Source of the DNA: an uncultured Pelagibacteraceae bacterium
GTDB taxonomy: Bacteria; Pseudomonadota; Alphaproteobacteria; Pelagibacterales; Pelagibacteraceae
Length of the DNA: 41,090 nucleotides
Reading direction: 5' to 3'
Assembly: GCA_902579215.1 (NCBI GenBank)
Contig: CACHGH010000009.1
Location: 1 to 41,090 of the forward strand
Shown in pieces: positions 1 through 41,090 of the stretch. The first letter of the stretch is position 1. Each line of letters opens with the position of its first letter. The notes under the pieces were generated by a model that did not search any database, was not told the DNA's origin, and was given only the letters and a program-made list of their open reading frames with translations. The translations under genes and the position numbers were made by a program.

Positions 1-671
1 AAGTCAGAACCAGAAATCGTAAAGAAAGGAACTCCCGCTTCACCCGCAATTGCTCTAGCTAATAATGTTTTTCCAGTTCCTGGTGGACCAACTAATAAAC
101 AACCTCTTGGTATTTTTCCTCCAAGTCTACTAAATTTTCTTGGATCTCTTAAAAATTCTACAACTTCTTCAACTTCTTCTTTGGCTTCTTCTACACCTGC
201 AACATCATTAAATGTTACTTTCCCTTTTAATTCGTTCATCATTTTAGCTTTTGAACGACCAAATCCCATAGCACCACCTTTGCCACCTTGCATTTGACGC
301 ATAAAGAAAATCCAAACTGCAATTAAAAGAAGCATTGGGAACCATGATAATAATACTCCTAACAGTGATGGCATTTTTTCTTCTATGGGTGCTGCAGAAA
401 TACTTACCCCTTTATTAGACAATTTTTCAATTAAATTTGGATCATTGGGTGAATAAGTTGTAAAAATATTTCCATCAGAAAAAACTCCTTTAATGTTATT
501 TCCCTGTATTTCTACTCTAACTACTCTTCCATTATCAACTTCTGACAAAAATTCTGAGAATATAATGTTATTTTTTTTTCCTAAGTTTTGTTGAGGATTT
601 TTAAACATATTGTAAAGACCAATAGTTAAAAAAACTATTACTGCCCACATTGCTAGATTTTTAAAATTCAT
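1..671 (-). CDS. ftsH: ATP-dependent zinc metalloprotease FtsH, N-terminal part (cut by window edge)
   Basis: Membrane-anchored AAA+ protease that degrades misassembled membrane and some cytosolic proteins. The start ATG lies at 669-671 and the reading frame stays open to base 1, so only about 223 residues are present. Visible in order are an N-terminal membrane segment (about residues 3-20), the periplasmic FtsH_ext region (about 28-100), a second membrane segment (about 103-122), the glycine-rich linker with [10 protein letters not shown], and the start of the AAA domain. FNDVAG and the Walker A motif GPPGTGKT (about 194-201) are both intact. The zinc HEXXH motif would be outside the window. 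It follows tilS in the same direction, the classical tilS-ftsH order. The family call is secure. Confidence 0.97.
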
Positions 672-724
672 AGTTATAAGATAAGAATAATTACAAATTA
701 AACAAGTGTCATTTTGTAACTAAA

Positions 725-1771
725 TTAATGTTTTTTTGGTTTTTCTCTTGAAATTAATACACTTTCATTGATCTTTTCAACAATACATCCTCCGAGTGTT
801 GATTTTTTAAAGTCTTTAAATTTCACCTTGTTAATCAGCTCCACTAAGCTTTTACCTCTTGGAGAATAATATCTTTTACTTATTTTATTTAGTAAACTAG
901 ACAGGCTTCTAAAAACAATTTCATTTGGCTGGTAAAAAAAATCCCTTTTTAAAAAGTAATTTTGTTTATTTTTAAAATAAATTGCATTTTCTTCAATATT
1001 CCTAGAAACATAAAATTTTATTGTTCTGTCAGAATCCTTTAGATTTTTAATTGATAGTTTCAATTTATTTATATCTAAACCCTCTCTTTTCAATTCATTT
1101 ATTAACTTTCTTATTCTAATTCTAGTAAATACATCATTTGTATTTGATGGGTCTTTTATAAAAAAATTAAAGACTTTTTTTGAAACATTTATTAACTTTA
1201 ATTTTTCAATATTTATTAATGGTCTAAATATTTTAATACCATTAATGCTATCTTCTGAAGTAACATCCATTGAAATTAACCCTTTTAATCCACTTCCTCT
1301 TAAAAGCCTTAAAAAAAAATTTTCATAAAGATCCTCAATTTGATGGCCCAAAAGTAAATTTTTAGTTTTGCTTTTTTTACATTCTTTGGCTATTAAATGG
1401 TAACGATTGTATCTTGCTATTGACTGAATATTTGAAGTAGGTTTTTTGCCTTTCCAGGTTAAAATTTTACAATTAATTCCAAACTTCTTAAGTCTTGCTG
1501 AAACCTTTTTTGCCTCTAATCCAGAGTCTTTTCTTAATCTATGATCAACTATAAAATATAAAAATTTAGTTTTATTTTCTAAAGAAAAACATTTAGAAAA
1601 GTATGCTAGAGCCAAGCTATCGGGGCCTCCTGAAACGGCAACAGCATAACTATTACCAGATTTTAATAATTTTTTAAAATCCTTATAAATTGAAAAAATT
1701 TCTTTGTTTTTTAAATAATTTAAAATCTTATTATGAGCTTTCTGTTTTGCACTCATACTTTTTTGCTTCAT
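725..1771 (-). CDS. tilS: tRNA(Ile)-lysidine synthetase TilS
   Basis: Converts C34 of the CAU-anticodon isoleucine tRNA to lysidine, using lysine and ATP, so that it reads AUA. This matters in an AT-rich genome that uses AUA heavily. The PP-loop ATP site SGGPDS is at residues 47-52, followed by the family landmarks VDHRLR, ARYNRYHL, GHQIEDLYENFFLRLLRGSG and RPL. The C-terminal part is short, so the protein (348 aa) is at the compact end of the family. The 5' end overlaps the 3' end of cpoB by 41 bp. A second Met at residue 6 (start at 1756) would shorten the overlap but not remove it, so the exact start is uncertain. Confidence 0.95.
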   Translation of the reverse strand: MKQKSMSAKQKAHNKILNYLKNKEIFSIYKDFKKLLKSGNSYAVAVSGGPDSLALAYFSKCFSLENKTKFLYFIVDHRLRKDSGLEAKKVSARLKKFGINCKILTWKGKKPTSNIQSIARYNRYHLIAKECKKSKTKNLLLGHQIEDLYENFFLRLLRGSGLKGLISMDVTSEDSINGIKIFRPLINIEKLKLINVSKKVFNFFIKDPSNTNDVFTRIRIRKLINELKREGLDINKLKLSIKNLKDSDRTIKFYVSRNIEENAIYFKNKQNYFLKRDFFYQPNEIVFRSLSSLLNKISKRYYSPRGKSLVELINKVKFKDFKKSTLGGCIVEKINESVLISREKPKKH

Positions 1772-2720
1772 ACTTTGCTTTTTGAAGAATTGATTGTTTT
1801 GCTTTTGGATATTGTTTTTTTACACCAGTAATCATTTTACAACCTTGGTCTTTTTCTCCTATCTGAACCATTGATACGCCAAGTTTTAATAAATTTATAG
1901 GAGCCTTAGAGCCTTTTGGATATTTTTGATAACCCTCAAGATAAGCTGATGCAGCGTCTGTATAAAGTTGTCTAATTCTAAAAGTTTCAGCATACCAATA
2001 TTGAGCGTTACCTGCTAATTCATGTTCTGGATTTGTATTTACAAATTCTCTAAATGCTCTTTCAGCAGTATTATAATCGCCTACTTTCAAAAAACTTGTA
2101 GCAAATTCATATTGTTTCTCTGGACTCTCGTCGGGAAGGAGTTTTTCTTCAGACTGGAAAGTTTCAGTTAATATTGTTCCTGTTGAGTCTATAGATTGAG
2201 TTTGTTGAGTTGTCTGGTTTGTTTCAGTATCTTTATAAGAAATGGAACCTAAATCCTGAGGTTCAGAGGATCCTGGTAATAATTTATTTTCTTGTTCATC
2301 TACCGAACTTAATTTTTTATCTTCTTGGCTTAATGTTGCGTCTCCACTTTCTAATTGTTGAAATCTAATTTGATTATCTGCTTGCACTTTTGAAAGTCTG
2401 CTGGATAATTTATCTAATTTAAAATTAATTTCCTCAAATTTATTAGTCAATTCTTGAAACTGATTTTCAATTTCAGATAATTTTAATAAGTGTCTTGTAA
2501 GTACATCTTCTGAGTTTTGGTCTAAAGAGTTGCTACTACTTCCCTCGTTAGAAACTTTATTAAAAGAATCTGAATAAACTGCCTTTTCTAAAGTTTTTAA
2601 ATCTTTTTGAATTAATTCTAAAATTTCTATTACATTATGATTGTCAGCAAATGATTTTGGTGTTGCTGTAAATATTAATGTGATGATACTTATAAATATA
2701 TAAAATTTAAACCTAAACAT
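1731..2720 (-). CDS. cpoB: Tol-Pal system protein CpoB/YbgF, periplasmic TPR protein
   Basis: Periplasmic partner of the Tol-Pal complex, known in E. coli to coordinate peptidoglycan synthesis with outer-membrane constriction. The protein has an N-terminal signal peptide (hydrophobic about residues 6-24, ending SFADN), a heptad-rich coiled coil at about 75-120 that would trimerise, a low-complexity Ser/Thr/Gln linker, and a C-terminal block of about 120 residues with TPR repeats (YEFATSFLKVGDYNTAERAF and similar). It sits directly downstream of pal, the standard position, and its 3' end runs into tilS. It is 329 aa, somewhat longer than E. coli CpoB because of the linker. Confidence 0.93.
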   Translation of the reverse strand: MFRFKFYIFISIITLIFTATPKSFADNHNVIEILELIQKDLKTLEKAVYSDSFNKVSNEGSSSNSLDQNSEDVLTRHLLKLSEIENQFQELTNKFEEINFKLDKLSSRLSKVQADNQIRFQQLESGDATLSQEDKKLSSVDEQENKLLPGSSEPQDLGSISYKDTETNQTTQQTQSIDSTGTILTETFQSEEKLLPDESPEKQYEFATSFLKVGDYNTAERAFREFVNTNPEHELAGNAQYWYAETFRIRQLYTDAASAYLEGYQKYPKGSKAPINLLKLGVSMVQIGEKDQGCKMITGVKKQYPKAKQSILQKAKYEAKKYECKTESS

Positions 2721-2748
2721 TAATTTTATTAATAATTATAATGATGGC

Positions 2749-2788
2749 AAAAAAAAGACCCTAAATATTTTCATAAATAGGGTCTTTT
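2749..2788 (-). terminator. Rho-independent terminator after pal
   Basis: A perfect 11-bp inverted repeat (AAAAGACCCTA at 2753-2763, TAGGGTCTTTT at 2778-2788) has a 14-nt loop. Read on the minus strand it is followed by a run of eight U (bases 2749-2756, which partly overlap the foot of the stem). It lies between the stop of pal and the start of cpoB, so it would end or attenuate the pal transcript. cpoB expression may therefore need readthrough or its own promoter. Confidence 0.85.
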
Positions 2789-2800
2789 AAATTAAGTTTT

Positions 2801-3280
2801 TTAGTTAGCTTTAACTGTAACTGATCTTCTATTTTTCGACCAAGCTAAAGGATTAGAACCAGAGTCTACTGGTCTTTCTTTCCCATAACTTATTACTGAA
2901 ATTCTACTAGCAGAAATTCCGTAAGTCATTAGATAATCTTTAGCAGCGTTAGCTCTTCTTTCTCCTAAGGCTAAGTTATATTCTCTTGTGCCTCTTTCGT
3001 CAGCGTGACCTTCAAGCACAATATTAATATCAGGATTTTTTCTTAACCAAGCTGCTTGCTTTCTTAATGTATCTCTCGAACGTGTAGTTAAAACAGATTC
3101 ATTAGTTGCGAAGAAAACTCTATCTGGAACACCAGAAGCTAAGTATTCAACAGTGTCCGTCCCTGTGTATACATCCCCTTGCATTTGACCAGTCGATTTT
3201 TTCTGCGTTGCACATGCTGTTAAAACCATACATGCTACAACCACTAAAAATGCATTTTTTAAAATTTTGTTCAGATTCAT
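2801..3280 (-). CDS. pal: Peptidoglycan-associated lipoprotein Pal
   Basis: Outer-membrane lipoprotein that binds peptidoglycan and TolB, holding the outer membrane to the wall during division. The signal peptide ends in lipobox LTAC with the lipidated cysteine at residue 23. After a short linker comes an OmpA-type domain with the family motifs DRVFFATNES, LEGHADERGTREYNLALGERRA and ISYGKERP, including the Asp and Arg that bind diaminopimelate. Length is 159 aa, normal. The start is supported by a good Shine-Dalgarno (AGGAG on the minus strand, bases 3286-3290) five bases before the ATG. A 100-bp gap separates it from tolB, room for a separate promoter, and a strong terminator follows. Confidence 0.97.
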   Translation of the reverse strand: MNLNKILKNAFLVVVACMVLTACATQKKSTGQMQGDVYTGTDTVEYLASGVPDRVFFATNESVLTTRSRDTLRKQAAWLRKNPDINIVLEGHADERGTREYNLALGERRANAAKDYLMTYGISASRISVISYGKERPVDSGSNPLAWSKNRRSVTVKAN

Positions 3281-3380
3281 TATTGCTCCTTAAAGTTGAA
3301 TAATGTAATTTTTTCACAACTAGTTAAATCTTTCAAGCTTAAAAATCAACTGTTTATTAAGGATTAATTAATTTTTTTTG

Positions 3381-4721
3381 TCAATTACTTAACAAAGATG
3401 ACCAAGATGGGTCAGAAGCATCTGTTTCGGTGCTCACTTGTCTTTCGTTATAACCTGTTAAATCGATAGACCATAATTTAGCAGTGAAACCCTCTCCTTT
3501 TTCATCAGTTTTAGTTTCTCTATAAAAAATTAAAACTCTACCATTTGGTGACCACGATGGTGCTTCTTGATAGTAATTTTCTGTTAATAATCTTTCTCCA
3601 GTTCCATCAGTTCTCATAACACCAATGTAGAATTTGCCTTTATGCAATTTAGTAAATGCTATTAGATCTCCCCTTGGAGACCAAACCGGCGTACCGTATA
3701 AACCTTTTCCAAAAGAAATTCTTTTCACTTTCGATCCATTGCTTTTCATAACATATATTTGTTGATAGCCACTTCTATCAGAATTAAAACAGATATATTT
3801 TCCATCAGGGGAATAAGACGGAGATGTATCAATTGATGGATGATTTGTAATTCTTTCAACAATTCTATTTTCTAGATCCATTGTATAAATATCAGAATTC
3901 CCATCTGTAGCAAAACTCATTATTATTTTTTTTCCATCTGGAGAAAATCTTGGCGCAAATGTCATCCCCGGAAAATCACCTACAACTTCTTGAATTCCTG
4001 TTTCAATGTCTAACAAATAAACTCTAGGTAAGTTTCTAAAGTAAGACAAATAAGTTACCATTTGATTGGTTGGATTAAATCTGGGAGTTAAAACTAACTC
4101 ATTACCCAATGTTAAATACTTGGTATTAAAACCATCTTGATCCATAATTGCTAATTTTTTTATTCTTTTTGTTTTGGGTCCTTGTTCAGCTACATATATT
4201 ATTCTAGTATCAAAGTATCCTTTTTCTCCAGTTAGCCTTTCATAAATCTTATCAGTAATAATATGTCCAACACGTCTCCAATTATTTGGAACTGTTGTAA
4301 AAGCTAGAGCGAGCATTTCTTTTGCAGCCAAAACATCCCAGAGCCTAAATTCAACTCTTAACTTTTCATCTACAAGAGTAACTTTGCCAGTAATTAATGC
4401 TTGAGCTTTAATAAGTGCCCAATCTTCAAATCTGGGTTTTAAATGTGCTATATCTCTTTTTTGAAGAAAAGCATCTTTATTTAAAGGATTAAACAAACCT
4501 GATTGTTTTAAATTATTTTCTATGACTATAGAAATTTCTGATCCTATGTCTTTTTTCTTTAAAATTTTTTCAAAACCCTTTTTGGAATTTTCATCTATAG
4601 ACAAAGGTGAAACTGCTACTGGTAGCGGACTCAAGTTACCTCTGGTTATATCAACCTCAATTAATGCTTGCGCTTTTATTGGTAATAAAATTGCTAATAA
4701 AATAAATAATTTTTTAATCAT
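3381..4721 (-). CDS. tolB: Tol-Pal translocation protein TolB
   Basis: Periplasmic beta-propeller that shuttles between Pal and TolA. A cleavable signal peptide covers about residues 1-19 (ending IKAQA). An N-terminal alpha/beta domain (about 20-165) contains [10 protein letters not shown] and the ITGKV segment. The rest is a propeller built from repeated blades, recognised by [53 protein letters not shown] and [13 protein letters not shown]. At 446 aa it is full length. It starts one base after the tolA stop, which suggests translational coupling. Confidence 0.97.
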
Positions 4722-4722
4722 T

Positions 4723-5532
4723 TTAACCTTCTAACATTTCTCTTGCATCGAAGTTAAGTTGTAAATCTTTCCACCTTTCATATCCTGTGGTTGGTACCCT
4801 TAAAGGTTGGCATAATTTTATAGCTCTTAGAGCGCTTTCAGCTAGAACTTTGTAAAATTCTTGTCCAGGTTTATTCATTCTTGCATGATCTAGTATTTCT
4901 GATCTTATAACAGTACCATCCGGTTTTAGTTTCAACTTTATTCTAACAAGTAAATTTTTATTATATGGTAATCCAAGTGGAATGCTCCAACAACCAAAAA
5001 TTTGTGCTTTTAAAGCGTCTTCTTCACTAAGCGTTAATCCTGATAAATCAATATTTTTATCTTGATCTTGAGTTATTTTGTCAGTTTTATTTATTGTTTC
5101 TGCACTTTCTTCTTTTGATTTATCTATTAAGGCTGCAATGCTATTTGGATCAAATAATTCTTCTTTTTCAAACTCAGAGACTTGCTTTACCTCATTATCT
5201 ATTTTTTCAGGATTTTGTTTCTTTTCCTTAATTTTTTTTACTTCTTCAATTTCTTTATCTGGCAAAGGTACTGCATCTGGTTTCTCTTTTTTAACTTTTT
5301 TTGGAGGCGCTTGTTCTGACACCAATTTTTCCTCCTTTTTTTTTACTTTTTCAATTATCTTTTTTGCTTTTGGTGCAAAAGGAATATTTGTTTTATCTGT
5401 AATTTGAATTAGTTCCACAGAAATTATTGGTGGAAGATCAATCGGTTTTTTTGTTAAAAAAGGTAAACTCATAGTAGCTATTACAATAATTAATACATGG
5501 AAACTGGAAGAAATAACAACATTTCTAATCAT
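4723..5532 (-). CDS. tolA: TolA-like energy transducer (TonB/TolA C-terminal domain)
   Basis: Inner-membrane protein that spans the periplasm and passes proton-motive force from TolQR to TolB/Pal. One membrane anchor lies near the N-terminus (about residues 3-26). A long Lys/Glu/Pro-rich linker of low complexity follows (about 55-165), and then a TonB/TolA-type C-terminal domain (about 180-269) with [15 protein letters not shown] and [11 protein letters not shown]. Its position between tolR and tolB fixes the role. Residue composition in the linker is strongly biased, so sequence similarity there will be weak. Confidence 0.92.
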
Positions 5533-5536
5533 GTGT

Positions 5537-5953
5537 TTATCTTTCTTTATAAGGTTCTGAAATCAATGCTACTTTCGTAAAACCAGAACCTGACAGCATA
5601 CCCATAATTTCTAATACTCTGCCGTAATTTATACTTTTATCTCCTCTAACGTAGATTCTTGTGTCAGTTCTATTTTTTGAAACTGCTAATATTTTTGCTA
5701 CAATTTTATCATATTCAACTTTTGACTCTTGAATAAAAATTTCTCCTTTTGAATTTATGCTAAGCGTTAAGGGTTCTTGTTCTTCTGGTAGTGAGTCTGC
5801 TGAGCTTTCAGGTAAATCAACCTGAACACCAACAGTTAACAATGGTGCGGTTACCATAAAAATAATTAACAAAACCAACATTACGTCAACAAATGGAGTT
5901 ACATTTATTTCGCTCATTGGTTCTCTTGTTGAACGTTTTAAATTAAATGCCAT
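5537..5953 (-). CDS. tolR: Tol-Pal proton channel subunit TolR
   Basis: ExbD/TolR family protein, a component of the proton channel with TolQ. The single membrane helix is MLVLLIIFMVTAPLL with the channel aspartate just before it in the NVTPFVDVMLVLL motif (Asp at about residue 23). The remainder is a periplasmic domain with IYVRGDKSINYGRV. Length 138 aa is typical. Spacing to tolQ (2 bp) and tolA (4 bp) indicates a tight operon. Confidence 0.96.
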   Translation of the reverse strand: MAFNLKRSTREPMSEINVTPFVDVMLVLLIIFMVTAPLLTVGVQVDLPESSADSLPEEQEPLTLSINSKGEIFIQESKVEYDKIVAKILAVSKNRTDTRIYVRGDKSINYGRVLEIMGMLSGSGFTKVALISEPYKER

Positions 5954-5955
5954 TA

Positions 5956-6630
5956 CTAAATAATTGATAATAGTCTTTTTGAAAAGTTTTCTAATTTTTG
6001 ACTATATTTTTTTGAGTCATTATTAAATTTATTATATGCAACTACTGCAGGAATAGCAGCTAACAATCCAAGAGCGGTGGCAAATAATGCTTCCGCTATT
6101 CCTGGAGCTACTATAGCCAAACTAGTATTTCTTGAAATTGCTATTGACTGAAATGAGTTCATGATTCCCCAAACAGTACCGAACAATCCAATAAAAGGTG
6201 CCGTTGATCCTACTGTTGCGAGAAATGTATAGCTTTTTTCTATTTTTGTCATTTGTTGCTCTATATTTATTTCTAACATTCTAGACATTTTTTCATTTAA
6301 ATTTGTGCTTCTTTTAGATTTTAAAAGAACCTGCATAGAATTTTTAAATACATTGGCCATAGGATCATCAACATTCGCGGGCAAATTATTATAAAATGTC
6401 TCTGCTGATTTAGATTTCCAAAATTTATTTTCAAATTCTTCTGTTGTTAGATTTATTTTTTTAAATAGTTTAATTTTCTCTATAATTATTGCCCAAGAAT
6501 AAATAGAACTTGCAATTAAGATTATTATTACACTCTTAACTATTATGTCAGCACGAATGAATAACTTCCATATAGAAAAATCTGTATTGCTTGCTAGGCC
6601 TACAGCTTGTGATGTAATATCAGCTTCCAT
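5956..6630 (-). CDS. tolQ: Tol-Pal proton channel subunit TolQ
   Basis: MotA/TolQ/ExbB family channel protein. Three membrane helices are visible: about residues 30-50, about 135-165 (containing TVGSTAPFIGLFGTVWGIM, the family signature), and about 178-200 (GIAEALFATALGLLAAIPAVVAY). The channel threonines of helices 2 and 3 appear kept. It opens the tolQRAB run and follows a RuvC-like gene after a 53-bp gap. Confidence 0.96.
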   Translation of the reverse strand: MEADITSQAVGLASNTDFSIWKLFIRADIIVKSVIIILIASSIYSWAIIIEKIKLFKKINLTTEEFENKFWKSKSAETFYNNLPANVDDPMANVFKNSMQVLLKSKRSTNLNEKMSRMLEINIEQQMTKIEKSYTFLATVGSTAPFIGLFGTVWGIMNSFQSIAISRNTSLAIVAPGIAEALFATALGLLAAIPAVVAYNKFNNDSKKYSQKLENFSKRLLSII

Positions 6631-6683
6631 TATTAAGATCTCACAATAAAATGTGTCATTAATTTGTCTATTAAGTTAAATTC

Positions 6684-7181
6684 TTATTCTTCTAATCTGT
6701 ATGTTTCGTAGAAAAAACTAGCGATAAGAATAGCGTCAGCCTTATTAGCGTCCTTTTTTCTGGATAATTGAGTAGAAATATAGGGAAATATTTCTATAGC
6801 TTTAGTTCGACTTGCGTCTTTTTGGGAGTTTATCAAATTGAAGTATTTCTTCCATTTTGCTGGTCTAACAAAATACATTGAAAGTTGCATTGCTGAACAA
6901 ATACCCTTTATTACTCCAAACGATTGTCCAAAATTAAACATACTTGTAACTCCTTGCCCAGGCATTGCAGAAACTTGTTCGATTACAATTTTTATTTCTT
7001 CTCTATTTAAACCATCAATCCTTGAAGAAATTTCATTATAAATTTGAGCTCCATTTACTTGTCTTTTATTTTTTTTCCCTTCAGGCATATTAGGCATTTC
7101 TACCAAGTCCAATATCTTGCCATCTTTGAAAAAACATAAAGATCCAGATATACCAGGGTCAATTCCTATAATTAACATCAA
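6684..7181 (-). CDS. RuvC-like Holliday junction resolvase, phage-type variant
   Basis: RNase H-fold nuclease. The IGIDPG strand with the first catalytic Asp (residue 8), VIEQV with Glu 68, and a C-terminal KADAILIA segment with Asp 149 (Asp 144 also nearby) make the acidic set expected for RuvC. The stretch AMPGQGVTSMFNFGQSFG (about 72-89) resembles the variant often seen in phage and small-genome RuvC-like proteins more than E. coli RuvC. It lies in the yebC-ruvC slot before tolQ but without ruvA or ruvB. Its start overlaps the end of yebC by 4 bp. The fold assignment is firm; that it is the cell's working resolvase is inference. Confidence 0.85.
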   Translation of the reverse strand: MMLIIGIDPGISGSLCFFKDGKILDLVEMPNMPEGKKNKRQVNGAQIYNEISSRIDGLNREEIKIVIEQVSAMPGQGVTSMFNFGQSFGVIKGICSAMQLSMYFVRPAKWKKYFNLINSQKDASRTKAIEIFPYISTQLSRKKDANKADAILIASFFYETYRLEE

Positions 7182-7903
7182 TTATTTTCTAACTTTAAAT
7201 TTGTATAAACTTTTTGCACATCATCATTATTTTCTAAATTTTCTAACAATTTATTAGCAGTTTCAAAATTAATTTGAGCTACTTTAATTCTATTCAAAGG
7301 CTTCCATTCAATTCCTGTAAATATAAAATTTTGAATTTTATTTTCCAATTTTTTTTTAACGTTATATATTTCATTTTTTTCACAATTGATTTCATGAAAA
7401 TCATTATTAGATATACATTCGTGTGCCCCTGCATCAATCGCTAATTCAAAAACTTTTTCGTCTGATATTTCTTTTTTTTCAATTTTTATTACACCAATCT
7501 GATTAAAATTATGTGACGCAGATCCCTTTGTTCCAAGATTGCCGCCATACTTTTGAAAAATAGCTCTTATACTCGAGGCAGTTCGATTTTTATTATCTGT
7601 TAATGTCTCAACTATAATGGCTATTTTATCTGGGCCAAATCCTTCATATCTTAAATTTTCAAAATTTTCGTTTATGCTTGATGAGGATTTTATTATTGCT
7701 CTCTCTATGTTATCTTTTGGCATATTTGCTGATCGTGCAGACTCTATTGCTGATCTTAATCTTGCATTCATATCTGGATCTTTATCGCCTAGTTTTGCAG
7801 CAACTGTAATTTCTCTTGATAGTTTAGAAAAAAGATTTGATCGTAATTTATCAGCTTTTCCTTTTTTATGTTTTATCCCCGCCCAATGTGAATGACCTGC
7901 CAT
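7178..7903 (-). CDS. yebC: YebC/TACO1 family protein
   Basis: YebC-family factor. Members are annotated as transcriptional regulators, and more recent work links them to translation of difficult motifs, as for mitochondrial TACO1. The N-terminal signature MAGHSHWAGIKHKK, followed by FSKLSREITVAAKLG, MPKDNIERAI and the YEGFGP segment, is unmistakable. The conserved SHNFNQIGVI, normally GSVxxxFxxxG, is also present. Length 241 aa is standard. It lies 3 bp after the ymdB-type gene and overlaps the RuvC-like gene, so these are probably co-transcribed. Confidence 0.96.
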   Translation of the reverse strand: MAGHSHWAGIKHKKGKADKLRSNLFSKLSREITVAAKLGDKDPDMNARLRSAIESARSANMPKDNIERAIIKSSSSINENFENLRYEGFGPDKIAIIVETLTDNKNRTASSIRAIFQKYGGNLGTKGSASHNFNQIGVIKIEKKEISDEKVFELAIDAGAHECISNNDFHEINCEKNEIYNVKKKLENKIQNFIFTGIEWKPLNRIKVAQINFETANKLLENLENNDDVQKVYTNLKLENN

Positions 7904-7906
7904 AAA

Positions 7907-8713
7907 TTAAATAACTTTGTTTAAAGCTCCACCATATATAAAAGATTCAATTTTTTTTGCTAAACCACTTTCTACATTAGCTTCCACAATTACTCCAGAC
8001 AAAGTTCCTTCGCCTGTTGAAGGGAAATGTTTTTTTGAATCTTTTTTTAAAAATTTATTAATAGAATTATTTTTATCCATTCCTATAACAGAATTATAAT
8101 CTCCACACATACCTGCGTCTGTTTGATATGCAGTACCATTATCTAAAATTCTAGCATCATGTGTTGGAACATGTGTATGGGTTCCAACAACTAAGGTTGC
8201 TTTTCCATCAAAAAAATGACCAATCGCCATTTTCTCACTTGTTATCTCTCCATGAAAGTCAACAACTAAAAAATCATAATTTTTTTTTAAATTATTCTTT
8301 TTAATAAACTCTTCAGATGCCTTAAATACATCTTCACATTTTTTTATAAATACATTTCCCATTAAGTTTAACACCCCAATTTTTAAACCGTTATCTAAAT
8401 TAAAAATTTGAAAACCTTTTCCTGGTGATGGGGAAATTAAGTTTATTGGTCTTAAAAGTCTACTATCAGTATCTATAAGGTTGGTTGCTTCTCTTTGATC
8501 CCATACATGATTGCCAGTAGTTATTACATCTACTCCTGCTTGGAATAATTCATTTGTAATTTTTTTTGTAATTCCAAAACCATTATCTGCAGCATTTTCT
8601 CCATTTGCAATTACAAAATCAATTTTTCTTTTTTCCAGCTGTTTAGGTAAATTATTAGTTATAGCCTCACACCCTGATTTGCCAACTATATCTCCTAAAA
8701 AAAGAATTTTCAT
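7907..8713 (-). CDS. YmdB-type metallophosphoesterase (TIGR00282 family)
   Basis: Calcineurin-like metallophosphoesterase related to Bacillus YmdB, for which cyclic nucleotide phosphodiesterase activity has been reported. The metal ligands are all visible: LGDIVGKSG at the N-terminus, ANGENAADNGFG, TTGNHVWDQRE, VDFHGEITSEK and GTHTHVPTHDA, with the C-terminal AGMCGDYNSVIGM typical of this subfamily. Length 268 aa is normal. It overlaps the upstream cyclo-ligase stop by one base. The cellular substrate is not known from sequence. Confidence 0.92.
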   Translation of the reverse strand: MKILFLGDIVGKSGCEAITNNLPKQLEKRKIDFVIANGENAADNGFGITKKITNELFQAGVDVITTGNHVWDQREATNLIDTDSRLLRPINLISPSPGKGFQIFNLDNGLKIGVLNLMGNVFIKKCEDVFKASEEFIKKNNLKKNYDFLVVDFHGEITSEKMAIGHFFDGKATLVVGTHTHVPTHDARILDNGTAYQTDAGMCGDYNSVIGMDKNNSINKFLKKDSKKHFPSTGEGTLSGVIVEANVESGLAKKIESFIYGGALNKVI

Positions 8714-9255
8714 TATAAAATATATTTTTCTGTTACTATAAAATCTAATTTTTTATCATATTTGTTTACTGGAACAGTATTAATTTTTTGTTTTGAAAAT
8801 GCTAAGCCAATTTTTAAAACTTTTTTATTAATATTTATATTATTTATTAGCCTATCATAAAAACCACCACCATAACCTAATCTGTTCAAATTTTTATCAA
8901 ATGCCACAATTGGTACTAAAATTAAATCTGGATTAACTAAAGTTTTTAATTGTGGTTCAGGAATTCCATACTTGTTGATCTTAAGTGGTTCATCAAAAAA
9001 CCATTGGTAAAAATCCATACGGAAGTTTTTTTTTATTACAGGTAGGGAAATTTTATAATTTTTTTTACTAAATTCTTTTAATATTTCAAGATCATCAATT
9101 TCACTATTAACTGGGAAATAACCCCCTACTGATTTTATTTTATATCCACTCTTACTTATTAATTTAAAAATTTTTTTAGAATCTATTTTAGAATTACTTA
9201 AAAAAGCAGTTTTTCTAATTTTAAGAACTTTTTTTCTTAATTTAGATTTTAGCAC
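8713..9255 (-). CDS. 5-formyltetrahydrofolate cyclo-ligase
   Basis: Converts 5-formyl-THF to 5,10-methenyl-THF with ATP, returning a stored folate to the one-carbon pool. The characteristic motif GYGGGFYDRLI lies near residues 130-140, with the preceding LILVPIVAFD and a basic N-terminus (KSKLRKKVLKIRK). Length 180 aa fits the family. As in E. coli it sits next to zapA, but only 5 bp separate them, leaving no room for a 6S RNA gene, which occupies this junction in many proteobacteria. Confidence 0.93.
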   Translation of the reverse strand: MLKSKLRKKVLKIRKTAFLSNSKIDSKKIFKLISKSGYKIKSVGGYFPVNSEIDDLEILKEFSKKNYKISLPVIKKNFRMDFYQWFFDEPLKINKYGIPEPQLKTLVNPDLILVPIVAFDKNLNRLGYGGGFYDRLINNININKKVLKIGLAFSKQKINTVPVNKYDKKLDFIVTEKYIL

Positions 9256-9260
9256 AAATT

Positions 9261-9707
9261 TTATTGGATTGGATTTTCTGGGTTTGCTTTCTGAACAAAA
9301 TCCTCTATCTGATCAGCAGCATCTTCAATTATTTTTTCAAAATCTTCTCTATTTTTCTCAATTTCAAATTTAAATTTATCTTGTTCTTCATTTAATTTTT
9401 TAATCTCTATTTCTTTTTTTTCCTTATATTCATAGACCAAAGATTTTAATTCTCTAAATTTATTAGAAAGCATTTTAAGTTCTTCTTTTTTTTCATTAAT
9501 TTTTTTTCTAGTTTCAAAATACTCATCCATTACCTTGATTGATGTAATTAGTAATAGTTTATTTTCACCAATACCTCCTAAACTACTTTTTAGTTCGTCA
9601 AATTTTTTGTTTAAATGCATAGACAGTTCCTCTAAATGCTCCTCTTGCCCATCTTCGCAAGACAATAAAAAATCTTTTCCATTAAATTTTATGTTTACAT
9701 TTGCCAT
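9261..9707 (-). CDS. zapA: Cell division protein ZapA
   Basis: FtsZ-binding protein that bundles Z-ring filaments. The N-terminal globular domain (about residues 1-55) has NVNIKFNGKDFLLSCEDGQEEHLEELS and KLLLITSIKVMDEY, typical ZapA features. The C-terminal half (about 62-140) is a long charged coiled coil, longer than in E. coli ZapA (148 against about 109 aa). It overlaps the preceding coiled-coil gene by 13 bp, so translation is probably coupled. Confidence 0.9.
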   Translation of the reverse strand: MANVNIKFNGKDFLLSCEDGQEEHLEELSMHLNKKFDELKSSLGGIGENKLLLITSIKVMDEYFETRKKINEKKEELKMLSNKFRELKSLVYEYKEKKEIEIKKLNEEQDKFKFEIEKNREDFEKIIEDAADQIEDFVQKANPENPIQ

Positions 9708-10018
9708 TTATCAATTTCCTCTAAGAGAGTATCTGTTTCTTGATTTAATTCATCAATTTTCTCAGAAAACTCTATTTCTTTATTTTTGTCATTATTTTTA
9801 TGTTTGCTTATTTCCTCCAATTTTTGGTTAAGCTGTTCATAATCTTGAACTAAATTTTGATATTTAGTTTCAATTTCTTTTTTTTCAATTTCTAATTGAT
9901 TTTTTTGATTATCTAAATTTTTCAGACTATTTTTAAGATTTGGATTTTCTAAGTCTAAATTTTTTAATTTAGAAAGGGCTAAATCTAATTTTTTTTCTTT
10001 TTCACTAGTAGTTTTCAT
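9695..10018 (-). CDS. Small coiled-coil protein upstream of zapA
   Basis: A 107-residue protein, almost wholly heptad-repeat coiled coil (Leu/Ile at spaced positions among Lys, Glu, Asn and Gln), with no signal peptide or membrane segment. I do not recognise a named family by sequence. Many alphaproteobacteria carry a small coiled-coil gene (DUF4164-like) just before zapA, and position and composition match that. A division-related role is inference from the 13-bp overlap with zapA. It is the first gene of the minus-strand run and is divergent from tkt. Confidence 0.7.
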   Translation of the reverse strand: MKTTSEKEKKLDLALSKLKNLDLENPNLKNSLKNLDNQKNQLEIEKKEIETKYQNLVQDYEQLNQKLEEISKHKNNDKNKEIEFSEKIDELNQETDTLLEEIDKWQM

Positions 10019-10072
10019 ATATATATATTTATATTATTAAATTGAGTCTTCTTAGTCTAGATAGGATAATTT

Positions 10073-12031
10073 TTGAAGATACGACATAAAGATTTGAGCA
10101 ATGCGATTAGATTTTTATCGATCGATGCGGTTGAAAAGGCTAATTCTGGCCACCCAGGAATGCCGATGGGAATGGCTGATGTTGCAACCGTACTTTTTAG
10201 AGACTTTTTAAAATATAATCCAAAGAACCCGGATTGGTTAAATAGAGATAGGTTTATTTTATCTGCAGGTCATGGTTCTATGCTTCTATATTCTCTGCTT
10301 TACTTAACTGGCTATAAAAGCATTTCTTTAAATGAAATAAAAAATTTCAGACAACTTAATTCTATTTGTGCTGGCCATCCAGAATACCACCCTGGTAGTG
10401 GTATAGAAACTACTACAGGCCCTTTGGGCCAAGGAATTGCAAACGGTGTTGGTATCGCAATAGCAGAAGAAATTTTAAAAAACAAAATTGGTAAGAATAT
10501 TATTAATCATAAGACATATGTTTTAGCTGGAGATGGTTGTTTGATGGAAGGTATTAGCCATGAAGCACTAAGTCTGGCTGGTCATCTCAAATTAAAAAAT
10601 CTTATACTTTTATTTGATAATAATTCTATCTCAATAGATGGTCCAACAAGTTTAGCTGTATCGGATAATTACAAAAAAAGATTAAATAGTTATGGATGGG
10701 ATTATATTGATATAGATGGTCACAATGAAAAACAAATTTTTAAAGCTTTAAAAAAAGTACAAAATGCTAAAAAACCTACAGTAATATCTTGCAAAACTAA
10801 AATAGGATATGGATCACCAAATAAATCTGGTACTGCTTCTGTGCATGGCAGCCCCTTAGGAGAAGGAGAGGTAAGTTTAGTTAGAAAAAAACTAAAATGG
10901 AAACATAATCCTTTTATAATACCTGAAGAGATTCTAAATGAATGGAAAAAAATTGGTGAAAAAGGTATTAAAAAAGAGAATAGTTGGCTGAAGCTTTATA
11001 AATTAAAAAAACAAACTATAACAAATATCTTTTCTAATAATTTTCAAACCGATTTTGAAAATGAAAAAAAAAATATTATTAAAAATTTGGAAGCAATTGC
11101 GACTAGAAAATCTTCAGAGAAAATTCTAAATATTTTAGTAAAAAATAATTTTAATATTATTGGTGGATCTGCTGATTTAGCTGGGTCAAATAATACTAAA
11201 ACACAAAACCATAAAATTATCAGTCCTGGAAATTTTAAAGGAAATTATATTCATTATGGAGTAAGAGAACACGCAATGTGTGGAATTATGAATGGTCTAG
11301 CTCTGCATAGCAATTTAATTCCATACGGTGGTACATTTTTAATTTTTAGTGATTATTGCAAACCATCAATAAGATTATCAGCTTTAATGAAAAAAAGAGT
11401 TATATATGTTATGACGCATGACTCTGTAGGGCTTGGTGAAGATGGTCCAACTCACCAACCAATCGAACAATTGTCCGGTTTAAGAGAAATACCGAACTTA
11501 TATGTTTTTAGACCAGCAGACACAACGGAGACTTTAGAATGTTGGCAGATTGCTTTAGAAAAAATAAACTCTCCAAGTATTATTGCTTTAACAAGACAAA
11601 AACTAAATCCTGTTCGTAAAGAATTTATAAAAGATAATAGATGTGCATACGGAGCATATGAAGTTTTAAGAACCAAAAATGAGATTAATGTAACTATATT
11701 TGCAAGTGGTTCTGAGCTTAATTTAGCTATTGAAGTCAGTCATAAATTGGCCACAGAAAATATTTATTCCAAAGTAATATCAGTGCCTAGTCAAGAATTA
11801 TTAAACGAACAGTCTTCGGAATACAAAAAAAAATTATTAGATGAAACAAAATTTAAAGTATCTATTGAAGCAGGCTCTACTGGAAGTTGGAAAAAATATA
11901 CAGGTGAAAAAGGATTGAACTTTGGAATTGATGATTTTGGTAAAAGCGCACCATATAAAGATATTTTTAATCATTTTGGATTAACTAAAGAAAAAATTGT
12001 TAAAAAAATAAAAGAAAAGATAAAAAATTAA
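10073..12031 (+). CDS. tkt: Transketolase
   Basis: Thiamine-diphosphate enzyme that moves two-carbon units among pentose and hexose phosphates. Landmarks in order are NAIRFLSIDAVEKANSGHPG, GHGSMLLYSLLYL, GPLGQGIANGVGIA, the TPP/Mg motif GDGCLMEGISHEAL (about 161-174), GVREHAMCGIMNG with the catalytic Glu at 399, and THDSVGLGEDGPTHQP. Length 652 aa is full. The start is TTG, chosen because it matches the family N-terminus and has AGGA (10063-10066) six bases upstream; no suitable ATG exists. It heads the plus-strand operon, one base before gap. Confidence 0.97.
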   Translation: MKIRHKDLSNAIRFLSIDAVEKANSGHPGMPMGMADVATVLFRDFLKYNPKNPDWLNRDRFILSAGHGSMLLYSLLYLTGYKSISLNEIKNFRQLNSICAGHPEYHPGSGIETTTGPLGQGIANGVGIAIAEEILKNKIGKNIINHKTYVLAGDGCLMEGISHEALSLAGHLKLKNLILLFDNNSISIDGPTSLAVSDNYKKRLNSYGWDYIDIDGHNEKQIFKALKKVQNAKKPTVISCKTKIGYGSPNKSGTASVHGSPLGEGEVSLVRKKLKWKHNPFIIPEEILNEWKKIGEKGIKKENSWLKLYKLKKQTITNIFSNNFQTDFENEKKNIIKNLEAIATRKSSEKILNILVKNNFNIIGGSADLAGSNNTKTQNHKIISPGNFKGNYIHYGVREHAMCGIMNGLALHSNLIPYGGTFLIFSDYCKPSIRLSALMKKRVIYVMTHDSVGLGEDGPTHQPIEQLSGLREIPNLYVFRPADTTETLECWQIALEKINSPSIIALTRQKLNPVRKEFIKDNRCAYGAYEVLRTKNEINVTIFASGSELNLAIEVSHKLATENIYSKVISVPSQELLNEQSSEYKKKLLDETKFKVSIEAGSTGSWKKYTGEKGLNFGIDDFGKSAPYKDIFNHFGLTKEKIVKKIKEKIKN

Positions 12032-12032
12032 A

Positions 12033-13040
12033 ATGAGTATTAAAATAGGAATCAACGGTTTGGGCAGAATTGGCCGAATGGTGATTAGGGCTATTATTGA
12101 AAACAAATATAAAAATATTGAAATCAAACATATTAATAATAGATCAAATTCAGAAATTAGTTCTTCTTTACTAAAGTATGATTCAATACATGGAAAATTT
12201 AATGCCGATATAAAACATACCGAAAATACCATTACAATTAATAATAAGAAAATATCTTTTTCTCAAAAAACAAATATTGAAGATATAAAATGGAAAAAAT
12301 ATGGCGTTGATATAGTTTTCGAATGTACGGGAAAATTCAATTCAAAAGATAAACTTTTGCCTCATTTAAAAAATGGAGCTAAAAAAATCATAGTGTCTGC
12401 TCCATGTAAAAATGCAGATAAGACTGTAGTGTTTGGAGTAAATGAAAATACTATTAAAAATGAAGACCAAATTATATCAGCAGCATCTTGTACTACAAAT
12501 TGTCTGGCTCCTGTTGTGAATGTTTTGAATAATGATTATGAAATTGAAAAAGGTTTTATGACTACAATCCATGCATTTACAACTGATCAAAGAATACTTG
12601 ACAATTCTCATAAAGATCCCAGAAGAGCTAGAGCAGCAAGCCAGTCAATAGTCCCGACCTCAACTGGTGCATCAAAATCGATAGGAGAAATAATTCCTTC
12701 AATGAAAGGTAAACTAGAAGGAGTTGCTATGAGAGTTCCAACCCCTAATGTTTCGTTAATAGAGCTAGTATTCTGTTCAAAAAAACCGCTATCTAAAGAA
12801 AAAATTAATAATAGTTTTTTTAAAGCCTCAAAAAAATCACTCAAAGGTATCCTTAATATAACTGAAGAAAAACTAGTTTCAATCGATTTTAATCATAGTT
12901 CATATTCAGCAATAGTTGATTCCTCATTAACAAGTGTGATCGGAAATAATATGGGAAAAATTTCTGCATGGTATGATAATGAGTGGGGCTTTTCTTGCAG
13001 AATGTGTGATATTTCAGAATATTTACATAAAATTTCTTAA
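12033..13040 (+). CDS. gap: Glyceraldehyde-3-phosphate dehydrogenase, type I
   Basis: Interconverts glyceraldehyde-3-phosphate and 1,3-bisphosphoglycerate. The Rossmann motif GINGLGRIGR is at residues 6-15, the catalytic Cys 153 in SAASCTTNC, and the phosphate-binding and C-terminal segments (RRARAASQSIVPTSTGASK, SWYDNEWGFSCR-like) are present. At the end of the second strand, where NAD-specific enzymes carry Asp (INDxx), this protein has Asn 36 followed by Arg 37, so NADP or dual use is possible. Its stop shares one base with the pgk start. Confidence 0.97.
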   Translation: MSIKIGINGLGRIGRMVIRAIIENKYKNIEIKHINNRSNSEISSSLLKYDSIHGKFNADIKHTENTITINNKKISFSQKTNIEDIKWKKYGVDIVFECTGKFNSKDKLLPHLKNGAKKIIVSAPCKNADKTVVFGVNENTIKNEDQIISAASCTTNCLAPVVNVLNNDYEIEKGFMTTIHAFTTDQRILDNSHKDPRRARAASQSIVPTSTGASKSIGEIIPSMKGKLEGVAMRVPTPNVSLIELVFCSKKPLSKEKINNSFFKASKKSLKGILNITEEKLVSIDFNHSSYSAIVDSSLTSVIGNNMGKISAWYDNEWGFSCRMCDISEYLHKIS

Positions 13041-14230
13041 TGAAAAATATAAAGAGTAGTGAAATTAGTTTTGAAAAAAAAATTGTATTATTAAGATTGG
13101 ACTTAAATGTACCTTTGCAGAATGGAAAAATAACTGACACAAGTAGGATAGACAAAATAATTCCAACTTTAAATTTTTTAATACAAAAAAAAGCTCAAAT
13201 AATAATAATTTCACATGTTGGTAGACCTAAAGGGAAAATGGTTGCAGAATTATCGCTTGAACCAATTTGTAAAAATTTGTCAGAAAAAATAAATAATAAT
13301 ATTAATTTAATTAAATCTAATCCAAAAAAAATTAATAAGAAAGAACTATTTAGTAACTCAGATAGTAATATAGCTATGCTTGAAAATATTAGATTTTATA
13401 AGGAAGAAGAAAAAGATGAAACAATGTTTGCACAATCTATTGCGAACCTAGGTGATATATACATTAATGATGCTTTTTCTTGTTCCCACAGAAAGCATGC
13501 ATCTGTATTTAGTATTACTAAATTTCTTCCATCTTTTGCTGGGCTACAATTAAGCTTAGAATTAGAAGCTTTAGAAAAAATTACAAAAAAAATAGAAAAA
13601 CCAATTACATGTATAATTGGAGGGTCAAAAATATCTACAAAAATCAATATAATTAATAATCTTATTCCAAAATTTGACAATATGATCATTGTCGGTGGTA
13701 TGGCTAATAATATTCTTAAATATAAAAAACATCCAATTGGTAAGTCGATCAATGAAGATGGGTGTGATCATATAATTGAACAAATTTTCCATCATTCAAA
13801 AAAACAAAATTGCAAAATTATATATCCTTCGGATGTTTGTGTTGGTAAAAATTTAGAAGGCTCAGCCACAATAAAAAATTTAGATGAAGTTTTAGACGAT
13901 GATTTAATACTAGATATTGGCCCTAAAACTATAAAAAATATTCAAGATATAATTGATAAGTCAAAAACCATACTCTGGAATGGTCCTGCTGGGTATTTTG
14001 AAAATACTAATTTTTCAAAAGGTAGCTTAGAAATTGCAAAAAAAATTGCAAAAAAAAATGAACTTAATGAAATTTTTTCTGTAGCTGGGGGTGGTGATAC
14101 CGTTGCATCATTAAATAATTTTGGATTAACAAATAATTTTAATTTTGTTTCAACCGCGGGTGGTGCTTTTTTAGAATTTCTTGAAGGTAAAGAATTACCT
14201 GGTATAAAAGCTTTAAATTATTATGTCTAG
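13040..14230 (+). CDS. pgk: Phosphoglycerate kinase
   Basis: Transfers phosphate between 1,3-bisphosphoglycerate and ADP. The substrate-side motifs RLDLNVPLQNGKITD, SHVGRPKGK and CSHRKHASV are in the N-terminal half. The nucleotide-side motifs are GGSKISTKINIINNL, LWNGPAGYFE and GGGDTVAS, with the closing TAGGAFLEFLEGKELPG. Length 396 aa is standard. TAATG overlap with gap and an 8-bp overlap with fba indicate coupled translation. Confidence 0.97.
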   Translation: MKNIKSSEISFEKKIVLLRLDLNVPLQNGKITDTSRIDKIIPTLNFLIQKKAQIIIISHVGRPKGKMVAELSLEPICKNLSEKINNNINLIKSNPKKINKKELFSNSDSNIAMLENIRFYKEEEKDETMFAQSIANLGDIYINDAFSCSHRKHASVFSITKFLPSFAGLQLSLELEALEKITKKIEKPITCIIGGSKISTKINIINNLIPKFDNMIIVGGMANNILKYKKHPIGKSINEDGCDHIIEQIFHHSKKQNCKIIYPSDVCVGKNLEGSATIKNLDEVLDDDLILDIGPKTIKNIQDIIDKSKTILWNGPAGYFENTNFSKGSLEIAKKIAKKNELNEIFSVAGGGDTVASLNNFGLTNNFNFVSTAGGAFLEFLEGKELPGIKALNYYV

Positions 14231-15230
14231 TTTAAACGATATTGTATTAAAAATTATTTCGTCAGGAAAGGGAATTTTAGCAGCTGACGAAAGCACAGGT
14301 ACAATGACTAAAAGACTTGAAAGTGTAAAAGTTGAGTCTAGCTCAAAAAATAGATTGACTTTCAGGCATACATTATTTTCGTCAGAAAAAATGAGGACAT
14401 GTATAGGTGGTGTGATTTTATATGATGAAACAATTAAACAAGAATTTAATTCAAAAAAAATTCCAGATATAATTTCTAATAATGGAGCAATTCCTGGAAT
14501 AAAAGTAGATACAGGAGCAAAAGTTCTATCAAGTTCACCAAACGAAAAAATTACTGAAGGCTTGGACGGTTTAAGAGAAAGATTAAAAGAATACTACAAT
14601 CTTGGCGCAAGGTTTGCTAAATGGAGAGGCGTTTACACAATTTCAGAAAAATTTCCTAGCAAAATATCTATTTATTCAAACGCTCATGCTTTAGCAAGGT
14701 ATTCTGCATTAGTTCAAGAGACTGGAATGGTTCCAATAGTTGAGCCGGAAGTTTTAATGGACGGTGATCATTCTGCTGATATTTGCCTTAAAAAAACTTC
14801 TGAGGTAATTAAAAAATGTTTTGAAGAACTAATTCTGCATAAAATTGATTTAAAAGGAATTATTTTAAAACCAAATATGATCTTGCCAGGAAACAAATCA
14901 GATGAAAAAATTACTAGCGAAGAAATTGCAGATCTTACATTAAAGTGCCTAAATGATAGCGTGCCAAAAGAAGTTCCTGGAATTGCTTTTTTATCTGGTG
15001 GTCAATCAGAAGTTGAGGCTACGAAAAATTTAAATACCATCAGTAAAAAAAATAAATCCGACTTTTTAATGACGTACTCTTATGGAAGAGCACTTCAACA
15101 AAGTGCTTTAAAGAACTGGGCAAAAAATTTAAGTGATATTGAGGGTACCCAAAAAATATTTAATCATAGAGCTAAAATGTGTAGTTTAGCTGCTCAAGGT
15201 AAATGGACTGAAAAGGTTGAAAAAAATTAA
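14223..15230 (+). CDS. fba: Fructose-bisphosphate aldolase, class I
   Basis: Schiff-base aldolase that joins or splits fructose-1,6-bisphosphate. The eukaryote-like class I signature is clear: GKGILAADESTGTM near the N-terminus, ARFAKWRGVYTI, IVEPEVLMDGDH, and GIILKPNMILPG with the Schiff-base lysine, then FLSGGQSEVEATKNLN. At 335 aa it is slightly shorter than animal enzymes (about 363). The protein is metal-independent, which suits an iron- and zinc-poor ocean habitat (inference). It overlaps pgk by 8 bp and the next gene by 14 bp. Confidence 0.96.
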   Translation: MSSLNDIVLKIISSGKGILAADESTGTMTKRLESVKVESSSKNRLTFRHTLFSSEKMRTCIGGVILYDETIKQEFNSKKIPDIISNNGAIPGIKVDTGAKVLSSSPNEKITEGLDGLRERLKEYYNLGARFAKWRGVYTISEKFPSKISIYSNAHALARYSALVQETGMVPIVEPEVLMDGDHSADICLKKTSEVIKKCFEELILHKIDLKGIILKPNMILPGNKSDEKITSEEIADLTLKCLNDSVPKEVPGIAFLSGGQSEVEATKNLNTISKKNKSDFLMTYSYGRALQQSALKNWAKNLSDIEGTQKIFNHRAKMCSLAAQGKWTEKVEKN

Positions 15231-15831
15231 AAAATTTGTTTATTTAATTTCTCCAGTAAAAATTAATAATAAAACATTTTTTGAAACTTTAGACTTGGTA
15301 TTTAAAACTAAAAGGATATCTTTTTTTCAATTAAGATTAAAAAAACAAAACGCAAAAAAAATAGTAAATATAGGTAAAAAAATTAAAAAATTATGCAATA
15401 AAAACAGGGTTAAATTAATTGTTAATGATGACCCAATGCTTGCAAAAAAAATAAACTCAGATGGTTGTCACATAGGGCAATCTGATTCTACGGTATTAAA
15501 TGCAAGAAAAATTATTAATAAAAAAATTGTTGGTGTTACTTGCCACAATTCAAAAAAGCTTATTAAAAAAGCTATTAAGGAAAAAGTAGACTATATTGCC
15601 ATAGGATCATTTTATACATCCAAAACTAAAAAAATTAAGTTTAAAGCGAATATCAAACTTTTAAAAGCGGCAAAAAAAATGACTAAAATTCCAATAGTAG
15701 CAATAGGTGGTATAAACTTAAAAAATTATAAAAAACTTTTATTGAATAAAGCTAACTTTTTAGCTATTTCAAGCTACGTTTGGAGAAATAAAAAACTTTC
15801 TCCTGTTGAGGCAATAAGGAAATTAAAATGA
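15217..15831 (+). CDS. thiE: Thiamine-phosphate synthase (ThiE family)
   Basis: Couples the pyrimidine (HMP-PP) and thiazole phosphates to thiamine phosphate. The TIM-barrel landmarks are FFQLRLKKQ, LIVNDDPMLAKKI (Mg-binding Asp pair), DGCHIGQSD, GVTCHNSKK, YIAIGSFYTSKTKK and IPIVAIGGINLKN. It is 204 aa, typical. The TTG start gives a 14-bp overlap with fba and a normal N-terminus (KFVYLISPV); the exact start is uncertain. TenI-type relatives are the main alternative, but the NDD and GQSD motifs favour ThiE. It ends in an ATGA overlap with efp. Confidence 0.87.
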   Translation: MKKIKKFVYLISPVKINNKTFFETLDLVFKTKRISFFQLRLKKQNAKKIVNIGKKIKKLCNKNRVKLIVNDDPMLAKKINSDGCHIGQSDSTVLNARKIINKKIVGVTCHNSKKLIKKAIKEKVDYIAIGSFYTSKTKKIKFKANIKLLKAAKKMTKIPIVAIGGINLKNYKKLLLNKANFLAISSYVWRNKKLSPVEAIRKLK

Positions 15832-16388
15832 AGATATCTGGAAATGAAATTCGGGTTGGAATGCTAATTGAGCATAAAAATGATTTGTGGGAGGTATTAA
15901 AAACCCAACATGTAAAACCTGGTAAAGGTGGTGCGTTTGCTCAAGTTGAAATGAAAAGTGTCAATAAGAATACTAAACTAAATGAAAGATTTAGATCAAG
16001 TGATACAGTTGAAAAAGCAACAATAGAAGAATTTAAATTTAATTTCTTATACGCTGACGATAATGAGTATTATTTTATGAATCCAAAGTCTTTTGAGCAA
16101 ATTAGTATTAAAAAAAATATTGTTGGAGAAAAAGGTAAAATGTTGAGCGAAAACTTAGAAGTTATTATTAATTTTTACAATGACAATCCATTAACTGTAC
16201 AATTGCCTAATCAAATTACTTGTAAAATCAAAAGTACTGATGTTGCGCTTAAAAAACAAACAGTTTCATCGTCATATAAACCAGCGATATTAGAAAATGG
16301 ATTAAACATACAAGTTCCTCCATTTATAGAAAGTGAAGATACGATAATAGTTGACACCAGAACTTTGGAATATGTCAAAAAAATATAA
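15828..16388 (+). CDS. efp: Translation elongation factor P
   Basis: Ribosome-binding factor that relieves stalling at polyproline. It has the three-domain EF-P pattern: KISGNEIRVGMLIEHKNDLWEVLKTQHVKPGKGGAF, with the modifiable Lys in the PGKGG loop, then FMNPKSFEQISI, and a C-terminal OB domain ending in IIVDTRTLEYVKKI. Length 186 aa is normal. Its ATG overlaps the thiE stop. No epmA or epmB modification genes are in this window. Confidence 0.97.
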   Translation: MKISGNEIRVGMLIEHKNDLWEVLKTQHVKPGKGGAFAQVEMKSVNKNTKLNERFRSSDTVEKATIEEFKFNFLYADDNEYYFMNPKSFEQISIKKNIVGEKGKMLSENLEVIINFYNDNPLTVQLPNQITCKIKSTDVALKKQTVSSSYKPAILENGLNIQVPPFIESEDTIIVDTRTLEYVKKI

Positions 16389-16394
16389 TCAAAT

Positions 16395-17135
16395 ATGAAC
16401 TCTATTTCTCCAGCACTAAATATAATGATTAAGGCAAGTGAAAAGGCTTCTAAAAATTTAATTAGAGATTTTGGAGAAATTGAAAAACTGCAAGTATCAA
16501 TTAAGGGACCATCTGATTTTGTTTCGAGCGCAGACACTAAAGCAGAAAAAATAATTATCGAAGAATTAATGAAAGCAAAAAAAAATTACTCAATATTAAG
16601 TGAAGAAAATGGATCAAAAATTAATAAAGATGAAAAAAATGTTTGGATTATAGATCCAATTGATGGAACTACAAATTTTTTACATGGAGTACCTCATTTT
16701 GCAATCTCTATAGCATTAAAATCTAATAATGAAATTGTTTCAGGTTTAATTTATGATCCAATAAAAGATGAGATGTTTTTTGCTGAAAAAAATAGTGGTG
16801 CATTTTTAAATAATAAAAAAATTAAAGTTTCAAAAAAGAAAAAAATAGAAGGATGTTTGTTTGCAACTGGTGGAAAAAAAGAAGCAAACCTTAATTTATT
16901 AACAAGAAAATCTGGAAGTGCTGCTCTTGATATGGCGTATGTGGCAGCTGGAAGGTATGATGGATATTTTCAAAATAATTTAAATTTGTGGGATGTAGCT
17001 GCTGGAATAATAATTGTCAAAGAAGCAGGTGGTATTGTAAATGAGATCGATTTACTAAAAAAAAATAATATTAAAATAAGAGCTTCTAGCATTGCAATTA
17101 ACGATATTATGAATGAAAAATTATTAAATTATTAA
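16395..17135 (+). CDS. suhB: Inositol-1-monophosphatase family protein (SuhB-like)
   Basis: Mg-dependent sugar/inositol phosphatase of the FIG superfamily. Metal ligands are visible in ILSEENG (Glu), [25 protein letters not shown] (the two Asp of the signature) and [16 protein letters not shown] (the last Asp). Length 246 aa is slightly shorter than E. coli SuhB. In E. coli the homologue also assists rRNA transcription antitermination. Here it lies between efp and rpmE in a translation-rich run, which may be relevant. The actual substrate is not decided by sequence. Confidence 0.92.
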
Positions 17136-17170
17136 TTGTTTTATTAGATCTTTTTGCTATAAGTCTCGAT

Positions 17171-17401
17171 ATGAAAAAAGACATACATCCAAAGTACCAC
17201 AAAATAAAAGTTGAGATGACTGACGGGACTCAATTTGAGACTAAGTCTACTTGGGGATCAGAAGGAGATACTTTGAAGTTAGAAATTGATCCAAAATCAC
17301 ATTCGGCTTGGACTGGTGGAAAACAAAAACTTTTGGATAAGGGAAGAGTTAGTAAATTTAATAAAAAATTTCAAAATTTTAGAGCTGAAAAGAACAAATA
17401 A
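17171..17401 (+). CDS. rpmE: 50S ribosomal protein L31
   Basis: Ribosomal protein bL31, bridging subunits. [19 protein letters not shown] and [18 protein letters not shown] are diagnostic. It contains no cysteine, so it is the zinc-independent form usual in alphaproteobacteria. Length is 76 aa. Its TAA shares one base with the next ATG (TAATG), suggesting translational coupling to trcR. Confidence 0.97.
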
Positions 17402-17976
17402 TGTCTAACACACCTTTGATGCCAATGGCTACAGCTGTTTGGTTAGTTGAAAATACTTCTTTAACATTTAAACAAATTGCAAACTTTTGTAATCTTCATG
17501 AAGTTGAAATACAAGGAATAGCAGACGGCGAAGTTGCAAAAGGAATAATTGCTTATAATCCAATAATTTCCGGTCAGCTAACTAGAGAAGAAATTGAATT
17601 ATCTTCTAAGGATAAAGATAGACCATTAAAAATCAAAACTGACGATGTTGAGATATCAAACTTAACAAAAAAAGTTAAAAAATATATACCGCTATCAAAA
17701 AGGCAAGATAAACCGGACTCGGCTTTATGGTTAATTAAACATCATCCTCAGCTAAAAGACTCTCAAATTGCGAGGTTAGTTGGCGTAACAAAAAATTCAG
17801 TTACTTTAATTAGAAATAAAAGTTATTGGAACTATAATAATTTAAACCCTAAAGATCCAGTAGCTATGAGTTTGTTTTCTCAAAAAGATTTGGTAGATGC
17901 AATTGAAAAAGCAGAAAGAAGAATAAAAAGAGAGAAAAGGGAAAAAGAGAAAGAAAAATTGAAACAATCAAGTTAA
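17401..17976 (+). CDS. trcR: DUF1013 protein, cell-cycle regulator TrcR family
   Basis: Alphaproteobacterial protein family annotated as cell-cycle transcriptional regulator TrcR (DUF1013). The conserved start [23 protein letters not shown], the segment HEVEIQGIADGEVAKGI, and the second helical repeat ALWLIKHHPQLKDSQIARLVGVTKNSV (a helix-turn-helix-like unit, about residues 115-145) all fit. The C-terminal 30 residues are a charged Lys/Glu/Arg helix. Length 191 aa is close to the family norm. The functional name rests on family annotation only. Confidence 0.9.
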   Translation: MSNTPLMPMATAVWLVENTSLTFKQIANFCNLHEVEIQGIADGEVAKGIIAYNPIISGQLTREEIELSSKDKDRPLKIKTDDVEISNLTKKVKKYIPLSKRQDKPDSALWLIKHHPQLKDSQIARLVGVTKNSVTLIRNKSYWNYNNLNPKDPVAMSLFSQKDLVDAIEKAERRIKREKREKEKEKLKQSS

Positions 17977-18034
17977 GAATATGATTAAATTTAATAGACA
18001 TCAAAATTATAAAATGTTAATTACTCATTTTTTT

Positions 18035-18040
18035 GGAGGT
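18035..18040 (+). promoter_or_regulatory. Strong Shine-Dalgarno (GGAGGT) of rpsU
   Basis: Perfect six-base complement to the 16S 3' end. It is one of the strongest ribosome-binding sites I see in the window, where most genes have weak or no Shine-Dalgarno. Its spacing of four bases to ATT at 18045 decides the rpsU start. A strong site on the gene for the protein that binds beside the anti-Shine-Dalgarno is compatible with autoregulation (inference). Confidence 0.75.
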
Positions 18041-18044
18041 ATTT

Positions 18045-18239
18045 ATTAAAATAGATGTAAAAGATAATAATGTTGAGCAAGCTCTTAGAGTTCTAAAGAG
18101 AAAGCTTCAGAGAGATGGTTTTTTTAAAATAATAAAATTAAAAAACACATACGAAAAACCTTCTGAAAAAAAGAAAAGAATTCTACAAGAAAATATAAAA
18201 AGAGTTAAAAAGCTTAATAAACTCAAAAATAGAATTTAA
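18045..18239 (+). CDS. rpsU: 30S ribosomal protein S21
   Basis: Small-subunit protein bS21, which sits next to the anti-Shine-Dalgarno and helps initiation. Recognised by DVKDNNVEQALRVLKRKLQRDGFF, YEKPSEKKKR and the basic tail. No ATG, GTG or CTG gives the right N-terminus. The alphaproteobacterial form begins six residues before DNNV, and that codon here is ATT at 18045, four bases after a perfect GGAGGT (18035-18040). The other option, TTG at 18033, lies across that Shine-Dalgarno and adds four extra residues. I therefore place the start at ATT, with moderate confidence; the gene itself is certain. The stop is 4 nt before the initiator tRNA. Confidence 0.9.
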   Translation: MKIDVKDNNVEQALRVLKRKLQRDGFFKIIKLKNTYEKPSEKKKRILQENIKRVKKLNKLKNRI

Positions 18240-18243
18240 TTAC

Positions 18244-18320
<77 letters not shown>

Positions 18321-18389
18321 ATTTAAATCAATTTTTTTATAATATTTCAACGTCTTGAAATCAGTTTATTTTTAATAGATAAATAAAAA

Positions 18390-19895
18390 ATGAATTCTGT
18401 GAAAAGAAAACTATTGATCTACATTGTTACATTCAATCATGAAAAATTTATCTTGGATGTTATTAATCGAATACCTAAAAATTTAGTAGATAAATATGAT
18501 GTTGAAATATTGATTAATGATGATTCATCCAGTGATAGTACTTTTAAATTAACATATCAATTTATAGATAATTTAAAAAGCAATTTTAAATTTAAAATTT
18601 TTTCCAACCCAAAGAATCAAGGCTACGGAGGAAACCAAAAAATAGGTTATCATTACGCAATAAAAAATAATTTTGATTATGTCGCACTTCTTCATGGGGA
18701 TGGACAATATGCTCCAGAATATTTACCAAAACTTGTAGAGCCCTTAGATAACCATAATGCTGATGCAGTTTTTGGTTCAAGAATGTTAACTAAAGGAGCT
18801 GCTTTAAAAGGAGGTATGCCACTATATAAGTTTATTGGTAATAAAATATTAACCTTTTTCCAAAATTTATTACTCGCTAGCAAATTAAGTGAATTTCATT
18901 CAGGCTATAGGGTTTATAGTGTAAACGCTCTTAGCAAAATTCCTTTTGAATTAAATGCTAATGACTACTCTTTTGATACTGAAATAATAATACAACTAAT
19001 AATTTCTAATCTTAAAATAAAAGAAGTTCCAATTCCAACATATTATGGGGAGGAAATCTCATATGTTAACGGAATTAAATACGCCTATCAAATATGTGTA
19101 GCAACATTAAAATCTCAACTTCAGAAAAAAGGAATATTTTATGATAGAAAATTTGACATTGGAGAAAAAGATCAAAAAATATATGTTAATAAAGAAAATT
19201 TTTATAGTACCCATAGCGAAGTATTAAAAATAATAAACGAAAATTCAAAGGTATTAGACTTGGGGTGTAATGATGGATACATTGGAAGCCTGCTCAAAGC
19301 ACAAAAGAATTGCTTTGTAGTTGGTGTGGACAAAATAGAAGAAAATAAAATTTTAAAATTAGATAAATTTATTAATCATGATTTAAATGATGGCCCGCCT
19401 GAAATAGATTACAAAGATTTTGACTATGTACTAATTCTTGATGTTATAGAACATCTTGTTAATCCAGAAAATTTTATCAATAAATTAAAAAAATGTTTGT
19501 TAGATAATGAAAACTTAAAAATAATCATATCTACTCCAAATATAGCATTTTTTGTTATTAGATTTATGTTGCTATTAGGAAAATTTAATTATGGCAAAAG
19601 AGGTATACTTGATAAAACTCACACTAGGCTCTTCACGTTTTCGACTCTAAAAGATTTAGTTAACCAAGGAGGTTTTTCAATAATTTCAAAAAAAGGAATT
19701 CCTGCACCATACCCATTAGCTATAGGAGAAAATTTAATTAGTAAATTATTAATAAATGTAAATCTCTTTTTAATTAAAATTTCAAAAACAATTTTTTCTT
19801 ATCAAATAATATATACTATTACTCCCAATATATCCTTAGATAGTTTAATAAATAAAGCAAACCAAGAAAGCTTAAAAAAAATTAAAGAGATTTAA
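18390..19895 (+). CDS. Glycosyltransferase family 2 fused to a SAM-dependent methyltransferase
   Basis: Two domains in one chain of 501 aa. Residues about 8-235 are a dolichyl-phosphate-mannose-synthase-like GT2: IVTFNHEKFILDVINRIP, INDDSSSDST, NPKNQGYGGNQKIG, the metal-binding LLHGDGQY (about 96-103), and EFHSGYRVYS. Residues about 275-420 are a class I methyltransferase with motif I VLDLGCNDG (about 288-296), VVGVDKIE, and YVLILDVIEHLVNPENFINKL. It is the first gene after the tRNA-fMet. The fusion suggests transfer of a sugar followed by methylation of sugar or lipid; the acceptor is unknown. Confidence 0.87.
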   Translation: MNSVKRKLLIYIVTFNHEKFILDVINRIPKNLVDKYDVEILINDDSSSDSTFKLTYQFIDNLKSNFKFKIFSNPKNQGYGGNQKIGYHYAIKNNFDYVALLHGDGQYAPEYLPKLVEPLDNHNADAVFGSRMLTKGAALKGGMPLYKFIGNKILTFFQNLLLASKLSEFHSGYRVYSVNALSKIPFELNANDYSFDTEIIIQLIISNLKIKEVPIPTYYGEEISYVNGIKYAYQICVATLKSQLQKKGIFYDRKFDIGEKDQKIYVNKENFYSTHSEVLKIINENSKVLDLGCNDGYIGSLLKAQKNCFVVGVDKIEENKILKLDKFINHDLNDGPPEIDYKDFDYVLILDVIEHLVNPENFINKLKKCLLDNENLKIIISTPNIAFFVIRFMLLLGKFNYGKRGILDKTHTRLFTFSTLKDLVNQGGFSIISKKGIPAPYPLAIGENLISKLLINVNLFLIKISKTIFSYQIIYTITPNISLDSLINKANQESLKKIKEI

Positions 19896-19905
19896 ACATT
19901 AATTA

Positions 19906-21207
19906 ATGATTAAATATAAACTATCAAATAACGAATTTATAAATTTAGTTTTTTTAATTTTCTATTCTACAATAATAATTGGTTTCCTATATAATGAAGA
20001 TTCACTTGGTGGAGCTAAAGGTGATTATCTGTATCACTTAGCTATATCAAATAACTTTAGCTTAAATTTTTTTAATACTTGGGATGGGTTTGGTTATGGT
20101 GAAACTGGTTTGCAAACAAGAAATTCACCTGTTTTTTGGATAATAATTTCATTATTAAATAAATTCTTAAGTCATGATTTAATAAGAATTTTAAATACCT
20201 CTTCATCTTTATTGATTGCTATTTTTTTTTTCAAATGTCTTTGCTTAAAGTTCAAAAAAATAGATAAAAAAACATTATCGTTAATAGCGTGTAGTGTTAT
20301 CTTTCTTTCACCAACAATTAGATCTCTTGCGATATGGCCTTATAGTCTTATATGGGGATTGCTTTTATTTATAATTTCAATCTACAACTACTTGCTATTT
20401 GAAGAAAAGAAAGATTATAAAAAAAAAACAATTAGTTCTTTTTATTCTATATTTTATCTTGCACTAAGTTCATACATTTATCCTAGCTTTGCAGTATTTT
20501 CGATCTTTTATTTAATTCAATTCTTAAAATTTTTTAAAATTTCTAAGAACTTTGTAATTGTTCTTTTTCTAAATTTTTTGATATCAGTGCCTGCTTTGTA
20601 TTTTTTAATTACGAAAGGTTTTTACTTTTTTGGGGCACAAGGGATTGCTATTAGCACATCTACGTCTTTCAATATTTCAAATAAAATTATAATCATAAGT
20701 TCGTTGCTGCTTTATTTTTTAATTCCTATACTTGATATTAAAGAGACTTATAAAAATTTTAAGAAAAAAATTAACTTTAAAAATTCGGTTTTATTAATTT
20801 TTTTAACTTTCGCTATTATATTTTTTTTTGATTATCCATATATTAGTAGCGGTGGCTTTGGAGGCGGTTTCTTTCACAAAGTATCAAATATAATATTGGG
20901 AAATAATTTATTATTATATTTAAGTTTTTTTGTATTTTTGAATATATATTTTTCTGTTTTCAAAAATAATCTAAAAAATTATTTATTATTTTTCATCTTA
21001 ATATTATTTAATTTGCAATTTACAATTTACAATAAGTACTTTGACCCTTTATTATTAATGCTGTTATTTTTTGTTTTTGATTTTAAATTAGAAAAACATA
21101 TTTTTAAAAATAAAAATCAGATAATTAAATTATTTTCTATTTTATTCATTTATCTTTTGATGGGTTTGTTTAAAAATAATATTTTTACTACTATTAATGC
21201 CCCTTAA
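19906..21207 (+). CDS. Multi-spanning membrane protein, GT-C glycosyltransferase-like
   Basis: A 433-residue protein with about ten hydrophobic helices. I do not recognise a named family. After the first helix (about residues 12-29) comes an extracytoplasmic loop with an acidic/aromatic cluster GDYLYHLA (Asp 40, Tyr 41, Tyr 43, His 44) and NTWDGFGYGETG. A D-x-x-Y-H cluster in this loop is reminiscent of lipid-linked sugar transferases of the GT-C fold. It follows the GT2-methyltransferase gene by 10 bp, supporting a role in surface glycan assembly. Function is inference. Confidence 0.7.
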   Translation: MIKYKLSNNEFINLVFLIFYSTIIIGFLYNEDSLGGAKGDYLYHLAISNNFSLNFFNTWDGFGYGETGLQTRNSPVFWIIISLLNKFLSHDLIRILNTSSSLLIAIFFFKCLCLKFKKIDKKTLSLIACSVIFLSPTIRSLAIWPYSLIWGLLLFIISIYNYLLFEEKKDYKKKTISSFYSIFYLALSSYIYPSFAVFSIFYLIQFLKFFKISKNFVIVLFLNFLISVPALYFLITKGFYFFGAQGIAISTSTSFNISNKIIIISSLLLYFLIPILDIKETYKNFKKKINFKNSVLLIFLTFAIIFFFDYPYISSGGFGGGFFHKVSNIILGNNLLLYLSFFVFLNIYFSVFKNNLKNYLLFFILILFNLQFTIYNKYFDPLLLMLLFFVFDFKLEKHIFKNKNQIIKLFSILFIYLLMGLFKNNIFTTINAP

Positions 21208-21226
21208 GATATTAAATAATTTAACT

Positions 21227-21925
21227 TTATCTTAATGAAAACTTTGAGGATTTACTATCAGACAAAAAACCTTTTACTGTTTCTAATGTCAACTGATTGG
21301 AAGATTTACCAAAACTAATTATTTGATCTATAATTTTAGGTGGCATTGTAATTATATTACAGCGTAACTTTTTCGCTTGTAAATAATTATATGGTTCCCT
21401 AGTGCTAGCCCATAGAATTTTAATATTTGATTTTCTCTTAACTAGTTTTATTGATTTTTTAAAAATTGGCTCAGGATCAATTCCCGTATCAGACATTCTT
21501 CCAGCAAAAATAGAAATAATAACTTTAGAGTCAGATTTTATACAATTGTAAATTTGTTTAACTTGTTGAAAGTTATATACTGCTGTTATATTAAGTTTTA
21601 CACCTTTCAGATTTAGCTTTCTAATAACATCACCAGTAAATTTTTTTTTCGATGTAATGACTGGGATTTTAACAAAAACATTTTTACCAAAAGATTTAAG
21701 TTTATAAGCTTGATCCAAAATTTCTTTACTATGATCTGCAAAAACTTCCAAAGATACTGGTTTTTTCGTTAACTTCAGAATTTTCTTAGAATACATTTCA
21801 TAATTTTTTGCTCCAGCTTTTCTCATTAAACTTGGATTTGTAGTAAAACCTTTGACAATTTTATACTTAGAATATTTTTTGATGATTTTATAATCTGCAA
21901 TATCACAATAAATTTGAGTGTTCAT
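21227..21925 (-). CDS. tal: Transaldolase (short, MipB/Fsa-like subfamily)
   Basis: Schiff-base enzyme of the non-oxidative pentose phosphate route that moves a dihydroxyacetone unit. The motifs are IYCDIADYKII, GFTTNPSLMRKAG (residues 27-39), FVKIPV with the Schiff-base Lys 86, GVKLNITAVYNFQQ, IISIFAGRMSDTG and ILWASTREPYNY. Length 232 aa is that of the short transaldolase/fructose-6-phosphate aldolase subfamily; which activity is real cannot be told by eye. It stands alone on the minus strand between membrane-protein genes. A second copy was not seen. Confidence 0.88.
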   Translation of the reverse strand: MNTQIYCDIADYKIIKKYSKYKIVKGFTTNPSLMRKAGAKNYEMYSKKILKLTKKPVSLEVFADHSKEILDQAYKLKSFGKNVFVKIPVITSKKKFTGDVIRKLNLKGVKLNITAVYNFQQVKQIYNCIKSDSKVIISIFAGRMSDTGIDPEPIFKKSIKLVKRKSNIKILWASTREPYNYLQAKKLRCNIITMPPKIIDQIISFGKSSNQLTLETVKGFLSDSKSSKFSLR

Positions 21926-22045
21926 TTGGTTAAAATATGTATTAAAATTTAATCATTATAAATTAATTGTTTATACCATTTAAAAATATAGTGAAAGATT
22001 TTTTTAAAAATTGTAAAAATTCGTATATTTATTAAACTAATAAAA

Positions 22046-22489
22046 ATGTTATTTAAAAATTATAAAAAAAATACTAAGCTTTTTTATATAGTTATACTGT
22101 TTTTTATTATTTTTTTTTTAAATAATTATCAAATATATAAAAAAACATTTTTTTTATTATCTAGAGACTATGAAAAAAGAATGGTAGATGAACATGGCTA
22201 CTGTTCAAGAGAATCTTTTGGTTTTATAAATTATGTAATAAAAAAACATAATTTAAATAAAACACCTCGTGTAATAAATTTTGAAAAAGTTCCTAATAAT
22301 TATTGGGCTTTTTTCAGGTTTGATACAAATATCGATAATAATAAATTCGATAGTAAATATTTAATTTTATTAAATTATACAGAAAATCCATTTAGTAACA
22401 AAGCCAATAATAAAATAAATAACATAAATGTGTATGACTATGAAGTTTTAGAAAAAAATAAAAATTGCTATCTGCTGGGTGTTAAATGA
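22046..22489 (+). CDS. Small membrane-anchored protein of unknown function
   Basis: A 147-residue protein with one N-terminal hydrophobic helix (about residues 11-28) followed by a soluble, probably extracytoplasmic domain. Two cysteines are near HGYCSRESFGF (about residue 51) and close to the end. I recognise no family. The arrangement resembles the detached periplasmic C-terminal part of a GT-C-type membrane protein. Its stop overlaps the next gene's ATG (ATGA), so the two products are likely made together and may form a pair. Confidence 0.65.
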   Translation: MLFKNYKKNTKLFYIVILFFIIFFLNNYQIYKKTFFLLSRDYEKRMVDEHGYCSRESFGFINYVIKKHNLNKTPRVINFEKVPNNYWAFFRFDTNIDNNKFDSKYLILLNYTENPFSNKANNKINNINVYDYEVLEKNKNCYLLGVK

Positions 22490-23772
22490 TAGAAACAAGC
22501 AACTTAATTATTCAAATGTTAGTTTTTTTTATATTAAGTTTCTTTCCTTTTATTTATTTAATAAAATTTACAAATGGAATAAAAGATCACGACATTATAA
22601 GTTTTTTTGGAATTAATTTTTTATTTACTTTAAATATTATACTATTTACATCTTTTATAAATCCAAGCAAAATAATATTATTTACAAGTATTTTTTTTAT
22701 TTCTTTAATCTCAGCATTATACACATTAGCAAAAAAGAAAATTAATAATTCAAATTTTTTAATTGTATTTTTTTTATTTCTATTATTTTTTTTTATTTCA
22801 GTTGATATTGCTAACAATTTTAATTTTTCATGGGATGTAAAAAAGTATTATTTACCAAAAGCTACGGCGTTCTTCCAAAATTATTTTGTTGAAGACTTAA
22901 CAAAAAAAACTGAATACCCTTATTATCCGTCTTATCTTTGGGCATTTTTTTGGAAGAATAGTTTTTTAAGTTATGAGTATTTTGGGAGGATGGTTTATGG
23001 CTATATTTATATTTTGGCCATATTTTATTTTTTAACAATTCAAAATTTAACAAATGTTTTAAAAATTATTCTTTCTTTTTTAATATTATTTATTTCTTAT
23101 CAGACTGAGTTATTTGATGGAAGGCCAGATGTTCTAATATTTGCATATTGTTTATTTATAGCAAAACACCTATTCCAAATTTTTAACAATAATAAAGATA
23201 ATTTTATCGATTTCGTAATGATTATTTTGTCTTTAAATTTAATATTATGGACAAAATCTGAGGGCTTAGCCTATGCGCTAATAATTACTCTTTCTATAAT
23301 TTTTATTTTAAAAAAAAATATTAAAATGAAATTTTTTTTAGGTTTTTCAGTTTTAACTTTAGTATTATTAAAATTATTTATTTATAATTACTTCGGATTA
23401 AGCTTAAATCCAAATGTAGAAACTTTTAGTTTTGAAATTTTAAACAAAATTAACTTTAACTTTATATTTATTAGGTCTTATCAAATAGTAGCATGGTATT
23501 TAATGTATTTTTTAACCAACCCTATAATGATTATCAGTTTAATATCTTTTTTGACTATTTTGATTTATGAAAAAAAAACAATAAAAGAATTTAATTATTT
23601 GTATGTTATTTTTATACTGAACTTTGGGGTTATTTTTTTAACATATATGATAACAACCTATCCAATGCCTTTTCATTTAAAATACTCGCTGGATAGAATA
23701 ATATTTCACACTTCAGGACTATTTTTAATTATTACAATATTTTGCTTAAATCGATTTTTAAAAAGAAATTAG
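22486..23772 (+). CDS. Multi-spanning membrane protein, GT-C glycosyltransferase-like
   Basis: A 428-residue protein with about eleven hydrophobic helices. A loop near residues 110-130 reads FSWDVKKYYLPKATAFF and is followed by EYPYYPSYLWAFFW. The Asp 117 / Tyr-Tyr-Leu-Pro pattern matches the type of loop found in the 560-aa protein at 30575-32257, so both look like members of a lipid-linked sugar transferase group. The gene is coupled to the small protein before it and ends directly against the convergent pntB, with no bases between the stops. Confidence 0.7.
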   Translation: MIETSNLIIQMLVFFILSFFPFIYLIKFTNGIKDHDIISFFGINFLFTLNIILFTSFINPSKIILFTSIFFISLISALYTLAKKKINNSNFLIVFFLFLLFFFISVDIANNFNFSWDVKKYYLPKATAFFQNYFVEDLTKKTEYPYYPSYLWAFFWKNSFLSYEYFGRMVYGYIYILAIFYFLTIQNLTNVLKIILSFLILFISYQTELFDGRPDVLIFAYCLFIAKHLFQIFNNNKDNFIDFVMIILSLNLILWTKSEGLAYALIITLSIIFILKKNIKMKFFLGFSVLTLVLLKLFIYNYFGLSLNPNVETFSFEILNKINFNFIFIRSYQIVAWYLMYFLTNPIMIISLISFLTILIYEKKTIKEFNYLYVIFILNFGVIFLTYMITTYPMPFHLKYSLDRIIFHTSGLFLIITIFCLNRFLKRN

Positions 23773-25173
23773 TTAGTTAAGACTTTTAATTATATCTTCA
23801 GTCATTTTCTTTGCATCTGCAAAAAGCATTAATGTATTATCTCTATAAAACAAGTCATTATCAATGCCTGCATATCCTGGAGAAAGGCTTCTTTTGACAA
23901 AAAGTACAGATTTAGATTTTTCAACATCAAGAATTGGCATACCATAAATTGGACTCTGTGGATCTGTTTTGGCAACAGGATTTGTAACATCATTTGCACC
24001 AATAACATATGCTACATCGCAGTTTGCAAAATCATTATTAATTTCTTCAAGTTCAAATACTTCGTCATAAGGTACGTTTGCTTCTGCTAGTAATACATTC
24101 ATATGACCTGGCATTCTTCCTGCAACTGGATGAATCGCATAAGTTACCTTTACTCCATTTTTTTTTAATGCATCAACCATTTCTCTAAGTGCATGTTGAG
24201 CTTGAGCTACTGCCATTCCATAACCAGGAACAATTATTACTGAAGAAGCATTTTTCATTAAAAAAGCTGCATCATCAGCATTTCCACTTTTTACAGGCTT
24301 TTGTTCTTTAGATTTATCAGAAGAAGATTGGTCAGTTGCACCCCATCCTCCAAGTATTACATTAAAAAATGAACGGTTCATTCCTTTGCACATGATATAT
24401 GACAGGATCGCTCCAGACGAGCCAACTAATGCACCTGTTATTATCAGTGCTGTATTTTCCAAAGTAAAACCAATACCAGCTGCTGCCCATCCTGAGTAAG
24501 AATTTAACATTGAAATTACTACAGGCATATCTGCTCCTCCTATTGGAATAATTAACAGCACACCCAGTAAAAATGAAATTATAATTATTGTCCAAAACCA
24601 TGTATCAACTTGTGTTTTACATAGGTAAAATATTAAACCTACTAGAACCAAGCCCAATACTAAATTAATATAATGCTGACCAAAGAAAGTTATTGGAGAG
24701 CCAGACATAAGCCCTCTTAATTTTAAAAAAGCTATTACAGAACCAGTAAAGGTTATTGCTCCAATAGCGGCTCCTAAAGACATTTCAATCAAACTTGCTA
24801 TTTTAATATTGCCTGGCAAACCTAAATTAAATACTTCAGGATTTAAAAATGCAGATATAGCAACAAAAACTGCTGCTAGTCCAACCAAACTGTGGAAGCC
24901 AGCAACAAGTTCTGGCATTGCTGTCATTGGTATTTTAAATGCAATAAAAGATCCTAACGACCCACCTATTAACATTAAAATTAACAAATACAAAAATCCA
25001 GTTGAAAAATTACCAACCGAAATCATAGTAACGCTTATAGCTAATGCCATACCGATCATTCCAAATAAGTTTCCTTGTCTTGAAGTTTCAGGCGAGGAAA
25101 GGCCTCTTAGAGCTAAAATAAATAACACACCCGAAATAAGATAAAATACTGCTAATAAATTCGCTGAAATCAT
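23773..25173 (-). CDS. pntB: NAD(P) transhydrogenase subunit beta
   Basis: Membrane and NADP-binding subunit of the proton-translocating transhydrogenase, which uses the proton gradient to reduce NADP with NADH. The first about 260 residues hold some nine membrane helices (for example IGGADMPVVISMLNSYSGWAAA). The C-terminal domain has the NADP motif VPGYGMAVAQAQHALREM, HPVAGRMPGHMNVLLAEANVPYD, and VIGANDVTNPVA. Length 466 aa is normal. It overlaps the preceding small subunit by 4 bp. Confidence 0.97.
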   Translation of the reverse strand: MISANLLAVFYLISGVLFILALRGLSSPETSRQGNLFGMIGMALAISVTMISVGNFSTGFLYLLILMLIGGSLGSFIAFKIPMTAMPELVAGFHSLVGLAAVFVAISAFLNPEVFNLGLPGNIKIASLIEMSLGAAIGAITFTGSVIAFLKLRGLMSGSPITFFGQHYINLVLGLVLVGLIFYLCKTQVDTWFWTIIIISFLLGVLLIIPIGGADMPVVISMLNSYSGWAAAGIGFTLENTALIITGALVGSSGAILSYIMCKGMNRSFFNVILGGWGATDQSSSDKSKEQKPVKSGNADDAAFLMKNASSVIIVPGYGMAVAQAQHALREMVDALKKNGVKVTYAIHPVAGRMPGHMNVLLAEANVPYDEVFELEEINNDFANCDVAYVIGANDVTNPVAKTDPQSPIYGMPILDVEKSKSVLFVKRSLSPGYAGIDNDLFYRDNTLMLFADAKKMTEDIIKSLN

Positions 25174-25481
25174 TTTTTATCTTTCTTTTTTTTTTTATAC
25201 ATGGCCAGCATTCTTTGAGTGACTAAAAAACCACCAAATATATTAATAGCTGCTAAAATTATTGCTAAAAAACCAAAAATATTTGCTGTATCAAGTATAT
25301 TTCCAGATTCGCCCGCTAAGGCTGCTATAATAGCTCCGACTATGATCACTGAAGAAATTGCATTTGTTACTGACATCAGAGGTGTGTGTAATGAAGGTGT
25401 AACGCTCCAAACCACATAATATCCTATAAATATAGAAAGAATAAAAATACTAAGTCTAAATATAAAAGGGTCTATTTCCAT
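25170..25481 (-). CDS. pntAB: NAD(P) transhydrogenase subunit alpha part 2 (membrane part)
   Basis: A separate small gene (103 aa) for the C-terminal membrane part of the alpha subunit. Three hydrophobic helices are visible (about 8-27, 40-58, 65-90), with the typical SVTPSLHTPLMSVTNAISSVIIVGA. This three-gene arrangement is the one known in Rhodospirillum rubrum and other alphaproteobacteria, unlike the fused E. coli PntA. It lies 4 bp after the first alpha gene and overlaps pntB. Confidence 0.95.
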   Translation of the reverse strand: MEIDPFIFRLSIFILSIFIGYYVVWSVTPSLHTPLMSVTNAISSVIIVGAIIAALAGESGNILDTANIFGFLAIILAAINIFGGFLVTQRMLAMYKKKKKDKK

Positions 25482-25485
25482 AATT

Positions 25486-26574
25486 TTATGTAATTATTGT
25501 TTTAGCAATAATTTCATCCTCTAAGTTAATTTTAATTTTTTTATTCTCTTTATCATATAAATTTGAAACAAAATTAAATACATTTTTTGCATAAAGACTG
25601 GAAGATGATGTTGGTAATTTATTTAAAATATTTCTTTCACCCATTATTTTAACGCCATTTTTTTCAATTACTTTATCCACTTCGACAAAAGCTACATTTC
25701 CTCCTTGTATTGCCGCTAAATCATATATTACTGATCCTGGTTGCATATTTTTTAACATATTTTCTTTTATGATTAATGGCGCTTTTTTTCCTGGTATCAA
25801 AGCAGTACAGATAACAATATCTATCTTCTTAAGTGTTTCACTTAATAATTCTTCCTGTCTTTTTTTAAATTCTTCAGATGCTTCTTTTGCATACCCACCC
25901 TCTGTTTCTAAATTTTCAGCACCTTCTACAGTTAAAAATTTTCCACCTAAACTTTCCACCTGTTCTTTTGATGCCATTCTAACATCTGTAGCAAATACGA
26001 TTGCTCCCATTCTTTTTGCTGTAGCTATCGCTTGTAAGCCGGCAACTCCAGCGCCAACAACCAAAACTTTTGCAGCAGGAATAGTGCCTGCGGCAGTCAT
26101 CATCATTGGTATAGCTTTTTCAAAACTTGAGAACGATTCTATTACAGCTTTATAACCTGCTAAATTTGCTTGAGACGAAAGTATGTCCATAGACTGTGCC
26201 CTTGTTATTCTAGGTAACAGCTCCAGAGAAAATAAGTTCACTTTTCTCTTTACTAACTCATCTAGGTGTTTTTTATTTTCATATGGATTCAAAACACCTA
26301 TAAAAATTTGGTTAGGTTTTAAAAGAGAAGTTTTGTCTTCGCTTAATAAACTCATTTGAATCATAATATCTAAATTTTCTATTAGTTTTTTTTCATCACT
26401 AATGAATTTAACTCCAAATTCACTATATTCTTTTTCTTCAAAACCTAAATGCTTTCCATAATTTTCGCTTAACTGAACTTCAAAGCCTAGATTTATATAT
26501 TTTTTTGCAATCTCTGGAGTTATGGAAACTCTTTTTTCTAAGTCTTTATTTTCGTTAACTGATCCAATTTTCAT
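25486..26574 (-). CDS. pntAA: NAD(P) transhydrogenase subunit alpha part 1 (NAD-binding)
   Basis: Peripheral NAD(H)-binding subunit, 362 aa. It starts with the alanine-dehydrogenase-like segment KRVSITPEIAKKY, has RITRAQSMDILSSQANLAGYKAV, the Rossmann motif VLVVGAGVAGLQAIATAKRMGA (about residues 170-191), and CTALIPGKKAPLII. It begins the pnt operon on the minus strand, 67 bp after rpmJ, with the gap containing an inverted repeat (26598-26617). Confidence 0.96.
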   Translation of the reverse strand: MKIGSVNENKDLEKRVSITPEIAKKYINLGFEVQLSENYGKHLGFEEKEYSEFGVKFISDEKKLIENLDIMIQMSLLSEDKTSLLKPNQIFIGVLNPYENKKHLDELVKRKVNLFSLELLPRITRAQSMDILSSQANLAGYKAVIESFSSFEKAIPMMMTAAGTIPAAKVLVVGAGVAGLQAIATAKRMGAIVFATDVRMASKEQVESLGGKFLTVEGAENLETEGGYAKEASEEFKKRQEELLSETLKKIDIVICTALIPGKKAPLIIKENMLKNMQPGSVIYDLAAIQGGNVAFVEVDKVIEKNGVKIMGERNILNKLPTSSSSLYAKNVFNFVSNLYDKENKKIKINLEDEIIAKTIIT

Positions 26575-26641
26575 AATGTGTTATACTTTTAGATTAATGA
26601 TAGTTTAAACAATATCAATCTTTGCAAACGTCACATGGTGA

Positions 26642-26767
26642 CTATTTTTGCCTTGCTTTAAATTTTGGATTGATTTTATTAATTATGTAAACTCTGCCTC
26701 GTCTTCTAACAAGTTTAGAGTTCAAATCTCTTTTTTTTAAGGACTTTAGTGAGCTCTTAATTTTCAT
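26642..26767 (-). CDS. rpmJ: 50S ribosomal protein L36
   Basis: A 41-residue ribosomal protein. It opens [14 protein letters not shown] and continues [22 protein letters not shown], unmistakably bL36. It has no cysteine, so it is the zinc-independent form common in alphaproteobacteria. The ATG (26765-26767) is only 11 nt downstream of the 5S rRNA gene on the same strand and has no Shine-Dalgarno, so it may be read from the 5S transcript. It was found by direct translation. Confidence 0.96.
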
Positions 26768-26778
26768 AAATTTTTATA

Positions 26779-26894
26779 GCCTGGCAACGACCTACTCTTC
26801 CATGCCTTAAGACAAAGTACCATCGGCGCTGAAGGGCTTGACTTCCGAGTTCGGAATGGGATCGGGTATTGCCCCTTCGCAATAATCACCAGGC
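26779..26894 (-). rRNA. rrf: 5S ribosomal RNA
   Basis: The minus strand reads as a full 116-nt 5S rRNA. The 5' GCCTGG pairs with the 3' CCAGGC to form helix I. The interior has the conserved CCCATTCCGAACTCGGAAGTC and the GCGCCGATGGTA segment. It stands alone: no 23S precedes it within the window. Upstream (higher coordinates) lies the sugar island. A promoter is predicted directly before it. Confidence 0.97.
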
Positions 26895-26928
26895 AGAAGT
26901 TTTATACATAAAAAAAATAAATTGTAAA
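26895..26928 (-). promoter_or_regulatory. Predicted sigma-70-type promoter of the 5S rRNA gene
   Basis: On the minus strand: -35 TTTACA (complement of 26923-26928), a 16-bp spacer and -10 TATAAA (complement of 26901-26906). Seven bases further is base 26894, the first base of the 5S molecule. The 51-bp gap between the 5S gene and the stop of the next gene holds the whole element. Confidence 0.6.
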
Positions 26929-26945
26929 CAACGATTTATTTGAAT

Positions 26946-27827
26946 TTAAGATGTTTTGATTACTTTGTTTATATAGTCTTTTAACTGGATCTTTCCAAAC
27001 ATTTTATAAACTTTATTAGACAAGTTCATATTTGTTAAGGCAGATGCATACCTTTCTCCCTCACGAGGAGGAAGCATTTTTATTTTAGAATGAAAGAGCT
27101 TTGCAACCTGCAAAATAGTATAGCTCTTTTTGTTCGAAATACTGTAATGTTTACATTCGTTTTTTCTCCAAGCAAAATAACATGCCTCAACAGTATCCAG
27201 AATATGAGTGAATCTTCTAGATTGATTACCTGGCTTAACAACTGTCAGTGGTTTATTTTTTTTATATAGATTTTCAAAAATACCAATGACTGTTGCCATT
27301 TCACCTACACTTATTTGTCCAGGTCCATAAACATTATAAAAATAAATTATTTCAAATTTCATTTTAAACCATTTTTTTAAGTTCTCTAACATTTCTAAAT
27401 TTTTTGCTTTAGTAAAAGCATATGGAGATAAATTTTTATCATTACCTTTATTTCCAAGGTTTGCAGAAGTAGCGGAATAAATAAGTTTAATATTATTATT
27501 AAGACAAAAATTAAAAATTGCGTGTGATCCCACAGAGTTAGATTCAATGCACTCATTCATTTTCATAAAACTTTGATAAATTCTAGAAAATTCTCCAAAA
27601 TGAAAAATTGTTTTAATTTTTTTAGTTTTATTTTTTAAAATTTTGTCAATATTTTTAGTATTGTCTTTAACATATTTAATTCTTTTATTTTTAATATGAT
27701 TTTTTGTTGTTCCAGAAGAGTAATTATCGATACTTAAAATTTTATATTTTGTTTTTTTTAAAATTAACTTTATTAAATTTGATCCAACAAACCCAGCGCC
27801 GCCTGTTACAACTATAATATTTTTCAT
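26946..27827 (-). CDS. NAD-dependent sugar epimerase/dehydratase (SDR, UDP-glucose 4-epimerase-like)
   Basis: Extended short-chain dehydrogenase acting on a nucleotide sugar. The NAD motif VTGGAGFVGSN is at residues 7-17, IDNYSSGT follows beta-2 as in GalE, and SATSANLG with Tyr 136 and Lys 140 (PYAFTKAK) forms the catalytic set. Length 293 aa is on the short side. It is the first gene of the island next to the 5S gene, last in a four-gene minus-strand run with fcl, gmd and an FkbM methyltransferase. The exact sugar is not determined. Confidence 0.85.
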   Translation of the reverse strand: MKNIIVVTGGAGFVGSNLIKLILKKTKYKILSIDNYSSGTTKNHIKNKRIKYVKDNTKNIDKILKNKTKKIKTIFHFGEFSRIYQSFMKMNECIESNSVGSHAIFNFCLNNNIKLIYSATSANLGNKGNDKNLSPYAFTKAKNLEMLENLKKWFKMKFEIIYFYNVYGPGQISVGEMATVIGIFENLYKKNKPLTVVKPGNQSRRFTHILDTVEACYFAWRKNECKHYSISNKKSYTILQVAKLFHSKIKMLPPREGERYASALTNMNLSNKVYKMFGKIQLKDYINKVIKTS

Positions 27828-27839
27828 ATTAAATATATT

Positions 27840-28775
27840 TTATTTACTGTTTAGATATGATTTGTAAGTTTTTAAAATTGCATCTTTAAGATTAGTTTTA
27901 GATTTCCATCCATATCTTTTTGCTAAAGATACATCAAGTACTTTTCTTGGTGTTCCATTTGGCTTTGACAAATCATATATAATTTTTATTTTTTTATTTG
28001 GAATTATAATTTTTAAAATCAGTTTTGCGTAATCTTTGATTGTATAATCTTTTCCTGTGCCAATATTTATAACGCTCTCTTTAATTTTTTTATTCATAAA
28101 AAAAATACATGCTCTCGCTATATCATCAACATAAATAATCTCTCTTTTTGCCAAACCATTTCCCCACAAAGACAAATTTTTTTTATTTTGAGTTTTTACT
28201 TTATGAATTTTTCTGATTAGAGCAGGAAAAAAATGAGAATTTAGTTCGTGGTAGTTATCATTGGGACCAAAAGTATTTGTTGGCATTAAACATTTATAAT
28301 TTGTTCCATATTGATTATTGTAACTTTCGCACATTTTAATTCCCGCAATTTTAGCAATAGCATAAGCATCATTTGTTTTTTCTAAATCTCCCTGAAGCAA
28401 ATAAGATTCTTTAATTGGTTGTTTGCACAATCTAGGATAGACGCAGCTAGATCCAAGAAAAATTATATTTTTTACACCACTTAAATATGCTGAATGAATT
28501 AAATTTGATTGTATCATTAAATTTTCATAAATAAATTCACCTTTATACTTATTATTAGAATAGATTCCTCCAACCTTAGCTGCAGCTATAATAATAAACT
28601 TTGGTCTATTTTTTTTTAAAAAATTAGTTACCTTTTGTTGATTTGTTAAATCTAGCTTTGATCTAGTTGCGAATATAATATTTTTAAAACCTTTTTTTTT
28701 TAATTGGCGTAAAATAGCACTTCCAACTAATCCTCCATGTCCTGCTAAAAATATTTTTGAATTTTTTTTTAACAT
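27840..28775 (-). CDS. fcl: GDP-L-fucose synthase
   Basis: Epimerises and reduces GDP-4-keto-6-deoxymannose to GDP-L-fucose with NADPH. The motifs are LAGHGGLVGSAI, AAAKVGGIYSNN, FLGSSCVYPRLCKQPIKE and the Tyr 138/Lys 142 pair in DAYAIAKIAG, then PTNTFGPNDNYHELNSHFFPALI. Length 311 aa fits. It lies 10 bp downstream of gmd, the classical pair. Confidence 0.94.
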   Translation of the reverse strand: MLKKNSKIFLAGHGGLVGSAILRQLKKKGFKNIIFATRSKLDLTNQQKVTNFLKKNRPKFIIIAAAKVGGIYSNNKYKGEFIYENLMIQSNLIHSAYLSGVKNIIFLGSSCVYPRLCKQPIKESYLLQGDLEKTNDAYAIAKIAGIKMCESYNNQYGTNYKCLMPTNTFGPNDNYHELNSHFFPALIRKIHKVKTQNKKNLSLWGNGLAKREIIYVDDIARACIFFMNKKIKESVINIGTGKDYTIKDYAKLILKIIIPNKKIKIIYDLSKPNGTPRKVLDVSLAKRYGWKSKTNLKDAILKTYKSYLNSK

Positions 28776-28785
28776 AAAATAATTA

Positions 28786-29820
28786 TCAATATGAAAATTC
28801 TTCTGAAATCATATCTTTAATTAGCTCTTTAATGTTAACCTTTGGTTTCCATTTTAACTGTCTTCTTGCTTTTGTCGCATCTCCTAAAAGTGTGTTAACA
28901 TCTAGTGGTCTAAAATATTTTTTATCACACTCAACAATAACTTTTTTACTTATTTTATCATAAGCTTTTTCTTTAATACCTTTTCCCTTCCAAATTATTT
29001 TCATATCAAGTTCATGTGCTACAAGGTTAATAAATTGTTTAACACTATATTGTTTTCCAGTTGCAATTACATAATCATCTGAAGTTTTTTGCTGAAGAAT
29101 TTTCCACATTGCCTCAACATAATCTTTGGCATGTCCCCAATCTCTTTTCGAATTTAGATTTCCAATGAACAATTTTGATTGTGTGCCTTCTTTTATTTTA
29201 ATCATAGCTTTAACAATTTTTTTTGTAACAAAAGTTTCACCTCGTCTTGGACTTTCGTGATTAAACAAAATTCCGTTTGCTGCAAAAATATTATAAGCCT
29301 CTCTGTAATTTTTTGTAATCCAATGACCATAAAGTTTTGCAACACCATAGGGACTTAGTGGATAAAAATTTGTTTTTTCATTTTGCGGAACAGATTGAAC
29401 TTTTCCAAACATTTCAGAAGTGCCTGCTTGATAAAATTTAGTTTTCTTTTCCATCTTGTGAAATTTAATTGCTTCTAATATTCTTAAAGCTCCTAAGGCA
29501 TCTGCATTAGCCGTATACTCTGGAACTTCAAATGAAACTGCTACATGAGATTGAGCTGCTAAATTATATATTTCATTAGGTTTTACTGCTTTAATAATTT
29601 TAGATACAGATGTTGAGTCAGTGATATCGCCATAATGCAAAATAAAATTTCTTTTAGACTCATGTGGATCTTGGTAGATATGATCTACTCTATTTGTGTT
29701 TATAGATGAAGATCTTCTTTTTACACCATGAACAATATATTTTTTCTTTATTAAAAATTCAGCTAAATAAGATCCATCTTGGCCTGTTACTCCAAATATA
29801 AGTGCAATTTTTTTTTTCAT
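28786..29820 (-). CDS. gmd: GDP-mannose 4,6-dehydratase
   Basis: Makes GDP-4-keto-6-deoxymannose from GDP-mannose. Visible are [14 protein letters not shown] (cofactor loop, residues 10-23), [46 protein letters not shown], the catalytic Tyr 158/Lys 162 in [12 protein letters not shown], and [16 protein letters not shown]. Length 344 aa is normal. It provides the substrate for the adjacent fcl product. Confidence 0.96.
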
Positions 29821-29864
29821 AAATTTAAACTTTCATATTTTTATATTTAAAAATCAATATTTCA

Positions 29865-30575
29865 TCAATTTAAATTTTCAAAAATATACTCAAACGTCTT
29901 TCTAAAATACATTTTTGATTTAAATTTTAGAGCAAAATTATTTTTTTTTAAGATATTGCATATATCAGAAAAACTATAATCTTTATCAATCATATTATCA
30001 TAATGGTGTTCAAGAAGTATAAAATTTATTAATTTAAAATGATCATTATTAATTCCTTTTAACACATTATATTCATAACCCTCTGTATCAATTTTTAAAA
30101 TATCAATGTTGCTAATATTATTTTCATTAATAAAATTAGATAGTTTTATAATCTTAACAGATTGTTTAAAGCTATATTTTTTTTTTGAGAATGGTAATAA
30201 CAATTTTTTTTTTAATAAAAAATATTTTGATTGTTCTGATATTTTATTAAATGTTGACGACTGGCTATCAACAACAATATTTAAGTCTTCAGTTTTTTCT
30301 TCATTGCCAACACCTAAATTGTAGGTAAAAACATTGTTGCTACTTTTAGCTTTTAAATTTTTATAAATAAAAGGATTTGGTTCAAAAGAATATATTTTAT
30401 CAATTGTGAAATTTTTTGAATATAAGTTTATGGTTTCTCCTTTATGTCCACCTACATCAATTAAAGTAATTTTTTTATTCTTAATTTTTTTTTTAAAAAA
30501 ATTACATATTTTTTTATTTGTAAATTGGTCAAAAAATGCAAACAATAAATGAAATAATCTAATATAATAATTCAT
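29865..30575 (-). CDS. FkbM family methyltransferase
   Basis: SAM-dependent O-methyltransferase of the FkbM type, often acting on sugars in glycan clusters. Motif I is ITLIDVGGHKGETINLYSK (about residues 36-54), followed by IYSFEPNPFIYKNLK, YNLGVGNEE, and the family signature IDILKIDTEGYEYNVLKG. Length 236 aa. Its start codon shares one base with the stop of the 560-aa membrane protein upstream, so the two are coupled. The target sugar is unknown. Confidence 0.9.
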   Translation of the reverse strand: MNYYIRLFHLLFAFFDQFTNKKICNFFKKKIKNKKITLIDVGGHKGETINLYSKNFTIDKIYSFEPNPFIYKNLKAKSSNNVFTYNLGVGNEEKTEDLNIVVDSQSSTFNKISEQSKYFLLKKKLLLPFSKKKYSFKQSVKIIKLSNFINENNISNIDILKIDTEGYEYNVLKGINNDHFKLINFILLEHHYDNMIDKDYSFSDICNILKKNNFALKFKSKMYFRKTFEYIFENLN

Positions 30576-32257
30576 TATTTTATTATGGATTTATATTTAT
30601 TTATATAAATCATTTTAATTTTAGACCTATTAGAACACGGTGTAGGAGTAGCCCAGCACATGTCATCAATTGGATTATAAATTTTTTTTCCATTTTCGTT
30701 GAAACTAAGTTTGTAATTAACATTTGGTACATAAAAAAAAGGGTAATTAAGAATATCGTAATTATATTTGGCAATTTCGTGATTAAGTCTTGATATATTT
30801 CTACCATTATAAACTAGAAAAGTTAAAAAAATCAAAAAAATAGTTAATTTATAATTTTTTTTATGGAAATAGTTAAAACTACTTAAATACAAACTAAAAA
30901 TTATAAATAATGTTAGAGAAATTAAGACATATCCACCATATCTTAAAGATGGATGAAATAAAAACCATTCTACCAAAAAAACAGAAGATAAGATCAAAGG
31001 AACAAAATAGTTAAATTTTTTTTTAATTTGTTTTTTTTTATTTCTATAAAATAAACAAAAAGTTAAAATTAATAAAAAGACTAAACCAAATAAAAAATCA
31101 GAAACTTTATTAAAAAAATATTTTTCTATCCAGTTATTTATCCATTTAAAATTTTTAACATAATCTTTTTTTTTTATATCTACTGAATAATTAGAACCTC
31201 CTCCAGCCTTAGCCCACCATTCATAGTGTACTTTCATTTTTTGTACTTCATCTTTTTTAATTGACCATTGTAAATTTTCATTGCAAGTTTGTTTTGCAGG
31301 ATAAAGGGCACACCCTGTGCTTAAAAAATTTATTGAAAATATCATTAAAACAAAAAAAGTAAAAACAGATAAAATTTTCATAGATTTGAAATTAATAAAA
31401 GTAAAAAATATTTTTTTGTTTAATAATAAAATAATAGGAATAATAAAATATATGAAAAAATAAGCTTTCATGCTTGCAGCTAAAACAGTAAATAAAATTA
31501 GTAGAACTATATCTTTTTTAATATTATCAGTTTTATTGTTGAAATTAATTATCTCAAAATATTTTATAAAAATTAAAAAAACTAATATTTGACCCGCTCT
31601 ATCGGCTCCAAATTCAGCAATTCTGTAGAAAAAACAATTAACAAAAATAAATGATAATAAATATAAAAAATAAAAAAAATCATAATTTTTACTTTTAGTT
31701 TTCTGAAAAATAAATTTGAGGCTAACGATATTAAAAAATATTAATGTATAAAGGCCATGGGCATGAAACAAATTATATTTTATATAAGGAAGATAAAATA
31801 AAGAATTAAAGTAAAATATAGAAGATGGGGTTCTATAACCATGACCTAAATTGCCCATTCCTATAATAAATTGATTTTCAACTAAAGTTAATGAATAAGG
31901 TAAGTGATAATATGGAAAATCATCATGATTTTTGGATATGTACAATCCTATTAAAGATAATAAAGAAATTAATAATAAAAACTTAAGATTTTTTTTAAAA
32001 TAAACCTCATCTTTTTTAAAAAAGAAACCAATAAAACCCAGAACAAGAATAAAGCAATTAAAAACAAAACTATGGGCAAAGAAAAAACTAGATAACATTG
32101 CTATTAAACTTAAAAAAAATATTCCTAGTAGCCCTTGAAAACCAAAATTTAATTTTGAAAAATTAGGATAAAAAATAGAGGAAAATATCCTTCCATGACC
32201 TATTATTGTAATTAAAAATAGATAAAAGAAAAAAATAAAACTAATATTTGCAAACAT
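30575..32257 (-). CDS. Large multi-spanning membrane protein, LIC_10190/GT-C-like
   Basis: A 560-residue protein with about twelve hydrophobic helices. The first large loop contains KNHDDFPYYHLPYSLTLVENQF (Asp 112, Asp 113, His 118) and GNLGHGYRTPSSIFYFNS. This resembles membrane proteins annotated as the LIC_10190 family and the catalytic loop layout of GT-C transferases. A later loop carries two cysteines (STGCALYPAKQTCNE). It probably transfers or polymerises lipid-linked sugar at the outer face of the inner membrane; this is inference from fold type and island context. Confidence 0.72.
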   Translation of the reverse strand: MFANISFIFFFYLFLITIIGHGRIFSSIFYPNFSKLNFGFQGLLGIFFLSLIAMLSSFFFAHSFVFNCFILVLGFIGFFFKKDEVYFKKNLKFLLLISLLSLIGLYISKNHDDFPYYHLPYSLTLVENQFIIGMGNLGHGYRTPSSIFYFNSLFYLPYIKYNLFHAHGLYTLIFFNIVSLKFIFQKTKSKNYDFFYFLYLLSFIFVNCFFYRIAEFGADRAGQILVFLIFIKYFEIINFNNKTDNIKKDIVLLILFTVLAASMKAYFFIYFIIPIILLLNKKIFFTFINFKSMKILSVFTFFVLMIFSINFLSTGCALYPAKQTCNENLQWSIKKDEVQKMKVHYEWWAKAGGGSNYSVDIKKKDYVKNFKWINNWIEKYFFNKVSDFLFGLVFLLILTFCLFYRNKKKQIKKKFNYFVPLILSSVFLVEWFLFHPSLRYGGYVLISLTLFIIFSLYLSSFNYFHKKNYKLTIFLIFLTFLVYNGRNISRLNHEIAKYNYDILNYPFFYVPNVNYKLSFNENGKKIYNPIDDMCWATPTPCSNRSKIKMIYINKYKSIIK

Positions 32258-32286
32258 AATTTATTAAAATATATATCTTATTAAAA

Positions 32287-32955
32287 ATGAAAAATTTATC
32301 ATTAATTATACCAGCAAAATATGAAAAAGAGTCATTACCAAAAGTTTTAATTGAGCTAAAGAAATATAAAATAATAACTTATATTATATTAGAAAAAAAA
32401 GATATCGAAACGGTGAAATGTGCAAAAAAATTCCGTGTAAATATTGTTTATCAAAAAGGTAAGGGTTATGGAAATGCTCTTATAGAAGGAATACAGAGAG
32501 TAAAAACAAAATATTTTATAATCTTTAATGCTGATGGTTCATTTAACCCATCAGAAATAAAAAAAATAGTTAAAAAAGCAACTTCAACTAATTATGATAT
32601 GGTTTTTGCCTCTAGATACGAAAATAGAAATTCAGGAAGTGAGGATGATACTTGGGTAACCTTTATTGGAAACAAAATATTTACACTTATTGGAAAAATT
32701 TTCTTTGGGCTACCAATTTCAGATATACTTTACACTTATGTGTTATGTGACACAAAAAAAACTAAAAAATTGAAATTAAAAAGTAATGACTTTCGGTTTT
32801 GTGTAGAGCTGCCTATTAAGGCTATAAAGAAAAATTATAGAATCACATCTATTTCTTCATACGAAAGATCGAGAATTGCTGGAAGAAAAAAAGTTAATGC
32901 GATTAGAGATGGTTTTTTAATTTTAACATCTATGATTAAACTATTCTTTTATTAA
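32287..32955 (+). CDS. Glycosyltransferase family 2 (dolichyl-phosphate-mannose synthase-like)
   Basis: A 222-residue GT2 without membrane helices. The start LSLIIPAKYEKESLPKVLIEL, the segment GKGYGNALIEGI, the metal-binding FNADGSFNPSEI and FASRYENRNSGSEDD all fit; C-terminal ERSRIAGRKKVNAIRDGF is also typical of DPM-like enzymes that load a polyprenyl phosphate. It is divergent from the 560-aa membrane protein with a 29-bp gap, and is followed by tRNA-Val on the other strand. Confidence 0.88.
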   Translation: MKNLSLIIPAKYEKESLPKVLIELKKYKIITYIILEKKDIETVKCAKKFRVNIVYQKGKGYGNALIEGIQRVKTKYFIIFNADGSFNPSEIKKIVKKATSTNYDMVFASRYENRNSGSEDDTWVTFIGNKIFTLIGKIFFGLPISDILYTYVLCDTKKTKKLKLKSNDFRFCVELPIKAIKKNYRITSISSYERSRIAGRKKVNAIRDGFLILTSMIKLFFY

Positions 32956-32968
32956 TTAATTTTTATGG

Positions 32969-33043
32969 TGGTGGGCACAGTAAGAATTGAACTTACGACC
33001 TCTACGATGTCAACGTAGCGTTCTACCACTGAACTATGTGCCC
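32969..33043 (-). tRNA. tRNA-Val (GAC)
   Basis: Complete 75-nt cloverleaf on the minus strand with encoded CCA. Acceptor GGGCACA pairs with TGTGCCC. The D arm is TTC...GAAC-like, the anticodon arm CTACG TTGACAT CGTAG reads GAC, and the T loop is TTCAATT. It lies inside the polysaccharide island, between a plus-strand GT2 gene and a minus-strand WecA/MraY-like gene. Confidence 0.96.
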
Positions 33044-33049
33044 TATCAT

Positions 33050-34072
33050 TTATTTGATTTTTTTAATCCTAAATTTATATAAGTACAAATATAAAAGTGA
33101 ATATATTGCTACATTCGCAGAAATAATCAATAATTGAAATTCAGTACTTGAAATATTTGTTGCTGCAATTAAAAACGCTATTCCATTATAAAAATTTATT
33201 AAGTTCGCTGACATACCATTTGCAATAATATTTTTTTTAAAAAAATTTTTTTTTAAAAAATAAAATAAAAGCTGGTGCAGATGATAAGTGTCAGGAAGTA
33301 ATGGTGATAATTTTTTTCTAAATTTTCTTATTAATGAAAAAAGATTTTCATAAGCAGGGTACCATAATAAGACCGCTATAAAATATGGAGAAATAAATTG
33401 ATTACTAAGATAAATCTTAATTAAATAAAATCCAAAAAATATAGAAATTAAATATACTCCATTATCACCTAAAAATAATTTTCCCAACAAGTTAAAAAAA
33501 TATAATATTAAAAGTAACGCTAAAAATTGAAAAAAGAAATTTTCACTCAATCCAGACAAGTAAAAAAAATTAAGTTTTTTTATTATAAATAAAACTAAAA
33601 TATAATAACCAAGAACTAAAGTATTACATCCATCAATAAAATTTGATCCGTTAATTAATATTAAAAAACAAAAAGTTAAAAACAAATAACCAACAAAATT
33701 AAAGGTTAAAAAATAATTAAGATATTCTTGTCTTAGATTTCTAATTTTAATATCAAAAAAAAGAATTAAACTGAAAATAATTAAAAATTGTATTATCACT
33801 CTTACTACTGGTGATTTTATAAAATGAGTATCAGAAATTATTCCTAAGGCAAAAATCAGAGAGAAAAAAACCAAAATATTTATATTTTCTGGTGGTAAGT
33901 TAATAAATAAAAATATCATTATTGCTATTCCACCAGATAATGGTGTCTTAGTTTTTGATGCAAATCCCTGATGAATTTCTCCTGAAAAATTCAATAATAA
34001 ATTTTTATTTAGCAAAAATTTATTTATTATTAAAATAATTGGAACTGATAAAAAGATAAGAAAAACACTCAT
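33050..34072 (-). CDS. Undecaprenyl-phosphate sugar-1-phosphate transferase (WecA/MraY family, GT4-like)
   Basis: Polytopic membrane enzyme that starts a lipid-linked glycan by placing a sugar-1-phosphate on undecaprenyl phosphate. About ten hydrophobic helices are present in 340 aa. Family motifs are TPLSGGIAI near the N-terminus, NGSNFIDGCNTL, LGDNGVYLIS, and the cytoplasmic HLHQLLFYFLKK. The aspartate-rich loop that usually reads DD appears as ISDTHFIKSPVVR, with one Asp. It is the only candidate initiating transferase I see in the island. Confidence 0.88.
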   Translation of the reverse strand: MSVFLIFLSVPIILIINKFLLNKNLLLNFSGEIHQGFASKTKTPLSGGIAIMIFLFINLPPENINILVFFSLIFALGIISDTHFIKSPVVRVIIQFLIIFSLILFFDIKIRNLRQEYLNYFLTFNFVGYLFLTFCFLILINGSNFIDGCNTLVLGYYILVLFIIKKLNFFYLSGLSENFFFQFLALLLILYFFNLLGKLFLGDNGVYLISIFFGFYLIKIYLSNQFISPYFIAVLLWYPAYENLFSLIRKFRKKLSPLLPDTYHLHQLLFYFLKKNFFKKNIIANGMSANLINFYNGIAFLIAATNISSTEFQLLIISANVAIYSLLYLYLYKFRIKKIK

Positions 34073-34078
34073 TGTAAT

Positions 34079-34819
34079 TTAAACTTTTTTAAGAAAATTC
34101 AATGACAAAATCAATAAAAAATAAAAAGATTTTATGAATCCAAATTTTAGATGTTTGCGGTAAACATTATATCCATCAATAAGTTTTCTAAAAGATGAAG
34201 AAGATAATGAATTTGGTGTTTTTCTCCAATTTGTTAATTTTTCGTTCATACCATGAATCGTGCGTCCTGATTTAGTCAACATTAGCCATAAAACAAAATC
34301 CTCTTTTGTTTTTAAATTTGGAAATTTAAATTTTTTATTTATTATTTTTTTTTTAAGCATAACTGTCGAAAGACCTATATCACAAGATTTAATTAACTTT
34401 AAAAAACTTTGATCTTTTGCAGGCCTGTATGAAATTTTTTTACCAGACTCATTTATAATATTATATGATGTATGCGAAATATCAGATTTTTTCTTTTTCA
34501 TAAAAATTAATTGTTTAGAAATTTTGTCTTTTTTCCAGTAATCGTCTGCATCAAGAAAAGCTATATGGCTTCCCTTGGCAATTTTAATACCTAAATTTCT
34601 AGATGCTCCTGCTCCTATATTTTTTTTGTTTATATGTAACAAAATTCTTTTATGTTTTTTTTTCAATTTTGATAAAAACTTAAATTCTGAAAGATCTGAA
34701 TCATCATAAACTATTATTATCTCAATATTTCTGTAAGTTTGAGATAATACTGAGCTTATTGTTTTTGAAAAATATTTCTTTTTTTTGTAGTATGGAATTA
34801 TTACACTAACTAATTTCAT
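34079..34819 (-). CDS. Glycosyltransferase family 2
   Basis: A 246-residue inverting GT2 with the canonical SVIIPYYKKKKYFSKTISSVLSQTYRNIEIIIVYDDS, GAGASRNLGIKIAKG, the DXD region AFLDADDYWKKDKI, and TKEDFVLWLML in place of the catalytic ED motif. No strong membrane anchor, though the last 20 residues are hydrophobic. It lies 6 bp before the WecA/MraY-like gene. Donor and acceptor are not known. Confidence 0.92.
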   Translation of the reverse strand: MKLVSVIIPYYKKKKYFSKTISSVLSQTYRNIEIIIVYDDSDLSEFKFLSKLKKKHKRILLHINKKNIGAGASRNLGIKIAKGSHIAFLDADDYWKKDKISKQLIFMKKKKSDISHTSYNIINESGKKISYRPAKDQSFLKLIKSCDIGLSTVMLKKKIINKKFKFPNLKTKEDFVLWLMLTKSGRTIHGMNEKLTNWRKTPNSLSSSSFRKLIDGYNVYRKHLKFGFIKSFYFLLILSLNFLKKV

Positions 34820-34864
34820 TCAATATGCTAAATATAAAATTTAAAATAGCATATTTATAAACAA

Positions 34865-35965
34865 ATGAATCAAAAAAAACTAATTATATTCATGCCTTCT
34901 ATTGAGGGTGGCGGTGTTGAAAAAAATCTTATGATTATAGCCAACTATTTAAGCACAAGGATTAAAAAAGTAGCTATAATCAGTTTATCGAAAAAATTTA
35001 AATCAAAATTTAATAAAAAGATTAACTTTATTACCACAAAAATAAACTTTGATTATTTGAATAGAAAAACAAAGTATCTAATTTCTTTATTTTTACTATT
35101 TAGGGAACTATTAGGAAACAAAAATAAAGTGGTTTTTTCTTTTCAAGCAAACATTTACTGCATACTACTTTGCAAAATTTTAAATGTTAAAGTTGTTGTT
35201 AGGTCAAATTCATCTCCTTCAGGCTGGTCAAAAAATTTTATAAAAAAATTTGTTTTTAAGTTTGTTCTTAACTTAGCTGATAAAATTGTTGTAAATAGTT
35301 TTGATTTTAAAAAAGAAATGGAACAAAAATTTAATGTAAAATCATTTTGTATATATAATCCCTTAGATGTACATAAGATCAAAAAATTATCAAAAAAGAA
35401 AGTAGAAATTTCAAATAAAAAATATTTAAAAATAATAAATATAGGAAGATTTACAGATCAAAAAGATCATATAACACTTTTAAAAGCAGCACTACTTTTA
35501 AAAGATAAATTAAAGTTTAAAATTTTAATTCTAGGAAAGGGTGTAAACAAAGATAAAATTAAAAATTTTATTAAAAGTAATAAATTAGAAAAAATTATAT
35601 TTGTTAAAAAATTTACATCTAACCCCTATCCATACCTTAAAAGTTCAGATTTAATGGTATTAACTTCTATATATGAAGGTTTGCCAAATGTAATTTTGGA
35701 AGCCATAACTTTAAATAAATTTGTAATATCAAGTGACTGTCCAACTGGACCTGCAGAAATATTAGATAAAGGCAAAGGTGGACTTTTATTTAAACCTAAA
35801 GATTATAAAGATCTTGCAAGAAAAATAATTTTTTATACAAAAAATAAAAAAACTTGTAAACAAATGTTAAAATATTCTAAATCGAGATTGATAAGATTCG
35901 ATCAAAACACAAATCTAAAAAAATATTATGATTTAGTTAATACTTTTTTGTTTAATAAAAATTAA
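34865..35965 (+). CDS. Glycosyltransferase family 4 (WbpH/WaaG-like)
   Basis: Retaining GT-B glycosyltransferase, 366 aa. The N-terminal domain has FMPSIEGGGVEKNLMIIANYL. The C-terminal domain has INIGRFTDQKDHITLLKAA, ILGKGVNKDKI, and the nucleotide-sugar-binding YEGLPNVILEAITLNKFVIS with the E-x7-E pair, then SSDCPTGPAEIL. It converges on another GT4 gene and the two stop codons overlap in a TTAA. The shared SSDC-x-x-GP segment suggests the two are paralogues. Confidence 0.92.
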   Translation: MNQKKLIIFMPSIEGGGVEKNLMIIANYLSTRIKKVAIISLSKKFKSKFNKKINFITTKINFDYLNRKTKYLISLFLLFRELLGNKNKVVFSFQANIYCILLCKILNVKVVVRSNSSPSGWSKNFIKKFVFKFVLNLADKIVVNSFDFKKEMEQKFNVKSFCIYNPLDVHKIKKLSKKKVEISNKKYLKIINIGRFTDQKDHITLLKAALLLKDKLKFKILILGKGVNKDKIKNFIKSNKLEKIIFVKKFTSNPYPYLKSSDLMVLTSIYEGLPNVILEAITLNKFVISSDCPTGPAEILDKGKGGLLFKPKDYKDLARKIIFYTKNKKTCKQMLKYSKSRLIRFDQNTNLKKYYDLVNTFLFNKN

Positions 35966-37104
35966 AATATACTTAAAAGTTGCTTATAATGACTAAAAAC
36001 TGTGTAATTTTTAGATTGTTTTTTTGCATTTATAATTTTTTTATTTACGTCCTTAGCGCTCATTAAATTAAATTCATTAAATTTATTTATTAAGTCATCC
36101 AAATTATTATTTTTAAATAATAATCCATTGTCTTTGCCAATAAATTCTTTGGGACCTGATCTACAATCACTAGAAATTACAAAACAGTTTGATGCAGCTG
36201 CTTCAACCATCACAAAGCCAGGATCTTCCCATAAAGATGTTGAAATGAAACATTTACACTTTTTTAAATATTTAAAAATATTTTTTTTATAGCCCAATAA
36301 CTCGATATTATTTTCAATTTTTGCCTCTTTGATTTTCTTGATTAAAAAATTTTTTTTTTCACCATCACCTAGAATCAAGAGTTTTATAGCTGGATTTTCT
36401 TTAGCAATGTTCTGTATTAGATTTATTAATAAAATTTGATTTTTTTGTTTTGTTAATCTGCCTGCAGCTAAGACAAATCCTTCCTTATAATTTTCGTCAA
36501 TCTTTTCTTTTTGTTTACTTAAAATACTTGCTATTTCAATTATTGGATCTCTAACTAAATATATCTTTTCTTCACTAAATATTCCCTGTGATACTAATGC
36601 TTTTTTAGTCTCTTCAGTGGGACATGTTACAGCGTATAAAAATTTATTTGATATTTTCCATAAAAATTTCCGAAAAAAATTCAATTTTGGAAGTCCTGAT
36701 ATTCTCAAAATTAACTTTGTTTCAAACCGAAAACAAATAAATAAAACAATAGGCAATGAAGTTATAAGATGAGCTATTAAATATTCAGGTCTATTTTGTC
36801 TTATCAATTTAAATAAGCTAAAAAAACTGATTAAGAAAACTAATAAGTATGAAATTCTGCTAAATATATACCCTTCTTTTAATAAAAATCTAAAATAATT
36901 AATATTTAATTTGATCAAATTAATTTTTTTTTCTTCAATTTCCTTTTTATAATAATTCCATTCTCCACATGCACTAATTAAATATGAATTAAAGTCTCTA
37001 GAATATTTTTTAAAAGAATAAACTGAATTGATCACAGCTTTACATGTTGCTACCTTGCTTAGAGCTGGTGACCAATAATAAATAGTTTTTTTTTTTACTT
37101 CCAT
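35962..37104 (-). CDS. Glycosyltransferase family 4
   Basis: GT-B enzyme, 380 aa. The N-terminal half contains hydrophobic segments around residues 75-110 (membrane association). The C-terminal half shows VLAAGRLTKQKNQILLINLI, LLILGDGEKKNFLI, and WEDPGFVMVEAAASNCFVIS with the E-x7-E-type pair in modified form, then SSDCRSGPKEFIGKDNGLLF. It overlaps the next upstream GT4 gene by 10 bp and is convergent with the GT4 at 34865-35965. Confidence 0.9.
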   Translation of the reverse strand: MEVKKKTIYYWSPALSKVATCKAVINSVYSFKKYSRDFNSYLISACGEWNYYKKEIEEKKINLIKLNINYFRFLLKEGYIFSRISYLLVFLISFFSLFKLIRQNRPEYLIAHLITSLPIVLFICFRFETKLILRISGLPKLNFFRKFLWKISNKFLYAVTCPTEETKKALVSQGIFSEEKIYLVRDPIIEIASILSKQKEKIDENYKEGFVLAAGRLTKQKNQILLINLIQNIAKENPAIKLLILGDGEKKNFLIKKIKEAKIENNIELLGYKKNIFKYLKKCKCFISTSLWEDPGFVMVEAAASNCFVISSDCRSGPKEFIGKDNGLLFKNNNLDDLINKFNEFNLMSAKDVNKKIINAKKQSKNYTVFSHYKQLLSIF

Positions 37105-38225
37105 TTTAAATCTAAAAATTTTTTTGCTCTTATGTCATATGTATATTTTTTAGAAAGATTAAAACCATTTTTTGCAATGTTCTGATAAAATAATCGATTT
37201 TTTAATACTGAATTAATTTCTTTTTGCCAATTTAGAGTATTTAATTTTTCTATTAATATGCAGTTTTTTTTATTTTCAACTATTTCTTCTAAAGAATTAT
37301 TTTTAGTTGCAATTATAATTTTTCCAGCAGCAAGGTAGTCAAATAATTTTAAGGGAGACATGTATTTAGAAATATTTCCGATTCCTCCAGCTGACCTAAT
37401 TGTATTTTTATCATATGGCATAACTAGAATATCCATTTTTGATAAGTAATTTTGTAATTTATTATAAGGAACATGACTTTGTAAATTTAAGTTTTTGTGA
37501 AATATTTTTTTTTTTAATGTATTAATATTATTATTTGTTCCTCCAAAAATATAATAATTATTTTTTTTATCTAATTTTGAGAGATTTATTAAAAAATCAA
37601 TCCCTTTTGTTTTTTCCAAGCTTCCAAAATATCCAATATTTAAATTTTTTTTTGATTTAATAATAGTGCCCTTCCAACTCTTATTTTGAAGTCCTGTAGC
37701 ACTAGGCAAAACATGAATTTTTTTTTCAATAGTTCCCAAATCATTTATAAGATAATTTTTTACATTTTTTGAAATTGCTACTACTTTTAATATTTTTTTT
37801 GAATTAAAAACTTTAAAAGTTTTAAATATAAATCTGACAATTCTACCCTCGGATGATAAATCATGGTGTATTTCAAAAATTGTTTTTTTTCTAAATAATA
37901 CTAATAAAAAACATGTAAAAAAATTTCTTGTTATATATAAGTCGGATTTAAGAGTAATTGCAAATAATATAGAAATAAATGAAAACAAGTAATATCGAAT
38001 TCCCAATGGATAGCGTTTAAAAAGTTCAAGCTTATGAAGCTTGAACTCTTTTTTTATATTATAAAATTCATTTAAATATTTTTTGTTTAGTCCAGGCATT
38101 GGGGTTATTAGATTAACTTCATCAGCTATTTTTCGCATTCCTTCACACATTTTTGCGACCTGAAGACTGCTAGGAAGATCGGATGGAATAGATGAATTAA
38201 ATAAATATGAAATTTTCATTAACAA
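37095..38225 (-). CDS. Glycosyltransferase family 4
   Basis: GT-B enzyme, 376 aa. The N-terminus KISYLFNSSIPSDLPSSLQVAKMCEG is typical of this group. The C-terminal domain has IGYFGSLEKTKGIDFLINL, YNKLQNYLSKMDILVMPY, and KYMSPLKLFDYLAAGKIIIAT, where the conserved Glu is replaced by the KLFDYLA type motif. Met 1 and Met 3 are both possible starts. The gene contains an 11-bp perfect hairpin with a T run at 38023-38054 (see findings). It is translationally linked to the next GT4. Confidence 0.9.
   Translation of the reverse strand: MLMKISYLFNSSIPSDLPSSLQVAKMCEGMRKIADEVNLITPMPGLNKKYLNEFYNIKKEFKLHKLELFKRYPLGIRYYLFSFISILFAITLKSDLYITRNFFTCFLLVLFRKKTIFEIHHDLSSEGRIVRFIFKTFKVFNSKKILKVVAISKNVKNYLINDLGTIEKKIHVLPSATGLQNKSWKGTIIKSKKNLNIGYFGSLEKTKGIDFLINLSKLDKKNNYYIFGGTNNNINTLKKKIFHKNLNLQSHVPYNKLQNYLSKMDILVMPYDKNTIRSAGGIGNISKYMSPLKLFDYLAAGKIIIATKNNSLEEIVENKKNCILIEKLNTLNWQKEINSVLKNRLFYQNIAKNGFNLSKKYTYDIRAKKFLDLKWK
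38023..38054. repeat. Perfect 11-bp inverted repeat with T run inside a glycosyltransferase gene
   Basis: AGTTCAAGCTT (38023-38033), loop ATG, then AAGCTTGAACT (38037-38047), followed on the plus strand by C and seven T. On the minus strand the hairpin is followed by five U (complement of 38019-38023). It would fold as a terminator on either strand, but it lies within the coding sequence of the GT4 at 37095-38225. Confidence 0.7.
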
Positions 38226-38325
38226 TAAATATTTAAAATATTTTTAATTTCCTTTATAAACTTATTTAAACTAATGATTATACAATAACAATGAAGTTAA
38301 TAATTTATTTAAACAAATTAACAAT

Positions 38326-39675
38326 ATGAGCGAGCAGGGTCAAGAACCACCCAAAAGCATTATCAAATTTGCGAATGCAGTGTTCATATTGGGAATAATA
38401 TTTTGGGTATTAATAACAATTTACGCTTCATACAGAATATTTTATCCTATGCATGCTCCAAATCTTGGAGATGAGGAAATAGAAAATTTTTACAAATTTA
38501 GCATAATATTTGGTGTAGTTTTTTCATCATTGTTTGGCTTAGGATTAAAAAAACTAAGCAATAGTCTCAAGGTTAATTTGTCAGTATTATTTTTTACAAT
38601 AGGAATATCCATATATGGATTTGAAACTTATTTAGAGTTTAAAAATAAACATACAACAACCAGAATGGATACAATAGCAGATTTAAGAGACTCCGGTGTA
38701 AATGCATTTCCAAACGTTTTTCCTTCAAATTTTATAGGGTCTGATGGTTTAAAATCTGATGATGGTAGAATTTATCCTCTTGGAACTATTTCAAATTCTA
38801 CAACAATCCTTAGTAACGAAGCAGGTTTTTATCCTATCGTCGAAACAGATGAATACGGATTTAATAATTCAAAAGGATTATACATGAAAAATAAAGTTGA
38901 CATTTTATTAACTGGAGATTCCTATACCGAAGGTTTTTCGGTTAATTCAGATGAAACTATAAGTGCAGTTCTTAGACAATTAAATTACAATGCAATAAGT
39001 GTTGGAAAGTCAGGTAATGGACCGTTGCTCGAACTAGCGGCTCTAAAGGAGTATGGTGAGCCCTTTAAACCAAAGATAGTCTTATGGTTGTATTACATTA
39101 ATGATTTAGGTGGTTTAAAAATTGAAATGAAATCATCAATATTAAAAAAATATTTAAACGAAGATGATTACTCACAAAAATTAATTTATAGGCAAGAAGA
39201 AATTGATAAAGTGCTTAAAAATTATATAAAATCAGAGTGGTCAAAAAAGCAAAAGTCAGAAAAACTTGTAAATCATCCAATTATTAAAATTGCAAAGCTT
39301 TATAATTTAAGGATGAGAATTAAATTACAGCCTACATCCGAGCCTATAGTACTACCTACTCCTGTTTTTGAAAATGTTTTATCAAAGGCAAAACAAACAG
39401 TTTCGCAGTGGAATGGAAAAATATATTTTGTATATCTGCCAGACTGGAATAGATATTCATTAGATATGGAACATCCAAATCGTAATTTTGTAATCAAAAC
39501 TGTACAAAAGCTGAATATTCCAATTATTGATATTCATACCGAAGTGTTTGAACCCCATTCAGATCCATTGTCACTTTTTCCATTTAGAAGCTATAACCAT
39601 TATAATGCAGAGGGATACAAACTAGTAGCTGAAGCAATTGAAAAACGACTAGTATTAGATGGTTATATTCAATAA
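38326..39675 (+). CDS. Membrane-anchored SGNH/GDSL hydrolase family protein
   Basis: Three N-terminal hydrophobic helices (about residues 15-40, 56-76, 84-103) are followed by an SGNH hydrolase domain. Block I is LTGDSYTEG with nucleophile Ser 199, block II VGKSGNG (Gly 230, Asn 231), block III YYINDL (Asn 259), and block V SYNHYNAEGY with His 425; the Asp normally three residues before that His is not obvious. Such proteins often esterify or de-esterify glycans. It starts a plus-strand run with a methyltransferase and a DnaQ-like exonuclease, after a 100-bp gap with no recognisable content. Confidence 0.83.
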   Translation: MSEQGQEPPKSIIKFANAVFILGIIFWVLITIYASYRIFYPMHAPNLGDEEIENFYKFSIIFGVVFSSLFGLGLKKLSNSLKVNLSVLFFTIGISIYGFETYLEFKNKHTTTRMDTIADLRDSGVNAFPNVFPSNFIGSDGLKSDDGRIYPLGTISNSTTILSNEAGFYPIVETDEYGFNNSKGLYMKNKVDILLTGDSYTEGFSVNSDETISAVLRQLNYNAISVGKSGNGPLLELAALKEYGEPFKPKIVLWLYYINDLGGLKIEMKSSILKKYLNEDDYSQKLIYRQEEIDKVLKNYIKSEWSKKQKSEKLVNHPIIKIAKLYNLRMRIKLQPTSEPIVLPTPVFENVLSKAKQTVSQWNGKIYFVYLPDWNRYSLDMEHPNRNFVIKTVQKLNIPIIDIHTEVFEPHSDPLSLFPFRSYNHYNAEGYKLVAEAIEKRLVLDGYIQ

Positions 39676-39687
39676 AATAAGATATTT

Positions 39688-40635
39688 ATGAAAAAATTTT
39701 CAATTAAAATTGTAGATCCTAATAGTAAAAAAGAAATTGATCTTAATAAAGTGTTTGAGAATAAATTCTTTAACGAGATCCCTGATTTATTTATTGAAGA
39801 TGGAAATTCTTTAACTAATACACAATCAGATTTTTATAATGATGTTAAATTTCCAAACTATGATGATGTTGATGATTTTGGCTCACTTTTAGACAAATCA
39901 AGAAAAAGCGTCTTTGGAAAAAAATTAGATGATGAGATACCAATGAGAACAAATATATTAGAAGCAGGCTGTGGAACTGGACAAATGAGCATTGCGCTAA
40001 GCAGATATGGAAGACAAGTATATGGTATCGATTTATCAAAAGGTTCATTAATTGAGGCAAAAAAATTTATTAGCTCAAATAATATTAAATCAGTGCATTT
40101 ATTTAGAATGAATATTTTTAAATTATTTTTTGAGGAAAATACTTTTGATATAGTAATTTCAAATGGTGTATTACACCATACTTATAATCCAAAGCTAGCA
40201 TTTTCAAAATTAGTTAAAGTCTTAAAACCTGGGGGCATAATTGTAATTGGTCTTTATCATAAATATGGAAGAATTATTCAGAAAATGAGACAAGGCTTAA
40301 TTAGAGTTTTTGGGGACAATTTAAAATTTTTAGATAAAAGATTTAGAGAAAAAATATCTTATAAAAAAAAATATGCTTGGTTTTTAGATCAATATAAAAA
40401 TCCCTCAGAGACAACACATACTTATTCTCAAGTTTTGAATTGGTTTAACGATGAAAATATTGAGTTTTTATCCTCTATTCCTTTCGATTTTAATCTTGAT
40501 AAAAAATTATTTCAAAAAAATGAAATTAAAAATAGTTTTGAAATATTTCTTGATGAAGTTTCTTTAACATTAAATCCTAGACAAATTAGCGAAGGTGGTT
40601 TTTTTGTAATGATTGGAAAGAAAAAAAATAAGTAG
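39688..40635 (+). CDS. Class I SAM-dependent methyltransferase
   Basis: A 315-residue methyltransferase. The first about 80 residues resemble the degraded Trm112-like leader often seen on these proteins (IPDLFIEDGN, TQSDFYNDVKFPNYDD). Motif I is ILEAGCGTGQMSIAL (residues 90-104), then VYGIDLSKGSL, FDIVISNGVLHHTYNP, and VLKPGGIIVIGLYHKYG. It is 12 bp after the SGNH gene and 20 bp before the exonuclease gene. Substrate unknown; small molecule or sugar is likely from the subfamily look. Confidence 0.88.
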   Translation: MKKFSIKIVDPNSKKEIDLNKVFENKFFNEIPDLFIEDGNSLTNTQSDFYNDVKFPNYDDVDDFGSLLDKSRKSVFGKKLDDEIPMRTNILEAGCGTGQMSIALSRYGRQVYGIDLSKGSLIEAKKFISSNNIKSVHLFRMNIFKLFFEENTFDIVISNGVLHHTYNPKLAFSKLVKVLKPGGIIVIGLYHKYGRIIQKMRQGLIRVFGDNLKFLDKRFREKISYKKKYAWFLDQYKNPSETTHTYSQVLNWFNDENIEFLSSIPFDFNLDKKLFQKNEIKNSFEIFLDEVSLTLNPRQISEGGFFVMIGKKKNK

Positions 40636-40655
40636 AAAAAATTTTTTTATAAACA

Positions 40656-41090
40656 ATGAAAATAATAATTTTTGATACTGAATATCTTTCCTTAAGTAAA
40701 AAATACTCCAATATTAAAAGTGTTATTAAATTTAAAAAAAAGTTGTTTCCAGAGATAATTCAAATATCTTTTTTAAAATGCTCTAATATTTTTTTAAGAA
40801 ACAAAAAAAAAAAATTAAACATTTTTATAAAAATAAAACAAAAAATACCAAAACGAATAACAAAATTAACAAAAATTACACCATATACTCTTCAAAAAAA
40901 GGGTTATCATTTTGAAAAATCTATGAGCCTAATTGATAAATTTGTTGATAAAAATTCGATACTAATTGCAAATGGTGAAGATATTACACTTTTAAAACTT
41001 AACATGAAATACAATAATTTTATAAAAAATAAAAAAAAATCAATTAATTTTGTTAACTTAAAAAAAATTTTAAATAAATTTGGTAAAAAA
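40656..41090 (+). CDS. DnaQ/ERI-1-like DEDD 3'-5' exonuclease, N-terminal part (cut by window edge)
   Basis: The open frame runs from ATG at 40656 to the window end, 145 residues. It starts KIIIFDTEYLSLSKK, with Exo I Asp 7 and Glu 9, followed by EIIQISFLK. RITKLTKITPYTL is the typical spacer before Exo II, and LIANGEDITLLKLN carries the Asp of Exo II. The Exo III histidine/aspartate would lie outside. It is extremely Lys- and AT-rich and has a run of twelve A at 40803-40814. Found in the same direction as the SGNH and methyltransferase genes. Confidence 0.78.
   Translation, partial: MKIIIFDTEYLSLSKKYSNIKSVIKFKKKLFPEIIQISFLKCSNIFLRNKKKKLNIFIKIKQKIPKRITKLTKITPYTLQKKGYHFEKSMSLIDKFVDKNSILIANGEDITLLKLNMKYNNFIKNKKKSINFVNLKKILNKFGKK

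Follow-up and report, generated by a model that had tools for sequence, protein, structure and literature searches.

The window analysed here, a stretch of 41,090 bases, is one entire contig of an uncultured Pelagibacteraceae genome of 1.01 Mb (33 contigs, 82.8% complete). A 5S rRNA gene is located on its minus strand at positions 26779–26893 (RF00001, model positions 1–120, full model, 95.9 bits) and is the sole 5S copy in the host genome at its 82.8% completeness. An A/T-rich linker of 11 nt (26768–26778, minus strand), the probable site of 3′ cleavage, separates the 5S from rpmJ (26642–26767, minus strand; PF00444, E 3.6e-16), which encodes ribosomal protein L36 of 41 aa plus stop and is the only copy found in the genome. 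Further in the 3′ direction the pnt genes follow, with pntA (transhydrogenase alpha; 25486–26574, minus strand; PF01262/PF05222) as the conserved neighbour after rpmJ. On the other side, a gene for an NAD-dependent epimerase (26946–27827, minus strand; PF01370) borders a sugar island and lies directly upstream of the 5S promoter described below; a tRNA-Val gene (32969–33043, minus strand) is situated beyond further sugar genes. Between the tRNA-Val and the 5S, the island also contains a 560-aa ORF (30575–32257) with no Pfam match. A first-pass annotation of this DNA had described an orphan 5S adjoining a sugar island and preceded by no 23S within more than 14 kb. Our search agrees with both statements: sugar genes stand directly upstream of the 5S, and no 16S or 23S rRNA gene was found in the 41,090-base window. 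None was found in the host genome either, which is weak evidence because the genome is incomplete (82.8%, 33 contigs). Thus, the locus departs from a canonical 16S-23S-5S operon, in which the 5S lies within about 100 nt of the 23S and is flanked by a processing stem: no 23S is present in the 14 kb upstream of the 5S on the contig, and the stem is absent in the window's family.

Directly after the rpmJ stop codon, a short hairpin GTCAC-atg-GTGAC occupies positions 26630–26642. Its plus-strand copy is terminator-like, and no T-run is present on the rpmJ strand. The hairpin has no Rfam match and sits where the accessible part of Meyer 2009 (PMC2704228) places the "pntA element" in HTCC1062. An Rfam search at E ≤ 1 around rpmJ-pntA gave, besides the 5S, only a mir-202 match of 16.5 bits, far under the cut-off; therefore, the published element was not seen at this position in the window.

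Read on the minus strand, the sequence leading into the 5S runs TTTACA, a 16-nt spacer, TATAAA, ACTTCTG, and CCTGG. The first hexamer (26923–26928, minus strand) corresponds to a −35 element and TATAAA (26901–26906, minus strand), which lacks the final T, to a −10 element; both were read from the sequence, and their columns are conserved in relatives. The TTTACA-16 bp-TATAAA motif reported earlier before the minus-strand 5S is thus confirmed. It has the features of a sigma-70-type promoter (−35/−10 hexamers, a spacer of 16–18 nt, and a start 6–8 nt past the −10), the G at position 26894 (minus strand), which opens helix I of the 5S, lying 6 nt after the −10. The first-pass annotation had put the start at exactly base 1 of the 5S. 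That the promoter is set for the 5S 5′ end holds; the likeliest start, however, is G26894, one base before 26893, because 6 bases lie between the −10 and this G. We take the placement of the 5S 5′ end, which relies on the Rfam model and the E. coli 5S, to have 1–2 nt of play.

In Alphaproteobacteria, the −10 usually lacks the final T, according to the accessible text of PMC8407463. A generic sigma-70 scan of positions 24000–30000 detected 34 sites vs. 32.1 expected and gave no support by itself; the 5S promoter was not among these sites because the scan requires the final T in the −10. The significance of the promoter comes from its conservation across relatives and not from the generic scan. 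With a weight matrix trained on the relatives, including the window, the two strands of the 41,090-base window together contained only two sites of at least 12 bits, one being the 5S promoter. The sole other such site (35837, minus strand, 16.3 bits) lies inside or antisense to the ORF at 34865–35965.

For the comparison, 135 loci were fetched around the 5S, and after removal of three duplicates, 123 loci of the window's family and nine loci of a sister family were retained. The 123 were drawn from 295 matching members of the family, chiefly by highest 5S score, with near-closed genomes in addition; the nine are from 30 in the sister family. Locus L019, with 44 nt upstream, was excluded from site scoring, hence n = 122 there. 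In the 123 family members, the −35 columns reached 1.3 bits; the background, columns −200 to −61, had a mean of 0.034 and a maximum of 0.148. Comparing the upstream gap across SAR11 relatives, as the first-pass annotation had suggested, showed that the −35 and −10 are kept: under a matrix derived from the same set, 116 of 122 loci scored at least 7 bits, compared with 2.2% of 2063 slid windows. The spacer was 16 nt long in 48 loci and 17 nt in 63. Between the −10 and the G lay 5 nt in 53 loci and 6 nt in 59, i.e., 5–6 nt in 112 of 122. The G opening helix I was invariant (123/123), and a pyrimidine preceded it at −1 in 111 of 123 loci. The final −10 base was mostly A or G and rarely T. G+C content was 39% between the −10 and the start vs. 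12% in the spacer.

Except in the cross-genus test, training and scoring of the matrix used the same loci. With training on other genera, 62 of 74 loci of the window's genus had the best site within 200 nt placed 4–8 nt ahead of the G; a better-scoring site was located elsewhere within 200 nt in 12 of 74. The reverse test, trained on the window's genus, gave 47 of 48. A scan of genome contigs for the promoter together with the 5S start returned at least 119 stretches, and 79 of 80 titles among the matches listed were Pelagibacteraceae or Pelagibacter. The remaining one (L231) is titled Acidimicrobiaceae; it has a 5S promoter of the SAR11 type along with an epimerase 73% identical to that of the window and is probably mis-binned. 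In L096, a helix I base of the 5S was altered (TCTGG), the −10 was weak, no gene followed closely, and rpmJ was not seen in the fetched stretch; it is possibly a decaying or rearranged copy. A promoter type common to the 16S and the 5S was unsupported: applied to the region before the 16S, the 5S matrix yielded no consistent site. No comparable promoter was found before the 5S of the sister family: six of nine loci had no site above 0 bits, and three had sites of 3.6–8.4 bits at other distances. Taken together, the comparative data strongly support a conserved promoter of its own before the lone SAR11 5S.

The two families also differed in the sequences flanking the 5S. Pairing between the 22-nt flanks had a median energy of −13.5 kcal/mol in the sister family (−5.5 when shuffled). 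For the window's family, the value was −2.7 kcal/mol (−3.3 when shuffled), i.e., the processing stem is lost. A fixed start geometry combined with stem loss is what would be expected if the 5S were no longer cut at its 5′ end. The earlier suggestion that the promoter removes the need for 5′ processing is therefore plausible. With a sigma-70-type promoter 5–6 nt before the first paired base of the 5S, RNA polymerase would begin at the mature 5′ end or within about 1 nt of it, and no 5′ trimming would be needed. Transcription most likely starts there, at the predicted G26894 in the window.

Alternatively, the 5S could come mainly from read-through of an upstream gene or tRNA-Val and be processed at both ends, with the promoter-like site being secondary. 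The nearest upstream ORF was indeed co-directional in 94 of 121 loci, 30 of 123 relatives have a co-oriented tRNA-Val gene 46–144 nt before the 5S, and RNase E/G was encoded in 19 of 19 genomes. However, the promoter is retained in the 27 of 121 loci where the nearest upstream ORF points away from the 5S, the start geometry is constant whatever the upstream neighbour, and the processing stem is lost. We consider this explanation improbable. Read-through from the co-directional genes may nevertheless add longer 5S precursors to those started at the 5S promoter.

The separation of the 5S from the 16S-23S genes in SAR11 has already been published. In Wilhelm 2007 (PMC2217521) and Viklund 2013 (PMC3815206), as far as their accessible portions go, the sole 5S lies on the far side of HVR2, a surface-sugar island of ~50 kb, from the 16S-23S; the accessible text of Haro-Moreno 2019 (PMC7318151) gives the split for SAR11 with the exception of subclades IV and V. 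The hypervariable region that the first-pass annotation placed between the 16S-23S and the 5S of Pelagibacter is thus on record in these three papers. Our search found one 5S in each of 31 genomes of the order. In seven genomes of the window's family whose 23S and 5S share a contig (G001, G003, G005, G007, G009, G024, and G070; 23S match fragmented in G009 and G070), the 5S was located 46–62 kb downstream of the 23S on the same strand. In G017, it was 437 kb from the 23S on the opposite strand, and the promoter-5S-rpmJ arrangement was retained. The other members of the family had the genes on different contigs or no 23S match. The 23S was missing in 10 of the 31 genomes searched, and G020 had neither 16S nor 23S; this is partly a matter of search and assembly, because G011, G015, G026, and G158 have a 16S 46–83 kb before the 5S on the same strand. 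In loci L170–L179 of the window's family, the 3′ end of the 23S was followed by a conserved block, TGCACTGAAAAAAATTT, and then by unrelated island DNA; this block might end the 16S-23S transcript.

In the sister family, presumably one of the SAR11 subclades IV and V, the 23S was found 89–96 nt before the 5S in nine of nine loci, which is canonical operon spacing. There rpmJ lay 54–78 kb beyond the 5S on the same strand in the four genomes with both on one contig (G004, G023, G027, and G029). The ORFs read in one of these genomes, G004, included surface-sugar-type genes after the 5S and some kilobases before rpmJ. An island thus fills the interval between the 23S and rpmJ in both families, and the point of difference is the border at which the 5S sits. 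The earlier claim that the island split the rRNA operon is not established, because the island-like region of the sister family lies on the other side of the 5S, between it and rpmJ, with the 5S beside the 23S. Two scenarios fit: entry of the island on different sides, or a change of sides by the 5S, which may have moved from one island border to the other.

The neighbours of the 5S varied among the relatives. A homologue of the window's epimerase was located upstream of the 5S in 19 of 123 loci (18 and one further off) and downstream in 37; the 67 loci of the third state (state C) showed no such epimerase within the DNA fetched. On a pntA tree, a local gene tree of 114 loci with many weak branches, the neighbour states required 29 changes vs. 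a mean of 43.9 when shuffled. "Hopping" of the 5S over the epimerase was considered and set aside, since 5S movement and epimerase exchange are indistinguishable on this tree.

The join on the 3′ side was missed by the first-pass annotation. In the window, rpmJ starts 11 nt after the 5S, and a gene start was found within 40 nt after the 5S in 121 of 123 relatives. This gene was homologous to rpmJ or the epimerase gene of the window in 119 of 123 loci and encoded a different epimerase, 10–11 nt after the 5S, in L031 and L093; L096 and L122 had no gene close after the 5S. The gaps were 7–29 nt (median 10) before rpmJ and 8–38 nt before the epimerase, in which case rpmJ usually followed about 900 nt further. 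An ATG was present at the estimated start in 118 of 119 loci. The linkers between the 5S and the gene (119 loci, median 10 nt) were 91% A/T, and a Shine-Dalgarno-like triplet occurred in one of 119; this is not special to the linkers, because only four of 32 ORFs in the window have such a triplet. Gene starts within 40 nt after the 5S leave no space for a terminator, and the 5S therefore probably forms the 5′ leader of an mRNA. If it heads an mRNA, its 3′ end still needs cutting.

It is unlikely that the promoter serves the 5S only and that rpmJ or the epimerase gene is transcribed separately, with a non-canonical terminator at the 5S 3′ end. The 5S is required at much higher levels than the mRNA, which speaks for such an arrangement, and the conserved T-rich stretch that ends the 23S in the window's family suggests that terminators may be unusual there. 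However, a gap of 7–38 nt of 91% A/T is too small for a hairpin and a T-run, and 116 of 118 loci had no promoter of at least 7 bits within the 5S or the linker. That the promoter is maintained for the protein operon downstream, with the 5S ending up in its leader through a chance exchange of islands, is in our view very improbable. The close gene start in 121 of 123 loci fits this idea, but the downstream gene varies (rpmJ or either of two kinds of epimerase) through 29 neighbour changes, with promoter and 5S intact. Moreover, the 5S is single-copy in the 31 genomes searched, and an mRNA leader would need no start exactly at the 5S end.

The preferred reading is that the 5S is an autonomous unit with a start at the mature 5′ end, run-on into the next gene, and 3′ release by cutting, and on comparative grounds we consider it likely. 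Transcription from the 5S promoter would continue through the 5S into rpmJ, or into the epimerase gene and then rpmJ, and the 3′ end of the 5S would be freed by endonuclease cleavage, for which RNase E is the likeliest enzyme, and by trimming. The promoter geometry, the stem loss, the tight spacing to the next gene, and the RNase E/G gene are observed; from them we infer the start base, the co-transcription, the cutting enzyme, and a 5′ triphosphate. We give about even chances to a further proposal. The 5S would serve both as an rRNA and as the entire 5′ leader of the mRNA for L36, with one promoter for both; its 5′ end would be carried into ribosomes unprocessed, possibly as a triphosphate, and the 3′ cut would yield a near-leaderless rpmJ (or epimerase-rpmJ) mRNA. 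An RNA of the 50S subunit would thus be coupled to a 50S protein in a compact unit that outlasts the repeated exchange of its neighbours.

Several known systems resemble this locus. The SAR11 papers on HVR2 (PMC2217521, PMC3815206, PMC7318151) describe, as in the window's family, a sole 5S far from the 16S-23S; in their accessible portions, the transcription of the 5S, its promoter, the lost stem, and the join to rpmJ are not treated. The Arctic SAR11 isolate uisw_092 (PMC12421898) has a 5S translocated far from its usual place relative to the 23S, as in G017, and the accessible text does not treat the promoter or rpmJ. The Pelagibacter "pntA element" (Meyer 2009, PMC2704228) belongs to this very locus: rpmJ precedes pntA there, and metagenome sequences have 5S or rmlB on the 5′ side of the motif. 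The accessible part of that paper is about an RNA motif before pntA and gives no 5S promoter; the word "promoter" does not occur in its main text. In the open-licence literature searched, we found no description of a SAR11 5S promoter, of the stem loss, or of a 5S-rpmJ transcript.

If the proposed unit is real, the 5S of SAR11 escapes both the shared rRNA transcript, with its rRNA equimolarity, and 5′ maturation, and its dosage is set by a separate promoter common to a ribosomal protein gene. SAR11 bacteria rank among the most abundant cells of the ocean. The locus would be an example of how streamlined genomes cope with a broken rRNA operon and a bacterial counterpart of the independently transcribed archaeal 5S. 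A start at the mature end is known for archaeal 5S RNA. In TACK archaea, according to the accessible text of PMC8339473, the 5S lies apart from the 16S-23S and is transcribed on its own, as proposed here for SAR11. The archaeal genes, however, have archaeal promoters, whereas the SAR11 5S has a sigma-70-type promoter and, as we propose, an mRNA on its 3′ side.
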